This document shows positions 1 to 64,000 of a stretch of DNA of 64,000 nt, piece by piece. Both the position numbers and the translations under genes were made by a program. The notes below the pieces were generated by a model, which ran no database searches, was not told the DNA's origin, and saw only the letters and a list, made by a program, of their open reading frames with translations. Numbering within the stretch: position 1 is the stretch's first letter; the number at the start of each line of letters is the position of its first letter. The stretch lies in the NCBI GenBank assembly GCA_028289465.1, contig JANQPM010000003.1, forward strand, positions 1-64,000, in the 5' to 3' direction. The stretch is from Lysobacterales bacterium. Its GTDB lineage: Bacteria; Pseudomonadota; Gammaproteobacteria; Xanthomonadales; SZUA-36.

Positions 1-1216
1 AAATATCGGTCACGACCAGCACATCCGCGGTCGACAGGACCTGCGCAAAGTCGTCGAAAAGATCCTGGGTTCGGCTGTAGCGGTGCGGCTGGAACACCAG
101 CACGACGCGCCGCTCGGGCCAGCCGCCGCGGGCCGCTTCCAGCGTTGCCTGAATTTCGGATGGATGGTGGCCGTAGTCTTCCATCACCAGCGCATCGCCG
201 TCGGCGACGGGTAACGTCGCCACCGGCGCAAACCGCCGGCCAATGCCGCCGAATTCGCTCAGCGCCCGTTGAACCGCCTGCACATCGACACCCAGTTCGT
301 AGGCCACCGCGATCGCGCCCAGCGCATTGCGGACATTGTGAACGCCCGGCAGGTTCAAGGTGACCGCACAAGCTTCGGACTGGCCCGGAAGGTGCAGCAG
401 AAAATGCATTTTCAAGCCGTCCTGGCGAATGTCGGATGCGCGCACGTCCGCTTCCTCTGACAGGCCGTAGGTAATCATCGGCCGGCTGAGTTCGGGCAGC
501 AGCCGGGCGACTTCGGCATCATCCATACAGGCAACCACCAGACCGTAAAACGGCAGATGGTGGGTAAAGTCCAGAAATGCGCGGCGCAGACTCGAGAAGC
601 TGTTGTCGTAGGCTTCCAGGTGGTCGCGGTCGATATTGGTAATGACTGCCATGGTCGGCTGCAGCAGCAGAAAGGAACCGTCGCTCTCGTCCGCTTCGGC
701 GACCAGATATTCGCCTTCGCCGAGCCGGGCATGCGCGCCGTAGGTATTCAGCAGACCACCGATTACAAAAGTCGGATCCAGCCCGCCTTCGGCCAGCAGG
801 CTGGCTGCCAGACTGGTCGTGGTGGTTTTGCCATGCGTCCCGGCAACCGCAATGCCCTGGCGAAAGCGCATCAGCTCACCGAGCATCTCGGCGCGCGGTA
901 CCAGCGGAATGCGACGTTCCCGCGCAGCGGCGACTTCGGCGTTGTCGTCGTCGATCGCGCTGGAGACCACCAGCACGTCCGCCGCGGCCACATGGCTCTC
1001 GTCGTGGCCGATCATGATTTTAGCGCCGAGCTCGCTCAGCCGCTCGGTGGCGGCGGAAGCGCGAATATCGGAGCCGGTAACTTCATAGCCCTGGTTAAGC
1101 AGCACTTCGGCAATACCGCTCATGCCGGCGCCGCCGACGCCGACGAAATGCACCCGGTTTATCCGGTGCATCTGGCGCCGCTTCGACGGCCGGGCCTTTT
1201 TCTGTGACAGCGTCAT
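1..1216 (-). CDS. murC: UDP-N-acetylmuramate--L-alanine ligase, 3' end cut by window
   Basis: MurC joins L-alanine to UDP-MurNAc, the first amino-acid step of the peptidoglycan stem peptide, in the cytoplasm. About 405 codons are visible; the C-terminal part lies beyond base 1. The nucleotide-binding GVGGAGM motif is at residues 26-32 and the ATP-binding GTHGKT loop at 126-131, followed by the Mur ligase central domain ([18 protein letters not shown]) and part of the C-terminal domain ([10 protein letters not shown]). The ATG at 1216 shares one base with the murG stop (TGATG), so it is translationally coupled as the last visible gene of the cluster. Family assignment is firm; only completeness is unknown. 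Confidence 0.95.
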
Positions 1217-2301
1217 CAGGAAACCAGCCCCAGACAGTAGTCCGCAACTTCGTCGGCAGCGCGATAGAAAGCCCGGCCGCGGGCCGCGTTGGCCATCTGC
1301 GCGAGACGCTCCCGGCTGCCGCATAACGCACTCAGCACCTGACTGAGCCGGGCCGGGGTCAAACCCTGCTCGGGCAGAATCTGCGCCGCGTTCACCTCGC
1401 TCAGATATTCGGCATTGCGCGTCTGGTGGTCGTCGACCGCGGCCGGAAACGGAACAAACAGGGCCGGAAGACCGGCAGCCGCCAGTTCGGAAACGGTCGA
1501 CGCGCCGGCCCGGCAGACCACCAGATCGGCCCAGGCGTAGGCGCCTGCCATGTCGCGGATAAATTCGGTGACTTCGGCGTCGAACCGGTATTGCTGGTAG
1601 CGCTGGCGGGTATTTTCAACCTGCCCGCGCCCGGCTTGATGCCGAATACGCGGCGCTTCGTCCAGGGTCATCATCGCGATGGCCTCGGGCAACAGCCGGT
1701 TTAGGGCCCGGGCGCCCTGGCTGCCGCCGAAGATCAGTATCCGTGCCGGCCCCTCGCGACGCCGGTAGCGTTCGTCCGGTGCGGCGATCTGCGCAATCGC
1801 GGAGCGAACGGGATTGCCCACGGCCTGTACCTTGCGCCGGCTGCGGAAGCTGTTCGGAAAGCCCTCGAAAATGCGGCGCGCAAAACGCGCCAGCAAACGA
1901 TTGGTCATACCCGGCACGCGGTTTTGTTCGTGCACCAGCAGCGGTACGCCGCTGACCCAGGCCGCGAGGCCGCCCGGGGCGGCAGCATAGCCGCCCATGC
2001 TCAGCACCGCATCCGGCCGGTGCGCGCGCAACACACGGCGCGCTTCCCATACCGCTTTCAGGACCAGAAACGGCGCCTTCAGCCAACCCTTCAGGCCTTT
2101 GCCCCTGACGCCCTGCATGTTCAGGGTATCCAGCGCAATGCCATGCTCTGGTACCAGGGTATTTTCCAGTCCTCGCCGGGCGCCCAGCCAGGACACCTCG
2201 GCGCCTCTTGTCTTCAGCCGCTCGGCTACCGCCAGACCCGGGAAAATGTGCCCGCCGGTGCCGCCGGCCATGATGATGATATGTGGGTTTCTATGGTTCA
2301 T
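1216..2301 (-). CDS. murG: UDP-GlcNAc--lipid I N-acetylglucosaminyltransferase
   Basis: MurG adds GlcNAc from UDP-GlcNAc to lipid I to make lipid II on the inner face of the cytoplasmic membrane. The 361-residue protein has the N-terminal glycine loop GGTGGH at residues 13-18 and the second glycine-rich loop GGSQGA at the start of the C-terminal Rossmann domain, a GT-B fold arrangement. The frame stays open far upstream into ftsW, but family N-termini and the position 8 bp after the ftsW stop favour the ATG at 2301. Its stop overlaps the murC start by one base. Confidence 0.96.
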
Positions 2302-2309
2302 GCGATGCC

Positions 2310-3494
2310 TCAGTTCACCGCATACCGCGGGCGCCGGCGCCGGGCCGGTTCCACCGAACGATCCAATTCGTACTTGATGCGCACGACGATCGCGAGCGCA
2401 ACACAGGTCATCAGAATACTGCTGCCGCCGGAGCTGATCAGCGGCAGCGTCAGGCCCTTGGTCGGCAGCACGCCCATGTTGACGCCGATACTGATCAGCG
2501 CCTGCAAACCCAGCCATAGTCCGATGCCATAGGCCAGATAGCCAGCAAAATGACGGTCGCGCCGCAGCGCACTCAGGCCGATCAGCAATATCCGGCCGAC
2601 CAGCAGCGCGAACAGGAACAGCACCAGGACCACGCCGATCAGGCCAAGTTCTTCGGCCAGTACCGCAAAAATAAAATCGGTATGCGCTTCGGGCAGATAG
2701 AACAGTTTCTGAATGCTTGCACCCAGACCTACGCCGAACAGCTCGCCACGACCGATCGCAATCAGTGCCTGGGTCAGTTGAAAACCGCTGTTGAAGGGGT
2801 CTTCCCACGGGTTCATGAAACTGACGATGCGGCGCAGCCGGTAAGGTTCCATCGCGGCCAGTGCAAACGCCGGCGAGGCCAGCACCGCCAGGACCGCGAT
2901 ATGCCGCCAGGCCGCGCCGGCCAGCCAGATCATGCCGCCGATCACCGCGGTAATCACCACCGCGCTGCCGAGGTCAGGCTGCAGCAGCAGCACTGCGGTG
3001 TACAGGCCGGCGATTAACAATGGTTTCAAAGTATCGAAGAAGCGCACCCGTACGCCGTCGGCCTTGCCGACCAGGTAGCCGGCCATATAGATGATGATCG
3101 CGAGCTTGGCCACCTCGACCACCTGAAAGGTTGCAACTCCGAGATTGATCCACCGCGTACTGCCGTTCACGGTGTGGCCGATGCCGGGCACGAAGACCAG
3201 GCACAGCAACAGCAGCCCGAGCCATACCATGGTCCGGCTGATGCGGTTCAGAAACTGCACCGGGATCGCGAAAAAGGCCGTGGCCAGCACCAGACCGAGG
3301 GATAAGAACATCAGGTGGCGTACCAGGTAGTGAAACGGGCTGGCGCCGTGTTCTTCGGCAATCGCAATCGACGACGAACCGACCATCACAACGCCGAGGG
3401 CCGCCAGCAAAACGACCGGTACCAGCAGCCACGGGTCCAGACCGGTCTGTTTTTTGGTCTGGCCGAAACGATAGGCTTGCTTGCTGCGTTCCAT
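2310..3494 (-). CDS. ftsW: Septal peptidoglycan glycosyltransferase FtsW
   Basis: FtsW is the SEDS-family polymerase that works with PBP3/FtsI at the division septum, using lipid II. The 394-residue protein is almost entirely hydrophobic helices with the SEDS signatures: a GSTRWI motif in the first half, NPWEDPFNSGFQ in the large periplasmic loop, and a GLTLPLISSGGSS segment near the C-terminus. It starts 6 bp after the mraY stop. In the usual gammaproteobacterial order murD lies between mraY and ftsW; here there is no room for it. Confidence 0.96.
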   Translation of the reverse strand: MERSKQAYRFGQTKKQTGLDPWLLVPVVLLAALGVVMVGSSSIAIAEEHGASPFHYLVRHLMFLSLGLVLATAFFAIPVQFLNRISRTMVWLGLLLLCLVFVPGIGHTVNGSTRWINLGVATFQVVEVAKLAIIIYMAGYLVGKADGVRVRFFDTLKPLLIAGLYTAVLLLQPDLGSAVVITAVIGGMIWLAGAAWRHIAVLAVLASPAFALAAMEPYRLRRIVSFMNPWEDPFNSGFQLTQALIAIGRGELFGVGLGASIQKLFYLPEAHTDFIFAVLAEELGLIGVVLVLFLFALLVGRILLIGLSALRRDRHFAGYLAYGIGLWLGLQALISIGVNMGVLPTKGLTLPLISSGGSSILMTCVALAIVVRIKYELDRSVEPARRRRPRYAVN

Positions 3495-3500
3495 CTTCGT

Positions 3501-4589
3501 CTACCGAATCTTCAGGGTCGCCAGACCGATCAGGACCAGGATCACCGAAATAATCCAGAAGCGCACGATTACACGCGGTTCCGGCCAGCCTTTCAGTTCG
3601 AAATGATGATGAATCGGCGCCATTCGGAAAATGCGCTTGCCGGTCAGCTTGAACGACGCGACCTGCAAAATCACCGACACCGTTTCGACCACGAACACCC
3701 CGGCCATGATCGCGAACGCCAGCTCCTGGCGCACGACGACTGCGATCACGCCCAGCGCGGCACCGACCGCCAATGCGCCGATATCGCCCATGAAAACCAT
3801 TGCCGGATAAGTGTTGAACCACAGAAACCCGAGTCCGGCTCCGGCCAGCGCCCCGCAGAAAATCGCCAGTTCGCCGGCGCCGGCAACGAACGGAATGCCG
3901 AGATAATCGCTGAATACTGCATGGCCCGCCGCGTACGCAAAGATACCGAGCGCGCCGGCGATCAATACCGTCGGCATAATGGCCAGGCCGTCGAGGCCAT
4001 CAGTCAGGTTTACCGCGTTGCTGCTGCCGACGATCATGAAATAGGTGACGAAAATAAAACCGAACACACCCAGCGGAATGGCAACATCTTTGAAGAACGG
4101 CACAATCAATGTGGTTTCCACCGCGGTCTGCGCGGTTTTAAACAGGAAGACCGCCGCCGCGAGCCCGATCAGGGATTGGCCCAAGTACTTCCAGCGCGCC
4201 GGCAGGCCGCGGCTGTCGTGCAGCGCCAGCTTGCGATAGTCGTCCAGCCAGCCGATAAAACCGAACGCAAGCGTGACCAGGGCCACCGTCCACACATAGC
4301 GGTTGCTCAATTCGCTCCACAGCAGCGTGGACACGATGACCGCAAACAGAATCAACACGCCGCCCATGGTCGGTGTTCCGGCTTTCGCCAGATGGCTTTC
4401 CGGTCCGTCGTCCCGGATCGGCTGGCCGCGCCGCTGCGCCATCGACAGGCGTTTGATAAATGCCGGACCAAACAGCAGCGACAGCGCCAGTGCCGTCAGC
4501 GCGGCCAGAATGGTTCGCAGCGTAATATACCCAAACACGCTGAAACCGGAGTTCCAGTCGCTAAGCCATTCGGTCAGCCACAGCAGCAT
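3501..4589 (-). CDS. mraY: Phospho-N-acetylmuramoyl-pentapeptide-transferase
   Basis: MraY transfers phospho-MurNAc-pentapeptide to undecaprenyl phosphate to form lipid I at the cytoplasmic membrane. The 362-residue polytopic protein shows the family motifs: adjacent aspartates D116-D117 in [17 protein letters not shown] at about 194-202, and the [11 protein letters not shown] loop near residue 324. The length is within a few residues of the usual 360. Its ATG shares one base with the murF stop (TGATG). Confidence 0.97.
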
Positions 4590-5941
4590 CAGACTGCCTC
4601 CCGGCGCACTTCGGGCGCCAGCAGTGCTTCGACGATATCTTCCATCCCGGCCGAGCGCGAACCTTTGACCAGGCAGGTGATCTGCGCACCGATATCGGCC
4701 AGCAGCGCGTCGATCAGCGCCTGTTTGCTGTCGAAATGCCGCGCACCATGGCCGAACGCATCGACCGCTTCGGTGCTCAACGGACCGACCGCATACAGGC
4801 GTTTCACGCCGAGGCTGGCGGCCGCACCGCCCATCTCGGCATGCAGCTTGCGCGCATCGGGCCCGAGCTCCGCCATATCGCCCAGCACCAGCCAGGCCGG
4901 CGTGCTCTGCTCGGCCAGAACTTGAATGCCGGCATAGAGCGAGGCCGGATTCGCGTTGTAGGTATCGTCGATCACGGTCCAGCCGCCGGCCGAGACAATC
5001 GCGTTCAAGCGGCCCGGCACCGGCCGCACCGCCTCTAATCCCTGTTGAATATCCTGCATCGGTATACCCAGTGCACGGGCGGCAGCGGCAGCGGCCAGCG
5101 CATTCATTCGGTTATGTGCGCCGGGCAAGGGCAATGTCACCTCGATCCGCTCTTCGCCGTGCTCGATAACCAGCCGACCGCTGCGGCCGTCATATCCTCT
5201 GATGTCAGCCTGCTCGGCAAAGCCGAAAACCAGGCGCCGCGCGGCGCCCGATTGCCGGCACCACTGCTCGTTCCAAGACTGGTCACCGTTAATAATCGCC
5301 CAGCCGTCTTCGCCCAGCGCTTCGAATAACTCGCCCTTGGCCTCGGCAACGCCGTCCAGACTGCCGAAACCCTCCAGGTGGGCCGGTCCGGCATTGTTGA
5401 CCAGGCCGATCGACGGCTGGCAGATGTCGGCCAGATAGCGAATATCGCCGGCCCGGCTCGCGCCGAGCTCGAGTACTGCATAGTCATGCGCCGATGACAG
5501 CGAGAACAGCGTCAGCGGCAGTCCCAGTTCGTTGTTGTAATTGCCCTCGGTGGCCCGCACCCGGTGGCGGAGCGACAAAATGCTGCCGAGCATTTCCTTG
5601 ACCGTGGTTTTACCGTTGCTGCCGGTAATCCCGATCACCGTGGCCGGGCATTGCCGGCGCCAGTGCGCTGCCAGCCGACCCAGCGCCTGCTGCACATCGT
5701 CGACCACGATCTGACTGGCATCGTCGTCCTGCGCCGCTGAGACCAGCACCGCCGCCGCGCCTTGCGATCGGGCCGCCGGCACAAAGCGGTGCCCGTCCAC
5801 CCGCGACCCGCCAAGCGCGGCAAACAGATTGCCGGGCTCAACCCGGCGCGAGTCGATGGCCACACCTTGTATCTCGCAGTCCGGCCCGCTGAGCCGGCCG
5901 CCGCAGATATTTGCGCATTCGGAAGCCAGAAGCTTGATCAT
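4589..5941 (-). CDS. murF: UDP-MurNAc-tripeptide--D-Ala-D-Ala ligase
   Basis: MurF adds D-Ala-D-Ala to the UDP-MurNAc tripeptide, completing the pentapeptide precursor in the cytoplasm. The 450-residue protein has the three Mur-ligase domains, with the ATP-binding [10 protein letters not shown] loop at about residues 103-112 and the central [10 protein letters not shown] and [10 protein letters not shown] segments typical of MurF. Its start overlaps the murE stop by four bases (ATGA) and its stop overlaps the mraY start by one. Confidence 0.96.
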
Positions 5942-7419
5942 GCCGCCACCCCCAGCGCCAGCCTGGCTTCCAGTTCGTCATTGAACGGCATAATATTGCC
6001 GTCGATTTCCTGATAATTTTCATGGCCCTTACCGGCAATCAGTACCACGTCGCGGTCGGTTGCGCCGGCGATGGCCCAGCGAATCGCATTGCCCCGGTCG
6101 GCTTCCACATGAAACGCTTCGCCGGTCATACCGCCGACCACATCGGTAATGATGTCGACGCTGTTTTCGCTGCGCGGGTTGTCGCTGGTCACGACCACAT
6201 AGTCGGCCATCGCCTCGGCAATCGCGCCCATTTCCGGCCGCTTGCCCCGGTCACGGTCGCCGCCGCAGCCGAATACGCAGATCAGCCGGCCCTGGGTATG
6301 GCCTCTGAGCGCTTTCAGCACCTGCTCTAACGCATCGGGGGTATGCGCATAGTCGACCACTACCAGCGGGCTTTCTTCTTCGCCGCCGAGCCTGACCATA
6401 CGCCCGGGTACCGGCTGCATCAGTTCCAGTTGCGCACTCAGACGGGGAAACGGCACGCCCAGCGCACCCAGCGCGCCGGCGCAGGACAGCAGGTTCTGTA
6501 CATTGAACGCGCCGAGCAGCGGGCTGCGAATCTCGCTTCGGCCCCACGGGCTGTGCAGATGGAAATGCAGGCCGCCGATATCTGTGGAAACCACCTGTCC
6601 GTAAAGATCGGCCGACGGATTTTCCAGACTGTAGCTCAACACCTGCATGGAGGATGCAAATTCGCCGATCCATTCGCGGCCGACGGGATCGTCCGCATTG
6701 ATTACCGCGAAGGTCGGCAGGAATTCTTCAAACAGCCGCTTTTTGGCGGCCATATAGCTGGCCATATCGCCGTGGTAGTCCAGATGGTCGCGACTCAGGT
6801 TGGTGAAGATACCGACATCGAACTTGGCCATATCGCAGCGGCCTTGCTCCAGCGCATGCGATGAGACCTCCATGGCGACCAGTTCCTGCGATTGCCGGCG
6901 CAGGCCGGCCAGCATGGCTTGCAGGCTCAGCGCGTCCGGCGTGGTGCGCTCGCTCTCGATCAGCGAATGCACCGGACCGGCGCCGATGGTCCCGATAAAG
7001 CCGGCGTTGCCATGGTGGTTATGCCACGCCTGGGCAACGAAATGGGCCGTGGAAGTCTTGCCGTTGGTGCCGGTGACGCCGACCAGCAGCATATCTTCTG
7101 ACGGCGCGCCGTAGTACATGGAACCCAGTTCACCGAGCCGTTTTGCAAGACCGGGTGCCGCGATCACCGGCACCTGGTCTATACCGTGGTCTGCCGGCAC
7201 TGCTACCTGTTGCGGGTCAAACGCAATGGCCGAAGCGCCGCGCGCAACCGCATCGGCGGCGAAGCGCAGGCCGTGGAATTGTGCGCCGCCGAGCGCTATG
7301 AACAGCCCGCCCGGCTGCATGCGGCGGGAGTCCAGGCAAAGCCCGGTAATATCGGTCTCCGGCAGATCGGCGTCACCCGCCCATTGGCCCAGCAATTCGT
7401 TTAAGGTCCATCGGCACAT
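5938..7419 (-). CDS. murE: UDP-MurNAc-L-Ala-Glu--meso-diaminopimelate ligase
   Basis: MurE adds the third stem-peptide residue to the nucleotide precursor. The 493-residue protein has the ATP loop GVTGTNGKT at about 114-122. In its C-terminal third it has the motif DNPRSEN; the DNPR signature marks meso-diaminopimelate-specific enzymes as opposed to lysine-specific ones. A TTG lies six bases upstream in frame, but a GGAGG at 7428-7432 is 8 bases from the ATG at 7419, so that ATG is preferred. The stop overlaps murF by four bases. Confidence 0.96.
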   Translation of the reverse strand: MCRWTLNELLGQWAGDADLPETDITGLCLDSRRMQPGGLFIALGGAQFHGLRFAADAVARGASAIAFDPQQVAVPADHGIDQVPVIAAPGLAKRLGELGSMYYGAPSEDMLLVGVTGTNGKTSTAHFVAQAWHNHHGNAGFIGTIGAGPVHSLIESERTTPDALSLQAMLAGLRRQSQELVAMEVSSHALEQGRCDMAKFDVGIFTNLSRDHLDYHGDMASYMAAKKRLFEEFLPTFAVINADDPVGREWIGEFASSMQVLSYSLENPSADLYGQVVSTDIGGLHFHLHSPWGRSEIRSPLLGAFNVQNLLSCAGALGALGVPFPRLSAQLELMQPVPGRMVRLGGEEESPLVVVDYAHTPDALEQVLKALRGHTQGRLICVFGCGGDRDRGKRPEMGAIAEAMADYVVVTSDNPRSENSVDIITDVVGGMTGEAFHVEADRGNAIRWAIAGATDRDVVLIAGKGHENYQEIDGNIMPFNDELEARLALGVAA

Positions 7420-7421
7420 GG

Positions 7422-9122
7422 TCAATCCTCCGGCCTTAAATTGTGGGCCAGCGACCCTTGATAATCATCAGGAGGAATGTCCAGCAGCCGCAACGCGCTG
7501 CTGATGACTCTGGAAAACAATGGTGCTGCCACCAGTCCGCCATAATAGGCTTCGCCGTTGGGATCGTTGATGACCACCACACAGACCAGTTCCGGATCGC
7601 TGGCCGGCGCATAACCGGCGAAACTGGAGACATAGCGATTGTCGTATCCGGCTGCAGACGCTTTACGGGAGGTGCCGGTTTTTCCAGCGACCCGGTAGTT
7701 GGCCACCCGCGCTCGCTTGCCGGTACCCTCGGGGCCAGGCACGGTTTCCAGCATACGCTTCACCTGGCGGGCGATGGTTGGATCGATCACCGACATCGCC
7801 GGGTTGGCCGCACCCTTGACGAAGGTCGGCTGATGCAGACGGCCGTTATTGGCCAGCGCGGCATAGGCCTGCGCCAGTTGCAGCGGCGTCACGGACAGGC
7901 CGTAGCCGTAAGACAGCGTCGCCTGCTCCAGCACCCGCCAGCGCTGATGGTCGCGCAGCACGCCGGCGGATTCGCCCGGAAAACCGGTGCCGGTGACTTT
8001 ACCGAAACCGAAGCGCCGGTAAGTACCCCACAGGTGTTCTGCGTCCAGCGACAGTGCGATCTTGGTCGCACCGACATTGCTGGACTTGGTGATCACGCCG
8101 GTCACGTCCAGCAGGCCGTAGTTATGGGTATCGGTCACGATGTGGCCGGATACCGGCAATGTGCCCGGCGCGGTATCGACCGGCGTATTCGGGCGATATT
8201 GACCGCTTTCCAGCCCGGCGGCGACGACAAAGGCCTTCATCACCGAGCCCGGTTCAATCACATCGGTGATGGCCCGGTTTCGCAATGCATCGGTGCTGCC
8301 TTTGACCTGCTGGTTCGGGTTGTATCCCGGCTGGTTCGCAATCGCCAGTACCTCGCCGGTTTTTACGTGCAGCAATACCACTGAGCCGGAACGGGCCTGA
8401 TGCTCAAGCATGGTGCGTTTTAATTCGCGATAAGCCAGATACTGCAAGCGCCGGTCAATGGTCAGTTCCAGTTGCCGGCCCGGTTTTGCTTCCTGCAGCA
8501 GCTCGACGTCCTCGACCACCCTGCCGAGCCGGTCTTTGATCACCCGCTTGCGCCCGGGCACGCCCTGCAGCCAGTCGTTAAACGACAATTCCAGGCCTTC
8601 CTGTCCAAGATCGTCCACATTGGTGAAACCCAGCACATGGGCGCTGGCCTCGCCGGTGGGGTAAAAGCGCTGGTACTCGCGCTGCAGAAAGACACCGGGG
8701 AATTCCAGGGCTCGAATACGCTCGGCCTGCTCCGGTCTCAGGCGCCGTTTCAGCCAGACGAATTCCTTTTGCGAGCGCTGGGTCAGCTTGCGTTCGATCA
8801 CGCCGGAATCTTCGCCGACGATGCCGGCCAGCGGCGGAATGTTTTCCGGCGTTTGCAACAGTTCGCCCGGATGCACCCAGACCGACTCCACCGGCGTGCT
8901 GACCGCCAGCGGTTCGCCGTTGCGGTCCACGATCGGCCCGCGCATGGTCGGAATTTCCACTACCCGCAAATGCCGGGCTTCGCCCTGGTTTTGCAGAAAA
9001 TCCGTGTCCAGCACCTGCAAGTGGATAGCCCGCGCGACCAATGCGAAACCGCATAGCAGCATCACCGCCAGCAACGCGAACAGGCGCCTTCTGACCACAG
9101 GGTATGTCTCGCTATCGCTCAC
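7422..9122 (-). CDS. ftsI: Septal transpeptidase, penicillin-binding protein 3
   Basis: FtsI (PBP3) crosslinks septal peptidoglycan in the periplasm, in partnership with FtsW. The 566-residue protein has a short cytoplasmic head, one membrane helix (about residues 13-32), a pedestal domain beginning with the RGPIVDRNGEPLA motif, and a transpeptidase domain with active-site S293-x-x-K296 (GSVMK), SSN at 347-349 and KTG at 481-483. It starts with GTG inside the last codons of ftsL (11-base overlap), which suggests coupled translation. Confidence 0.96.
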   Translation of the reverse strand: MSDSETYPVVRRRLFALLAVMLLCGFALVARAIHLQVLDTDFLQNQGEARHLRVVEIPTMRGPIVDRNGEPLAVSTPVESVWVHPGELLQTPENIPPLAGIVGEDSGVIERKLTQRSQKEFVWLKRRLRPEQAERIRALEFPGVFLQREYQRFYPTGEASAHVLGFTNVDDLGQEGLELSFNDWLQGVPGRKRVIKDRLGRVVEDVELLQEAKPGRQLELTIDRRLQYLAYRELKRTMLEHQARSGSVVLLHVKTGEVLAIANQPGYNPNQQVKGSTDALRNRAITDVIEPGSVMKAFVVAAGLESGQYRPNTPVDTAPGTLPVSGHIVTDTHNYGLLDVTGVITKSSNVGATKIALSLDAEHLWGTYRRFGFGKVTGTGFPGESAGVLRDHQRWRVLEQATLSYGYGLSVTPLQLAQAYAALANNGRLHQPTFVKGAANPAMSVIDPTIARQVKRMLETVPGPEGTGKRARVANYRVAGKTGTSRKASAAGYDNRYVSSFAGYAPASDPELVCVVVINDPNGEAYYGGLVAAPLFSRVISSALRLLDIPPDDYQGSLAHNLRPED

Positions 9123-9384
9123 GTTGAATCACCAGCAACTCCACGGTTTCCGGTGCAACCATATCCAGTTGCTCCCGCGCAATTTTTTCAATGCGGCTGG
9201 CATCGGCAAACGTTGCCTGCTCCAGCCACAGCCGAGTCCACTCGGTATTGGCCTCGTCACGAACCTTGGCCAACTGTTCCAGTTCCAGAAACAGCAGGCG
9301 TGCCTGATAGCGGGTTTGCACCACCCATAGCGCGCTGGCAACAACCGCGGCCAGCAGCAGCAGCGCCATGACCCGCCGGGTCAC
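9112..9384 (-). CDS. ftsL: Cell division protein FtsL
   Basis: This small bitopic division protein would form the FtsL-FtsB-FtsQ regulatory complex at the septum. The 90-residue product has an N-terminal membrane helix (about residues 5-22), followed by a heptad-like periplasmic stretch rich in Leu, Glu and Arg that reads as a leucine-zipper coiled coil. The sequence is weakly conserved in this family; identification rests on size, topology and position between rsmH and ftsI. It starts at a GTG overlapping the rsmH stop (GTGA). Confidence 0.9.
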   Translation of the reverse strand: MTRRVMALLLLAAVVASALWVVQTRYQARLLFLELEQLAKVRDEANTEWTRLWLEQATFADASRIEKIAREQLDMVAPETVELLVIQRER

Positions 9385-10316
9385 TGGCCGAGCCGCTCCG
9401 CAACGCGAAGTACCGCGCTGCGGGCTCTTGGATTCCGTGCAGTTTCAGTAGCGGAGGAGCGTTGAGCTTTACCGACAAGCCGGAGCACTGCCCGGGCAGC
9501 TTGTGCCGCGGGCAGCTTCCGGGAAACCGGACCGGGGCGTGCGGATTCTCTCAATGTCCGCTTCACCAGGCGGTCTTCCAGCGAATGAAAACTGATCACA
9601 GCCAGTCTCCCTTGAGGTCGCAGGTGCCGGATCGCCGCCTCCAGCCCGGTGGCCAGTTCGGCCAGCTCATTATTAATATGTATACGTATCGCTTGAAAGC
9701 TCTTGGTCGCCGGATGTTTTTTATCCTGTCGGCGCCCCAGTACGGACTGAATTAACCCGGCCAATTGCCGAGTGGTACTGATGGCTTGTTGCCGCCGGCT
9801 AGTCACGATCTTTCTCGCGATTCTGCGCGCTTGGCGCTCCTCTCCGTACTCCCTTAACACACGGGCTATCTCTTGTTCTGACGCATCGGCCAGCCATTGG
9901 GCTGCCGAAACGCCGTGTGTCGGGTCCATCCGCATGTCCAGCGGTCCATCGGCTCGAAAGCTGAATCCTCGCCGGGAATTGTCGAGCTGCGGAGACGATA
10001 CGCCCAGGTCGAGCAATATGCCGTCAAGTCCGTCAACTCTCCAATCCTTTGCCATGCGGTCCAAATCCGCAAAACTGCCCTGGCCGATGCTGAACCGCAC
10101 ATCTTCGGCGGCCAACTGTTGTCCGGTCGCTACCGCAGCCGGATCTTTGTCCAAGGCAATCAAGCGTCCTTGCTGTTTCAGTCCGGCCAATATGGCCCGA
10201 CTGTGTCCGCCTCTGCCGAAGGTTCCGTCGAAATACGTTCCGTCGGCTTTGATATCCAAAGCCTCGATTGCTTCTGCAAGCAATACCGGCACATGTTCTT
10301 CTGATCCGGCCACCAT
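9381..10316 (-). CDS. rsmH: 16S rRNA (cytosine-1402-N4)-methyltransferase
   Basis: RsmH (MraW) methylates N4 of C1402 in the 16S rRNA decoding centre using S-adenosylmethionine. The 311-residue protein starts EEHVPVLLAEAIEAL and has the SAM-binding motif FDGTFGRGGHSR at about residues 29-40, then DKDPAA and LDLGVSSPQLD. The frame is open upstream into mraZ, but the ATG at 10316 fits family N-termini and length. It is the second gene of the dcw cluster. RsmH acts on the same nucleotide as RsmI, whose gene lies about 1.7 kb away. Confidence 0.95.
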   Translation of the reverse strand: MVAGSEEHVPVLLAEAIEALDIKADGTYFDGTFGRGGHSRAILAGLKQQGRLIALDKDPAAVATGQQLAAEDVRFSIGQGSFADLDRMAKDWRVDGLDGILLDLGVSSPQLDNSRRGFSFRADGPLDMRMDPTHGVSAAQWLADASEQEIARVLREYGEERQARRIARKIVTSRRQQAISTTRQLAGLIQSVLGRRQDKKHPATKSFQAIRIHINNELAELATGLEAAIRHLRPQGRLAVISFHSLEDRLVKRTLRESARPGPVSRKLPAAQAARAVLRLVGKAQRSSATETARNPRARSAVLRVAERLGQ

Positions 10317-10345
10317 CGTCCCGCTACGCGGGCTGGCCGGGGGGC

Positions 10346-10798
10346 TTAAAGCACCAGCGATGACATTTCTGTCGATGCATGCTCGCCCAAAGTCCGTTCT
10401 TCTTCTGCGCGTTTCTGGTTGAGCACCGTTTCGTTCCATATTTCGAAACGCGAGCCCATGCCCATAAAAACCACGCGCTTTTCCAGTCCGGCCACCTGGC
10501 GCAGTGCCTGCGGCAACAACACCCGTCCGCTGGCGTCCGGTTCCAGCGGCGTCGCACTGCCGACCAGCCGGCGCTGAAGACTGCGGTGACTGGGGTTGAA
10601 CGTACTCAGGCCCATCACCTCGTCTCTGACCCGTTTCCAGTCGTCTTCCGGATAGAGCCACAGTGCACCGCTGTCGAACGCGCTATAGGTCAATACCAGA
10701 CGGTTATCGCACTGCTCTTTGATCGCATCGCGATAGCGCGTCGGAATCGCCATTCGCCCTTTGGCGTCCAGGGTGATTGCATGCTCGCCGAAATACAC
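10346..10798 (-). CDS. mraZ: Transcriptional regulator MraZ
   Basis: MraZ is a DNA-binding protein with two AbrB-like (SpoVT/AbrB) half-domains that represses its own dcw operon in enterobacteria. The 150-residue product begins with the canonical FGEHAITLDAKGRMAIPTRY and has the second repeat around residues 85-105 (LEPDASGRVLLPQAL). Translation starts at GTG. A set of GTGG repeats at 10-bp phasing lies just upstream, as expected for an autoregulated mraZ promoter. Confidence 0.95.
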   Translation of the reverse strand: MYFGEHAITLDAKGRMAIPTRYRDAIKEQCDNRLVLTYSAFDSGALWLYPEDDWKRVRDEVMGLSTFNPSHRSLQRRLVGSATPLEPDASGRVLLPQALRQVAGLEKRVVFMGMGSRFEIWNETVLNQKRAEEERTLGEHASTEMSSLVL

Positions 10799-10803
10799 TG
10801 AGA

Positions 10804-10840
10804 ACCACTATACTTGCTTTTATAGCCACTTTTTCCCACT
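10804..10840 (-). promoter_or_regulatory. Probable MraZ operator (MraZ boxes)
   Basis: Read on the minus strand, GTGGG/GTGG repeats end at 10835-10839, 10826-10829 and 10805-10808. The first two are 10 bp apart and the third is two further turns away. Known MraZ boxes are tandem GTGGG motifs at 10-bp spacing upstream of mraZ. An AT-rich stretch (TATAAAA) between the repeats could be a -10 element that bound MraZ would cover. Function is inferred from motif and position. Confidence 0.6.
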
Positions 10841-11050
10841 AATTTGCACCTTAGAGCCTTACTATCGCCTTGTCAAGCCGTAAAACTTAATAAGAATCAG
10901 AACTTAACGCGGTTCCGGCGGGTCCCCGGGCGGCTCATAGCCCAAGATAGGGGTATCGGTCTTCTCTGTCGCCGCAAGATATTGGGGTCGACCGGCCGCT
11001 GGCAGGCTGTGATGGCGCGTGCATGGTGCGACAGCCGCCTGTCCGGGAAG

Positions 11051-11233
11051 CCGCAGGCGACCCGCCGGAGCGGGCGCCGTGAAGCAGGGCTTCTTGCGCG
11101 TTGCGCAAACCGCCAGACTTCCCCTGGCTTGCTCTCCCTGTGGGGTGAGCGAGTAACGCGAGCGGCACCAGAGGGATCGTGCGTTAGTTGCATGTCGTAA
11201 CCCCGGCTCGACAGTCTGGCGGTTTTCCGAAAG
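11051..11233 (+). repeat. Dispersed intergenic element, copy A (about 180 bp)
   Basis: This stretch is clearly homologous, over nearly its whole length, to the reverse complement of 52082-52262. Shared blocks include CCGCCGGAGCGG, a core TTGCGCGTTGCGCAAACCGC, CCCCTGGCTTGCTCTCCC, GGTGAGCGAGT, GCGGCACCAGA and AGTCTGGCGGTTTTCCGAAA. Within copy A the 12-mer AACCGCCAGACT (11108-11119) is perfectly inverted at 11213-11224, so part of the element can form a stem. No open frame is conserved. It may be a non-autonomous mobile element or a structured RNA; no encoded transposase is present. Confidence 0.75.
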
Positions 11234-11323
11234 GAAAGAAGCTAGACTGGGAAGCCGTTAGGGTGTGCGGTTGCGGTTTTCGTCCGCAGGACGAAAGAAG
11301 CGGATGCAAGACACCTTAAATGC

Positions 11324-11395
11324 TGTAGGAACGCCTTTAGGCGCGATCGTAATCATGCGGAGGATGCGGGGGTTCGCGCCTGAAGGCGCTCCTAC
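11324..11395. repeat. REP-like inverted pair 1
   Basis: Two units of the type GTAGGAnCGCCTTTAGGCGCGA lie in opposite orientation (11324-11347 and 11374-11395), separated by about 26 bases. Each unit is itself palindromic (GCGCCTTTAGGCGC core). The arrangement resembles bacterial interspersed REP pairs found in many gammaproteobacteria. A second pair lies on the other side of rnpB. Confidence 0.75.
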
Positions 11396-11438
11396 TCCGA
11401 ATCAGCTAGATGTAAGGCGCGAATCCAGACTGTAAAGC

Positions 11439-11806
<368 letters not shown>

Positions 11807-11910
11807 ATCTAGTCTGGGCGCTCCCGGCCCGGCTTTCAAGCCCCCGCCCGGCCAGGCCAAGGCGCGGGTTTAAGCGGCGGCTGTCGGCGCCTTCGGGCTT
11901 CTCCAGCAGT

Positions 11911-11994
11911 TGTAGGAGCGCCTTTAGGCGCGAAAACCGCATCGGCGAAAACCCCATCAGCGAAAACCACGATCGCGCCTAAAGGCGCTCCTAC
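11911..11994. repeat. REP-like inverted pair 2 with short tandem core
   Basis: TGTAGGAGCGCCTTTAGGCGCGA (units at 11911-11933 and, inverted, 11973-11994) flanks about 40 bases containing three imperfect 14-15 bp repeats built on GCGAAAACC followed by CAT or CGAT. The whole can fold as a long stem. It sits between rnpB and rsmI and may act as a terminator or RNA-stabilising structure for rsmI, which ends at 12025; that role is inferred. Confidence 0.75.
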
Positions 11995-12024
11995 ATGGGA
12001 GTTAGTGCTCTGGTCGGAAGACAT

Positions 12025-12858
12025 TTACTGCTTCAGTGCAAAAATCGCTTTTCGCGGTTCACCGCTGACCCGGGCCGCAATGCGCGCGGCCCGGCTGGCC
12101 GGCATCTCTTCGCACAAGGCCAGGAACCAGTCCCGAGTATTTGCGGACACGGCTGTCGGCGACGAAGCCGTGGGCGCACCAGCCACCACGAGTACGAACT
12201 CGCCTTTACGCTGGTCGCGGTCTGCTTCAACGTGCGCCAGCAGATCGCCGACCGGTCCGTGCATCACGGTTTCGAACCGTTTGGTTAGTTCACGGCATAC
12301 CGCCATTTGCCGATCTTCGCCGAACTGGCCGGCGATGGACCCCAGCGCTTTTTCGATTCGGTGCGGCGTTTCGTAGAAAATCAGGGTATGGGGTAGCGCT
12401 GAAAGTTCGGCCAGACGCTTATCGCGGGCTACCGCCTTGGTCGGCAAAAACCCCTCGAACTGAAACCGGTCGGTGGGCAGCCCGGCAACCGACAAGGCTG
12501 CGGTCAGCGCGCTCGGGCCCGGAACCGGCGAACAGACGATGCCGGCTTCAACCGCAGCCCGTACCAGACGATAGCCCGGATCTGCAATCAACGGTGTGCC
12601 GGCGTCGGATATCAGCGCGACCGACTGTCCGTCCGCCAGGCATTCGATCAACTGCTCGGCCTGCGCCTGTTCGTTGTGTTCGTGCAACGCAACCATGCCG
12701 GTATTCACGCCCAGATGGGACAGCAGTTTGCGGCTGTGGCGCGTATCCTCAGCCGCAATCAGATCGACCTGGCCGAGGATTTCCGCGGCCCGTGCGCCGA
12801 TATCGGCCAGATTACCGATCGGGGTTGCGACAACCCAAAGCTTTCCCGATGATTTCAA
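12025..12858 (-). CDS. rsmI: 16S rRNA (cytidine-1402-2'-O)-methyltransferase
   Basis: RsmI methylates the 2'-O of C1402 in 16S rRNA. The 277-residue protein is a tetrapyrrole-methylase-fold SAM enzyme with family motifs: ATPIGNLADI at residues 11-20, AAEDTRHSRKLL, LISDAGTPLIADPG and VPGPSALTAALS. It is divergent from lpoA across a short intergenic region, as in the yraL-yraM pair of E. coli. Confidence 0.95.
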   Translation of the reverse strand: MKSSGKLWVVATPIGNLADIGARAAEILGQVDLIAAEDTRHSRKLLSHLGVNTGMVALHEHNEQAQAEQLIECLADGQSVALISDAGTPLIADPGYRLVRAAVEAGIVCSPVPGPSALTAALSVAGLPTDRFQFEGFLPTKAVARDKRLAELSALPHTLIFYETPHRIEKALGSIAGQFGEDRQMAVCRELTKRFETVMHGPVGDLLAHVEADRDQRKGEFVLVVAGAPTASSPTAVSANTRDWFLALCEEMPASRAARIAARVSGEPRKAIFALKQ

Positions 12859-12930
12859 GCTGTTGACTCCGTTTGGCGTATGCGGACCGCCTTAGGGTAT
12901 CATTTCGCTGTCCAAGCAGGAGTCGATCAA

Positions 12931-14835
12931 ATGGGTTCAGACGACGCGCGGCGGTGCCCCCCGCCCGTATTTCAACCCCCGCTGCCGGCGCGACCAACCG
13001 GCCGGTGGCTGCGGTGGCGCACTCAAGCCTGGTTGCTGGGCTGTGCGATTGCGCTGGCGGCCTGTACCAGCCTGCCTGGCGGCGGACCGTCAAACCCGGA
13101 CAACCGGCAGGAAGAACAGGCGCGCACGATGTATCAAACGGGCCGCTATCAGGAAGCCGGTCAAATCTGGACCCGGCTGGCGCAAAGCCCGGACAGCCCG
13201 CAAGCCGATTACTACTATCTGCGCGCCAGCGACGCGATGGTACTCGCCAAACAGTGGGAACAGGCACAGCTTGCCAGCCAGCAGGTCAACCCGGACAAGC
13301 TGCGCCGCCAGCAACAGTTCCTGCTGGCTCTGGTCCAGGCCGAGCTGGCCCTGGCGAAAGACCATCTGGATCACGCCGAAAACCTGTTACGGCTGGACGG
13401 CGACCGGTTGAGCAACGATCTGTTCGCCCGCCAACAGCGCTTGCAGCAAGAGCTGTCCTACCGCCGCGAGACTCCCGAAGCCCGCTCGCTGCTGCAATTG
13501 TCCGAGCTGCGTTCTGCCGAAGACATTCGCGGCGCATCGGAACCCGTGGCCTTCATGCGCGAATTGGATCCACTGTCCAACCGGCGTCTGCTGGAAATGG
13601 CTGCGCAACCGGAAACCGGCGGCAACCTGCGCGGCTGGCTGACTCTGACCGCGGCGATGCGCCAGGCGCTGTTCCCCACAGACGGCAACCCGGTCCGGCA
13701 GTGGCTGCGGGAAAACCCGACCCATGCCGTTGATCGCCGTATGGCTGAATCTCTGCTGGACGAATACCGGCGCAGCTTCCGCGCGCCGGCCAGAGTTGCG
13801 GTTTTTCTGCCGACCTCGGGCCGCTACCAGGGGCCGGCCAATGCCATTCGCGATGGCCTGATGTCGGCCTATCTTGCCAGCGAACAAGCGCAGGGAAGCT
13901 GGCTGCGGTTCTATTCGGTAGACGGCAACGACGGCGTGCTGGATGCTTATTTCCGCGCTCACGATGACGGCGCCGATTTCATCATCGGTCCGCTGACCAA
14001 GGAAAACGTGCAGGCGCTGATGGAAGTGCCGGGCCTGGATACGCCGGTCCTTGCGCTCAACCAGGTGCAGGATATGTCATTGGTCGAACTGTCGCTGGCG
14101 GATCTGATCTTCAGTTTCCCGCTGAGCCCCGAGGCAGAGGCAGCCCAGGCTGCCGAGCACGCGCTGAGCTTTGAACACTTCAGCGCCGCTGTCCTGATTC
14201 CGGACAATCTCTGGGGCAAAAGAATGAGCGACGCCTTTCAGAAAGCCTACGTCGACGGCGGCGGTATCGTGGTCACCGAGATGCGCTATGCCAGCCGGCA
14301 GTCTGACCACAGCGCGATTTTGCGGCAACTGTTGAACGCCGGACCGATTGACATGATCTTCCTCGCGGCAACGCCCCAGCAGGGTCGGCTGATCAAACCC
14401 CAACTCAAGTTTCTGGATGCCGATCATATTCCGGTCTATGCAACCCCACAGATTTTTTCCGGTACACCCGACAACCGTGCGGACCGCGACCTGGAACGCG
14501 TGGCGATTCCGGTAGCGCCGATCGTACTGAACCCGACCGAGCCCGGCGGCGTGCGGCTGGCCAGCCGGCGGAACGGCGCGATGGATTCGTTCTACGCGCT
14601 GGGCATGGATGCATGGGCAATACTCCCGTACCTGGGCCTGATGGCCCGGAACCCCGATCTGCAGTATTCAGGGCAGTCCGGCACCCTGTCCGTTCAGGGC
14701 AACGGACAAGTGCAGCGCCATCTGAGCTGGGTCTTGTTCCAGAACGGCCGGTTAGGGACTTTTGAAGAATGGCCGAAAGTCGAGATCTTTACCGGCAGTG
14801 ACGGCAGTACCGACGAAGACCGTGGAATCGACTAG
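12931..14835 (+). CDS. lpoA: Penicillin-binding protein activator LpoA-like lipoprotein
   Basis: LpoA is an outer-membrane lipoprotein that reaches through the periplasm to activate PBP1A. The 634-residue product has a hydrophobic signal ending in lipobox LAAC with the lipidated Cys at residue 45. An N-terminal helical TPR-like domain (about 55-240) follows, then a C-terminal periplasmic-binding-protein-like domain (RVAVFLPTSGRYQGPANAIRDG onward). AGGAG at 12918-12922 is 8 bases before the ATG at 12931, which is preferred over an upstream in-frame start at 12880. Neighbours rsmI, yraN and a dolP-like gene repeat the enterobacterial order. Confidence 0.9.
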   Translation: MGSDDARRCPPPVFQPPLPARPTGRWLRWRTQAWLLGCAIALAACTSLPGGGPSNPDNRQEEQARTMYQTGRYQEAGQIWTRLAQSPDSPQADYYYLRASDAMVLAKQWEQAQLASQQVNPDKLRRQQQFLLALVQAELALAKDHLDHAENLLRLDGDRLSNDLFARQQRLQQELSYRRETPEARSLLQLSELRSAEDIRGASEPVAFMRELDPLSNRRLLEMAAQPETGGNLRGWLTLTAAMRQALFPTDGNPVRQWLRENPTHAVDRRMAESLLDEYRRSFRAPARVAVFLPTSGRYQGPANAIRDGLMSAYLASEQAQGSWLRFYSVDGNDGVLDAYFRAHDDGADFIIGPLTKENVQALMEVPGLDTPVLALNQVQDMSLVELSLADLIFSFPLSPEAEAAQAAEHALSFEHFSAAVLIPDNLWGKRMSDAFQKAYVDGGGIVVTEMRYASRQSDHSAILRQLLNAGPIDMIFLAATPQQGRLIKPQLKFLDADHIPVYATPQIFSGTPDNRADRDLERVAIPVAPIVLNPTEPGGVRLASRRNGAMDSFYALGMDAWAILPYLGLMARNPDLQYSGQSGTLSVQGNGQVQRHLSWVLFQNGRLGTFEEWPKVEIFTGSDGSTDEDRGID

Positions 14836-14844
14836 CCGCCAGCC

Positions 14845-15198
14845 ATGGGTACCCGGCAGGTCGGACGGCAATGGGAAAAACGCGCGGAATCTTTTTTACG
14901 CCGACACGGTCTGACAGTGATAGACCGGAACGTCCACAGCCGCTGGGGTGAAATCGACTTGATCATGCGGGATGGCGATCAACTGGTGTTTGTCGAGGTC
15001 AGGTACCGTACCAGTCCGAACTACGGCAGTGCAGCGGACAGTGTAACTTTCGCCAAGCAGCAGCGTTTGATGAAGTCAGCCGAGTACTATTTACAGCGGC
15101 ACCGGCATTCAGCGAACCCGTGCCGGTTCGATGTGGTTTCGATCCAAGGTGGCCGAAAGCCCGAGATTCAATGGATCAAGAATGCTTTCCCCAACTAA
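14845..15198 (+). CDS. yraN: YraN-family (UPF0102) nuclease-fold protein
   Basis: The 117-residue product matches the YraN family, a small protein with a Holliday-junction-resolvase/endonuclease-like fold and no settled function. The nuclease-type core is visible: ALTVIDRN-like strand, WGEIDLI (acidic pair) and LVFVEVRYR, with TFAKQQRLMKSAEYYLQ after it. It begins 9 bp after the lpoA stop and is probably cotranscribed with it. diaA, which follows yraN in E. coli, is absent here. Confidence 0.88.
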   Translation: MGTRQVGRQWEKRAESFLRRHGLTVIDRNVHSRWGEIDLIMRDGDQLVFVEVRYRTSPNYGSAADSVTFAKQQRLMKSAEYYLQRHRHSANPCRFDVVSIQGGRKPEIQWIKNAFPN

Positions 15199-15241
15199 GG
15201 GATTTGCGACGGCAATGCGAAACAAGCAACAGGGAAACGCG

Positions 15242-15841
15242 ATGAACAGCTATATCAAATATCGTTTGATGGCAAGCTTCAGCATGCTTCTGGCCGCTGC
15301 CGTGTTAAGCGGCTGCGCTGCGGCGGTGATCGGCGGAGCGGCGGTCGGGGCGGCGGCCGTACACGACCGGCGCAGTGTGGGCACAGTGATCGACGACCAG
15401 ACGATCGAGCTGGTCGCCAAGAACAGTATTTATCAGGATGAAGCCATCGACAGCGATGATCGGGTCAAGGTCGTCAGCTTTAACGGCATTGTTCTGCTGG
15501 TCGGCGAAGCGTCGTCGGCTGCCAATAAAAGCAAAGCCGCGGCCATTGCCGGCAACGTCGACGGCGTACGCCGCGTATTTAACGAGCTGGACGTACAGGC
15601 CAAGCCGACCCTCGGCACCCGCTTCGACGATTCCGTGCTGACCGTTCGAATCAACGGCGCGCTGCTGTCCAAAAATCCGGTAGAAGGCTTCGACCCGAAT
15701 CGCGTGAAGGTGATCACTGTGCGCGATACGGCTTATCTGATGGGCTTGCTGACGCGCGACGAGGCGGATGCGGTCACCGAGGTTGCACGCAATGTCCGCG
15801 GTGTCGGAAAGGTCGTGAAGTTGTTCGAATACCAGGATTGA
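15242..15841 (+). CDS. dolP: BON-domain outer-membrane lipoprotein, DolP-like
   Basis: This is a predicted lipoprotein with two BON domains, like DolP (YraP), which localises to the division site and supports outer-membrane integrity. The 199-residue product has lipobox LSGC with Cys at residue 25, a Gly/Ala-rich segment, then two repeats: about 55-125 (VKVVSFNGIVLLVGEA) and about 130-199 (VKVITVRDTAYLMGLL). AGGGA at 15231-15235 supports the ATG at 15242. The frame is open further upstream, overlapping yraN, but those starts lack a signal peptide. Position after yraN agrees with E. coli order. Confidence 0.88.
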   Translation: MNSYIKYRLMASFSMLLAAAVLSGCAAAVIGGAAVGAAAVHDRRSVGTVIDDQTIELVAKNSIYQDEAIDSDDRVKVVSFNGIVLLVGEASSAANKSKAAAIAGNVDGVRRVFNELDVQAKPTLGTRFDDSVLTVRINGALLSKNPVEGFDPNRVKVITVRDTAYLMGLLTRDEADAVTEVARNVRGVGKVVKLFEYQD

Positions 15842-15853
15842 ACCCGGCCCGTT

Positions 15854-16351
15854 TCAGAGTACCCCGGTCCAGCGCTGCAACAGCAGTAAAACCGCAATGG
15901 CATAGCCGGCCGCGAGCAGATCGTCTAGCATGATGCCGAAACCGCCGCCGACGCGGCGGTCGATCAACCGGATCGGCCAGGGTTTGACGATATCGAAAAA
16001 GCGGAACAGCACAAAAGCCAGAAAAAATCCCCACAGCGTTAACGGCACGAACAGAACGGTCAGCCAGTAACCGACCATTTCGTCCCAGACGATAGCGCCG
16101 TGATCGTGCACACCGAGCTCGGTTGCCGCACGCGCGCAAAGATACACGCCGAGCACAAACAGCGCCGACAGCAGCAAGATTTGAACCAGCGGCGGCAGCG
16201 GCCATAGCATGAACGCGAAAGGCACCGCCGCGAGCGTGCCCGCAGTACCCGGCGCCCACGGCGAAAGCCCGCTGCCAAGGCCGAAGGCCAGAAATCCCGC
16301 CGGATCGGTCAGTGCCGCTTTCTTCAGCGTTGATCGGTCAATATCGGCCAC
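15854..16351 (-). CDS. pgpA: Phosphatidylglycerophosphatase A
   Basis: PgpA removes the phosphate from phosphatidylglycerol phosphate in the inner membrane. The 165-residue protein has the family pattern GSGLSPWAPGTAGTLAAVP, the VWDEMVGYW active-site segment and DIVKPWPIRLIDRRVGGGFGIM followed by a last membrane helix. It starts with GTG three bases after the thiL stop and is the last gene of the glyA-to-pgpA operon; thiL-pgpA linkage is common in gammaproteobacteria. Confidence 0.93.
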   Translation of the reverse strand: MADIDRSTLKKAALTDPAGFLAFGLGSGLSPWAPGTAGTLAAVPFAFMLWPLPPLVQILLLSALFVLGVYLCARAATELGVHDHGAIVWDEMVGYWLTVLFVPLTLWGFFLAFVLFRFFDIVKPWPIRLIDRRVGGGFGIMLDDLLAAGYAIAVLLLLQRWTGVL

Positions 16352-16354
16352 AGA

Positions 16355-17338
16355 CTATTCGTCCCTGTCATCGGGAAAATGATCATACCCCAGATCGTCC
16401 GGTTCAAATGTGCCACCGTCGGGTTGGCGGCAGCGTACCCCTTCTTCGATCACCCCGCTGCCTTCGGTCACCGCGCCGATATCGCTGACGCGAATATTCA
16501 GCCGCCGGGCCTCGGCCGCGATCTCACCGGCCTTGTCGGACGCCGCACAAAAACAGAGCTGGTAGTCATCGCCACCCGCCAGTTGCAGCTTCCAGCGGCG
16601 CTTCGAATCCATCCGCTGCACCTGCGGATGGCAGGGCAGCCGGTCCAGGTCAATTTCAGCACCGGTACCGCTGGCCGACATCATCCGCCCCAGATCGGCC
16701 AGCAGGCCGTCGGACAAGTCGATCGCGCAGTGCGCCAAGTAAGTCAGACGCTGGCCGAAAGCGATCGGCGGCTCGGGCAAATCCAGATGCCGGCGCAGTT
16801 CCGAATCTACCGGTCGATTTTGAATAATTTGCTGCAACGCGGCAGCCGCCGAACCGAGTTCGCCGGTGACCCATATTCGGTCCCCGGCACGGGCGCCGGC
16901 ACGATTTAAGCCAGTATCCTGATCGACCCAGCCCATCGCCTGCACAGTCAGGCTTAGCGGGCCGCGACTGATATCGCCGCCGACCAGCGAAACCCGGTAA
17001 CGGCCGGCCAGCGCCAAAAAACCGGAAAGTACTTCTTTGAATTGGGTGGTATTGCCGTCCGGCAGCGTGATCGCGAGCTGGGCCCAGGCCGGCACCGCAC
17101 CCATCGCAGCCAGGTCGCTGAGGTTCACTGCCAGCGCCTTGTGGCCAACGGCGTAGTCGGCGGTCGATTGCGGAAAGTGCACACCTTGTACCAGCGTATC
17201 GGTACAGGTTACCAATTGCTTGCCGGCCGGAACCTCGAGCACTGCAGCATCGTCACCGATACCCAGGACCACGCCGGGACCATCGGCCGCGACATGGTCT
17301 TTCAGCCACTTCAGAAACTGGTTTTCGCGCCCGGCCAC
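16355..17338 (-). CDS. thiL: Thiamine-monophosphate kinase
   Basis: ThiL phosphorylates thiamine monophosphate to the active cofactor thiamine diphosphate. The 327-residue protein has the PurM/ThiL-type motifs GIGDDAAVL near the N-terminus, VGGDISRGPLSLTV mid-protein, IDLSDGLLADLG and GGDDYQLCF. The frame has no ATG near the expected start; GTG at 17338, six bases after the nusB stop, gives the usual N-terminus and length. An earlier GTG inside nusB is possible. Confidence 0.93.
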   Translation of the reverse strand: MAGRENQFLKWLKDHVAADGPGVVLGIGDDAAVLEVPAGKQLVTCTDTLVQGVHFPQSTADYAVGHKALAVNLSDLAAMGAVPAWAQLAITLPDGNTTQFKEVLSGFLALAGRYRVSLVGGDISRGPLSLTVQAMGWVDQDTGLNRAGARAGDRIWVTGELGSAAAALQQIIQNRPVDSELRRHLDLPEPPIAFGQRLTYLAHCAIDLSDGLLADLGRMMSASGTGAEIDLDRLPCHPQVQRMDSKRRWKLQLAGGDDYQLCFCAASDKAGEIAAEARRLNIRVSDIGAVTEGSGVIEEGVRCRQPDGGTFEPDDLGYDHFPDDRDE

Positions 17339-17343
17339 GGCGT

Positions 17344-17799
17344 TCAGGCGTGTCCGGCGCTCATTTCCGTCGACCGCCACCGGCGTGCGGCCTGATCCAG
17401 CACCCCGTTGATAAAGCTGTGGGACTTTTCGGCACCGAAGCGGTGGGCCAGATCGATCGCCTCGTCCAGCACCACACGCCATGGGATTTCCGGGTGCTGC
17501 TGCAATTCGCAGGCCGCGATGCGCAAAATCGCCCGTTCCATCAAATCGACCTGTAACAGCGGGCGGTCGAGAAAAGGCGCCAGACTCTCTTCCAGTGCCG
17601 GCGGGTCGGCGATGATCTGCTTCAGAAGTTGCTCGAAATACGGCGCGTCGATAGCCTCGAAATCCTGGTGCTCTCGAAATTGCCGAATGATGTCTTCGGC
17701 GCTGTCGGCAGTCATCTGCCACTGATAAACCGCCTGCAGCAGACGTCTGCGGGAACGGCGACGGGTTTCAAAACCCGATGGCTGCGACCGCCTAGCCAT
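17344..17799 (-). CDS. nusB: Transcription antitermination protein NusB
   Basis: NusB pairs with NusE (S10) on boxA RNA in rRNA antitermination complexes. The 151-residue product starts with a basic stretch (RRRSRRRLLQAVYQWQ) and has the all-helical NusB pattern, including DLMERAILRIAACELQ, VLDEAIDLAHRFGAE and SHSFINGVLD near the end. The ATG at 17799 lies inside the last codons of ribH (8-base overlap), matching the frequent ribH-nusB coupling. Confidence 0.94.
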   Translation of the reverse strand: MARRSQPSGFETRRRSRRRLLQAVYQWQMTADSAEDIIRQFREHQDFEAIDAPYFEQLLKQIIADPPALEESLAPFLDRPLLQVDLMERAILRIAACELQQHPEIPWRVVLDEAIDLAHRFGAEKSHSFINGVLDQAARRWRSTEMSAGHA

Positions 17800-18283
17800 C
17801 GGCCTGATCGCTAATCTGTTCGAACAGGTCGGCCATCTCCAGCGCCACCAGCGCCGCTTCAAAACCTTTGTTGCCCTGATCCACCGAGGCCCTTGCCAGT
17901 GCCTGTTCGACGGTATCGGTCGTCAGAAGGCCGAATGCCACCGGGCAGCCCGAATCGAGCGCGACCCGGTTCAATCCGCGGCTGGCCTCGCCGGCGACGA
18001 AGTCGAAGTGGGCCGTGTCGCCGCGAATCACCGCGCCCAGCGCAATAATACCGGCGTAACGGCCGGTACGAACCATTGCCCGGGTCGCCTGCGGCAGTTC
18101 AAATGCACCAGGAACGCGAACCAGGATTACCTGGTTGTCGGCAACCCCGTGCCGCTTCAGCGCGTCCAGCGCGCCTTCGATCATCTGGTCCACCACGAAT
18201 GCATTGAACCTGGCCGCAACGATACCAAAACGGCCTTTCGCCCGTTCGGCCCGGCCTTGCAGTTCTGGCATATCGGTTTCCAT
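17792..18283 (-). CDS. ribH: 6,7-dimethyl-8-ribityllumazine synthase
   Basis: RibH condenses 5-amino-6-ribitylaminouracil with dihydroxybutanone phosphate to form lumazine, the penultimate riboflavin step. The 163-residue protein has the family motifs ARFNAFVVDQMIEGAL, VPGAFELPQATRAM, ALGAVIRGDTAHFDFV and FGLLTTDT, with the conserved active-site His in TAHFD. It lies 7 bp after ribBA and overlaps nusB. Confidence 0.96.
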   Translation of the reverse strand: METDMPELQGRAERAKGRFGIVAARFNAFVVDQMIEGALDALKRHGVADNQVILVRVPGAFELPQATRAMVRTGRYAGIIALGAVIRGDTAHFDFVAGEASRGLNRVALDSGCPVAFGLLTTDTVEQALARASVDQGNKGFEAALVALEMADLFEQISDQADG

Positions 18284-18290
18284 GTCGATA

Positions 18291-19430
18291 TCAGGCCGCG
18301 TCTTCGCGGCTTAGCACGGTATCCGGCTCGACATATTCCACCACTTCGAGGTCAAATCCGGACAGGCCGTGGAACCGCTTCGGCGCACTCAGCACGCGCA
18401 TTCTCCTGACTCCGAGGTCGGCGATGATCTGCGCGCCAATCCCGTAGGTCCGCAGTTCCTGGGACGCCCGGTTGTCACCGCGGCCGCTAACCGTGGCCGG
18501 CGGCTTGTCCTGCAGGCGGCCCAGCAAGGTCTCATCGTCCTCCTCGTGCCCGAGGACCAGCAGCAGCCCTTTGCCGGAATTTGCGATTTCCTGCAGCGCG
18601 ATGCGCAGCGGCAGACCGAATTCGGGATTCTGAATGCCGAGCACATCTGCGAGCTGATTGCGTACATGCACCCGGACCAGGCAGGGTTCCTCGGCGTGGA
18701 GCTCGCCTTTCACCAGTGCCATATGCAGACGCCGGTCGATGATATCGCGGTAGACCACCAGGTCGAATTCGCCGAAATCCGTCATGACTGCCTGGCGCGA
18801 CAATTGGCGCACGCTTTTCTCCGTTTCCAGCCGATAGCGGATCAGATCGGCGATGGTGCCGATCTTCAACTGATGTTCCGCGGCAAAAGCTACCAGCTCC
18901 CGCCGCCGGGCCATGGAGCCGTCTTCGTTCAATATTTCGACCAGCACTGCGGCCGGCTCCAGTCCGGCCAGCATGGCCAGATCGACGCTGGCCTCGGTAT
19001 GCCCGGCTCTGGCCAGCACACCACCGGGCTGCGACATCAGCGGGAACACATGGCCCGGCTGGGTAAGCTGGTCGGGGTTTGCATCCGGTTTGACCGCGGT
19101 ACGGATGGTATGCGCCCGGTCGTATGCGGAAATGCCGGTGGTCACGCCCTCGGCCGCCTCGATGGAAACGGTAAAATTAGTGGAAAAGCGGGTCTGGTTG
19201 CTGTTGACCATCAGCGGCAGATTAAGCTGACGGCAGCGCTCCCGGGTCATCGGCAGACAGATCAGCCCGCGGCCGTAGCGGGCCATGAAGTTGATGTCCT
19301 CCGGCCGGGTCAGCGATGCGGCCATGATCAGATCGCCCTCGTTTTCCCGATCTTCGTCGTCCAGCATCACGACCATTCGGCCTTGCCGAATATCCTCTAG
19401 TATTTCCGGAATCGTATTCAGTTTCATCAT
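18291..19430 (-). CDS. ribBA: Dihydroxybutanone phosphate synthase with degenerate RibA-like half
   Basis: The N-terminal half (about residues 1-205) is an intact RibB domain that makes 3,4-dihydroxy-2-butanone 4-phosphate. It has the acidic loop [10 protein letters not shown] at 24-33, [13 protein letters not shown] and [12 protein letters not shown]. The C-terminal half (about 205-379) aligns in length and position with GTP cyclohydrolase II but has none of its three zinc cysteines: the expected SECLTGDVFGSLRCDCG region reads [18 protein letters not shown]. The GHEGRG-type loop is also replaced. The second half is therefore probably not an active RibA, as seen in many proteobacterial RibB-RibA hybrids. 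A second methionine three bases downstream is an alternative start. Confidence 0.92.
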
Positions 19431-19436
19431 CGTATC

Positions 19437-20078
19437 CTAACAATACCGGTCCGCCCGGCCGGCAAGGTCCACACCGTTCTCGAGCAGCCGTTCCATGTAG
19501 CGGGCCAGCATATCGACTTCGATATTCACCGCGTCGCCCGGTTGCAGCGCGGCCAGATTGGTCTGTTCCAGCGTATGCGGCACCAGGTTGACCGCAAACC
19601 GCTCATCGTCCACCGCGTTGACCGTCAGGCTCACGCCGTTCACGCAAACCGAGCCTTTTTTGGCGATATAGCGTTTCAGCGCCGTCGGCACATTAAACCA
19701 CATGCACTCGGAGCGCGCGTCGCTATGGCGTTGCTGCAACTCGCCGACCCCGTCCACATGCCCGCTGACCAGGTGGCCGCCGATGGCCTGGCCGGCTTTC
19801 AGCGCCGCTTCCAGGTTCACCCGGTCTTCAAGCTGCCGGCTGCCGAGCGTGGTCAGCCGCAGCGTTTCGCAGGAAACATCAGCGCAGAACCAGGCAGCAC
19901 CGGGGTCCGCGGCGTCGAAATCGGTCACGGTCAGGCACACACCGTCCACCGCGATGCTGTCGCCAAGCGCGATCGCGGTCCAGTCCAGTCCGGGCGCTGC
20001 GATTTTTATACGGCGATCTTCACCGATGCTGTCGCTGGCAGCGATTTGGCCGATGCTGGTTATGATGCCGGTAAACAT
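19437..20078 (-). CDS. ribE: Riboflavin synthase alpha subunit
   Basis: Riboflavin synthase dismutates two lumazines into riboflavin and the ribitylaminouracil precursor. The 213-residue protein has the two lumazine-binding repeats: [12 protein letters not shown] and [10 protein letters not shown] in the first, and [14 protein letters not shown] and [11 protein letters not shown] in the second. The length is normal. It lies 5 bp after ribD and 6 bp before ribBA in the riboflavin operon. Confidence 0.96.
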
Positions 20079-20083
20079 TCGTA

Positions 20084-21181
20084 TTAACTCACCTGCTTCG
20101 GCAGCAGACGAAGCCGCAAATCGCCGCCGATTTTTCGAATATCATGCCATCCAAAGCCTGCCGTTTCCGTCATCGCGGTCAGCGGACCGATGTCAAACAT
20201 GCCTTTCGCCGGGTCGCCCATGGCCCTGGGTGCCATATACAGCAGCAATTCATCGACATAGCGCTGCCGCATCAACGCGCCGGCAAGCCGCGCGCCGCAT
20301 TCCACCTGCAGCTCATTAATACCGCGCTGGGCCAGCACGCCGAACAGGGCCGCCAGCGAAGGCTTCGAATCCACTGCCGGCAACGGAATCAATTCACAAC
20401 CGGCCGCCGCCAGCGGTTCCGGTACCGGTGCGTGCTCCAGCCCGGCAATCATGACCCTGCCGGGCGGTACTAAGATGGGGGCGTCCGCCGGCGATTGCCA
20501 GTGGCTGTCAACGACGATCCTGTCGGGCTGGCGCTCGACGCCGTCGAGCCTGACGTTTAGTCGCGGACGATCGGCTAGCAGCGTGCCGATACCGGTCATC
20601 ACCGCAGAGGCCCGGGCGCGCCAGTTCTGAACGTCCTGCCGCGCCGCGGCACCGCTGATCCACTGACTGGCGCCATTCTGCAGCGCGGTCCGGCCATCAA
20701 TGCCGACCGCCAGCTTCAGGCGAACCCAGGGCCGCTGGCGTTCGCAGCGGCTGATGAATCCGCGATTGAGCCAACGCGCTTTTTCCGCCATCAGCCCGGT
20801 GTCCACGACGATGCCCGCCGCTCGCAGCCGCTCCAGGCCAAGACCGGCCACCTGATCGAACGGATCGGGCATGGCCGCGACCACCCGGGCGATGCCGGCA
20901 TCGATCAAGGCTTCGGTACAGGGTCCGGTCCGGCCGTGGTGGCAGCAGGGCTCAAGCGTCACATAAGCCGTTGCGCCGCGCGCCGACCGGCCGGCCTCGC
21001 GCAATGCCAGTATCTCCGCGTGAGGTTCGCCGGCGCACCGGTGCCAGCCCTGCCCGACCACGGCGTCTTGCTGCGCGATCACGCAGCCGACCCTGGGATT
21101 AGGATGCGTCGTCTGCAGCCCGTTTTCGGCCAGCCGAAGGGCGCTGGCCATATGCAGGTGATCGGCAGCAGAAAAATTCAT
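20084..21181 (-). CDS. ribD: Bifunctional riboflavin deaminase/reductase
   Basis: RibD deaminates the pyrimidine made from GTP and then reduces the ribosyl side chain, two consecutive riboflavin steps. The N-terminal deaminase domain (about 1-145) has the zinc site GEPHAEILAL and TLEPCCHHGRTGPC. The C-terminal reductase domain (about 148-365) has VRLKLAVGIDGRTAL, SQWISG and GGDLRLRLLP. The length (365 aa) is normal. It follows nrdR by 35 bp, a common pairing. Confidence 0.96.
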   Translation of the reverse strand: MNFSAADHLHMASALRLAENGLQTTHPNPRVGCVIAQQDAVVGQGWHRCAGEPHAEILALREAGRSARGATAYVTLEPCCHHGRTGPCTEALIDAGIARVVAAMPDPFDQVAGLGLERLRAAGIVVDTGLMAEKARWLNRGFISRCERQRPWVRLKLAVGIDGRTALQNGASQWISGAAARQDVQNWRARASAVMTGIGTLLADRPRLNVRLDGVERQPDRIVVDSHWQSPADAPILVPPGRVMIAGLEHAPVPEPLAAAGCELIPLPAVDSKPSLAALFGVLAQRGINELQVECGARLAGALMRQRYVDELLLYMAPRAMGDPAKGMFDIGPLTAMTETAGFGWHDIRKIGGDLRLRLLPKQVS

Positions 21182-21216
21182 TGATCGGACCTGTACTGAA
21201 CTTACCCGCGATGCGC

Positions 21217-21723
21217 TCAGCGCTTGCGCGGATCCAGCAGGGAAATCTGGCGGGCATCGAATGCGCCGGGATTCTCGCGCTCCAGCCTTTCGATTTCTTC
21301 GCGGAAAGCCTGCACGTCCTCAAAGCGCCGGTATACCGAAGCGAAGCGAACGTAGGCCACCTGATCAAGCTGAGACAACGCCTTCATGACCCATTCGCCG
21401 ATCAGGCTGGACGGTATCTCCTGTGCATCCAGGGAGCGGATTTCACGCAGCAATTGCCGAATCGAGCGTTCGACCGCCTGGGTTTCCACCGGGCGGTTCT
21501 GCAGCGCCAGCATCATTCCGTTGCGCAGCTTATCCTCCGAGAACACCTCGCGGGTGCCGTCCGATTTCACCACATTTGGCGCTTTCAGCGCCGGCGATTC
21601 AAAGGTGTTAAAGCGAACCAGGCAGTCCGTGCATTCACGCCGGCGGCGAATCTGCAAGCCATCGGAGGCCACCCGCGAATCGACCACCCGGGTTTCCGTA
21701 TGATTGCAGAACGGGCACCACAT
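21217..21723 (-). CDS. nrdR: Transcriptional repressor NrdR
   Basis: NrdR represses ribonucleotide reductase genes in response to nucleotide state. The 168-residue protein has the N-terminal zinc ribbon (Cys3, Cys6, Cys31, Cys34: MWCPFC and ECTDCLVRF) followed by an ATP-cone domain (VVKSDGTREVFSEDKLRNGM). No NrdR box or nrd gene was recognised in this window, so its targets lie elsewhere. It is cotranscribed between glyA and ribD. Confidence 0.96.
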   Translation of the reverse strand: MWCPFCNHTETRVVDSRVASDGLQIRRRRECTDCLVRFNTFESPALKAPNVVKSDGTREVFSEDKLRNGMMLALQNRPVETQAVERSIRQLLREIRSLDAQEIPSSLIGEWVMKALSQLDQVAYVRFASVYRRFEDVQAFREEIERLERENPGAFDARQISLLDPRKR

Positions 21724-21735
21724 AAGCCGCTGAAC

Positions 21736-22998
21736 TCAGTCCTGGTACACCGGGTGCGCCCGGCAAAGCGCCAGCGCTTCGCGCCGGACCTCCGCTTCGA
21801 CATCCCCGTCGCCCAGCCGATCCAGTACATCGCAGATCAGCGATCCGAGCTGGCGGCAATCCTCTGCCGAGAACCCGCGCGTGGTGACCGCCGGTGTGCC
21901 AAGGCGCAGGCCGCTGGTCACGAACGGCGATCGCGGTTCGCCCGGCACGGTATTTTTGTTCACGGTGATATTGGCGCGTCCGAGTGCCGCCTCGGCGTCT
22001 TTGCCGGTGATGTCCTTGTCGATCAGATCCACCAGAATCAGGTGATTGTCGGTGCCGCCGGAAACGATTTTGTAGCCGCGCTGGTTCAGCACATCGGCCA
22101 TCGCCCGCGCGTTATCGACCACTTTTTGCTGATAGTCCTTAAAGTCTTCCTGCAGCGCTTCTTTGAACGCCACCGCCTTGGCCGCAATCACGTGCATCAA
22201 CGGCCCGCCCTGAGTGCCCGGAAAGACCAGCGAATTGAGCTTTTTCTCGACCGCCTCATCGGCCTGAGCCAGTATGATGCCGCCGCGCGGGCCGCGCAGC
22301 GTTTTGTGGGTCGTCGAGGTAACCACATGGGCATGCGGCACCGGGCTGGGATAGACCCCGGCTGCGATCAAACCGGCCACATGCGCCATATCGACGACAA
22401 ACCATGCGCCGACCCGGTCTGCAATGCGGCGCATTTCAGCCCAGTCCACATGCCGCGAGTACGCGGAAAAGCCGCCGATAATCATTTTCGGCCGGTGTTC
22501 CTCGGCCAGTTGCGCGATCTGCTGATAGTCGATCAGGCCGGTGGATTCGTCCACGCCGTACTGAACCGCATTAAACAGACGTCCGGAAAAGTTCACCTTG
22601 GAGCCGTGGGTCAGATGCCCGCCGTGGGTCAGGCTCATCCCCAAAATGGTATCGCCCGGAGACAGCAGTGCAAGATAGACCGCCGCATTGGCCTGCGATC
22701 CGGAATGCGGCTGCACATTGGCATAATCCGCGCCAAACAGGCGTTTCACGCGTTCGATCGCCAGACTCTCGGCTACATCGACATGCTCGCAGCCGCCGTA
22801 GTACCGCTTGCTCGGATAACCTTCCGCATATTTATTGGTCAATACCGAGCCCTGCGCGACCATCACATGTTCACTGGCGTAGTTCTCCGACGCGATCAGT
22901 TCGATATGGTCTTCCTGGCGCTGTTGTTCCGAACCGATCGCACCGGCCAGTTCCGGATCAAAGTCATGCAGTGCCGCTGCGGCGTCAAATAAGGACAT
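21736..22998 (-). CDS. glyA: Serine hydroxymethyltransferase
   Basis: GlyA interconverts serine and glycine while loading one-carbon units onto tetrahydrofolate. The 420-residue PLP enzyme has [10 protein letters not shown] at 31-40, [16 protein letters not shown], the PLP lysine K232 in [14 protein letters not shown], and GTPAVTTRG near the C-terminus. The ATG at 22998 is preceded by GGGAGC; an in-frame TTG 12 bases upstream is less likely. It is the first gene of the minus-strand operon and diverges from ettA. Confidence 0.97.
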
Positions 22999-23192
22999 GG
23001 GCGCTCCCAATCAGATCAGGCGATACAAAACCCAATTTTATCATTTTTATCGGCGACTTTGACCCGCGGCCGACGACCCGGAATGCAGGCTACGCGCAGC
23101 CGCCTGCAACGGCAGCGGAATCGGCGCGTCCGGCTGGTATCGCCTCCCGTCATGGCGGATAATGCGCGTCGATTTTTATGAAGGGCATGCCG

Positions 23193-24863
23193 GTGGCAGA
23201 GTTCATCTATACCATGATTGGCGTCAGCAAGGTCGTGCCGCCAAACCGTACCATCATCAAGGATATATCGCTGTCCTTCTTTCCGGGCGCGAAGATCGGG
23301 CTGCTGGGTCTGAACGGCGCCGGCAAGTCCACCGTGCTGAGAATCATGGCCGGCGTGGAAACCGATTTTGAAGGCGAGGCGCGGCCGCAGCCGGGAATCC
23401 GTATCGGCTACCTGCCTCAGGAACCGGAGCTGGACGACAGCAAAACAGTACGTGAGATCGTCGAAGAAGGCGTGCAGGAAACCAAGGCGCTGCTGCAAGC
23501 GTTCGACGAGGTCAGCATGAAATTCGCCGAGCCGATGAGCGATGACGAGATGGCGGAACTGCTGGAAAAGCAGGCCCAATTGCAAGACGCGATCGAAACC
23601 GTGAACGGCTGGGAGCTGGATCGGACACTGGAGGTCGCGGCCGACGCATTGCGCCTGCCGGACTGGGACGCCGCCGTTGCGCATTTGTCCGGTGGCGAAC
23701 GGCGGCGGGTCGCCATTTGCCGCCTGTTGCTTTCCAGCCCGGATATGCTGCTGTTGGACGAACCGACCAACCATCTGGACGCCGAATCGGTCGCCTGGCT
23801 GGAGCGCTTTCTGACCGAATTCAGCGGCACCGTTGTTGCGATCACTCACGACCGCTATTTTCTGGACAATGCCGCCGAGTGGATTCTGGAACTCGACCGT
23901 GGCTACGGCATTCCGTGGAAAGGTAATTATTCCTCCTGGCTGGAACAGAAAGAGCAGCGACTGGCCCAGGAAGCCCGTCAGGAGCAGGCGCGGCAGCGCG
24001 CGGTCAAAGCCGAACTGGAATGGGTCCGGGCCAACCCGAAAGGCCGGCAGGCGAAAAGCAAGGCCCGCCTGCGCCAGTTCGAAGAGCTGGCTTCCAAAGA
24101 ATTCCAGCAACGTAACGAGACGCGCGAGTTATACATTCCGCCCGGCGAACGGCTTGGCGATACGGTGATCGAGGCGCAGAACCTGCGCAAGGGATTTGAC
24201 GGAAAGCTGCTGATCGACGATCTGAGCTTTACGCTGCCCAGAGGCGCGATTGTCGGCATCGTCGGCGGCAACGGCGTCGGCAAAACCACGCTGTTTCGAA
24301 TGATCACCGGCCAGGAGCAGCCGGACGGCGGCAGCCTGCGCCTCGGCCCGACGGTCAAGCTGGCCTATGTCGACCAGCAGCGGGACGATCTGAACCCGGA
24401 CCGGACGGTCTGGGAAGAAATATCGGATGCGCAGGACATCATCCAGGTCGGCAATTATCAAATTCAGTCGCGCGCCTATGTTTCGCGATTCAACTTTCGC
24501 GGACCCGACCAGCAGAAGCCGGTCGGAAACCTGTCCGGCGGCGAACGCAACCGCGTGCATCTGGCCAAGCTGCTGCGTGCCGGCGGCAATGTGCTGCTGC
24601 TGGACGAGCCAACCAATGACCTCGATGTGGAAACGCTGAGAGCGCTGGAAGAGGCGCTGCTGGCGTTTCCCGGATGCGCATTGGTGATCTCGCACGACCG
24701 CTGGTTTCTGGACCGCATCGCAACCCATATTCTGTCCTTTGAGGGCAATAGCCAGGTCCAGTGGTTCGAAGGCAACTACGCAGAGTACGAAAAGGACCGC
24801 AAACGGCGCCTCGGCGACGATGCCGCAACTCCGCACCGGATCAAGTACAAGAAGCTTGCCTGA
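23193..24863 (+). CDS. ettA: Energy-dependent translational throttle protein EttA
   Basis: EttA is a soluble ABC-F protein that binds the ribosomal E site and gates entry into elongation according to ATP/ADP ratio. There are two ABC domains: first Walker A GLNGAGKST at 39-47 and signature LSGGERRRV; second Walker A GGNGVGKTT and signature LSGGERNRV, each with LLLDEPTNxLD. A long basic linker with RANPKGRQAKSKARL lies between. The GTG at 23193 gives the usual (M)AEFIYTM start and has AAGG 8 bases before it; ATGs at 23178 and 23187 are in frame alternatives with poorer spacing. Confidence 0.94.
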   Translation: MAEFIYTMIGVSKVVPPNRTIIKDISLSFFPGAKIGLLGLNGAGKSTVLRIMAGVETDFEGEARPQPGIRIGYLPQEPELDDSKTVREIVEEGVQETKALLQAFDEVSMKFAEPMSDDEMAELLEKQAQLQDAIETVNGWELDRTLEVAADALRLPDWDAAVAHLSGGERRRVAICRLLLSSPDMLLLDEPTNHLDAESVAWLERFLTEFSGTVVAITHDRYFLDNAAEWILELDRGYGIPWKGNYSSWLEQKEQRLAQEARQEQARQRAVKAELEWVRANPKGRQAKSKARLRQFEELASKEFQQRNETRELYIPPGERLGDTVIEAQNLRKGFDGKLLIDDLSFTLPRGAIVGIVGGNGVGKTTLFRMITGQEQPDGGSLRLGPTVKLAYVDQQRDDLNPDRTVWEEISDAQDIIQVGNYQIQSRAYVSRFNFRGPDQQKPVGNLSGGERNRVHLAKLLRAGGNVLLLDEPTNDLDVETLRALEEALLAFPGCALVISHDRWFLDRIATHILSFEGNSQVQWFEGNYAEYEKDRKRRLGDDAATPHRIKYKKLA

Positions 24864-24869
24864 GCGGCG

Positions 24870-25760
24870 TTACTGCCGTGCGGCCACCGGCGCTGCATCG
24901 GGCCGCCGAAAACAATCCGGCGTCGGTAGAAAGCCGCGCGGGGCAAAGCCGGTTAAACCCTGCAGCGCCCGGTTATCGACATTGAGGTCCTGCGACTGGC
25001 GACGGATCATTGCCGCTGATGGCCCGCTGCCGCGATTCAGGCGCCGATACAGGCCGGCGGCGGCAGCCAGCACCGGGCCCGGCAACGGAATGATTCTGGC
25101 CGGCAGTTGCTGCGCGTCAAAGATTCGCCGCACCAGTTCACGGTACGGAAGGCATTCACCGCCGCCGGCAGCATAAATACCGTTCCATTCGTCGCGGTTG
25201 ACCGCCGCGGCCAGCAGTTGCGCCAGATCCTGAGCGTGCAGCGGCTGGCGCAGTCCGCCAGCGCGGCCGGCGACCGGTATCCAGCCGAACCGACCGATCC
25301 AGTGCGCCAGGCGGGATACGTTCTGATCCATACCGCAGCCGTAGATCATCGTCGGCCGAATGATCAGGCATGTAATTGACCGCCGTTGGCAGGCCTGGAT
25401 CAACCGTTGTTCCTGTTCCAGGATCGCGGCCATTTGAGCGCTTTCATTGCGGTCCGGCGAATGTTGCTTGAACAGCACGCTGGCGCTGCTGGTTGCGACC
25501 ATGCGCCGGATTGCGATGCCGCTATCGAGCGCGGATATCGCAAGTTCCAGCGGACCGGCGGAAATCATTGATACGGGACGGTCGGACAGCGCCTGCCGGT
25601 CGACCTCGGTGCGCCAGCGGATACGTTTCAATTCGGCCGCCCAGCGTGGCTTACCGGCGCGGGAAACGGCGATCGTCGATCGGTCTTCGGCGGCCAGCAG
25701 CGGCAGTAGGAAAACGCCGATCTGGCCGGATGCGCCGGTGACCAGGGTCGCCGCGGTCAC
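24870..25760 (-). CDS. NAD-dependent epimerase/dehydratase-like protein
   Basis: The 296-residue product is an extended short-chain dehydrogenase: the nucleotide-binding loop VTGASGQIG is at residues 7-15 and LIIRPTMIYGCGMDQN follows the core. In family members a catalytic Tyr-x-x-x-Lys lies just before the helix leading into that strand; here the region reads ESAQMAAILEQEQRLIQA, with neither residue in place, so classical epimerase chemistry is doubtful. The GTG start overlaps the stop of the upstream glycosyltransferase (GTGA), so it belongs to the glycan cassette. It converges on ettA with 6 bp between stops. The substrate is unknown. Confidence 0.8.
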   Translation of the reverse strand: MTAATLVTGASGQIGVFLLPLLAAEDRSTIAVSRAGKPRWAAELKRIRWRTEVDRQALSDRPVSMISAGPLELAISALDSGIAIRRMVATSSASVLFKQHSPDRNESAQMAAILEQEQRLIQACQRRSITCLIIRPTMIYGCGMDQNVSRLAHWIGRFGWIPVAGRAGGLRQPLHAQDLAQLLAAAVNRDEWNGIYAAGGGECLPYRELVRRIFDAQQLPARIIPLPGPVLAAAAGLYRRLNRGSGPSAAMIRRQSQDLNVDNRALQGLTGFAPRGFLPTPDCFRRPDAAPVAARQ

Positions 25761-26605
25761 CGCTTCGCCACAGCGCGAAACAACAGCGCCGGCAGGTGCA
25801 GCAGAAAATGCGACCAGATACCGGACCAGACTAGGCCGGCGGTTGGCCAGCGCGCATGGTATTTGCGGTAGTAGCGCCACATTCCACGGTGTTTCTGATA
25901 CGAAACCCATAGCGGACGCCGCGCACTGGATACACCTTGCAGGTGCAACACTTCGGCATTCGGAACCAGCACGGTCTTCTTTCCGGACTGCTTGATTCGG
26001 TACATCAGATCCAGGTCTTCGCAATGCAGGCGGTAAGCGGCATCCAGGCCGCCGGCCTGTTTGAGCCACGCGGTATCCAGCATCATGCAGGCGCCTGACA
26101 CCGCATCGACCTCAGTGACCCGTTCCGGCTTCGGCCGATGGGACCAGTCAACGCCTTTGTCGCCTGCGCGGCTGCCGAATACGATTTCCCGAAAGCTGTT
26201 GGCCGGGTTCGGCAGCGTTCGCTGCGTGGCCCGCTGGACCTGTCCTTCGCGATCGACCACCCAGGCGCCGGCCATCACCGCGCCCGCATGGTCTTGCAGT
26301 GCGTTTCGCAGGCGGCTCAGTGTCGGTGAGTCGACTTCACAATCCGGATTGATGAACAGCACATAAGGCGTGTCGACCAGCCCCAACGCCTGATTACAGG
26401 CATAGGCGAAACCCGGGTTGTGATCGTTTTCGATGACTCGAACGGTGTTGTCCGGCCGAATGACGGCCAGGCTGCGGTCTTGCGATGCGTTATCGACAAC
26501 GATCACCGTGGCGGCCGTGTCGGACCGCTTCAGGGATTGCACGCAGCCTGCCAGGCAATCGCCGCTGTTATAGTTGACGATAACGGCGGTGATGGCCGGC
26601 ACCAT
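25757..26605 (-). CDS. Family 2 glycosyltransferase
   Basis: This 282-residue protein is a GT-A type glycosyltransferase with the family 2 opening ITAVIVNYNSGDCLAGCVQSL, VIVVDNASQD and the metal-site region LFINPDCEVD near residue 85. The C-terminal part (AYRLHCEDLDLMYRIKQ) has the ED acceptor motif of the rhamnosyltransferase-like subgroup (WbbL type), and a hydrophobic tail may sit on the membrane. It probably adds a sugar to a surface glycan. It begins 2 bases after the methyltransferase stop and overlaps the epimerase-like gene by four bases. The sugar specificity cannot be read from sequence. Confidence 0.85.
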   Translation of the reverse strand: MVPAITAVIVNYNSGDCLAGCVQSLKRSDTAATVIVVDNASQDRSLAVIRPDNTVRVIENDHNPGFAYACNQALGLVDTPYVLFINPDCEVDSPTLSRLRNALQDHAGAVMAGAWVVDREGQVQRATQRTLPNPANSFREIVFGSRAGDKGVDWSHRPKPERVTEVDAVSGACMMLDTAWLKQAGGLDAAYRLHCEDLDLMYRIKQSGKKTVLVPNAEVLHLQGVSSARRPLWVSYQKHRGMWRYYRKYHARWPTAGLVWSGIWSHFLLHLPALLFRAVAKR

Positions 26606-26607
26606 GG

Positions 26608-27516
26608 CTACGCCCGCCGCCGAAAAAGCCGTTTTAACAGACCCGGCCGGTGACGTTGTTCGTCCAGCGCTTTCTTCAAGGCTTCGATTTCCGCATCGCG
26701 CTCCGCCAGGATGCGGCCGGCGTCCATATTTTTCCTGATCTCGTGATAGTAGTGGCGGTAGACCGATTCAGCCTGGTCGCCGAACAGCCACAGCATTTCA
26801 TCGGTTGCCGGCAGACAGTCGGCGGACTGCGCACAGACGGCGATGTAGTAGACCGGTGTATAGGCCAGCCCGCCGCCTTCGGAAACCTGCCCCATATCCG
26901 ACCACATACCGTGACTGACACGGTTCACCGAACCGAGATCCCAGATCGCAGACTGAAATATCAATTTCTGGCCGAGCAGCCGGTAGGCCGGAAAATAGCG
27001 CGAAAGCAAGGTCTCCAGCTCAGCGCGATTCAGTTCTTTTACATGGTACGGATTGTCGTGTCCGGCCTGCTCGGAATACTGCTCGCGGTCGGGAGAGGAC
27101 AGAATCAGCAGGCCGTCCGGTTTCAGTACGCGGCGAAATTCACCCAGCATGGCTTCTTGTTCGGCCAGATGCTCCAGGGTCTCAAAGGAAACGATGCCAT
27201 CGAAATGCCGGTCCGGGAAATCCAGCCGGGTACAGTCGCCGGTCTGAAAGTCCAGGTTGGCCACCTCGCGGTAGCGCTCCTGCGCGTGGCCGATCGCAGT
27301 CTCGGAGATATCGACGCCGGTCACCCGGTCCGCGGCATCCGCCAGCAGCGCGCTGCCGTAGCCTTCGCCGCAGGCGGCATCCAGCACCTGCCGGCCCCTG
27401 ACCCAGGCGCGCGCCACGTCATAGCGATGAAAGTGCTCGTACCAGATTTCCCGCACGCATACCGGCGTAAAACGTTCACCGGTAAATTCCAATGCTGGTT
27501 TTTCCGTCGGCACCAT
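26608..27516 (-). CDS. Class I SAM-dependent methyltransferase
   Basis: The 302-residue product has a typical class I SAM-binding core: VLDAACGEGYGSALLA (motif I, near residues 44-59), VTGVDISETAI (motif II) and HFDGIVSFETLEHL (motif IV). A C-terminal segment of about 130 residues ends in a charged helix (ERDAEIEALKKALDEQ) and a basic tail. Its place among glycosyltransferases and a Wzm/Wzt exporter suggests sugar methylation. In O-antigen systems with an ABC exporter, terminal methylation can cap the chain and be recognised by Wzt. That link is inferred, not shown by the sequence. Confidence 0.85.
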   Translation of the reverse strand: MVPTEKPALEFTGERFTPVCVREIWYEHFHRYDVARAWVRGRQVLDAACGEGYGSALLADAADRVTGVDISETAIGHAQERYREVANLDFQTGDCTRLDFPDRHFDGIVSFETLEHLAEQEAMLGEFRRVLKPDGLLILSSPDREQYSEQAGHDNPYHVKELNRAELETLLSRYFPAYRLLGQKLIFQSAIWDLGSVNRVSHGMWSDMGQVSEGGGLAYTPVYYIAVCAQSADCLPATDEMLWLFGDQAESVYRHYYHEIRKNMDAGRILAERDAEIEALKKALDEQRHRPGLLKRLFRRRA

Positions 27517-27523
27517 CGTACAC

Positions 27524-28360
27524 CTACGCTAAATCGACGCCCTGCCGGCGCAGCGACGCAACGATCTCGCGCCGCCGGGGACCGAACGGGTCACGGCGAA
27601 TAAAATCCGAAATCAAATCCAGATATTCCGGATGCTTGCCCAGCAAGCGGTCCATTGCATGCTGGTCCGCCGCTAATCCTAGCGGACCGAAAGACTGGTT
27701 ACCAACATGCACGACATAGGCGGAGTCGCACAGCAGATTCTGCAAGCCGGCTTTCGCGACCCGCATTGAGAAGTCATTCTCCTCGCCGTAGCCCAGCCCG
27801 AAAGTCTGCCGGTCGAAATAGCCGACCGCATCCAGGGCCCGGCGCGTGATATACATGCAAAAACCGACCGCGGTCGGTATTTCGGGATTCAATGCCGGAC
27901 CGCAGCCAGCCAGCGCCCTGGCAATCCGATCCGGCGCCGACGGCACCGGGTTGGCCCGGCAAAACTCGGGAATGGAGGCAATTTCACCGTTGTTGGTCAG
28001 CGGCGTGATGGTGCCGGCCCGTTCATGTGAAGCGGCGCATTCGATCATGCGCTCGACCCAGCCTTCGGTGACCACGGTATCCGAATTGAGCAGAATGACG
28101 TCCTGTTGGGCGAGCCGCATGCCGTGGTTCGCGGTCGCGACGAAGCCGCGATTGCGCGGCGACCGGATCACCTGCCAGCCGGTGTGCCGCTCCGCCTGCA
28201 CCGCGTCCAGCAGGTCACCGATACGGGTGTCGGTCGATGCGTCATCGATCAGCACCACCCTGTAGTTGTCAGGTACGGTTTTTTGCAGCGCGGCCAGACA
28301 CGGCGCCAATGCCTCTGGTGCGTTAAATATCGGCACGACAATACTCAGCGTGCGGTCCAT
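27524..28360 (-). CDS. Family 2 glycosyltransferase
   Basis: This 278-residue GT-A type enzyme opens with LSIVVPIFNAPEALAPCLAAL, then VVLIDDASTD and ILLNSDTVVTEGWVERM carrying the metal-binding acidic motif near residue 95. An acceptor-site-like GYGEENDFSMRVAKAG appears near residue 190. It resembles enzymes that decorate surface polysaccharides. Its ATG shares one base with the Wzt stop (TGATG), tying it to the exporter. The donor sugar and linkage cannot be read from sequence. Confidence 0.85.
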   Translation of the reverse strand: MDRTLSIVVPIFNAPEALAPCLAALQKTVPDNYRVVLIDDASTDTRIGDLLDAVQAERHTGWQVIRSPRNRGFVATANHGMRLAQQDVILLNSDTVVTEGWVERMIECAASHERAGTITPLTNNGEIASIPEFCRANPVPSAPDRIARALAGCGPALNPEIPTAVGFCMYITRRALDAVGYFDRQTFGLGYGEENDFSMRVAKAGLQNLLCDSAYVVHVGNQSFGPLGLAADQHAMDRLLGKHPEYLDLISDFIRRDPFGPRRREIVASLRRQGVDLA

Positions 28361-29553
28361 CAGCCCCCGTTCCAGTCATGTTTCAGACGCACAAAGCCGA
28401 GTTCGCGGCTGGAACCACCGACCACAAACGGTTTTTCCTTGCTGTCGAACAGCCGAATACCGGGCGGGTCCATCGCGTGCGCGCGCAGGAAATAACTGCC
28501 CGGCAGCAGCGGCAGATCGTGAAACGCGATCCGATAGCGGTACAGGCCGTCGCCCAGCGAGTGTGCATCGACCCCGGCCTGATCCGAGGAGATGCCGTAA
28601 ATCGGCGTGCCATCGGCCCGCACAATGCCGAACAGCACGACCGGTGGCGCATTGTCGTCCGAATTGTCCGGCGAAGACAGCACCGCCTCGGCCACCAACT
28701 GCTCGGCCTGATCCAGTTGCGGTATCGTATTCTGCGGCCGGCCATGAAAATTCAGCGCTTTCACCCGGTAGATGCCGGCGCTGGGGGTATTCGATCCACT
28801 GCGGCGTTCGCGGGCGGACTTGCGTTCGTGATAAGCCAGATACTGCTGGGTAACCGCGAATACATCGCCCTGCATCTTTGCCTGGCCGTCGTGGATCCAG
28901 CAGGCCTGCTGGCAGAGTTTCTGAACCTGGTACATATTGTGCGAAACCATCAGCAGCGTACCGCCTTCACCCAGGTACTGCTCAATCCATCGAATACATT
29001 TCTTTTGAAACGACTCATCGCCGACCGCGAGAATTTCATCGGTCACCAGAAGGTCCGGGCGAACGGCGGTAATCACCGCAAAGCCGAGCCTGACCACCAT
29101 GCCGGATGAGTAGTGTTTTACCGGTTCGTGGATATAGTCGCCGATATCGGCAAATTGCAGAATTTCGTCGAGCTTGCCGTTCAGGTCGGTCCGGCCCAGG
29201 CCGAGCAGAGCGGCTTTCATCCGCACGTTTTCCAGGCCGGTGAAGTCGGGCTGGAAACCGGCGCCCAGCTCCAGCAGTGCCGCCATGCTGCCTTGCGTTT
29301 CCACGCTGCCCCGGGTCGGTTTAAGTACACCGGTAATCAGCTTCAGCAAGGTCGACTTGCCCGCACCGTTCTGCCCGATCACGGCTGTCGATTGCCCGCG
29401 CTCAATGTTGAGGCTCACACCGTCGAGAACCGTGCTGCCGCCGGCATAATGGCGGCGTGTGAAGACCCGCCACAAGGCGCTGAGACGTTCGCCGGCGCCA
29501 TGCGCACGCGGGTAGACCTTGCTGACACCGGTAAGCTCGACCAGCCGTCCCAT
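28360..29553 (-). CDS. wzt: Polysaccharide ABC exporter ATPase with C-terminal sugar-binding domain
   Basis: Wzt-type ATPase energises export of a lipid-linked polysaccharide across the inner membrane. The first 245 residues are an ABC domain: Walker A IGQNGAGKSTLL, signature HYSSGMVVRLGFA and Walker B LLVTDEILAVGDE. The remaining 150 residues form an extra beta-rich domain (ending PFVVGGSSRELGFVRL) of the kind that in E. coli O8/O9a Wzt binds the capped end of the exported O-antigen. This predicts a specific glycan end structure. It starts with a TAATG overlap with the permease gene. Confidence 0.9.
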   Translation of the reverse strand: MGRLVELTGVSKVYPRAHGAGERLSALWRVFTRRHYAGGSTVLDGVSLNIERGQSTAVIGQNGAGKSTLLKLITGVLKPTRGSVETQGSMAALLELGAGFQPDFTGLENVRMKAALLGLGRTDLNGKLDEILQFADIGDYIHEPVKHYSSGMVVRLGFAVITAVRPDLLVTDEILAVGDESFQKKCIRWIEQYLGEGGTLLMVSHNMYQVQKLCQQACWIHDGQAKMQGDVFAVTQQYLAYHERKSARERRSGSNTPSAGIYRVKALNFHGRPQNTIPQLDQAEQLVAEAVLSSPDNSDDNAPPVVLFGIVRADGTPIYGISSDQAGVDAHSLGDGLYRYRIAFHDLPLLPGSYFLRAHAMDPPGIRLFDSKEKPFVVGGSSRELGFVRLKHDWNGG

Positions 29554-30326
29554 TACAGGAAATCCTCGAAATACGGGCTCAACCGGCGAAACAGGAAATA
29601 ACCAGCCAGTGCGATTAGCACAACGAAAACCAGCAAGTAGATATCGTAGCGGTTCGGCTGCCAGTCATCCCACAGCAACAACTCGCGCAGGCGCTGTACC
29701 AGAACCGCGACCGGATTGAGCAGCAGCCACGCGCGAAAGCGTTCCGGAATCAGCCCGGGGGAATACAGAATAGGCGTCGAGAAAAACCAGGCCATCATCA
29801 GCGGCGGCGTAATCTGCTGCAGATCGCGTATAAAAACCGCGAGCGCGCTGACAGCCAGCGCCATTCCGGCTGCAAAGGCCAGCAGTATCGCGAGGTACGC
29901 CACCGCCAGCGGCAGATTCAACCAATGAATCGGCGTACCGGTAAACTGCAGAACGATCAGCACCACGAGGTAGCCGGCCAGATGCATCGCGAACGACGAT
30001 GCGACCGTCGATAACGGGAAGATCTGGTTTGGCACACTGACTTTGCCGATCAGCGCCGCATTGGCCGCAATGGCATTGCTGCTTTTGATGATCGACTCGG
30101 CAAACGCCGTCCACGGCCAGAACGCAACGGCCAGATATGGAACAAATCCGGTCAGGTCTGCTTCCGGAACCCGCGCCTGAAAGATAACGACAAAGACAAA
30201 AGCGTAGATCACCAGCAGTATCAGCGGCTGGAGAAAAAGCCAGGCCAGACCGGTGATACTGCCGACATACTGGGTGAGTATTTCCCTGCGTGTCAGCTCA
30301 TAGAAGAAATTTGAATGCTGGAACAT
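29553..30326 (-). CDS. wzm: Polysaccharide ABC exporter permease
   Basis: This is the inner-membrane partner of the adjacent Wzt-like ATPase. The product (257 aa from the ATG at 30326) begins with the amphipathic FFYELTRREILTQYVGS segment of the ABC-2 type Wzm/TagG family and has about six hydrophobic helices. Motifs such as LIPERFRAWLLLNPVAVLVQRLRELLLW match O-antigen export permeases. An in-frame GTG at 30350 lies inside a strong hairpin and is a less likely start. It is the first gene of the cassette. Confidence 0.88.
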   Translation of the reverse strand: MFQHSNFFYELTRREILTQYVGSITGLAWLFLQPLILLVIYAFVFVVIFQARVPEADLTGFVPYLAVAFWPWTAFAESIIKSSNAIAANAALIGKVSVPNQIFPLSTVASSFAMHLAGYLVVLIVLQFTGTPIHWLNLPLAVAYLAILLAFAAGMALAVSALAVFIRDLQQITPPLMMAWFFSTPILYSPGLIPERFRAWLLLNPVAVLVQRLRELLLWDDWQPNRYDIYLLVFVVLIALAGYFLFRRLSPYFEDFL

Positions 30327-30337
30327 GGTTGCGCAGT

Positions 30338-30356
30338 GGGCCCGTTCCACGGGCCC
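30338..30356. other. GC-rich hairpin just before the exporter permease start
   Basis: GGGCCCG (30338-30344), a five-base loop and CGGGCCC (30350-30356) form a perfect seven-pair stem 11 bases upstream of the wzm ATG, where a ribosome site would be expected. On the plus strand it is followed by GCTTTGTT, weakly terminator-like, but no plus-strand gene ends here. It could limit wzm translation; that is inference. Confidence 0.5.
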
Positions 30357-30427
30357 GCTTTGTTATACGCTCATTGTGACATGCGACAGCCGATTCGCCA
30401 ACGCGGCAAAGTAACCGGTGCCCGCCG

Positions 30428-31363
30428 CTACGGGCTGTTGCTGCCGATGTTTCCGTCGTAGTCCGGTGCGTTTTCCAGATTTTCACCGAAATACCGTTTG
30501 AGCATTTTCTCAATCGCGCCGTCCGGAATTTCCAGCGGTGGATCATGCAGCTTGCTCAGGTAGTCGGAACGAACGCGATTTTGATGCTTCTGAACTTCCG
30601 CATTGACCAAACGCGGTTTTACTTCCTCGAAGCTCAATTGCCTGCCGGGCCGCTTACCGTCCAAACGGATAATGTGGTAGCCGAATTCGGTCTTGACCAG
30701 ATCGGAAAACTGGCCGATTTCGGCTAGTGCGTAAGCCGCTTCTTCAAAAGGTTTGACCATTTTTCCCCTCTCCACCGAATACTGACCGTTGTTGGACGCC
30801 ACACCCGGATCTTCGGAATGTTCGACAACCAGCTCATCGAACGATGTACCGGCCCTGACCTGATCCAGCAAGGACTGCGCCTTGGCCCTGGCCTCCTCGT
30901 CGGCCCGGTTGTCATTCTTAATCAATAAATGAGTCACATCGACCGCATCGGATAATTTGAAGCGGTCTCTGTTTTTCAGATAGGTTTCTTTTGCCAATTG
31001 CTCGAAATCCGCCGTCGGCGCATTCGCGACATATTGATCCAGCCAGGCCTGACCCAGTTCGCGCAGCCCGGCCAGCCGCATCCGCTCCTGAATCAACGGA
31101 TCCTTGTCCAGCCCGGCCTCGATCGCCGCATCAGCCAGCATCTGAAATGTCATCATCTGACTCAGCATACGGTCGACCTTGCTTCCGTCTCGAATGAACC
31201 CGAGCCGGTCGCGTTGCGGAATCGACGAAACCCGCGCATCGAATTCGCCGTGGGTGACAACGCTGCCACCGCGTTTCAACAACGCGTCCTGATCATCGGC
31301 AAGTCCGATGCTGCCAAATAACAACGCAGCGGTGGATATCAGAGTAATACTTAGCTTATTCAT
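30428..31363 (-). CDS. Periplasmic parvulin-type peptidyl-prolyl isomerase
   Basis: The 311-residue product has a signal peptide (about residues 1-22, cleavage near GLA-DD), a helical N-terminal region and a parvulin (PpiC/SurA-like) domain at about 145-235. Recognisable there are VTHLLIKNDNRADEEARAKAQ, FDELVVEHSEDPG and FGYHIIRLDGKRPG. It probably assists folding of exported proteins. The upstream gene encodes an Ig-repeat exported protein and a terminator separates them. Whether it serves that protein or the outer membrane generally is not clear. I do not assign a specific name. Confidence 0.87.
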   Translation of the reverse strand: MNKLSITLISTAALLFGSIGLADDQDALLKRGGSVVTHGEFDARVSSIPQRDRLGFIRDGSKVDRMLSQMMTFQMLADAAIEAGLDKDPLIQERMRLAGLRELGQAWLDQYVANAPTADFEQLAKETYLKNRDRFKLSDAVDVTHLLIKNDNRADEEARAKAQSLLDQVRAGTSFDELVVEHSEDPGVASNNGQYSVERGKMVKPFEEAAYALAEIGQFSDLVKTEFGYHIIRLDGKRPGRQLSFEEVKPRLVNAEVQKHQNRVRSDYLSKLHDPPLEIPDGAIEKMLKRYFGENLENAPDYDGNIGSNSP

Positions 31364-31386
31364 AGGGTTGTTGGATATCTATTTCA

Positions 31387-31417
31387 TAAAAAAGTTGCCC
31401 CGCTGAGTAGCGGGGCA
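31387..31417 (-). terminator. Rho-independent terminator after the Ig-repeat gene
   Basis: On the minus strand TGCCCCGCT and AGCGGGGCA form a nine-pair stem with a four-base loop (31396-31417), followed by AACTTTTTT down to 31388. It lies about 25 bases after the stop of the gene at 31442. Confidence 0.85.
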
Positions 31418-31441
31418 CGGAGTTTCAATCAGCCGAATCCG

Positions 31442-33385
31442 TTACTGCGACTTATCGTGTTCGAACACACCGGTACACAGTGACGCGGTACAGGTAGATG
31501 AATACCGAATGTTCAGGTAGTAGTCGGTGTCCGGCACCAGTTCGCAGACGCCATTACCGGCGACCACATTCGAGTTGACTTCCCAGATGATCGGGTTGCC
31601 GATACCCCAGGTCCGCTTGCAATCGGAATCAACGCCGGTATAGGCACCTGCACACTGGCTGAACGTTCCCTGACGTACGCCGGGGGTCGAGGTATCCGGG
31701 GCCGACTCCAGACGGCCGGAGGTACCGGCCTCGCCGGAATTAAACCGGTAGGCCACATTCTCCCCTTGCGGCAGAATAAGCAGCTCCTTCCAGCTGTTGG
31801 GCTGCGGGAATGTACCGCGGAACTTCTGAGCCCAGGTTTCATTGACCAGCCTGTCGTACGGAATCGGGCAGCCGTCCTGTCCGATCTGCTGTGCCGGCAG
31901 TGCAATGAAGATATTGACCGTACCGTTATCGGAACTGGTCGAGTTGGAACAGCTAATACCGAACGCGTGAGACTGGCTGTCGCCCTTCAGCGGCAAGGTC
32001 AATGATCCGTTGGCTCCCAGGCTGCGGCCTTTCCAGCCACTGACGCCACCGGTTGACGTACAGCCCGTGGTATTACTCGAATTCCAGCTAAAGGTAACCG
32101 AATCGCCTTCCCGGATATTGGTGTCAGACGCTGTGAAGCGCGTGACCACAGCACTGGGCTGGGCGGAACCCGTCACATCGACGAAATACTCGGCTTCGAC
32201 CGTCTTGGATGAATCGTCTCTATCGAAACAGCGCAACACAAAGGTCTTATCCGAAGACGTGGTAATAGGCACCGTCGCCGAGCCGTTGGCCGCGAAGTTC
32301 TGTGAACCCCAGCCGGAGATCAGCGGGCTGACACCGCGACAGGATTGCGCGTGGTTGGTGGTCCAGGACAATCTGATACTGTTGCCGACAGCAACCGGAT
32401 TAGGCGTACCGGTAAACGACGTTACCGCCAATACATCGGGCTGGGCTTCCTGCTGTACCACAACGTTTACCGTTCTCGAGGTGCTGTTGTTCTGGTCGTC
32501 CGAACAGGTCAGCTTATGAGAACGGGTGCCCAGGACATTCGCGGTAATGGTTTCCGAACCGGAAACCGGCCGGCTTCCGCTCCAGTCGCCCGAAGCGGTG
32601 CAACTGGTCACATTAATCGCATCCCAGTTCAGCGTATACCGGCTGCCGAGGGTTACCGTTGACTGATTGCTGCGCAACGTGCGAATCGCGGGGTCGTCGG
32701 TCGGCGTCCCGCCTTCCCGTACCTGTACGGTAACGCTCTTGGTATCGCTACCTCCTTCGCCGGTACAACGCAACCCATAGGTCCTTCTTCCGGCATGGTC
32801 CTCGATAAAGGTCTCGGAAGAATTGATCGGCAATGCGCCGGTCTCGAAGTCGCTGGTACCTTCACAGAAGTTCGCATTGCAAGCTTGCCAGCTCAGGGTC
32901 AGGTTTTCGCCTTTATTGATCGTGGTCGAAGAAGCTTCGAACCGGGCAATCTTCACGTCGGTTATGCCATCGCAGGCGCCTGCAGGCGCCGGAGCCGGTG
33001 CGGGGGGCGGCGCCGGTGGTGGCGCGGGCGGCGGTGGTGGCGGTTCGGCCAGTTCAATGGCCAGATTGCCATTGGTTTTCAGCCGTACATTCCCGTTATT
33101 CGGATTGATCAGAAACCACGGAATCAGATCTGATGATCCGATAACCACATCATTGATGATCAGCCGGTTAATGACTGTTCCGGGCTCATCTAATGTTTCA
33201 TCTTTACGGCTGAAGGTAATTTTATCGTCGGTGACGAAGCTGATATTTCTGGATCCGTAATTGGCGGTGACAAATTGAATGGCGGAACTGTCGCCAATTT
33301 TCTCACCGTCAACGGTCAACTCTCCGGCAAAGGCAGCACCAGAGCTGACAATAGCACTGATGGCCGTCATTTTTAGCATACGCAT
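31442..33385 (-). CDS. Exported protein with four Ig-like repeats, function unknown
   Basis: The 647-residue product has a signal peptide (cleavage near residue 20-21, AFA-GEL), an N-terminal domain (21-112), a Pro/Ala linker (about 114-137) and four tandem Ig-like domains at about 144-222, 232-312, 318-405 and 413-495. Each shares the pattern F-x-A/G-S/T ... W-x-x-x-N ... C and a second Cys (C262/C294, C349/C386, C442/C479), suggesting one disulphide per domain. A Cys-containing C-terminal domain (about 500-647) follows. The composition is low in Lys and rich in Ser/Thr/Asn, as in extracellular proteins. I do not recognise a named family. The ATG at 33385 is chosen over a TTG two codons upstream. 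It may be a cell-surface or secreted binding protein. Confidence 0.85.
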   Translation of the reverse strand: MRMLKMTAISAIVSSGAAFAGELTVDGEKIGDSSAIQFVTANYGSRNISFVTDDKITFSRKDETLDEPGTVINRLIINDVVIGSSDLIPWFLINPNNGNVRLKTNGNLAIELAEPPPPPPAPPPAPPPAPAPAPAGACDGITDVKIARFEASSTTINKGENLTLSWQACNANFCEGTSDFETGALPINSSETFIEDHAGRRTYGLRCTGEGGSDTKSVTVQVREGGTPTDDPAIRTLRSNQSTVTLGSRYTLNWDAINVTSCTASGDWSGSRPVSGSETITANVLGTRSHKLTCSDDQNNSTSRTVNVVVQQEAQPDVLAVTSFTGTPNPVAVGNSIRLSWTTNHAQSCRGVSPLISGWGSQNFAANGSATVPITTSSDKTFVLRCFDRDDSSKTVEAEYFVDVTGSAQPSAVVTRFTASDTNIREGDSVTFSWNSSNTTGCTSTGGVSGWKGRSLGANGSLTLPLKGDSQSHAFGISCSNSTSSDNGTVNIFIALPAQQIGQDGCPIPYDRLVNETWAQKFRGTFPQPNSWKELLILPQGENVAYRFNSGEAGTSGRLESAPDTSTPGVRQGTFSQCAGAYTGVDSDCKRTWGIGNPIIWEVNSNVVAGNGVCELVPDTDYYLNIRYSSTCTASLCTGVFEHDKSQ

Positions 33386-33524
33386 GGTCAAAACACTCCA
33401 AATTTAAAGCCTACTAAATACGCTCGCCATCTTGTTGCTCTTGTTAGCGGCTCGCGGTTTTGCGCCTGTTTTATGCCTACTTTATTTTAACCGATCCCTA
33501 ACATTCTCTTAATTATTTCGGGGC

Positions 33525-33565
33525 CGAAAATGACAGCCGGGGGTCAACGAGTGACCCCCGGCTGT
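33525..33565 (-). terminator. Strong terminator after the 516-residue exported protein gene
   Basis: A perfect 14-pair stem ACAGCCGGGGGTCA / TGACCCCCGGCTGT (33533-33546 and 33552-33565) with a five-base loop is followed on the minus strand by CATTTTC. It lies about 50 bases after the stop of the gene at 33618, so that gene is probably transcribed alone. Confidence 0.85.
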
Positions 33566-33617
33566 ACAAGTCATTGGCTATTGCCAATTGTAACCAGCGG
33601 CTACTTATCCTTAAACA

Positions 33618-35168
33618 TTAAGGAGAAGGAGCTGGGGCTGACGGCAACGGGGTCGGCGTACCTTGAGCACGCGTACCCTTATGGTCAAAGATGCCGCCGT
33701 AGTTCGCCAGTACGCTGCCACCGCCAAGGGTGCCATTGACGAACTGTTCTACCCGGAAACCGGTTACCGGCAGACCAACCAGACCGAAAGTGTCGCTACG
33801 AATTGCATCGAAGACACCGTCTAAGTCTGAGTCATAGCTTGCCATATTCAGGCGAGCCCAGCCGTTCTCGAATCCATCAGGCAGATCAAAGGTCACTGCC
33901 GTGGTGGAACCCAGAATCTCGGTCGGCTGCGGATCTTCCGACGCTTCGCCGAAGCGAATCACGTTGGTTTCGAAACACAGTTCGAACAAGATAACGTCCG
34001 GAACGATCACTGGCGGCCGCGGTGAAACGATCGGGCCACTGCTCGGAACATCCGGCGTCAGGCTTTGCTCTTCACGATCCCAGAATTCCAGAATGAAGTT
34101 CTCGCACGCTTCACCAACGCTGTCCAGCTCTTGAGTGAACGGCGGGTTCGGCAGGCCCGGACCATCAAAGTCGAATTCAGGATCAACATAGAAACGGCGG
34201 GTCGGGAAGGTAACTACCCACTCAGTCTGCGCATTCAGCGAAGCCTGGGTGTTGTATTCGTTCATGACTTGGTCATGCATGAATACTGCAGATACCGCTT
34301 CGACACCGAAGCCGTACGCGGCGGTTACCAGGCTGCCGTCATCCAGGAAGATGAAAGCGTTGGTCTGGTCGCCAGAAGCCAGTGAAGGCAATTCATCGCC
34401 GGGCTCGGTGTGCAGTTCTACACTGGAGAACCCGTTGACTGCACGCGCGTCGTAGGAGAACAGCGTGCCTTCGCCAACATTAACGATAGCAGCACCACCG
34501 AACATACCGCCGGAAGGCGCGGTGATGTCAAGGCTGTCATCATCCAGCCAGTAACCGTTAACGCCGCCGATGACGCTCCATGCGTCAACCAGTTGAGCAC
34601 AGTCATCAGGAATAAATTCGCCGGTAGGGGAACCGTCTACTACTTCCGCCACGTGAGTGGCCGCGGTAGCGGAACCCCGGTCAACGTCCAGCAAGGTACC
34701 CATTTCGATCATTTCGAAATGGCCTTCCATTGCACGGTCGATGTCTTCCGGACCACCATCAGCACGGTCACCAGAGTAGGCGAAGTTCAGGAACGCTTGA
34801 CGACCACCTAAGTCACCGAAGAAATAGGGAACAGTACAACTGGAGTCAGGAACGATCAACGTAGGCGTGCCTGCATCATCAGTAATAGCTGCAACCCACA
34901 CATCAAACGGAGACATGTACAGGTTAAAGTCAAGTACTTCGCGCGTATTCCGGCTTTCCAGGAAACGAACTTTAACGGCCTTGGCCTGATCGGTGGTGTT
35001 AACCACAGACAGCAAGGTGTCGTTTCCGCCTCGGACAGTGTAATACGGATAAATCAGTACTTCACCGAGTCCATCCGGATTTAGATTAACTGCCTGAGCG
35101 CTGCCTACGATTCCGGCAGCACCTGCCAGACCGGCCAGCACGGCAGCTGTCAGATTTTTTCTCTTCAT
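33618..35168 (-). CDS. Exported protein of unknown function, possible surface-layer type
   Basis: The 516-residue product has a clear signal peptide (MKRKNLTAAVLAGLAG..., cleavage after residue 26, AQA-VNL). A mature start NLNPDGLGEVLIYPYYTV is followed by repeated beta-strand-like stretches rich in Asp, Gly and Phe and very few Lys. The tail is Pro/Ala/Ser-rich (TPTPLPSAPAPSP). Cysteines are few and there is no lipobox or membrane anchor. Similar openings occur in uncharacterised exported proteins of gammaproteobacteria as far as I recall; no function is known to me. AGGAG precedes the ATG, and a strong private terminator follows, which suggests high expression as a single gene. Confidence 0.85.
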   Translation of the reverse strand: MKRKNLTAAVLAGLAGAAGIVGSAQAVNLNPDGLGEVLIYPYYTVRGGNDTLLSVVNTTDQAKAVKVRFLESRNTREVLDFNLYMSPFDVWVAAITDDAGTPTLIVPDSSCTVPYFFGDLGGRQAFLNFAYSGDRADGGPEDIDRAMEGHFEMIEMGTLLDVDRGSATAATHVAEVVDGSPTGEFIPDDCAQLVDAWSVIGGVNGYWLDDDSLDITAPSGGMFGGAAIVNVGEGTLFSYDARAVNGFSSVELHTEPGDELPSLASGDQTNAFIFLDDGSLVTAAYGFGVEAVSAVFMHDQVMNEYNTQASLNAQTEWVVTFPTRRFYVDPEFDFDGPGLPNPPFTQELDSVGEACENFILEFWDREEQSLTPDVPSSGPIVSPRPPVIVPDVILFELCFETNVIRFGEASEDPQPTEILGSTTAVTFDLPDGFENGWARLNMASYDSDLDGVFDAIRSDTFGLVGLPVTGFRVEQFVNGTLGGGSVLANYGGIFDHKGTRAQGTPTPLPSAPAPSP

Positions 35169-35224
35169 TACAACACTCCTATTGTGTACACAGGGCTAGC
35201 AAATACGGCTTTTGATTCGGAAAT

Positions 35225-35304
35225 TTGCCTCCCATAGACAATCTCCACATGCTTGTGCCGCAAAATTGCATGCCAATCTTACGACAATTCTCTATGGGTG
35301 GCAA
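35225..35304. repeat. Imperfect inverted repeat upstream of the exported-protein gene
   Basis: TTGCCTCCCATAGACAATC (35225-35243) matches the inverse of 35287-35304 (ATTCTCTATGGGTGGCAA) with few mismatches. It lies between the small lipoprotein gene and the 516-residue protein gene. It could be the end structure of the T2SS transcript or a 5' regulatory structure of the next gene. Confidence 0.5.
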
Positions 35305-35330
35305 CCTAAAATCGCCTTTGATTTACCGGG

Positions 35331-35729
35331 CTATTTGGCTGGAATAAACCACCATTTTTCGTCGGTTTTTACCCATTGTTCCTGGACTTGGCGGGTCGAT
35401 TCCCATTGGTCGATACCGCGCATCGGTGCCGTTACCTGGTATTCGACGTTTATCGTTACGGTACAGGCGCTGTCGTCGTTGCATTCGTGGCCGGCATAAT
35501 CCGCGCCGACCCAGCCAACCCGGCGCCTGGCCTGGCGGGCACGGTAATCCTCTAAAGTGACACTGGAGCGGTAGCCGGGGCTGAAATAGCCGTAGGCAAC
35601 CTCGATGTTGTCATTCAACAGTGCATCCCACCGCGCCTGGGCGCGGTCCTCCAATGTCTGGGGTTGCCGCTGGCAAGCGGTCAATACCAGAACACCAGAT
35701 ACTATGACTATGGATATTTTATTTTTCAT
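35331..35729 (-). CDS. Small lipoprotein downstream of the secretin gene
   Basis: The 132-residue product has a signal with lipobox LTAC (Cys19) and no Asp after the Cys, so it would be expected in the outer membrane. The mature part is a compact alpha/beta sequence with two cysteines (HECNDDSACTV) and EQWVKTDEKWWFIPAK at the end, reminiscent of NTF2-like folds such as DUF4440, but I cannot name a family. It starts 20 bp after the gspD stop on the same strand and is probably in the T2SS operon. A role as secretin pilotin or assembly helper is possible from position only. Confidence 0.75.
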   Translation of the reverse strand: MKNKISIVIVSGVLVLTACQRQPQTLEDRAQARWDALLNDNIEVAYGYFSPGYRSSVTLEDYRARQARRRVGWVGADYAGHECNDDSACTVTINVEYQVTAPMRGIDQWESTRQVQEQWVKTDEKWWFIPAK

Positions 35730-35749
35730 AGTTTTTATCTATTTAATGA

Positions 35750-37939
35750 TTATCGACTGGTAGACAGCGTGATTTTCTCACCTTGCCGAATCGGCTTCAC
35801 GGTTTCAAACTTGCGCTGATATTCTTCGGTGACGTTACGCAAATCGGCATCCGACTGCACAACGGTCGGCGTAATCAGCACCAGCAGTTCCGTCCTCGTT
35901 TGATTGCGGGTCTTATTACCGAACAAGCGCCCGAACCACGGGATACGGCGCACGCCCGGCAGACCGCCCTCACTGTCGAGATCGGTTTCGCGGATCAACC
36001 CGCCCAGCAGTACCGTTTCACCGCTCTGTACCGCGATTTTGGTATTCAAGGCCCGCTCGTTGATGTTCGGGTTGTTGTTTGCGCTGGTAGAGCTTGACGG
36101 GCTGCTGACCTGCTGCTGGATATCCAGATAAACCAGGCCACCCGGATTAACGCGCGGCGTCACCGATAGCTGCACGCCGGTCCGAATGTACTGATTGGAC
36201 GCAATCGTATTGTTCTGGCCGACTGACGGATTGAAGGTGGTGGATGTCACCGCCAGGCTCTCGCCGACATTGATACTGGCTTCCTCGTTATTGCGGATCA
36301 TCAGCGACGGCGCCGACAGGATGCGCGTATCGCTGACCGAATCGAGTGCGCTGATGGTCGCCGAAACGAAGGTCCGGCCCACGCCGCGGCGGGTCAGCGT
36401 AGTGAAGAAATTATTGGTGATCGCGCCACGGTCGCTGTCGCGGCCGGTTGACAGCGGGGCAGAGCCCGACGGGCCGAAGAAGCCGTCCGGAAAGCCGGTA
36501 TCGCCCGGCTGCTGGTTACTGAAAAACCAATTCACGCCGAACTGCAACTGCTCGTTCAGCAGGACTTCGATGATCTGCGTTTCGACATGGACCTGCAACG
36601 GTTCCTGGTCCAGGCGCTTGATCGCCGCCAGAATCGCTTCGTATTGCTGCGCCGAGGCCTGGATCAGCAGCGAATTGGTTTCTTCAACCGCGGTGATGCT
36701 GACATCTTCGCTGTCCACCAGGCCGATGCCGTCGTTGGCGTCGTTGGCCCGGCGCTCCGGACGGTTTCGCCGCCGTGTCGCGTCTTCCACGCTTCGCTCG
36801 TTAAACGTATCCAGCGTGACCGGCTGCAAGCCCGGCGCAACCTGGCCGTTACGGTCCCGCCGGCCGGACACGCCGCTGCCGAAGATCTGGCTGAGATAAT
36901 CGGCCAGCACCGCGGCTTCCAGGTTTTCCACCTGGTAGACATATAGCCGGCTGGCCGCCGCGGTGCTGCCGCGGTCCAGCCGTTCCACCCATTCTCTGGC
37001 CCTTTCCAGATAGCGCGGCTGCGGGGTGATGACCATCACCGAATTCAGGCGCTCCAGCGGCATGAAGCGAAACATGCCGGCCAGCGGCGATTCGCTCTGT
37101 TCGCCGAACACCGCTTCGAGTTCCGGCACTACGGTCGCTACTTCCACCCGCGATAGCGGGAACAGGCCGATGGACATGCCCTCCAGCCAGTCCACATCAA
37201 AAATCTCGACCGTATGCAGGTAATTACCCAGCTCTTCCCGGGTGCCGGCCAGGAACAGCAGACCACGCGCATTGTCCGCATTGAGAATCGCATCTTCCCG
37301 CGCATACGGTTCCAGCAGCTTCTGCATTTCTGTCGGCGAGATGTATTTGAGCGGCACGGCACGGACTTCGTAGCCCCGGACGCTGTCGGCCGAACCCATG
37401 CGGGGAGTCAGATGGCCGCGCAGCGCATTGCTGATCGGCAACACATGATAGCGGCCATCGGTGTAGACCAGGGTTGCGCCGTTCCAGCGCAGCAGCATTT
37501 CCAGGATAGGCAGCACCTGTTTTTTCGAGATCGGCTTGGCGGTGGAAAACGTGACTTCACCGGAAACCCCGGGGCCGATCACAAAATTTTCCTGTAACAG
37601 ATCGCCCAACACGATATGCACCACGTCCTGCAGCGATGCGCCTTCCCAGTTGAAGGTCACCTCGCCGTCATCGGCCATCGCCGGCCGTGGCCGCTGCCGT
37701 GCGGCTTTTTCGTTAATGAAACTCCCGGTGCCCTGATGAACTTCTACGTCGCGCGGATCCGGTTGCTGGGCATCGACCGTTGCGATCTCCCCGGAAGCGC
37801 CGCTGCCGGCATGGACCGGGTCGGCCGCCTGCGATGCGGATGCCGGCGGCGGCCCGGCAGGCCGTGGCGGCCCGTGGCCGGTTGCGCACGCAGTCAGCAG
37901 CGCGCTGAGCACCATAATGGAAAAAAAACGGGTGTACAC
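35750..37939 (-). CDS. gspD: Type II secretion system secretin GspD, lipoprotein type
   Basis: GspD forms the outer-membrane channel of the T2SS. The 729-residue product has a lipobox LTAC (Cys18), a Pro-rich linker, N-domains (VVHIVLGDLLQENFVIG; VRAVPLKYISPTEMQKLLEPYA; SVMVITPQPRYLERAREWVERLD) and the C-terminal secretin domain with LLGGLIRE and VPWFG-like RIPWFGRLFG. A lipidated secretin is also found in Xanthomonas XpsD. AAGGAG at 37946-37951 is six bases from the GTG at 37939; a GTG one codon earlier is the alternative, and the upstream open frame overlaps gspN. Confidence 0.93.
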   Translation of the reverse strand: MYTRFFSIMVLSALLTACATGHGPPRPAGPPPASASQAADPVHAGSGASGEIATVDAQQPDPRDVEVHQGTGSFINEKAARQRPRPAMADDGEVTFNWEGASLQDVVHIVLGDLLQENFVIGPGVSGEVTFSTAKPISKKQVLPILEMLLRWNGATLVYTDGRYHVLPISNALRGHLTPRMGSADSVRGYEVRAVPLKYISPTEMQKLLEPYAREDAILNADNARGLLFLAGTREELGNYLHTVEIFDVDWLEGMSIGLFPLSRVEVATVVPELEAVFGEQSESPLAGMFRFMPLERLNSVMVITPQPRYLERAREWVERLDRGSTAAASRLYVYQVENLEAAVLADYLSQIFGSGVSGRRDRNGQVAPGLQPVTLDTFNERSVEDATRRRNRPERRANDANDGIGLVDSEDVSITAVEETNSLLIQASAQQYEAILAAIKRLDQEPLQVHVETQIIEVLLNEQLQFGVNWFFSNQQPGDTGFPDGFFGPSGSAPLSTGRDSDRGAITNNFFTTLTRRGVGRTFVSATISALDSVSDTRILSAPSLMIRNNEEASINVGESLAVTSTTFNPSVGQNNTIASNQYIRTGVQLSVTPRVNPGGLVYLDIQQQVSSPSSSTSANNNPNINERALNTKIAVQSGETVLLGGLIRETDLDSEGGLPGVRRIPWFGRLFGNKTRNQTRTELLVLITPTVVQSDADLRNVTEEYQRKFETVKPIRQGEKITLSTSR

Positions 37940-37949
37940 CACAAACTCC

Positions 37950-38681
37950 TTAATTGTTATCGTCCTGCTGAGCCCTCTCTTCAGCCTGTTCCCGCAATTG
38001 GGCACGGCGTTCCGCTATACGGCGGCGGATTTCCTCAGCTCGGGTTAATCCCTGATTGTCGGTTTCTTCGGCTTTGGCGGGCGCTTCGTTATCGTTCTGC
38101 TGATTCCGCCGGGCATTGTTCCGGGCAGCCGGTTTCGCCGGCGCCGCAGGCACAGATAGACTGCGCTGGTAGGTATGAAGTTCCAGTTCCTTGGTCTGTC
38201 CGTCATCGGAACGGAGCACCGCCAGTTTCGGCTCGACCTTGTCGACCCGCCACCCGGCCAGACCGCCTTCAAAGCCCTCGCCTTCGGCAACGCTGAGCAA
38301 CTGCTTGTTCTCGATATCGCGGACCATCGCAATGCGCGCATCGGGCGTAATCACCACACCGGCCAACTGGGCTTTCAGCGGCGGCGCGCTCGGCGCACCG
38401 GTATTTACGGGGTCTTGCGCCGGCGCTTCCACTTCGACCACCGGCCGCCGGTCCTGGTTGAATAACGGCCGTTCGTTGATATGCGCATACTGATTCAGCG
38501 GCTTCAGTTCAAACTGGCCCGCTGCTTCCGCCGGCTGCGCCTGCTGCTGCGCTACGGACTGCTGATCCACCTCGGGCATTCCGCCGCTGAACACGGCCAC
38601 CGCGGCCGAGATAGCTATCAGGCCGAGACAGGTGCCGCCCAATATCAGTGCCAGCGGATTATTTTTAAAAGCGCCGTTCAT
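37950..38681 (-). CDS. gspN: Type II secretion system protein N (XpsN/GspC-like)
   Basis: The 243-residue product has one N-terminal membrane helix (about residues 9-30), a Gln/Ala linker and a periplasmic domain (PLNQYAHINERPLFNQDRRP; LAGVVITPDARIAMVRDI; VDKVEPKLAVLRSDDG) resembling the homology region of GspC. A charged Arg/Glu-rich tail follows (EEIRRRIAERRAQLREQAEE). There is no PDZ domain. Its place between gspM and gspD equals that of Xanthomonas XpsN, which takes the GspC role of linking the inner-membrane platform to the secretin. An ATG at 38693 overlapping the gspM stop is an alternative start. Confidence 0.82.
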   Translation of the reverse strand: MNGAFKNNPLALILGGTCLGLIAISAAVAVFSGGMPEVDQQSVAQQQAQPAEAAGQFELKPLNQYAHINERPLFNQDRRPVVEVEAPAQDPVNTGAPSAPPLKAQLAGVVITPDARIAMVRDIENKQLLSVAEGEGFEGGLAGWRVDKVEPKLAVLRSDDGQTKELELHTYQRSLSVPAAPAKPAARNNARRNQQNDNEAPAKAEETDNQGLTRAEEIRRRIAERRAQLREQAEERAQQDDNN

Positions 38682-38692
38682 AGCAGCCCCCA

Positions 38693-39289
38693 TTAAGACT
38701 TGAGATAGCCGGTCATATCGAAGCGGATATCCAGCGGCGGCCGGTTCTGCACCGTCTGACCGTTGCGGCGGGTGCGGCGCGGCGGCTGCTGATAAAGCTG
38801 TAAGTCGTCGATAAATATCATCGGAACGGATTCTTCCGCATGATGCAGTACCTTTATGAAGTCGCTGAGTTTGCAACGCATCCGGACCTTGACCGTAACG
38901 CGCTCAAAGCGTTCCTGGGTACGCGGGCGAACGGTCTGATTGCTGATCACCTGGCAACTGGCGTCATCGTCCCTGACCCGGTTGACCGTCTGTTTCAAGC
39001 GGTTGGTCATTCCGGCAGCGGCCGAATTGGCATTTTCCTGCTGCAGGAAATAAGTGTCATTCTGGCGGTTGGCCTGGATTTCCTGCAACTGGGCGCTCAG
39101 GTCGTCGCGCTGTGCGGTGATCGCGCTGAACCGCTGATACTGGTCTTCCAGCAGCTCGATATCGTCCGCATAGGCGATATGGCGCATCACAAACCAGTGG
39201 AACCCGACAAAGTAAATCAGGATCAATGCAATGACCGCCAGCCCGACCGGCAGGAATTTGCTGTGGTTATTCGATGGCAGCAGTTGCAT
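38693..39289 (-). CDS. gspM: Type II secretion system protein M
   Basis: GspM pairs with GspL in the inner-membrane platform. The 198-residue product has a short cytoplasmic head, one membrane helix (about 13-33), a coiled-coil stretch (DIELLEDQYQRFSAITAQRDDLSAQLQEIQ) and a ferredoxin-like periplasmic domain. It belongs to the GspMb-like branch more than the classical E. coli type. Its start lies 23 bases inside gspL. Sequence similarity alone is modest; position secures the call. Confidence 0.85.
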   Translation of the reverse strand: MQLLPSNNHSKFLPVGLAVIALILIYFVGFHWFVMRHIAYADDIELLEDQYQRFSAITAQRDDLSAQLQEIQANRQNDTYFLQQENANSAAAGMTNRLKQTVNRVRDDDASCQVISNQTVRPRTQERFERVTVKVRMRCKLSDFIKVLHHAEESVPMIFIDDLQLYQQPPRRTRRNGQTVQNRPPLDIRFDMTGYLKS

Positions 39290-40442
39290 CTTCCGCCTCG
39301 TTGTCGTTCATTGCGATGGACAGGGTAAAACGCTCGCGCGAGCTGCGCGGATCGACACTGATCGGACCCTCGAACGCCGCATCAAACAATAGCGGCGATG
39401 CATTGACCTCGGTGATTAGTTTCTGCGCACCGACCGACTGGCCGCGCAACTGAATTTCACCCTCTTTCAGCGTGAAGCGCTCAATATAGGTGTCATCCGG
39501 AATGATACGGGTCACTTCGTTGATGACCTCAATCGCCGGTGGATGACGGGTTTTTCTCTGTGTCAGGAACTGGGCGGTCTCGACAGCCTGATTGATTTGA
39601 TCGCGCATATTGGCAACCTTGCGCGCCTCGATACCCAGTTCGGCCACTTCCGCTTCCAGTTCTTCAATATGTCTTTCGCGCATTATCAGGGACTGCGCCA
39701 TGACCGCCGCCAGCAAAGCCACTACTACCGCGCCCAGCAGCCAGTTCAGGCGCGCGCGGTGATTGGCCCGGTGCGAGCGCCGCTCGCGGGGCAGCAGGTT
39801 CAGACCGCTCAACGCGGGCGCCCCGGCTGTGTCATGGACCATGCCAGGGACCGCGTCATCGGCGGCTACCAGGTCCAGCCGGTGTGGCTTGAAGCCGAAG
39901 CCTTCCAGGCTCTGGATCAACGGATCAATTTGTTTGCGCAGGCCGACAAACAGGTCGACAGGCCGTTGCCCGGCCGCATCCGGCGCCGGTGCCGGCAGGC
40001 AGTCGAAATAGATATCCGCAGCAGGAAACGGGGTCTGGCGGTCAACGTCGTAGACAATGGCCTGGCGCAATTCTCTTTCCGGCAAATTCGGCATGTCGAC
40101 CGTTTTTCTCAACACCTGGGACGCGTCCATTGCCAGCACGTACTCGGGGTTATCCAGCGACTGCTGCTGCAACTCGCTTTCCAAGTTGCGGTGAACCACC
40201 GATGCGTCATCGTCGAGCGCGAATTCGAACACTTCGCCGGCGCCGGAATAGACAAGGAACTGCCGGCCGTCGTCAGAAGCCTTGAAGACCACCTGCGGGG
40301 TCGGCGGCGACAAGGCCTCACGCCAGTTGGCCGGAACGACCCCGGCCAGTTCGCCGATCCACCAGCGCCAAAAACGACCCACGCTGCTGCCGGCCAGCCG
40401 GTCGGCCATATCGGTCCACAGCTTGATCAGTTTTTCCTTCAC
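39267..40442 (-). CDS. gspL: Type II secretion system protein L
   Basis: GspL has an actin-like cytoplasmic domain that recruits the ATPase GspE, one membrane helix and a periplasmic domain. The 391-residue product shows the cytoplasmic part (about 1-225), a hydrophobic helix (WLLGAVVVALLAAVMAQSLIM, about 237-256), a coiled coil and a small periplasmic domain. It also resembles PilM/PilN joined in one chain. The GTG at 40442 overlaps the gspK stop (TAGTG) and has AAGGAG upstream; an in-frame GTG at 40466 is possible. Confidence 0.87.
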   Translation of the reverse strand: MKEKLIKLWTDMADRLAGSSVGRFWRWWIGELAGVVPANWREALSPPTPQVVFKASDDGRQFLVYSGAGEVFEFALDDDASVVHRNLESELQQQSLDNPEYVLAMDASQVLRKTVDMPNLPERELRQAIVYDVDRQTPFPAADIYFDCLPAPAPDAAGQRPVDLFVGLRKQIDPLIQSLEGFGFKPHRLDLVAADDAVPGMVHDTAGAPALSGLNLLPRERRSHRANHRARLNWLLGAVVVALLAAVMAQSLIMRERHIEELEAEVAELGIEARKVANMRDQINQAVETAQFLTQRKTRHPPAIEVINEVTRIIPDDTYIERFTLKEGEIQLRGQSVGAQKLITEVNASPLLFDAAFEGPISVDPRSSRERFTLSIAMNDNEAEDATAAIE

Positions 40443-41332
40443 TAGCTCTTTACTCCTTCGCGCCACCGCAGCACCTGATAAGGCTTGTCGGTCTGGCTTC
40501 GAACCAGCGCGACAGTGGCTTCGATCTGCTCCCAGATACCATTCGGCATGGTGGCCTTGACGGTAATGCTGAATGTGTTTCCTTGACCGCGCGTTCTGGC
40601 CGCGGTTCCATCCGGCAACAGCAAATCCATCTCGTCACCGGGTTGTATTTGCTCTCTCTCCTCGACGATCCGGCGGGCTTCGTCGGGCGTCATGCCGGGC
40701 AGGGTCAGCAGCGCCTCGTAAGGTGCAAACGCCGCGTCGATCAGTCCCCGGCGGGAGTATACGGTAATTGCCGGCTCGATCTGCCGGAACAGCGCATAAT
40801 TCAGCCCGAGCACCTGCTGCAATTCCTCGGTAATGATAAACGGCGCGTTGGCCGGACCATAGGGCAGGCCCGCCGCTTCGTAGTCCCGGTCCTCGGCACC
40901 GTTGATCCGAATTTCGTCGTCCGCGTCGCGCCAATCGAGAATCGCATCGACCAGTTCCGCGACTTTCTGCTCGTCGAAATCCTGTGCGATAAACAGGCTG
41001 GCAAGTACCAGCTCGTCAGCCGCATTGATGTCCAGCTTGCCACGCTCATCGACAATTTTTATTTCCAGCTTAATGTCGTCCAGGGTTTCGCGGTAGGCGC
41101 GTCCGTCGGCAACCCATTGCAGTTCCAGATTGGGATTGCGCAGCCGGGTAACGGCCAGGTTCAGGCCGGCCTCAGCCGCATAGCGGGCCTGGGTGGACGC
41201 GAGCAAATGATGCGCCTGCAGGGTTTCGGTTCGAGCCAGAATAGTAAACGCCCCGGTGGTAATCGTCACCAGCACGATCACCCACAGTACCAGGATCAGC
41301 ACGACACCGCGTTGTCTTCCGCGTTTCGCCAT
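40442..41332 (-). CDS. gspK: Type II secretion system minor pseudopilin K
   Basis: GspK caps the pseudopilus tip with GspI and GspJ. The 296-residue product has a short basic head ending at Gly (QRG-VVLILVLWVIVLVTITTGAF), the prepilin cleavage site without Glu at position 5 as expected for GspK, and a large alpha/beta domain (GKLDINAADELVLASLF; ILDWRDADDE) with the helix-rich insertion of the family. The start overlaps gspJ by one base. Confidence 0.92.
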   Translation of the reverse strand: MAKRGRQRGVVLILVLWVIVLVTITTGAFTILARTETLQAHHLLASTQARYAAEAGLNLAVTRLRNPNLELQWVADGRAYRETLDDIKLEIKIVDERGKLDINAADELVLASLFIAQDFDEQKVAELVDAILDWRDADDEIRINGAEDRDYEAAGLPYGPANAPFIITEELQQVLGLNYALFRQIEPAITVYSRRGLIDAAFAPYEALLTLPGMTPDEARRIVEEREQIQPGDEMDLLLPDGTAARTRGQGNTFSITVKATMPNGIWEQIEATVALVRSQTDKPYQVLRWREGVKS

Positions 41333-42072
41333 CAGTTCGACTGCCGCCGTTTTTGTATCAATTCCTGAATCGCCTGCTTATAGGTCGACGGCCGGTGCAG
41401 CACCGACCGTGCATCCATCCGCGGCGCACTCTCCAGCAGCGGCCATACCACCTGGCGCGACTCGTCCATGGTCAGATCCACCCGGACGGCCAGCGGCAGC
41501 AAGCCGGCGTCTTCCCAATAAGAGGTCCATTCGCCGGCCTCACCCTGGTCTTCGTCGATCGGCAGGTATTCGAAGCGGCCCGACTCGATGCCTTCAAGCA
41601 GCCGCACTGGATCGTGCTGTTCCAGCGCACCGTCTTCGTAGTAGCTTAGCGGCGCAAACCGCAATATCAGATCATATGTCTGTCCACCGTGGCCTCGGCC
41701 GGCCGGCACCAATTCCAGTTTCTGGACCTGAGGACCGCCATAGCCCAGGTAGCCCGGCATCGGCGAGACATAGGTCATGGCCTGCTCGTCGCCCTCGAAG
41801 ACGATGCGCTGGGTATCGTCTTCCAAAAACGCCAGCGGCAGTAGCTGGGTCAGTTGCCGGCGTACGAATTGGTGGGCCATGCGCAGGTTTTGCGTGATCT
41901 GGATGACTTCCTCGCCGCGCTCGGCGGACCGGGTGCTGGCTCTGAGGCCGCCGTAGGTCAGGCCCATGATGGCTGCCATCAGCACCATGACCAGCAGCAA
42001 CTCCAGCAAGGTAAAGCCTTGCTGGCGCAGTGAAGCCGGACCGGGGCGGCAATGCAACGACGCGGTTTTCAT
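41332..42072 (-). CDS. gspJ: Type II secretion system minor pseudopilin J
   Basis: GspJ is part of the pseudopilus tip complex. The 246-residue product has an unusually long leader of 18 residues before the prepilin peptidase site G-FTLLELLLVMVLMAAIMG, with Glu at position 5 of the mature chain. A beta-rich C-terminal domain follows. The start overlaps the gspI stop by four bases (ATGA) and the stop overlaps gspK. Confidence 0.92.
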   Translation of the reverse strand: MKTASLHCRPGPASLRQQGFTLLELLLVMVLMAAIMGLTYGGLRASTRSAERGEEVIQITQNLRMAHQFVRRQLTQLLPLAFLEDDTQRIVFEGDEQAMTYVSPMPGYLGYGGPQVQKLELVPAGRGHGGQTYDLILRFAPLSYYEDGALEQHDPVRLLEGIESGRFEYLPIDEDQGEAGEWTSYWEDAGLLPLAVRVDLTMDESRQVVWPLLESAPRMDARSVLHRPSTYKQAIQELIQKRRQSN

Positions 42073-42503
42073 CGTTCGTTGTCCAGAATGGCTTTCAGCG
42101 TTCGGAATCTGGCGCTGCGTTCACGCTGTCCGCTGTTCCAACGCACCACCAGTTCTACACTAAGCAGGCGGGTCTGTATCGCATCGGTCACAATGCCCTC
42201 CTCGTCGATGTACTCATAGGGCTCAACGTTCAGCTCATAACGATAGTCGTCGTTGAAATCACCGCTCTCGGAGCCTTCTTCCAACGGCTCCTCCACGCCC
42301 AGGGTTTCCATCTTGGATTCAGCCCACAAGGCGGCCTGGGTATATTCGGCCGAGCGCGCGGTATTGCGGATGGAGCCGGACAGAATCTGCATGATCGCGC
42401 CAAAGGCCAGTGCAAATACCAAAAATGCAACCAGTACCTCCAGCAGCGTGAAGCCGGCCGAAGGCGCAGGCCCCGCCGAATGCCACTGACCCGTGCCGCG
42501 CAT
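42069..42503 (-). CDS. gspI: Type II secretion system minor pseudopilin I
   Basis: GspI initiates pseudopilus tip assembly. The 144-residue product has a 17-residue leader followed by the cleavage site G-FTLLEVLVAFLVFALAFG and a short globular part including YTQAALWAESKMETLG, the conserved segment of GspI. The ATG shares one base with the gspH stop (TGATG). Confidence 0.93.
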   Translation of the reverse strand: MRGTGQWHSAGPAPSAGFTLLEVLVAFLVFALAFGAIMQILSGSIRNTARSAEYTQAALWAESKMETLGVEEPLEEGSESGDFNDDYRYELNVEPYEYIDEEGIVTDAIQTRLLSVELVVRWNSGQRERSARFRTLKAILDNER

Positions 42504-42949
42504 CAGCCGGTCTCCTCTCTGGCCAGGCTCGCTTCCCCGGTTAGCCAGGCCACATTGATGCGGTACTCGCGCTCGTTCACATGGAAAATGATATTGCCGC
42601 CGGTGGACCCGCCGTCCGGAAAGAAACGAATCCCGGCCGCGCCGTCGGCCGTCAATTCGCTGGCTGCAGTGGTCAGTGTCATTTCGATCTCATCCGGTAG
42701 TTTGACCGTATCCCGTTCCGGCGGTGTATAGGATTTCTGTTCGGTGTCGATCATCAGCACCTGTTGCTGATGGGTCACCATCGCATGCGCGCGGGTATAG
42801 CGCAGCGCGGCCAGCATATCCCTGCTGATGCTTCTGAGTTCCGCACCGGAAACACTGCGCGACAGCGAGGTACCGACCAGTCCCATGACCAATGCGACCA
42901 GCACCATCACGACCAGCAGTTCCAGCAGACTGAACCCGGATTGGCGCAT
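42503..42949 (-). CDS. gspH: Type II secretion system minor pseudopilin H
   Basis: GspH links the tip complex to the GspG filament. The 148-residue product has the short leader and site G-FSLLELLVVMVLVALVMGLVG, then the GspH/FimT-type beta domain (LAALRYTRAHAMVTHQQQVL; IRFFPDGGSTGGNI). It lies 15 bp after gspG in the T2SS operon. Confidence 0.93.
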   Translation of the reverse strand: MRQSGFSLLELLVVMVLVALVMGLVGTSLSRSVSGAELRSISRDMLAALRYTRAHAMVTHQQQVLMIDTEQKSYTPPERDTVKLPDEIEMTLTTAASELTADGAAGIRFFPDGGSTGGNIIFHVNEREYRINVAWLTGEASLAREETG

Positions 42950-42964
42950 CAGCGTAACCCTGGG

Positions 42965-43369
42965 CTATTCCCAACTGGTGATATCGCCGTTCTTGCCTTC
43001 GCCGCCGGCGTGGCCGTCGGCACCGTAGGAGACGATATCGTACTCGCCGTGCTGGCCGGGAAAGCGGTATTCGTAGGGCCTGCCCCACGGATCTTTCAGC
43101 AGGCGTCCGCGGACATAGGGTCCGTTCCAGTTTTTCGCGTCGCCAGGCGCGTTGACCAGATCTTCCAGACGTTCGGGCAAGTTGCCGTTGTCCAGGTAGT
43201 AAGTGGCGACGCCGTTACTCAGCGCCTGAATCTGGCTCTCGGCCGCGCTGATTTTGGCAGTTTCAGCCCGGCCGACGATGTTCGGTACCACCAGCCCGGC
43301 GATCAAGCCCAGAATCACCAGCACCACCAGCAGTTCAATCAAACTAAAACCCGATTGCGATGTTTTCAT
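42965..43369 (-). CDS. gspG: Type II secretion system major pseudopilin G
   Basis: GspG polymerises into the pseudopilus that drives export. The 134-residue product has the leader MKTSQSG, cleavage before FSLIELLVVLVILGLIAGLV, and the family C-terminus with DPWGRPYEYRFPG, VSYGADGHAGG and DITSW. This C-terminal loop carries the calcium-binding Asp residues of GspG. It has a 23-bp gap after gspF and its own upstream GAGG. Confidence 0.96.
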   Translation of the reverse strand: MKTSQSGFSLIELLVVLVILGLIAGLVVPNIVGRAETAKISAAESQIQALSNGVATYYLDNGNLPERLEDLVNAPGDAKNWNGPYVRGRLLKDPWGRPYEYRFPGQHGEYDIVSYGADGHAGGEGKNGDITSWE

Positions 43370-43392
43370 CTTTCATCAACTCCTCATTATTC

Positions 43393-44607
43393 TTACGCCA
43401 CCAGTTCATTGATGCTCAGAATAGCCATCAACACTGACATGACGATTAATCCGATAACCCCCGCCAATAACAACGTCATGATCGGCACAAACATAGACAT
43501 GAGGCGGTCCACGGTAGTTCGCACCTCACGGTCATAGGTGTCGGCAACTTTCACCAGCATGCTGTCGAGCTGGCCGGTTTCTTCTCCCACCGAAATCATC
43601 TGCAGCGCAAAGCGCGGAAAGTTTTCGCCTTTGGCCAGATTGCGGGCCAGGCCGCCGCCGGTTTTCACCTGGTTGGACGCATCATTGACGTCCTTTTTCA
43701 TCACGGTATTGGTCACCACATTGCGCGCGATGGACAACGCCGACAATAACGGCACGCCGTTACTTAGCAGGGTTCCGAGGGTCCGGGACAAGCGTGCGGT
43801 TTCCAGCTTCGCGATCAGATCGCCGACCCAGCGGCGCCGGATTACCCAGCGGTCCCAGCCCAGGCGTTTGTCGTTGCTGGACAGCATCTGGCGAAACCAG
43901 AGTACGATCGCGACCAGGGCCGCAATCAGCAGCCACCAGAAGTTTTGCAACAGCGACCCCGCTGCCAGCACCAGCTTGGTCAGAAACGGCAGATCGCCGC
44001 CCAGTTCTTCGAAGATCGGTGTGAATTGCGGAATCACAAAGACCAGCAGCAGCACCAGCGATGCGGCGGCCATCAACATCAGAATGATCGGGTAGATCAA
44101 GGCCGAGATAATGCTGTCCTTGAGTTCCTTGGAACGTTCGAGATAGTCGGCCAGTCGGTCCAGCGTAGTGTCCAGAGTACCGCCGATTTCGCCGGCCCGT
44201 ACCATATTGATAAACAGGCGGCCAAAGCTACCGTGCTGCGCTTCCAGCGCTTCGGATAAGGCACCGCCTTCGCGAACCTTGTCGCGTATCGACACCACCA
44301 CCCGGCGAATGCGTTCGTTTTCGGCCAGCTCGGCCAGTACCTGCAAGGACCGGTCCAACGGCAGACCGGCGCCCAGCAGCGTTGCCAGTTGCTGGGTAAA
44401 CTGTCCGACTTCCCGCTGCGACAAGCCCTGACGCCCGAAGCGCAGGCTGCTCAAACTGAATCCGCCGCCACCGGCTTCCTGCGCCAGAATCGGAATATTG
44501 CCGTCTTCCTGCAGCTTTGCGACAACCATATCGGCATTGATCGCTTCCATGGTACCGCGCAGGGTTTCACCGGTTGGCGCAACGGCTTTGTATTCGAACA
44601 GCGCCAT
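43393..44607 (-). CDS. gspF: Type II secretion system inner-membrane protein F
   Basis: GspF is the polytopic platform protein. The 404-residue product has two related GspF domains (about 65-195 and 265-390) with FTQQLATLLGAGLPLDRSL and FARTLGTLLSNGVPLLSAL-type repeats, three membrane helices and a C-terminal PIMTLLLAGVIGLIVMSVLMAI. It begins 5 bp after the gspE stop. Confidence 0.95.
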   Translation of the reverse strand: MALFEYKAVAPTGETLRGTMEAINADMVVAKLQEDGNIPILAQEAGGGGFSLSSLRFGRQGLSQREVGQFTQQLATLLGAGLPLDRSLQVLAELAENERIRRVVVSIRDKVREGGALSEALEAQHGSFGRLFINMVRAGEIGGTLDTTLDRLADYLERSKELKDSIISALIYPIILMLMAAASLVLLLVFVIPQFTPIFEELGGDLPFLTKLVLAAGSLLQNFWWLLIAALVAIVLWFRQMLSSNDKRLGWDRWVIRRRWVGDLIAKLETARLSRTLGTLLSNGVPLLSALSIARNVVTNTVMKKDVNDASNQVKTGGGLARNLAKGENFPRFALQMISVGEETGQLDSMLVKVADTYDREVRTTVDRLMSMFVPIMTLLLAGVIGLIVMSVLMAILSINELVA

Positions 44608-44612
44608 CGGTC

Positions 44613-46340
44613 TCAGGCTTCCTGCGTCACGCGAAGCACTTCTTCAATGCTGGTAATGCCGCGCAGGCATTTTTGCAGACCGTCCTGGTACATTGTGCGC
44701 ATACCTTCGCGGACAGCCTGATCCTGAATCTCGCCGGCCGTCGCATGCTGCATGACCAGCCGGCGGATCGGGTCGGACATCAGCAGCAATTCCAGAATAC
44801 TGGTCCGACCGCGGTAACCGGTCGGGTTCAGCTCGCTCGGCAGCGGCCGGTAGAGCGTGACCGGGCCTTCGCCGGCATCCTGCTGAATACCCAGTTCATC
44901 GACCACTTCGGGCAGCGCGGTATAGGATTCGCGCTGCACCGGGTCCAGTGTGCGGACCAGGCGCTGTGCCAGGATCGCGTTTACCGTAGAGGTCAGCAAA
45001 TAGTCTTCCACGCCCATATCCAGCATACGCGTGACACCGCCGGCCGCATCGTTGGTATGAATGGTGGACAGCACCAAGTGGCCGGTCAGCGCGGACTGAA
45101 TCGCAATCCTGGCGGTCTCCAGATCGCGCATTTCGCCGATCATGATCACGTCCGGGTCCTGTCGCACGATGGCCCGCAGCGCGGTTGCAAAATCGAGCCC
45201 GATAGACGACTTGGCCTGAATCTGATTAATGCCTTCGAGTTGATATTCGACCGGGTCCTCAACGGTAATGATCTTGCGTTCCGGCGTATTCAACAGCGAC
45301 AGCGCGGTATACAGCGTCGTGGTTTTACCGGATCCGGTCGGGCCGGTGACCAGAATGATCCCATGCGGCATTTCCAGCACTTCGCGAAAACGCTCGCGCA
45401 GCAGATCGTCAAAGCCCAGCGAACTGAAATCCAGCACCACGCTTTCCCGGTCGAGGATACGCATAACGACGCTTTCGCCATGCGCGGTCGGAATCGTGGA
45501 CACACGCAGATCCAGCTCCTTGCCCTGGACCCGGTGCATGATGCGGCCGTCCTGCGGCAAGCGCCGCTCGGCGATATTCAATTTCGCCATGATCTTGATG
45601 CGGCTGATAACCGCCGCGGTTGAACTGGCCGGCGGCGACTCGACTTCCTGCAGCACGCCATCAATGCGGTAGCGGACTTTCAAACGGTTCTCGAACGGCT
45701 CGATATGAATATCCGATGCGCGCGATTCCACCGCCCGCTGCAAAATCAGATTCACCAGCCGAATAACCGGCGCTTCCGATGCCAGGTCGCGCAAATGCTC
45801 GACATCTTCGAAATCGGCATCGCCGCCGCCGAGGCTGTCGGCGATCTGCCCCATCGCGCTGCGGCCGCCGCCGTATAGCTTCTCCAGCCCGTCTTCGATT
45901 TCGGACGGCACGCCGACCTGCGCGATCAGGCGTTTGCCGCTGGCCATTTCCAGCGCATGAATGGAAAACTGATCCTGGGGATTGGCCATCACGACCGTTA
46001 ACTGATCATCCGAATCACCCACCGGCAGCAGCAGATTCTGTTTCAGAAAACGCAATGAAATCGTACCTAGGTCAATGCCCTCGGCCGGCAGATCATCGGT
46101 GCGGATCAGTGGCATTGACAGCAGTTGAGCATGCGTTTCGGCCACATCTCTTTCCGATACCAGGCCTAGGCGCACCAACAGCGTCAGTAATTCACCGCCA
46201 TGCTGGGCCTGATAGGCCTGGGCCTTGCTCAGATCGTTTTCTTTTAACCGGCCGTTGTCCAGCAGACGCTGACATACCGAATCCAGTTCGGATGATATCG
46301 GCTGCTCGCTGCTTGTGATCGCCGTTACTTTATCCGCCAA
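44613..46340 (-). CDS. gspE: Type II secretion system ATPase GspE
   Basis: GspE is the hexameric cytoplasmic ATPase that powers pseudopilus growth. The 575-residue product has an N-terminal domain that binds GspL, Walker A GPTGSGKTTTLY at about 333-344, the Asp box and Walker B (DVIMIGEMRDLETA) and a His box (GHLVLSTIHTNDAAG). The tetracysteine zinc motif common near the GspE C-terminus is missing: the region reads RPLPSELNPTGYRGRTSILELL with no CxxC. Translation starts at TTG, seven bases after AGGGA, since an in-frame stop lies just upstream. It is the first gene of the T2SS operon. Confidence 0.95.
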   Translation of the reverse strand: MADKVTAITSSEQPISSELDSVCQRLLDNGRLKENDLSKAQAYQAQHGGELLTLLVRLGLVSERDVAETHAQLLSMPLIRTDDLPAEGIDLGTISLRFLKQNLLLPVGDSDDQLTVVMANPQDQFSIHALEMASGKRLIAQVGVPSEIEDGLEKLYGGGRSAMGQIADSLGGGDADFEDVEHLRDLASEAPVIRLVNLILQRAVESRASDIHIEPFENRLKVRYRIDGVLQEVESPPASSTAAVISRIKIMAKLNIAERRLPQDGRIMHRVQGKELDLRVSTIPTAHGESVVMRILDRESVVLDFSSLGFDDLLRERFREVLEMPHGIILVTGPTGSGKTTTLYTALSLLNTPERKIITVEDPVEYQLEGINQIQAKSSIGLDFATALRAIVRQDPDVIMIGEMRDLETARIAIQSALTGHLVLSTIHTNDAAGGVTRMLDMGVEDYLLTSTVNAILAQRLVRTLDPVQRESYTALPEVVDELGIQQDAGEGPVTLYRPLPSELNPTGYRGRTSILELLLMSDPIRRLVMQHATAGEIQDQAVREGMRTMYQDGLQKCLRGITSIEEVLRVTQEA

Positions 46341-46369
46341 TGTTCAATCCCTGATGCACACGCATCATT

Positions 46370-46375
46370 ATTATA
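46370..46375 (-). promoter_or_regulatory. Candidate -10 element for the T2SS operon
   Basis: TATAAT, a perfect sigma-70 -10 hexamer on the minus strand, lies 30 bases before the gspE start. The upstream stretch (CTTTTT about 16 bases away) is only a weak -35 match. Confidence 0.45.
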
Positions 46376-46567
46376 TGTCATGAGAGTTTTGAAAAAGCGC
46401 CGGGAAATCCACCCCTGCACTGCATTGCCTTTGCCCTGCTAATCGACCACGGCATCGGCGCGCCACCCGGACCAGCATATTGGCCGCGGTTCGTAATGGT
46501 TAAAGACAGGTTAAATCGCACTCGGTTCCGGCAATCGCGGTCCGGCCTGAAAAAATATCGAATGCCG

Positions 46568-47167
46568 TCAACGCGCGGTGCGGTTCGACAGGCGGTCGAT
46601 ATAGCCGCGATTCATGGTGATCCAGACCAGTACCGGCACCAGGGTCGGCAGGATCAGAACCCCAAGCTGATAGCAAACGTATATCCAATCCGCCGACAGC
46701 CCGCTGCGTTCGACGGCAGCCGCGGCTTCCGGCCCGAATTTGGTCTGCAAATCATACAACGCGTCCCAGACCACACCCCAGGCCTGCACCAATACCACAA
46801 CCAGGTAGCCGACCAGCAATTGGAGCCATTTGTCGCGCAACCGGGTATCCGTCCCCATGACCAGGCCGAACAGCAGCGGATAGCCGTAGCCGTACAGCAG
46901 CGGATTCACATCCGGGGCGAGCGCTCCGCGGCTGCCGTCTGACAGCATGATTGGAATATTGGTTTGGACCACCAGCCGCAACATATTGTCGGCATTGGCG
47001 GTGACACGGTAGAAATCGCTGCCCAGCAGCCAGCCCAGTACGGCATCGCTGATATGCCGGACCGGCACCGTGTGAATCGCGCCCAAATAAAACCACAGCG
47101 CGAAACCCAGCACCATCCACAGGCCGGATAGCAGCAGGAGTTCCTTTATTGACGGGTTTCGGTCCAT
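46568..47167 (-). CDS. Membrane protein resembling exosortase H-associated proteins
   Basis: The 199-residue product has about four membrane helices (about 10-30, 84-103, 111-132, 164-186) around a periplasmic-looking loop. The segments VNPLLYGYGYPLLFGLVMG and VCYQLGVLILPTLVPVLVW recall the small membrane protein that accompanies exosortase H, which sorts proteins with a C-terminal CTERM tag. No exosortase and no CTERM-tagged protein was seen in this window, so the partner would be elsewhere. The call is from memory of the family and is tentative. It sits alone between gspE and purL. Confidence 0.5.
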   Translation of the reverse strand: MDRNPSIKELLLLSGLWMVLGFALWFYLGAIHTVPVRHISDAVLGWLLGSDFYRVTANADNMLRLVVQTNIPIMLSDGSRGALAPDVNPLLYGYGYPLLFGLVMGTDTRLRDKWLQLLVGYLVVVLVQAWGVVWDALYDLQTKFGPEAAAAVERSGLSADWIYVCYQLGVLILPTLVPVLVWITMNRGYIDRLSNRTAR

Positions 47168-47256
47168 TTGGCGTCAGCCTGCATACCTTCTTGCGGAATC
47201 TGCATCCGCCAGTGTAGCGGGCAACGCTGCCGGATTGAATGCCTGCCGCGTGCCGG

Positions 47257-50200
47257 CTACGCCACCCACGTGCGCGCATTGTGGAACATCTGCATCCACG
47301 GCGAATATTCTGGCCAGTCTTGGGGTGCCCAGGACAAATTCACCGTTCTCAGCGTACGTTCCGGATGCGGCATCATAATGGTGATGCGTCCGTCGAGGTT
47401 GGACAGGCCGGTGATGCCGTCCGGCGAACCGTTCGGGTTCGCCGGATAATCGACTGCGGGCGAGCCGTCAGCTTCGACATAGCGCAGCGATACCGGCGGC
47501 CGTTCGCCGCCGCCGGCTCGAAATACCGCCCTGCCCTCGCCATGGGCGCTGGCCACCGGTATTCGGCTGCCCTGCATGCCGGTAAAGAACAGCGACGGCG
47601 AGGGCAGTATTTCCACCAGCGCCAGACGCGCCTCGAATTGTTCGGAACGGTTAACCGCGAACTCGGGCCACCCCGCACTGCCCGGAATGATGTCCTTCAA
47701 CGCCGCCAGCATTTGGCAGCCGTTGCAAACGCCCAGCGCAAAGCGATCGGTTCGAGCAAAGTAGCTGGCAAACGCATCGCGCAGTGCATGGTTGAATAAA
47801 ATCGATTTCGCCCAGCCGCGGCCGGCGCCCAGCACATCGCCATAGGAAAATCCGCCACAGGCAACCAGGCCCTGAAAATCGTCCAGGCGGCGGTGCCCGC
47901 CTGCCAGATCGCTCATGTGCACATCGACCGCTTGGAAACCGGCCAGATCAAACCCGGCCGCCATCTCCGTCTGACCGTTCACGCCCTGTTCCCGCAAAAT
48001 CGCGACCCGCGGCTTTTTTCCGCCGTTGACCATCGGCGCCTGTTGCGGCCGAAAGCTCAATGATGGTACCAGCCGGGTCAGACTGCCGGACCCGATGCGC
48101 TCGAACTCCTGATCCGCCATCGCCGGATGGTCGCGCAGCCGCTGGATAAAATAGCTGGTCTTCGACCAACATTGGTGCAGTTCGGCCAGCGGTGCGGAAA
48201 AAACCGCCGCCCCATGCTGCCCGATGCGAATTTGCGGTTCTTGACTGACACTGCCCAGCGGCATGCAGCAGGGCCACAGCCGGTGCGCGTTCAGTATCTG
48301 TTCCACCCGCGGCAAATCCGCCGACCGGACCTGCAACACCGCGCCCAGTTCCTCATTGAACAGTAACGCCGGCAGGTCCGACTCACTATCGGGAATTCGA
48401 ATATCCAGCCCGACCTGTCCGGCAATGGCCATCTCGCTCAAACACGCGAACAACCCGCCGTCGGAACGATCGTGATAGGCCAGCACCAGACCCTCCCGGT
48501 TCAAGCGCTGGATGGCCTCGAAAAAATGCTTCAACCGCTGCGGGTCATCCAGATCCGGCGGTTCCGCGCCGAGTGTACCGTGTACCTGATGATAGATAGA
48601 ACCGCCCATTCGGTGCCGGCCTGCACCGAGGTCGATCAGCAGCAGGCAGTCCGGCTTATCGGCCAGCAATTGCGGGGTCAGTGAGCGCCTCGCATCGGTG
48701 ACCGGAGCGAAAGCGGATACGATCAGCGATAGCGGCGCGGCCTGCAGGTGTTCTCGTTCACCCTGGCGCCAGCGGGTCGCCATAGATAGCGAGTCCTTGC
48801 CAACCGGAATCGCAATGCCCAGCGCCGGACAAAGCGCCATGCCGACAGCCCTGACCGTGTCGAATAGATCCGCGTCCTGGCCATCCTGGCCGGCCGCCGC
48901 CATCCAGTTGGCAGATAATTTTATGTCACTAATCGCATGGATCGGCGCGGACGCGATATTGGTGATGGCCTCGCCGACTGCCATTCGGCCCGAAGCCGGG
49001 GCATCGAGAACGGCCAGCGGAGTGCGTTCTCCCATCGCCATCGCCTCGCCGGTAAAACCGGCGAAACCGGTCAATGTTACCGCAGCGTCCGCGACCGGTA
49101 TCTGCCAGGGCCCGACCATCTGATCGCGCGCGACCAGGCCGCCGACGGTCCGGTCGCCAATGGTGATTAAAAAGGACTTGCTGCCGACCGCGGGATGGCC
49201 CAGCACCAGCGCTGCGGCTTCTGCCAGCGGACGCGTCTCGACGATATCCCGACCGGCCGTTCGGACAAGCCGCTGTACATCGCGATGCAGCTTCGGCGGC
49301 TTTCCGAGCAGCACATTAAGCGGCAGATCTACCGGGGGCTCCCGTTCCGCGTCGCTATCGGTGACTCGCAGCCGGGTTTGTTCGGTGGCCTCGCCGAGCA
49401 CTGCGTACGGGCAGACTTCCCGCTGGCAAAGTTGCTCGAATTCGGCCAGGCGATCCGGTGCAACGGCCAGCACATAGCGCTCCTGGGCTTCATTGCACCA
49501 GATTTGCATAGGCGACATTGCACCGTCCAGGCTCGGAATGCGCCGCAGTTCCAGCAAACCGCCCCGGCCGGCGTCGTTCAGTAATTCCGGCAGCGCATTG
49601 GAAAGCCCGCCGGCACCGACATCGTGAATGGATAATACCGGGTTATCGCGGCCCATGGCCCAGCATTGGTCGATGACTTCCTGGCAGCGGCGCTGCATTT
49701 CCGGATTGCCCCGCTGCACCGATGCAAAGTCCAGCTTCTCGTCACTGGCACCGCTGCCCATTGACGATGCCGCCCCGCCGCCGAGGCCGATCAGCATCGC
49801 CGGCCCGCCCAGCACTATCACCGCGGCACCTGCGGGTATATCTTCTTTGTCCACATGCTGCGCGCGGATGTTGCCGATACCGCCCGCGATCATGATCGGT
49901 TTGTGATAACCCCAGAGGCGTTGTTGATGCTCGATCTCAAAGGTACGGAAATACCCGCCCAGGGCCGGGCGGCCGAATTCGTTATTGAAGGAAGCGCTGC
50001 CGATCGGGCCTTCCAGCATAATGTCCAGCGCGGATGCGATCCGGTCCGGTTTGCCGACAGTCGATTCCCACGGGCGTTCCAGCCCCGGAATGCGTAAATT
50101 GGAAACGCTGAAACCGGTAATGCCGGCTTTGGGTTTCGCGCCTCTGCCGGTTGCCGACTCGTCGCGTATTTCGCCGCCGGAACCGGTAGCCGCACCCGGA

Positions 50201-51102
50201 AACGGGGAAATCGCCGTCGGGTGGTTGTGGGTCTCCACCTTGATCTGCATCGGTACGGTTTCATCCACCCACCGATAGGCCTTGCTGGCCGGGTCGGGAA
50301 AGAAACGCCGGCCGCGCGGCCCGTCCAGTACCGCAGCGTTATCGTGATAGGCGGACAGCACGCCGCCGGGCGACCTGGCATAGGTATTCTTGATCATATC
50401 GAACAGCGTGGCGTCTTCGGCCAGGCCATCAATGGTCCAACTCGCATTGAATATCTTGTGCCGACAGTGTTCGGAATTTGCCTGCGCAAACATCATCAGC
50501 TCGGCATCGCTGGGATTGCGGTTCAGTTCCCGGTAGTGGACTGCCAGATAGTCCATTTCGTCATCGGACAGGGCCAGGCCCAGTTCCCGGTTGGCCCGTG
50601 CCAGCGCGTCAACGCCGCTGCCGAGCAAATCCACCCGGCGCAATGCGCCCGGACGACCGCTGGCGAACAGCTCTGCGGCCTGCTTGACCGAATGCAGTAC
50701 GGTCTGGGTCATTCGATCGTGGATACGGTCGATGAAATCATTTGGCACCGGCCCGCCATTCACGCTGACCAGCATACCGCGCTCAATGCACCGCACACTC
50801 GAAAAGCCGCAGCTTCTCGCGATCTCCGTTGCTTTGGTCGACCATGGCGAGGCCGTCCCGAGACGGGGAACCACCAAAAACCGCTGTTCCGCCGGCGGCA
50901 GATCCCGCACCGCGCCATGCAGCAGCCCGGCCAGCCGATCCGATTCCTGCCCGGACAGCGGCGCCTGCAGGTCGACAAGATAAATCCACTGTGTCTTTAA
51001 TTGTGAAGTGGCGTCCTGATCCTGGCGTAAGCGCCTGATGAGCTTTTCGGTACGAAATGCGGAAAGCGCGGTCTCACCCAGGTACCAGGTCAATTGCTTC
51101 AA
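47257..51102 (-). CDS. purL: Phosphoribosylformylglycinamidine synthase
   Basis: PurL converts FGAR, glutamine and ATP to FGAM in purine biosynthesis. The 1281-residue single-chain enzyme has an N-terminal domain, the linker ([28 protein letters not shown]), two AIR-synthase-like halves ([28 protein letters not shown]) and a C-terminal glutaminase with the catalytic Cys in [12 protein letters not shown] and PHPERTLR. Its start is TTG with GAGG seven bases upstream; no nearby ATG gives the usual N-terminus. It is a monocistronic-looking gene, separated from dsbC by the terminator at 51193-51222. Confidence 0.97.
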
Positions 51103-51192
51103 TGTTCTGCCTCAATCGCATACGGGCTGAAAGTCATTTCCGCGTACAGCACCGGGACGCCGGACGCGCCGCAATTATACTGATCCGCGCAA

Positions 51193-51222
51193 CAAAAAAC
51201 CCTCCTGACGGAGGGCTTTTTT
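51193..51222. terminator. Bidirectional terminator between purL and dsbC
   Basis: CCCTCC and GGAGGG (51200-51205, 51210-51215) form a six-pair stem flanked by a run of six A on the left and seven T (with one C) on the right, so both strands carry a T-tract. It ends the dsbC transcript on the minus strand, about 70 bases after its stop. Confidence 0.88.
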
Positions 51223-51292
51223 CGTAATCGGCTTGCGAGCCGGCCCCGAAGCCAAGGGCGGCCTGCGAAAGCAGCCGTTCGGGTCGCCGGAA

Positions 51293-52048
51293 TCAGTTGC
51301 CGGCAGCAGCCGCGGCCAGCCGGTCCAGCCGTTGTTTGAGTTGCTTGGGCGGCACATAGCCGGGGATTAGCTGACCGTCGCTGGTCAGCAGCGCCGGCGT
51401 GCCGGTAACGCCCATGATCTGGCCCATTTCATACTGCGCCTTTATCGGGTTGTCGCATTGCCGCGGTTCGGGCTCCGATCCGGCCTTGGCCTCGGTCAGC
51501 GCACTGCGCGAATCTTCCGCACACCAGACCGACACTGCCTTGTCGTAGGAGTGCGAACCGATGCCGGCCCGCGGAAACATCATGTAGCGAATCGAAATAC
51601 CTTCGGCATTGTATTCGGCCATCTGGCTGTGCAGGCGGCGACAATAGCCGCAGTCGATGTCGGTAAATACGGTCAGCTCGTATTGGGTGTCCTGCGGCGC
51701 AAAGACGATTTGCCCGTCGCGGTTGATGTCTTTGATTTTCGCTTTGCGCAGAACCGAGCGCGCCTGATCGGTCAGATCCTGGCGGGTCGCCAGATCATAG
51801 AGCCTGCCGTGAACCAGAATCTTGCCATCTTCGCTGACATACAGAATATCGCTGTCAAGGGTAACCTGCAGCAGGCCGGATACCGGGCTGTCGGCGATAA
51901 TGATGCTCTCGGCAGCAGGTACCAGCTTGGCGATCGCTGCGCGTACCGCCTCGTGATCGGGTTCCGCTGCAGACGCGGTTCCCAGGCCGCCGGCCGTTGT
52001 GATGCACAGTATTCCGGCCAGTAATAATTTGTTCAAAGAATCAACCAT
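51293..52048 (-). CDS. dsbC: Thiol:disulfide isomerase DsbC
   Basis: DsbC reshuffles wrong disulphides in the periplasm. The 251-residue product has a signal peptide (cleavage near ASA-AEP, residue 27-28), a dimerisation domain (about 30-85), and a thioredoxin-fold domain with active site C133-G-Y-C136 (TDIDCGYCRRLH) and the cis-Pro loop GVTGTPALLT. A second cysteine pair (WCAED, QCDNP) matches the structural disulphide of DsbC. It follows xerD, a common gammaproteobacterial pairing, though repeat copy B lies between them. Confidence 0.94.
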   Translation of the reverse strand: MVDSLNKLLLAGILCITTAGGLGTASAAEPDHEAVRAAIAKLVPAAESIIIADSPVSGLLQVTLDSDILYVSEDGKILVHGRLYDLATRQDLTDQARSVLRKAKIKDINRDGQIVFAPQDTQYELTVFTDIDCGYCRRLHSQMAEYNAEGISIRYMMFPRAGIGSHSYDKAVSVWCAEDSRSALTEAKAGSEPEPRQCDNPIKAQYEMGQIMGVTGTPALLTSDGQLIPGYVPPKQLKQRLDRLAAAAAGN

Positions 52049-52081
52049 GTTTTACCCTAATCAGGCGTCTTGCGCCCACTT

Positions 52082-52262
52082 CTTTCGGAAAACCGCCAGA
52101 CTGTTCAGCCGGGGCTACGGCGTACAATAAATGCGCGGACCCTTCTGGTGCCGCACACGTCACTCGCTCACCCCACCGGGAGAGCAAGCCAGGGGAGGCA
52201 TGGCGGTTTGCGCAACGCGCAATAAGCCATGCTTCGCGGCGGCCGCTCCGGCGGCTCCTCCG
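52082..52262 (-). repeat. Dispersed intergenic element, copy B (about 180 bp)
   Basis: Reverse complement of this stretch matches 11051-11233 through its whole length with scattered substitutions (shared blocks listed at copy A). It fills most of the 258-base gap between dsbC and xerD. No conserved open frame is seen. The gap has no other recognisable feature. Confidence 0.75.
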
Positions 52263-52306
52263 TTACGCCCATTCGACCGCCGGCAGTGAAAAAGTTCCGC
52301 CGATTT

Positions 52307-53206
52307 TCAACCCCGGGGGTGATGCTTGCTATGCAGTTCTTTCAGGCCCTCGCGAGCGATGTGAGTATATATCTGCGTGGTTGAAAGGTCACTATGTCCG
52401 AGCAGAAGTTGCACCACTCTCAGATCGGCGCCGTGATTCAGCAGATGGGTAGCAAAAGAGTGGCGCAACATATGCGGAGAAATGGCTTCGGTGATTCCGG
52501 CCTGCTTCGCATGCCGTTGAACGGCATACCAGAATGCCTGGCGTGTCAGACCCTTTTTTCTCGAGGAGACGAAAACGTGCTCGCTCAGGCTGCCCTTGAG
52601 CATCTGCGGCCGCGCCTGATCCAGATAACGCTGCATCCACATCAGGGCCTCCTCGCCCAGCGGCACGATACGCTCCTTGTTCCCCTTGCCGAAGACGCGC
52701 ACAGTACCCTGGCCCGGGTTAAGCTGGCCGACCTGCAACCCGACCAGTTCGCTGACGCGCAGACCGGTTGCGTACATCAGTTCTATCATCGCCCGGTCCC
52801 GCAAACCAAGCGGCGTTGACGTATCGGGGGCATCAATCAAGGCCTCCACCTGTGCTTCGGTCAGTGCCTTCGGCAAGCCGCGGCCGAGCTTCGGCCCGTC
52901 GATCAGCACGGTCGGATCCTTTTGAATCCCCCCGATTCGAAGTTGATAGCGATAAAACAGACGAAGACAGGAAAGGTATCGGTTCAAACTGCGAGGCGCC
53001 AGCCCCCTGCCGGCCTGCTCGGCCAAAAAACCCAGTACCTGATCCCGCGTTGCGGCCAGCAGGTCGCCGTCGTGGCTCGCCAGGTAGCGGGAGAACTGGT
53101 GCAGATCGGACCGGTAGCTTTTCAGCGTTTCTTCGGACAGTCCGCGCTCCGCCCAACTGCTGTCAAGAAAAGACTCAACGACAGATTGTTCGACAGATTG
53201 GGTCAT
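52307..53206 (-). CDS. xerD: Site-specific tyrosine recombinase XerD
   Basis: XerD, with XerC, resolves chromosome dimers at dif under FtsK control. The 299-residue protein has the SAM-like N-terminal domain (1-105) and catalytic residues R150 (ATGLRVSEL), K174, H245 and R248 (HMLRHSFAT), H271 and nucleophile Y280. The ATG at 53206 gives the normal length; the frame is open for 17 codons further. The C-terminal tail EGLKELHSKHHPRG is as in XerD. Confidence 0.95.
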   Translation of the reverse strand: MTQSVEQSVVESFLDSSWAERGLSEETLKSYRSDLHQFSRYLASHDGDLLAATRDQVLGFLAEQAGRGLAPRSLNRYLSCLRLFYRYQLRIGGIQKDPTVLIDGPKLGRGLPKALTEAQVEALIDAPDTSTPLGLRDRAMIELMYATGLRVSELVGLQVGQLNPGQGTVRVFGKGNKERIVPLGEEALMWMQRYLDQARPQMLKGSLSEHVFVSSRKKGLTRQAFWYAVQRHAKQAGITEAISPHMLRHSFATHLLNHGADLRVVQLLLGHSDLSTTQIYTHIAREGLKELHSKHHPRG

Positions 53207-53262
53207 GGGTCGAAGGCCTGCATGCATCGGTGACCGTGATAAATTCGCCAAGCGCAAGAGCC

Positions 53263-53295
53263 GCAGTCGACCCGCCGGAGCGGGCGCAAGACCCC
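53263..53295 (+). repeat. Short fragment of the dispersed element, copy D
   Basis: The 33-base stretch carrying CGACCCGCCGGAGCGGGCGC recurs nearly identically at 59891-59923 and, without its last bases, at 11053-11078 inside copy A. Its core is a small palindrome (CCGCCGGAGCGG). Confidence 0.6.
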
Positions 53296-53325
53296 ATAGT
53301 ATGCGTTGTGGCCCATGGAAAACGC

Positions 53326-53355
53326 AAAAGGCAACTCATGGTCGAGTTGCCTTTT
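53326..53355 (-). terminator. Terminator after the histone H1-like gene
   Basis: AAAAGGCAACTC and GAGTTGCCTTTT pair over 12 bases (53326-53337, 53344-53355) around a six-base loop. The A/T ends give a T-tract on the minus strand. It starts about 35 bases after the stop at 53392. Confidence 0.85.
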
Positions 53356-53391
53356 GTCTGTAAGCACCCTTGGTCTAAACCCAGGTGCGCA

Positions 53392-54276
53392 CTATCTCCG
53401 GCGCGTTGCTTTCTTCCTCGTTGCGCGTTTCTTGCGAGCGGCTTTTTTCTTCGCTACCCGCCTTCTACCGGTCTTTTTCTTTGCGGCCTTCTTTTTCGAA
53501 GCCTTTTTCCTGGCTTTCTTTTTGCCGGCCTTTTTACGCGTAGCTTTCTTCTTGGCTACCCGCTTTTTACCGGTCTTCTTTTTAGCCGCTTTCTTGCGCG
53601 TCGCCTTTTTACGACGCGTCGCCCGTTTTTTGGTTTTCTTGCGGGCCTTTTTCTTACTGACTCTTTTCTTACGAGCCTTCTTCTTGCCGGCTTTCTTCTT
53701 GCCGGCCCGCTTCTTACCCGCTTTTTTCTTGCTGGTCTTGCGCTTGGCTTTTTTCTTCGCTGCCCGCTTCTTGGTCACCTTTTTCTTCGCACGTTTCTTG
53801 GTGGCTTTTTTCTTCGTGCGCTTTTTCGATGCTTTCTTCTTGGAAGCTTTTTTCTTGCGCGTGACCCTGGCTACCCGCTTCTTGCCCGCCTTTTTCTTGG
53901 CGGTCTTGCGTTTAGCTTTTTTCTTCGTGGCTTTTTTCTTTGCGGCTTTTTTCTTGGCTTTCTTTTTACTCGCCTTTTTCCGCGTCGTCTTGGCTACCCG
54001 CTTCTTGCCGACTTTCTTCTTAGCCGCTTTCTTGCGCGTCGCCTTTTTACGACGCGTTGCTTTCTTCTTGGTTGCTTTCTTCTTGGCGGCCCGTTTTTTA
54101 CCGACTTTCTTTTTGCCGGCTTTTTTCTTCGCTGCCCGTTTCTTGCTAACTTTTTTCTTGCTTAGCTTGCGGCGTGTCTTCTTGGCAGCTTTTTTCTTAC
54201 GTCCTTTCCTGGCACCGGCGCCACCGCTGGAATCATCCGAAGCGGCTTGTTCCAGTATTTCTTCAGCGAGTTGCAT
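53392..54276 (-). CDS. Histone H1-like Lys/Ala-rich DNA-binding protein
   Basis: The 294-residue product has a short acidic head (MQLAEEILEQAASDDSSG) and then about 270 residues that are almost only Lys, Ala, Arg, Thr, Ser, Gly and Val in repeats such as KKKA, KKAGKK and RRKKATRKKA. Such chains are intrinsically disordered and bind DNA or RNA like the tail of eukaryotic H1. Similar proteins include AlgP (Pseudomonas) and BpH1 (Bordetella), which are less lysine-dense. It has its own promoter and terminator. Function in nucleoid compaction or gene regulation is likely but unproven. The repeat tract is a site where replication slippage could vary length. Confidence 0.85.
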   Translation of the reverse strand: MQLAEEILEQAASDDSSGGAGARKGRKKKAAKKTRRKLSKKKVSKKRAAKKKAGKKKVGKKRAAKKKATKKKATRRKKATRKKAAKKKVGKKRVAKTTRKKASKKKAKKKAAKKKATKKKAKRKTAKKKAGKKRVARVTRKKKASKKKASKKRTKKKATKKRAKKKVTKKRAAKKKAKRKTSKKKAGKKRAGKKKAGKKKARKKRVSKKKARKKTKKRATRRKKATRKKAAKKKTGKKRVAKKKATRKKAGKKKARKKASKKKAAKKKTGRRRVAKKKAARKKRATRKKATRRR

Positions 54277-54294
54277 GACGGTCTCCCTAGGCTT

Positions 54295-54322
54295 TTTATA
54301 AGTATATTATAGACAATGCCAA
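54295..54322 (-). promoter_or_regulatory. Sigma-70-type promoter of the H1-like gene
   Basis: On the minus strand TTGGCA (54317-54322), a 16-base spacer and TATAAA (54295-54300) precede the start codon, with AGGGAG before the ATG at 54276. A second TATAAT overlaps the spacer. Confidence 0.6.
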
Positions 54323-54325
54323 ATT

Positions 54326-55591
54326 TTACGGCGCTTGTCGACCTGACTCCTGATTCAAGTGGTTAATCCACTGCTGAGCCGGCGCCCGGCTCCTTTCATA
54401 ACGGGTGGCCTGACTGAAGTCCCGACGCGCCTGACCGACATTGCCCAGATTGTATTCCGCCATACCCTTCAGCAAGTAAGTTTCACCGATTTTGCGGTCT
54501 TCAATACCACCTTTGCTAAGCGCTGCACCAAGCGCTTCCTTGGCGTCAGCCCAGCGTTCGAGGTCGACCAGAATATAACCGCGGCGCAAATCGATCTTGC
54601 CGTCGGAAGCCAGCCGGCCGGCACTCTTGAATGATTCCAGCGCGTTCTCCAGTTCTTCTGCCTGATACCAGGCATCACCGGTCTGCTCATAGTGTTTCTG
54701 CGTCTTCGCAACCAAACCGTCGGTCATTCCCTTTTCCATGATCTCCGCCGCCTTGTACGGGATGTCCAGGAACTGGTACAGGTTGGCCAGTTGCTTGATA
54801 TCGCTTTCCTTATCCAGCAGGCCTTTCAAATGGGCAGCCGCCAGCACGGAAAGCGCTTCCTTGTCGCGCTTGAGTTTGACGTAGATAGAAGACAGCTGCG
54901 TCCAGTAAGTCTTCTTGTCCGACCACTTCTGAATCATCACCTTCAGGGTGTCGCCCGCCTGCGGAAACTGCTCGAGTTCAAAATGCGAGGCGAGTTTCAA
55001 CTGATACCAGGCTTCTTTGGGATCGCTGTCCATGGCAATCGCCTGTTCGATTGCAGCCAACGTTTGACGATAGTCTTCCCGATTGGCGTAGATGCTGGCC
55101 TTCAGCACATAGGCACCGGAAGTGATCTGCTCTTTCGGTACCGTACAGAACCACAAGTCCAGCCGGTTCAGCGATTCCTGGTAGCGCTCTTTCATAAAAT
55201 ACAATTGTGCGATCTGGTACATCAGCGCGAAATGTGCATGATTAGGCAGCGTGTTCAGATTTACCGCCTGCTCGAAATGCCTTAGCGCCGAATCGAAACG
55301 CTCCCGCGCCCATTCCACCTGGGCCAGCGCCTGGTGAATAATGGCTTGTTCATAAGTGTCGTTCTTTGCGCGGCCAAGCATGTCTTGCAAATCCTTGGCC
55401 GCTTCGTTGTATTTTTCCTCGCCGATATCTTCGTATATATCGTTCAGTCGCTTGAACGACACCTCGGTCAATGCCTTGGCCGGTACTTTACGCTCGATAT
55501 TGCAGGATTGGGCAATAGCCGAATTCGCGGCAAACGCCAGCAGCGTGATTGCGAGAACCGATTTGTACAGTATGGGGATTCGTTTGTTCAT
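54326..55591 (-). CDS. TPR-repeat periplasmic protein of the TonB2 operon
   Basis: The 421-residue product has a signal peptide (MNKRIPILYKSVLAITLLAF..., cleavage near AIA-QSC) followed by about eight TPR-like helical hairpins (for example AIIHQALAQVEWARERFDSALRHFEQAV and AYVLKASIYANREDYRQTLAAIEQAI). A TPR protein at this position is a known part of TonB2/TtpC operons in Vibrio and Shewanella relatives. Its role there is thought to be accessory. The start at 55591 gives a good signal peptide; in-frame starts at 55621 and 55624 overlap the tonB stop. Confidence 0.82.
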   Translation of the reverse strand: MNKRIPILYKSVLAITLLAFAANSAIAQSCNIERKVPAKALTEVSFKRLNDIYEDIGEEKYNEAAKDLQDMLGRAKNDTYEQAIIHQALAQVEWARERFDSALRHFEQAVNLNTLPNHAHFALMYQIAQLYFMKERYQESLNRLDLWFCTVPKEQITSGAYVLKASIYANREDYRQTLAAIEQAIAMDSDPKEAWYQLKLASHFELEQFPQAGDTLKVMIQKWSDKKTYWTQLSSIYVKLKRDKEALSVLAAAHLKGLLDKESDIKQLANLYQFLDIPYKAAEIMEKGMTDGLVAKTQKHYEQTGDAWYQAEELENALESFKSAGRLASDGKIDLRRGYILVDLERWADAKEALGAALSKGGIEDRKIGETYLLKGMAEYNLGNVGQARRDFSQATRYERSRAPAQQWINHLNQESGRQAP

Positions 55592-55623
55592 AGTCGTCAC
55601 CAGGATATTCACTGGGGTCATCA

Positions 55624-56262
55624 CTAGGAATTAGGGTCGAGCTTGAACTCAATAATCTGAGTCGCACGACGGTCGACAGCAACACCATCGACAACACGGG
55701 GTTTGAATTTCCATTTGAGAATGGCGCGAATGGCTTCGCGGTCAAACACGCGCGACGGCTCGGCTTCGATTACCTTGGGGTCTTTTACCGTACCGATTGC
55801 GGTAATGGTGAACTCCACTTTCACCCAGCCTTCCAGCTTCGCAATCGCTGCCTGCCGGGGGTACTGGGGCTGAATACGCACCAGCGGAATAATATCGCCC
55901 TCGGCATTGCGGTCGACTTGCGCAAAATTGCCGAGGAACAACCCGCCGCCGCCGACCAGCGGCACATCCAGGTTCGGCACATCCAACTGCGGAAGATTCT
56001 GAACCGGCTTGTTAATCTGTGCGACGTTCATCTTCGGCGGAGGCGGAGGCTCTTTCGGCGGCGGCGGCTTTTTCGGCGGCTGCCGTTTCTTGAGCTGGAC
56101 TTCGTCCGGAATCTCCACCGGCCCGAAACGAATGCCCGGCAGTTGTTCGACATCCGCCAGACGATTGTTGCCCGACAGCACCAGCTTGTACATGAACAAA
56201 AACAGTCCGAAGGTGACTGCCGCCGCTATCAGACCGGAAATCAACATTCTTGGCGTATTCAT
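55624..56262 (-). CDS. tonB: TonB-family energy transducer
   Basis: TonB couples the inner-membrane proton gradient to outer-membrane receptors. The 212-residue product has an N-terminal membrane helix (about residues 7-29), a Lys/Pro-rich stretch (KKRQPPKKPPPPKEPPPPP, about 58-76) that spans the periplasm, and a C-terminal TonB domain (about 125-210) with VRIQPQYPRQAAIAKLEGWVKVEFTI and ILKWKFKPRVVDG. The short proline region fits TonB2-type rather than E. coli TonB. It lies 18 bp after exbD. Confidence 0.93.
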   Translation of the reverse strand: MNTPRMLISGLIAAAVTFGLFLFMYKLVLSGNNRLADVEQLPGIRFGPVEIPDEVQLKKRQPPKKPPPPKEPPPPPKMNVAQINKPVQNLPQLDVPNLDVPLVGGGGLFLGNFAQVDRNAEGDIIPLVRIQPQYPRQAAIAKLEGWVKVEFTITAIGTVKDPKVIEAEPSRVFDREAIRAILKWKFKPRVVDGVAVDRRATQIIEFKLDPNS

Positions 56263-56280
56263 ATGCGTTACCCGAATGGC

Positions 56281-56682
56281 TTAATTTGGGTTTTCGGCGG
56301 AAATGGATATCTTATCCACACCGGCCAGTTTTACCTGATCCATAACCTCGGTGACCAGACCCACCCTCGAACCGCGATCGGCGACGATAACCACACTGCC
56401 TTCAGGGTTTTCTTTCTTGGCGTTTTCGACCAGGGTCCGCACTTCGCGTAATTCGATGCGGCGCTTGGCCATATAGATATCGTCATTGGAACGGATGCCG
56501 ACCAGGATATTGCCCTGGTGTATGCGTTCGGCCGTCTCGGCAAGGGGTTTTGCGACCAGTGCACCCGTTTCCTTGGTGAATGAAGTCGTTACGATGAAAA
56601 AGATCAGCATGATGAAGACGATGTCCAACATCGGGGTGATGTTGATTTCAGCGTCTTCGGTATGAGCATGACGTCGAGCCAT
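56281..56682 (-). CDS. exbD: Biopolymer transport protein ExbD
   Basis: ExbD is the proton-channel peptidoglycan-binding partner of ExbB. The 133-residue product has a short head, one membrane helix (ITPMLDIVFIMLIFFIVTTSF) with the proton-carrying Asp in MLDIVFI, and a periplasmic domain (VVIVADRGSRVGLVTEVMDQVKLAG). It is separated from exbB by a 164-base gap holding a hairpin, the only wide gap in this operon. Confidence 0.94.
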   Translation of the reverse strand: MARRHAHTEDAEINITPMLDIVFIMLIFFIVTTSFTKETGALVAKPLAETAERIHQGNILVGIRSNDDIYMAKRRIELREVRTLVENAKKENPEGSVVIVADRGSRVGLVTEVMDQVKLAGVDKISISAENPN

Positions 56683-56774
56683 AGCGTCTCTCTCTTGTCA
56701 GCAGTGAAGCCTTCGGCTTCGCCTGTACTTTTCTGACCGCATTGCGACCAGAAAGGTGCAGGTATTGTTTAATC

Positions 56775-56820
56775 GATTTCCAGGCGCTTTCCCTGTAATC
56801 GAAAAAGCGCCTGAAAAATC
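56775..56820. other. Hairpin in the exbB-exbD gap
   Basis: CAGGCGCTTT (56781-56790) pairs with AAAGCGCCTG (56804-56813), and the pairing continues outward through GATTT/AAATC across one mismatch; the loop is 13 bases. There is no T-tract, so it is not a classical terminator. All other junctions of the operon overlap or are within about 35 bases. Confidence 0.65.
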
Positions 56821-56846
56821 TCTGTCTTAAACCGCAGACCGCCGCG

Positions 56847-57371
56847 CTAGTGATGCTGCAGCAAGTCTTCCAGTTCTTCCGCCTCCGTGCCTGCCTTGTG
56901 CTCCAGGAAGGTCCCGAAATACACCCCGGACAACGCGGCAACCATGCCCGACATCGTCGGCACTGTGGCCTTGGCCACGCCGGATGCCATTGCCCGGGCG
57001 TTGCCCGAACCGGCGTAGGTCATTACATCGAAAACGCCGACCATGCCTGTCACCGTGCCCAACAGACCCAGCAGCGGGCAAATCGCGATCAGTGCCTTGA
57101 TCATGCCGACATTTTGTTTCAGGTTCAGCGATGCATGCGAAATCATCTGCTCCCGAATGCGTTTGGCATACCAGGAGGTTGTGTCTGCCCGGGCGTCCCA
57201 GGCAGCCACAATCGCCTTGCGCTGCTGTGGAAAGACTTTAAAGAAGTACCACAGCCGCTCGACGATCAGCGTCCACATCAATAGCAATACCAGCATAATG
57301 GCCCAGAGCACATTTCCGCCGAGTTCGATGAACTCGCGGATCGCATCCAGGGCGTTATACAGTATTAGCAT
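56847..57371 (-). CDS. exbB: MotA/TolQ/ExbB proton channel family protein ExbB
   Basis: ExbB forms the pentameric proton channel with ExbD. The 174-residue product has three membrane helices (about 14-38, 86-112 and 129-152) and the conserved core ICPLLGLLGTVTGMVGVF. It starts 17 bases inside the preceding TtpC-like gene. This short form with a separate large relative upstream is characteristic of TonB2 systems (ExbB2 plus TtpC). Confidence 0.93.
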   Translation of the reverse strand: MLILYNALDAIREFIELGGNVLWAIMLVLLLMWTLIVERLWYFFKVFPQQRKAIVAAWDARADTTSWYAKRIREQMISHASLNLKQNVGMIKALIAICPLLGLLGTVTGMVGVFDVMTYAGSGNARAMASGVAKATVPTMSGMVAALSGVYFGTFLEHKAGTEAEELEDLLQHH

Positions 57372-58713
57372 CGCGTTTCTCCGCCAGGTTGGCGATGATT
57401 CCCGCAGCCTGTTCTTCCAGAATCTGGATCAGGCCTTTGGCCTTGGATTGCAGACCACTGTGAATAATCGTCAGCGGAATAGCCGCAATCAGACCCAGGA
57501 CGGTAGTCACCAGCGCGGTCGAAATACCGCCGGCCATCATTCTCGGATCGCCAGTGCCGAACAGCGTGATTTGCTGGAACACATTGATCATACCGACCAC
57601 GGTACCCAGCAGACCCAGCAGCGGTGCGATGACATACAGTACCTTGATAAAGCTCAAACCCGATTCGATCGGCGCGGTTTCCCGCAGGATCGCCTCGTCC
57701 AGTTTCAGTTCTAACGTTTCGATATCGGCATTGGGGTTATCGGTGTATACCGACATGACCCGGCCTAATGCATTGCTCTTGTCCGGCGTCTCGCTCTTCA
57801 GCTGGCGCTTCATCTTGCCGCCGGCGCCGGCCAGAGACAGGAATTTCCACAGACAGAACAGCAAACCGACAATGGCAACACCGACGATAACCCAGCCGAC
57901 AACGCCGCCGTCTTCCTTAACGCGTTCGATAGGCGTCTTGGATTTCACCACCTGGCTCAGAATGACACCGCTGGTGAAATCAACCGCCATGGACTCGTTG
58001 CCGCCAGAAGCGCCTTGCAGTCCGGAAGCCATTGACTGGAAACGGCCGGCCGGCTGGCGCGCTAATTGAACCAGGGTTCCGTCGCCAACCGCGGTATCCC
58101 AAACCAGGAAGTTGCCGTCGGAGATCGCATTAAACACGCCGACGCGCACGATTTCCGCGTTTTCCTGCCGGTCGCCGTTGCCGTCGATCATCGGTGCGGT
58201 GAACCGGACCACCCGGCCCTGTTCGGCGATTTCTTCGACCATCGACGACCAAAGCTGACGGAGCTCACGGGTGGTCGGCAATTCCTTGCGCTGCGCCAGA
58301 TCCCCGAGAAATGTGCCGCGACCGGGCTTCTGCGCGCTGACCATGGAATTGTCCAGGCGGGCCTGTAAATCACCAGCCACCTGCCGGACCACGCCGAACA
58401 ATTCACCGAGGTTACCCATGCGTTCTTGCAGAACAACTTCCTGTTCGGCCAGTTGCCGTTCGTTTTCGTCGTACTCGGCCTTCAATGCGTCAGAACGACG
58501 CTCTTCGGCCTGCAGCTCGGCGCGTGCCTGAGCCAGCAACTGGCGCTGGCGGTCGCGCGCATTGACAAATTCGCGCTCACGCTGCTCATTGATGCGGTTT
58601 TCCTGCTGCTGCTGCTGTTGGACTTGCCGGGCCAGGTCCTGCAGGGACTGTGCAAAGCTGCTGCCGGAGATAACGAGCAGCGCCATCGTGAAAAATAGCG
58701 TTAGTTTTTTCAT
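57355..58713 (-). CDS. ttpC: TtpC-like large ExbB homologue with periplasmic coiled coil
   Basis: The 452-residue product has a signal peptide (MKKLTLFFTMALLVISGSSFAQ), a Gln/Arg/Glu-rich coiled coil (about 25-110), a periplasmic domain, and a C-terminal MotA/TolQ/ExbB domain with three membrane helices (first near 268-288) and the core IAPLLGLLGTVVGMINVFQQ. In Vibrio, TtpC is an added inner-membrane component needed for TonB2-dependent uptake. Its start overlaps the DUF3450 gene by four bases (ATGA) and its end overlaps exbB. Confidence 0.88.
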   Translation of the reverse strand: MKKLTLFFTMALLVISGSSFAQSLQDLARQVQQQQQQENRINEQREREFVNARDRQRQLLAQARAELQAEERRSDALKAEYDENERQLAEQEVVLQERMGNLGELFGVVRQVAGDLQARLDNSMVSAQKPGRGTFLGDLAQRKELPTTRELRQLWSSMVEEIAEQGRVVRFTAPMIDGNGDRQENAEIVRVGVFNAISDGNFLVWDTAVGDGTLVQLARQPAGRFQSMASGLQGASGGNESMAVDFTSGVILSQVVKSKTPIERVKEDGGVVGWVIVGVAIVGLLFCLWKFLSLAGAGGKMKRQLKSETPDKSNALGRVMSVYTDNPNADIETLELKLDEAILRETAPIESGLSFIKVLYVIAPLLGLLGTVVGMINVFQQITLFGTGDPRMMAGGISTALVTTVLGLIAAIPLTIIHSGLQSKAKGLIQILEEQAAGIIANLAEKRDANTV

Positions 58714-59480
58714 TGTGCGCCCTCCGGTGCCGGAACGGGAAGCACGACCAGATTCGGCGGCTTCTCGTTCTTAGCAATAGCAATACCCTCTTTGACTTCC
58801 AGGCGATAGGAATCGCCCAGCGGCGCGAAATCGCCAGCTGACGAATCCCACCAGCCGGTCTCCTTGCCGTCCTGGGATTGATACAGCAGCAAGGTACGCC
58901 CAACCCGCAGGAAATCGACCACATTGCCGTTCGGCAGCGTGCCGCGATAAGCCTCGGTGCTGCGACCGTATTCCAGTTCGCGCTGGTAGGCTTCCATAAT
59001 GCGGCGGTATTTCTCCGATGTGGTTACGTCCGAACGGTCGATCATGTCTCTTAAATCTGCCACCCACTGAGACCGGTCTTCCCGATGAAACGGAATGTCA
59101 GCTTCAACCACCTGACGAAGCGTATCGACCATATCGATCATCAACGGCACCACACCGCGGTTAGTGTCTTCCAGTCCTTCCAGTTCGGTGGTGATGCGAT
59201 TGCGCTCGTCACGCTGATCCTGGACCACTTTTTGAAGTTGCTCGTTGTAGACCCTCAGACTGTTGGTCTCGTTGACCACCGCCCGGTATTCCGAAACCAG
59301 ATCCTGTGTCTGTTCGGCCAGATTGGTAATCCGTTGCTGGGTTCGTTGAGCGTTATTGTTGATTTGGGTTTCGGTCTGGATGATTGAATTCAATTGGGCG
59401 TTGGCAGTGCTGGCGATCAACACCCCGGCAATGCAGCCAATCCCGAGCTTTATGAAATGTTGGTTGAATAATTGTGGCAT
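58710..59480 (-). CDS. DUF3450 periplasmic coiled-coil protein
   Basis: The 256-residue product has a signal peptide (cleavage near ANA-QLN, residue 28-29), a long coiled coil (about 30-110, NNNAQRTQQRITNLAEQTQDLV onward) and a C-terminal domain with GRTLLLYQSQDGKETGWWD. It matches DUF3450, whose genes usually lead the TonB2 operon next to ttpC. The function is unknown, presumably a helper of the Ton complex. It is the first gene of the operon here; no TonB-dependent receptor is in the window. Confidence 0.88.
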   Translation of the reverse strand: MPQLFNQHFIKLGIGCIAGVLIASTANAQLNSIIQTETQINNNAQRTQQRITNLAEQTQDLVSEYRAVVNETNSLRVYNEQLQKVVQDQRDERNRITTELEGLEDTNRGVVPLMIDMVDTLRQVVEADIPFHREDRSQWVADLRDMIDRSDVTTSEKYRRIMEAYQRELEYGRSTEAYRGTLPNGNVVDFLRVGRTLLLYQSQDGKETGWWDSSAGDFAPLGDSYRLEVKEGIAIAKNEKPPNLVVLPVPAPEGAQ

Positions 59481-59853
59481 AGCCTGTTTCCAGTCTGTTT
59501 AAACGCAGTTTAGTTAACCGATTGTATTTTCTATTTCCCATGCCGGGCATCGATTGCTTTAATGCCCGATTTTCGAAGGAACTCAGGATAACCAAGCGTT
59601 TGCGAAATTACCAGATTTATATGCATTGGATTAGATTTATTTATCTTACTGTCAATTCCGGCCGGATGCGCGCGCCAGTACTGGCCCGGCAAACCGCGAA
59701 AGCGATTCGCCGGGCCCTTGTACCGAACGCATTTCGCCACCGCTTTTCGTCACCCTCTTCCGGTCAACTACGAAAAATCCTATAGTTAGCGTGTGCAATT
59801 AACGTTTACGATTAAGCACACCGGGACACCGGTACCGAAATACCCATGCCGAT

Positions 59854-59873
59854 CGGTGCCGGTACCGGCACCG
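59854..59873. promoter_or_regulatory. Perfect 20-base palindrome, possible operator
   Basis: The palindrome is centred on GGTACC and each half reads CGGTGCCGGT. A related incomplete half (ACACCGGTACCG) lies about 30 bases upstream. It is 85 bases before the RDD-family gene start and 374 bases from the DUF3450 gene. There is no T-tract, so an operator or hairpin is more likely than a terminator. Confidence 0.4.
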
Positions 59874-59890
59874 GCTGACAGTATGGAGCA

Positions 59891-59923
59891 GCAGGCGACC
59901 CGCCGGAGCGGGCGCAAGACACC
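59891..59923 (+). repeat. Short fragment of the dispersed element, copy C
   Basis: GCAGGCGACCCGCCGGAGCG and the bases after it recur nearly identically at 53263-53295 and partly at 11053-11078. The trailing GCAAGACACCTT also occurs at 11305-11316 near copy A. Confidence 0.6.
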
Positions 59924-59958
59924 TTGATTTAACGAACCGAGAACCAGGACGGGGTTAT

Positions 59959-60408
59959 ATGCCGGACGAGGAATTGTTGCAAAAGCCTGCGGGCTGCTCC
60001 CTGTTTCGGCGAATGCTGATTCTGCTTTACGATGCCATTGTTGTAATGGCCCTGTGGTTTGCATCCACCGGATTGTGGCTGCCGGCCAACCGCGGCGAAG
60101 CGATTACCTTCGGCCATCCGCTGTGGCCGTTTTACATCTTCAGTCTGATTATCGTGTGGTGGTTTTATCTGGCGCTGAGCTGGCGCCGCGGCGGGCAGAC
60201 GCTCGGCATGCGGGCCTGGCGCGTGCAGTTGCAAACCGGTACCGGACAGGTGATTTCCTGGCCGGTAACCGTCATAAGGTTTGCCGTCGCGATCGGCGGT
60301 ACCCTGCCGGCAGGGCTGGGACAGCTTTGGAGCCTGTTTCGGCCCGACCGGGCGGCCTGGCAGGACCTTGCCAGCGATTCGCGGCTGATTGTGCTGCCGA
60401 AACGGTAG
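59959..60408 (+). CDS. RDD-family membrane protein
   Basis: The 149-residue product has the RDD pattern: an FRRMLILLYDAIVV first helix with Arg and Asp, a second helix near 60-72, RRGGQTLGMRAWRV before the third segment, and DLASDSRLIVLPK at the end. Functions of RDD proteins vary and are mostly unknown. It is convergent with lptG (11 bp between stops). An RDD gene beside lptFG-pepA is common in this class. Confidence 0.88.
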   Translation: MPDEELLQKPAGCSLFRRMLILLYDAIVVMALWFASTGLWLPANRGEAITFGHPLWPFYIFSLIIVWWFYLALSWRRGGQTLGMRAWRVQLQTGTGQVISWPVTVIRFAVAIGGTLPAGLGQLWSLFRPDRAAWQDLASDSRLIVLPKR

Positions 60409-60419
60409 CGCTGCCTTTA

Positions 60420-61505
60420 TCAGGGCGTGCGACGCAGCGCCCAGTATGCAAAAACCGTCAGCAAAACCAGCGGCAACAGCGCACTGATCCAGACCGGCAG
60501 ACCATAGGCCTCACCGAAATTTTGACTGGAGCGGGCGACAATAATATAGACTGCACCCAGCGCCATGCCGGTGAATAACCTGACCCCGAGACCGAGCTGG
60601 CGGTTGGAACCGAAAACAAACGGCATGCCAGCCAGAATCAGCGCCAGCACCGACAGCGGATAAACGATTTTTTCCCACAGCGCAGTCTGATACTGGCCGG
60701 CGTCCTGACCGTTGTCGGTCAGATAGCCGATATAGGAAGACAGCGCACGCATTGATAAATAGCGCGGCCGGGTGATCGCGGAATCGAGCAGACCCGGATC
60801 GACCTCGGTTTCCCAGACACCGTCCTCCGCGCCGCTTTTCTGCACCGATTGCTCCTCGATGATGGTTTCCTCCACCGGCCGCAGCAGCCACTGGCCGCCG
60901 CTCGGCACCGCTTCGCCGGCCCGGGTGATGCCGGCCAGCGAGTGATCGTCACCGATGCGGTAAATCGACACGTCCTGGAAACGCACTTCCTGCTGCGCAC
61001 CGTCGGCGGTCATCAACGGCTGCCGAATATTGACGATATTCTGCCCGTCCCTGACCCACAGTCCTCCGGCGCCGCCGAGGTGGATTCTGCCGGCCTGCCG
61101 ATCCAGCCGAAAAGCCCGGGCCTGCTGCTCCGCCTCCGGCGCCAGATACTCGCCGACCCACATGACCGGAATGAGTACCAGAACCGACCCCAGCAGCGCG
61201 GCAACCGCGATGCGCAGGCGGGAAATGCCGGCTGCCCGGAACGCCGTCAGCTCAAAGCTGGCCGCAAGCCCCCCGGCACCGATCAATGCCCCGACCAGGG
61301 CCGCGATCGGAAAAACCTGATAGGCCAGCCGCGGGACGGTCAGCACGACAAACCAGAGCGCCTGCAAGACCCCGTAGTCGCCTCTGCCGGAACGCAGTTC
61401 GCTGACAAAACCGAGCACCATCACCAGTGTCAGCAGTATGCCCCAGGCAGCCAATATGCCTTCGATGACGCTGCGCCCGATATACCGATCAACCCGCTTA
61501 ATCAT
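60420..61505 (-). CDS. lptG: LPS export ABC transporter permease LptG
   Basis: LptG with LptF and LptB extracts lipopolysaccharide from the inner membrane. The 361-residue product (MIKRVDRYIGRSVIEGIL) has the N-terminal coupling helix and three helices, a periplasmic beta-jellyroll (about 130-265), and three C-terminal helices with YPLSVLALILAGMPFVFG. The ATG at 61505 is chosen over a TTG four codons upstream. It follows lptF by 31 bp. Confidence 0.93.
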   Translation of the reverse strand: MIKRVDRYIGRSVIEGILAAWGILLTLVMVLGFVSELRSGRGDYGVLQALWFVVLTVPRLAYQVFPIAALVGALIGAGGLAASFELTAFRAAGISRLRIAVAALLGSVLVLIPVMWVGEYLAPEAEQQARAFRLDRQAGRIHLGGAGGLWVRDGQNIVNIRQPLMTADGAQQEVRFQDVSIYRIGDDHSLAGITRAGEAVPSGGQWLLRPVEETIIEEQSVQKSGAEDGVWETEVDPGLLDSAITRPRYLSMRALSSYIGYLTDNGQDAGQYQTALWEKIVYPLSVLALILAGMPFVFGSNRQLGLGVRLFTGMALGAVYIIVARSSQNFGEAYGLPVWISALLPLVLLTVFAYWALRRTP

Positions 61506-61536
61506 GGCTACGCTCAAACTCCATCAGATCACCGCG

Positions 61537-62610
61537 CTACACTTTCAGCATGCGCCCCTGGCGCCATATCCAAACCAATACCGTGACCAGCAGCAGGCCG
61601 TGCACCCACCACAGGCCGGTCACCGCCGGCAGTTTTTCGCTGTCGAGCCACACCCGGCCCAGGGTCAGTAAATTGGCGTACACCGCATAGGTCAGCAAAC
61701 CCATGACCAGACGCCCGTAGCGCCCTTCGCGCGGGTCGGTATGGGCCAGCGGAATGGCCAGCAGGCCCAGCAGGACCACCGCAATCATCGGCGACAGGCG
61801 CCAGTGAAGCTCGGCGGCCGCCGCGCTGTCTCCCTGTTGCCATAAATCCCTGGCGGTCAACTGTTCGATCTGCTCGTCGCCTTTCTGGCGCTGCCGGTCG
61901 GGCAGCTTCAGATCCGCCCGGCTGAACCTGGCCACCGAGTAGTCCTGGCGGCCTTTGGCGCCCTCGGTTACCCGACCGTTGTCCAGGCTGAGAAAACGGC
62001 TGCCGGCATCCGCATCGAACCAGAACCGGCCGGAAGCCGCGGTCCATATCTGGTCTTTGCCTTCGCTGTGCTGGTAGATAAACACTTCCTCAAAGGCATT
62101 GCCGGCCTCGTTCATGGACTCCACATAGATCACCAGGTTGCCTTGCTGCAGCGAATGGAACTGACCGGCTTTCAGACCCCAGATCAGTGCCGAGCGAAAG
62201 GCCTGATCGAGTTGTTCGTCCGCCGCGCGGACCGCCCACGGGTTGATCAGAAACCCGACCGCACCGAGCAGAAGGGCCAGCGGCAAAGCCAGCAGCAGCA
62301 TCGGCTTCAGCATGCGCCGCCAGTAAAACCCGCAGGCACGCATCACTGACATTTCCTGGTCGCGGTACAGGCGCCCCAGCCCCATCATCACACCGATAAA
62401 CAAGGCCAGCGGCAATATCAGCAGCAGGGCTTCGGGCATGCGCAACAGCAACTGGCTGCCGAGCAGGCCGGCAGGCAGGCGCCCGTCGGCAACTTCGCCC
62501 AGCATGTCGCCGGCGTATACCCCGAAGATAACCAAAAATAAAATCGCCGCAACGCCGATGAAAGCCATCAGCCATTCGCGCAGTAAATATTTTTGGAGAA
62601 TGTCTAGCAC
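61537..62610 (-). CDS. lptF: LPS export ABC transporter permease LptF
   Basis: LptF is the partner permease of LptG in the LptB2FG complex. The 357-residue product begins LDILQKYLLREWLMAF and has the six-helix plus jellyroll architecture. The segment LPLALFIGVMMGLGRLYRDQEMSVMRACGF, with the coupling-helix Glu, is diagnostic, as is LHWRLSPMIAVVLLGLLAIPL. It diverges from pepA across about 90 bases, as in E. coli. Confidence 0.94.
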   Translation of the reverse strand: MLDILQKYLLREWLMAFIGVAAILFLVIFGVYAGDMLGEVADGRLPAGLLGSQLLLRMPEALLLILPLALFIGVMMGLGRLYRDQEMSVMRACGFYWRRMLKPMLLLALPLALLLGAVGFLINPWAVRAADEQLDQAFRSALIWGLKAGQFHSLQQGNLVIYVESMNEAGNAFEEVFIYQHSEGKDQIWTAASGRFWFDADAGSRFLSLDNGRVTEGAKGRQDYSVARFSRADLKLPDRQRQKGDEQIEQLTARDLWQQGDSAAAAELHWRLSPMIAVVLLGLLAIPLAHTDPREGRYGRLVMGLLTYAVYANLLTLGRVWLDSEKLPAVTGLWWVHGLLLVTVLVWIWRQGRMLKV

Positions 62611-62703
62611 GGTCTATTAATTCTTGTAGAATGGCGAGCCCGCCCGAATTCTAGCAGCCCCGTGGAAGTAACTGCTAACCAGGGATAATAGTAGGAGCAG
62701 TGA

Positions 62704-64000
62704 ATGGACATCTCGTTACGCTCAGGCGAACCGACTCAACTGGCAACTCCGTGCCTGGTCATCGGCGTTTTTTCCGATCAGGCATTCTCGCATTCCGCCG
62801 CGGCCGTGGACCAGGCCGGCGACGGCGAATTGAGCCGCAGAAAACAAACCGGGGACATTGACTGCCGTACCGGAAAAACCACTTTGCTGCACAGCGTCGC
62901 CGGCAGCGAGGCCGATCGAATACTGCTCGTCGGTTGCGGCAAAGCCGAAGCGTTTGATCGTCATGCGTTCTATAAGACCTGCGTTGCGGCCGGTAAGTTT
63001 CTACGCGACCACGTGATCCGAGAGGCACTGAGTTGCCTGCACGAGCTGGCGCTGAACGATACGCCGGACGACGCGTGGAAAGTGCGCCATTCGGCCATCG
63101 GTATCGATCATGCGAATTACCGCTATGAGGCCACCAAGAAGCCGAAGGACGAGCAGCCCCAACCGCTGGCCGAACTGCAATTGCTGGCCGGTGGCGAGTT
63201 CCAACCCGCCGTCGATCAGGCCCGGGGCATCGGTGCCGGCTACCGGCGCGCCCGCGAACTGGGCAATCTGCCGCCGAATATCTGCAACCCGGACTTCCTG
63301 GCCCAGCAGGCTGCTGAAATCGCGCAGCGCTACGACCGCTGTGAACTGGAAGTATTGGGCCGGCAGGAAATGGCGGACCTGCAAATGGGCGCGCTGCTGG
63401 GTGTCGCCCAGGGCAGTGCGACCGAACCCAAGCTGATCGTGTTGAAATACCGCGGCGGCGGGAAGAGCCAGCGCCCGACCGTACTGGTCGGCAAAGGCAT
63501 CACCTTCGATACCGGCGGCATCTCGCTGAAACCGGCGGAAAACATGGACCAGATGAAATATGACATGTGCGGTGCCGCCAGTGTCATCGGCGCTTTCGAA
63601 GCCTGCGCCCACATGCAGTTGCCGGTCAACCTGATCACCGTGGTGGCAGCCGTGGAAAACATGCCCGACGGCGCCAGCTACCGTCCCGGCGATGTGTTGA
63701 CCAGCATGTCCGGACAAACCATCGAGGTGCTGAACACCGACGCCGAAGGCCGGCTGATTCTGTGCGATGCGCTGACCTATAGCGAGCGTTTCGAGCCGGA
63801 ATCGGTCATCGACGTGGCCACGCTGACCGGCGCCTGCGTGATCGCGCTCGGACACCATGCCAGCGGCCTGATGAGCAAGCACGACGACCTGGCCGAAGAG
63901 CTGCTCGCGGCCGGCCGGGACAACGTAGACCGCGCGTGGCGTCTGCCGCTGTGGGACGACTATCAATCGCAATTGGATACGCCGTTCGCCGATATGAAGA
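62704..64000 (+). CDS. pepA: Cytosol aminopeptidase (leucyl aminopeptidase), 3' end cut by window
   Basis: PepA is a dizinc/manganese M17 aminopeptidase that also acts in Xer recombination at some plasmid sites. About 432 codons are visible. The N-terminal macro-like domain covers about residues 1-165 and the catalytic domain begins at RRARELGNLPPN. Metal and substrate residues are seen in LVGKGITFDTGGISLKP and NTDAEGRLILCDAL. AGGAG at 62693-62697 precedes the ATG at 62704; a possible -10 TAGAAT lies at 62627-62632. The C-terminal end lies beyond the window. Confidence 0.95.
   Translation, partial: MDISLRSGEPTQLATPCLVIGVFSDQAFSHSAAAVDQAGDGELSRRKQTGDIDCRTGKTTLLHSVAGSEADRILLVGCGKAEAFDRHAFYKTCVAAGKFLRDHVIREALSCLHELALNDTPDDAWKVRHSAIGIDHANYRYEATKKPKDEQPQPLAELQLLAGGEFQPAVDQARGIGAGYRRARELGNLPPNICNPDFLAQQAAEIAQRYDRCELEVLGRQEMADLQMGALLGVAQGSATEPKLIVLKYRGGGKSQRPTVLVGKGITFDTGGISLKPAENMDQMKYDMCGAASVIGAFEACAHMQLPVNLITVVAAVENMPDGASYRPGDVLTSMSGQTIEVLNTDAEGRLILCDALTYSERFEPESVIDVATLTGACVIALGHHASGLMSKHDDLAEELLAAGRDNVDRAWRLPLWDDYQSQLDTPFADMK

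Follow-up and report, generated by a model that had tools for sequence, protein, structure and literature searches.

Within the window, the 64,000-nucleotide stretch of DNA from a Lysobacterales bacterium analyzed here, an open frame running from 33385 to 31442 on the minus strand encodes a 647-residue Ig-repeat protein, P0001 (Table 1). A plus-strand reading of 31442-33385 is ruled out, as stops interrupt the frame. From its amino terminus, P0001 comprises a putative Sec signal peptide, an N-terminal segment, a Pro/Ala linker, four Ig-like repeats (R1–R4) and a conserved C-terminal domain (CTD), and it contains 16 cysteines in total. The repeats, the linker and the CTD had been noticed in a first-pass annotation of this DNA and are real, with the frame that carries them found on the minus strand. 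The N-terminal segment consists of two weakly similar copies of a motif of ~35–45 aa, a self-match that was equaled by 4 of 1000 shuffles.

The gene lies between a parvulin isomerase gene and a gene for another exported protein, P516, with gspD and the gsp cluster beyond, as the first-pass annotation had described. Below we assign P516 to the NpdA family of S-layer proteins and refer to its gene as npdA. On the other side, the parvulin gene is followed by genes for a Wzm-like polysaccharide export permease and a Wzt-like ATPase. In almost every cluster inspected, that of Comamonas among them, a small lipoprotein-like protein of the LP132 type is encoded between gspD and npdA. Elsewhere in the window, an RNase P RNA of bacterial class A occupies 11436-11803 on the minus strand.

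Table 1. Positions of the genes, protein domains and other features at the P0001 locus.
Feature	Position	Strand	Basis or remark
Ig-repeat protein gene P0001, 647 aa	31442..33385	-	with conserved CTD
Putative Sec signal peptide, residues ~1-20	33326..33385	-	by eye from sequence
N-terminal beta segment, residues ~21-119	33029..33325	-	low model confidence
Pro/Ala linker, residues ~114-136	32978..33046	-	sequence
Ig-like repeat R1, residues 143-224	32714..32959	-	alignment and model
Ig-like repeat R2, residues 231-312	32450..32695	-	alignment and model
Ig-like repeat R3, residues 318-406	32168..32434	-	alignment and model
Ig-like repeat R4, residues 411-497	31895..32155	-	alignment and model
CTD, residues 500-647, six conserved Cys	31445..31888	-	confident beta-sandwich model
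Terminator-like hairpin between P0001 and parvulin genes	31396..31417	-	9 perfect pairs, then T run
NpdA-family S-layer protein homologue (P516), 516 aa, directly upstream of P0001 gene	33618..35168	-	homology
NpdA loop, P516 residues ~327-343	34142-34190	-	
Small lipoprotein-like protein LP132, between gspD and npdA	35331..35729	-	conserved
GspD secretin open frame, end of T2SS cluster	35750..38005	-	
PpiC-type parvulin isomerase, directly downstream of P0001 gene	30428..31363	-	
ABC-2 polysaccharide export permease, Wzm-like	29553..30350	-	
ABC ATPase, Wzt-like	28360..29553	-	

Our results support the view that R1–R4 are Ig-like beta-sandwiches, as the first-pass annotation had proposed. None of 500 shuffles reaches any of the six pairwise scores among the repeats (z 5.6–17.6), with 19–24 identities in 73–83 alignment columns. 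Each repeat carries one Cys pair (174/207 in R1, 262/294 in R2, 349/386 in R3 and 442/479 in R4), so that the two-Cys pattern reported earlier holds in all four, whereas the accompanying W-x-x-x-N mark is found in three, R3 reading W-T-T-N-H. A whole-chain AlphaFold2 model, built from an alignment of P0001 with nine relatives, predicts Ig-like beta-sandwiches for the repeats, with a pLDDT of 71 overall, ~80 over the repeats and mostly <50 in the N-terminal part; at a pTM of 0.35, the model does not give the relative placement of the domains. Foldseek with this model returned 408 PDB chains at E ≤ 0.001, with tandem Ig proteins on top. In VIA-align, the top row was intimin D0-D1 (Z 10.6, rmsd 5.7, 163 aligned), and R4 aligned with 1l0q, a surface-layer protein of archaeal origin that has a PKD domain (Z 9.9, rmsd 1.9, 82 aligned).

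The repeats are of a broad kind. A Pfam and NCBIfam scan of the whole of P0001 gave chance matches only and reached no Ig or PKD family. The Pfam matches were TOBE_2, Phage_depo_C and DEC-1_N, none with a single stretch that passes alone, and we put the TOBE_2 match (2.5e-5) down to chance; an NCBIfam CsgA match, confined to residues 1-29, falls in the signal-peptide region and was likewise discarded. A PDB sequence search with P0001 gave nothing below E 0.2. The first-pass annotation had likewise known no named family that matches. K319L-like_PKD is matched by 4 of 10 relatives, at a best E of 2.1e-5. P0001 resembles PKD and bacterial Ig-like proteins in its beta-sandwich repeats and differs from them in having its own Cys pair in each repeat. 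Three stretches of P0001 also match phrog_2155, a phage structural family (3.6e-10); a phage origin of the repeats was set aside, as the gene sits in a conserved cluster. Invasin and intimin, too, are surface proteins of bacteria with Ig-like domains in tandem. However, P0001 has a T2SS nearby, a different terminal domain and no room for a membrane beta-barrel, because residues 140-647 are all Ig repeats and CTD; we found no outer-membrane beta-barrel translocator in P0001, and the ~100 residues ahead of the linker are too few for one.

Related repeats occur in other settings as well. The window's own genome has a large frame with two repeats of the P0001 kind (L029, G000:C54), which we take to be RHS/SpvB-like, and three Ig-repeat relatives (L014, L020, L030) stand behind propellers, presumably of the NHL type, with a different conserved C-terminal domain. 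In another genome, a frame of 994-996 aa combines four Ig repeats with the same CTD outside an npdA cluster (L012/L040, G028:C28).

Modeled alone with AlphaFold2, the CTD reaches a pLDDT of 88.7 and a pTM of 0.85; its conserved cysteines are residues 506, 578, 589, 614, 632 and 637. Among solved structures, Foldseek places the model nearest to PliG, to the C-CPE domain and to PPC domains of collagenases, at E 3e-4 to ~1e-2. VIA-align gave Z of 9.2–9.9 to PliG and C-CPE, with 94–117 residues aligned over the fold rows, and Z of 7.8–8.5 to ColG, ColH and Bacillus collagenase domains, about the level reached by common arrangements; identities over these rows are 6–14%. As modeled, the likeness to these beta-sandwiches of similar topology is one of fold only and names no function, and the clostridial enterotoxin domain rows in the PDB were rejected as a functional clue on the same ground. 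The CTD differs from PPC/collagen-binding, PliG and C-CPE domains in its own six conserved cysteines. A Pfam scan of 16 members found no convincing match and no PPC, only six unrelated families with one member each at E ≤ 1, and a PDB sequence search with the CTD profile gave nothing below E 0.33. The C-terminal domain had been called unique. This is true at the level of sequence family, where a six-Cys domain without a Pfam model is now defined, but less so of the predicted fold, which is PliG/C-CPE/PPC-like, or of the occurrence, with 110 genomes carrying the domain next to npdA.

The CTD is concentrated in the order of the window's organism. Its profile matches 37 of 61 genomes in a set made up of the window's own genome, 36 of its family and 24 from other families of the order, versus 3 of 274 genomes drawn across the class, the own genome included. 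Thirteen loci were matched by the profile in genome contigs, where P0001 alone as query gave no match; the viral contigs searched held no relative, nor did the plasmids searched with P0001. CTD proteins are found outside the npdA cluster too. Some clusters hold two CTD genes, either in tandem after npdA (L091, L090) or flanking the parvulin gene (L083).

The identity of the upstream neighbor places the gene in a known context. P516 has no match in Pfam, NCBIfam or PHROGs. A plasmid of Comamonas odontotermitis carries, in this order, gspE-gspM, gspD and genes for a small protein, for a 'cell surface protein', for a PPIase, for an ABC permease and for an ABC ATPase. Six proteins of the window were compared with this plasmid, and each matches its counterpart: P516 pairs with the 'cell surface protein' (27.9% over 480 aa, E 9e-36), and the others are the isomerase (32%, 8e-35), the small protein (29%, 5e-10), Wzm (29%, 3e-22), Wzt (35%, 1e-68) and GspD (37%, 6e-73). 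The S-layer of Paracidovorax citrulli is formed by NpdA, which has a signal peptide of 25 aa and a mature mass of 52.4 kDa and whose gene lies downstream of a gsp cluster (Gajbhiye et al. 2023, PMC10765051). The npdA carriers named in that paper include C. odontotermitis and Wenzhouxiangella, and Rudaea cellulosilytica, a gammaproteobacterium on its Xanthomonadales list, was imaged for an S-layer (PMC10765051). The NpdA S-layer cluster is described from Delftia, Acidovorax, Paracidovorax and others (PMC10765051, PMC3110197); two passages on Wenzhouxiangella AB-CW3 in PMC7691419 name no S-layer. A Wenzhouxiangella record in our set (L043) reads GspD-LP-NpdA-P0001-type gene-parvulin-Wzm-Wzt. Given the C. 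odontotermitis match, the shared gene order, the carrier list and this record, P516 is in all likelihood an NpdA-family S-layer protein, an assignment based on homology, synteny and species lists. The first-pass annotation had recognized an exported protein here but missed this identity. For the window's organism, an NpdA S-layer is predicted from these genes.

P516 matches 47 of the 61 genomes and lies ≤3 kb from gspD in 46 of these 47, the two being on different contigs in the last. Across the order, the genes run gspC-gspD-LP-P516-CTD protein-parvulin-wzm-wzt-glycosyltransferase, an arrangement that recurs in families other than the window's own. Like that of C. odontotermitis, the cluster contains the gsp genes, an npdA homologue and, in an identical arrangement, genes for a PPIase and for Wzm/Wzt; it differs from it, and from the cluster of G133, outside the order, by an extra gene between npdA and the PPIase gene.

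This extra gene, of which P0001 is the window's version, is a near-constant member of the cluster, a point that the first-pass annotation had overlooked, together with the fact that the Ig repeats are its variable part. Without double counting, the next gene after npdA is of the P0001 type in 110 of 120 resolved clusters, namely 36 of 45 in a first set and 74 of 75 in a further set from 85 further genomes. The further genomes came from a fresh test in which 398 genomes of the order were searched for NpdA. Of the 139 that matched, 48 had been seen earlier or belonged to the family, and 84 of the 91 others were fetched; the seven left out comprised two at contig edges and five without a suitable listed place. 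In the 84 further npdA regions together with seven of the family, the gene was present in 78 of 91, absent in one (G386) and unresolved in 12, of which ten lacked the room to tell. The other two (G346 and G336) have npdA with neither a P0001-type gene nor a parvulin gene within ~4.8 kb.

Between npdA and the isomerase gene, no P0001-type gene is present in Comamonas, in nine relatives from the window's family, in G386 or in G133. The gap from npdA to the parvulin gene in the nine relatives is only 74–238 bases and holds no open stretch of >51 codons on the gene strand. In a parvulin tree, from which 4 of 43 rows with over-long frames were left out, presence and absence call for three changes with Comamonas counted, and two of these are losses inside the family, one in a clade of eight genomes and one in G008, which stands among carriers on starred branches. 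As NpdA clusters exist without it, the P0001-type gene is not essential for the cluster.

Among carriers, the two parts of the protein behave differently. We counted Ig repeats in 106 cluster proteins, leaving out four partial or off-cluster proteins and those of four genomes counted before. Nine have no repeat, 57 have one, 34 have two, one has three, one (that of the window) has four and four have five; the CTD is followed by only 0–14 residues in all 106. One protein without an Ig repeat (L078) has another kind of repeat, InlB-like by eye, and in a version from G074, outside the order, a Ser/Gly spacer stands in place of Ig repeats. With a constant CTD and an Ig number that ranges from 0 to 5, the Ig repeats seem to form a stalk of adjustable length attached to the constant part.

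Terminator-like hairpins were found after the P0001-type gene in 36 of 105 clusters and after npdA in 51, against base-shuffled expectations of 0.3 and 0.8, respectively. Hairpins in these two places suggest that the output of npdA, of the P0001-type gene and of the following genes is separately tuned. Promoter-like sites at the cluster were no more frequent than chance.

On balance, we favor a model in which P0001 is an accessory surface protein of the NpdA-type S-layer cluster whose Ig stalk ends in a conserved tip for docking or binding. It would probably be a companion component of the protein coat that has not been described before. The first-pass annotation had suggested a surface or secreted binding protein, and a surface or secreted location, which we infer from the sequence context, is the likeliest reading here as well. 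In this model, P0001 would cross the inner membrane by Sec, fold in the periplasm with disulfide formation, perhaps aided by the neighboring parvulin, and leave the cell via the adjacent T2SS. It would then sit on or in the NpdA lattice, where the CTD, or possibly the N-terminal segment, could dock either to NpdA or to the O-polysaccharide that Wzm/Wzt exports, with the Ig repeats forming a stalk whose length differs among species.

An alternative, to which we give a limited though appreciable chance, is that P0001 is a secreted or surface adhesin or ligand-binder that would use the adjacent T2SS without any physical tie to the S-layer, its CTD serving as a binding head as in the like-folded collagenase and C-CPE domains. 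The folds nearest to the CTD are indeed those of binding domains, the Ig stalk matches adhesin Ig domains and CTD proteins exist outside the cluster. However, a common fold demonstrates no function, and the gene's fixed place, flanked by npdA and the parvulin gene in 110 of 120 resolved clusters, suggests a tie to NpdA and not just to the T2SS. It seems less likely that P0001 is a tether between lattice and cell that would bind both NpdA and the exported O-polysaccharide and so fix the S-layer to LPS. PPC-like beta-sandwiches can bind extended polymers, and the Wzm/Wzt neighborhood is constant, but npdA and wzm/wzt are retained in clusters that lack the gene and must therefore have a different anchor, and a stalk of varying length suits a protruding part better than a tether across a fixed gap. 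A purely periplasmic role, in which P0001 would act together with the parvulin in NpdA assembly or export without ever reaching the surface, is very improbable: although the isomerase gene adjoins the P0001 gene and the CTD fold is like that of the periplasmic lysozyme inhibitor PliG, the spacer varies widely in length and type, which would be unusual in a periplasmic chaperone, and NpdA clusters without a P0001-type gene exist.

Returning to the accessory surface protein model, a more specific and distinctly tentative version is that P0001 is a second structural subunit of the NpdA S-layer, which may dock into the lattice through its CTD and project a species-tuned Ig stalk; where the gene was lost in the family, NpdA may have grown a loop of 32–90 residues that fills its place. 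The loop in question lies between FPT(K/R)xFY and PFT and was picked after inspecting 13 alignment blocks. Within the family, it has 32–90 residues in 8 of 8 full-length NpdA proteins without the gene versus 8–16 residues in 18 of 18 with it, and over all carriers measured (n = 29 and n = 78) it has ≤26. As a general rule, however, compensation by a longer loop fails in G386 and G133, both of which lack the gene and have a loop of 10 residues, and Comamonas, with a loop of 29 residues, also speaks against it; we therefore keep it as a lead that rests on two independent losses.

Judged by their listings, none of the papers found in the literature searched covers a P0001-type gene or its position after npdA, and we came across no account of NpdA partner proteins, although the gene may appear in Fig. 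S5 of PMC10765051. The consulted sections of that paper mention no extra gene between npdA and the PPIase gene, and its main text uses neither 'parvulin' nor 'peptidyl'. NpdA S-layers have been recognized only recently, and the P0001-type gene is a candidate partner gene found in the large majority of resolved clusters. Nine species of one family serve as natural knock-outs and the NpdA loop is a candidate site of contact, so that the anchoring or decoration of a T2SS-linked Gram-negative S-layer becomes testable. Some genomes of the order have many NpdA-matching places, with ten in G047.
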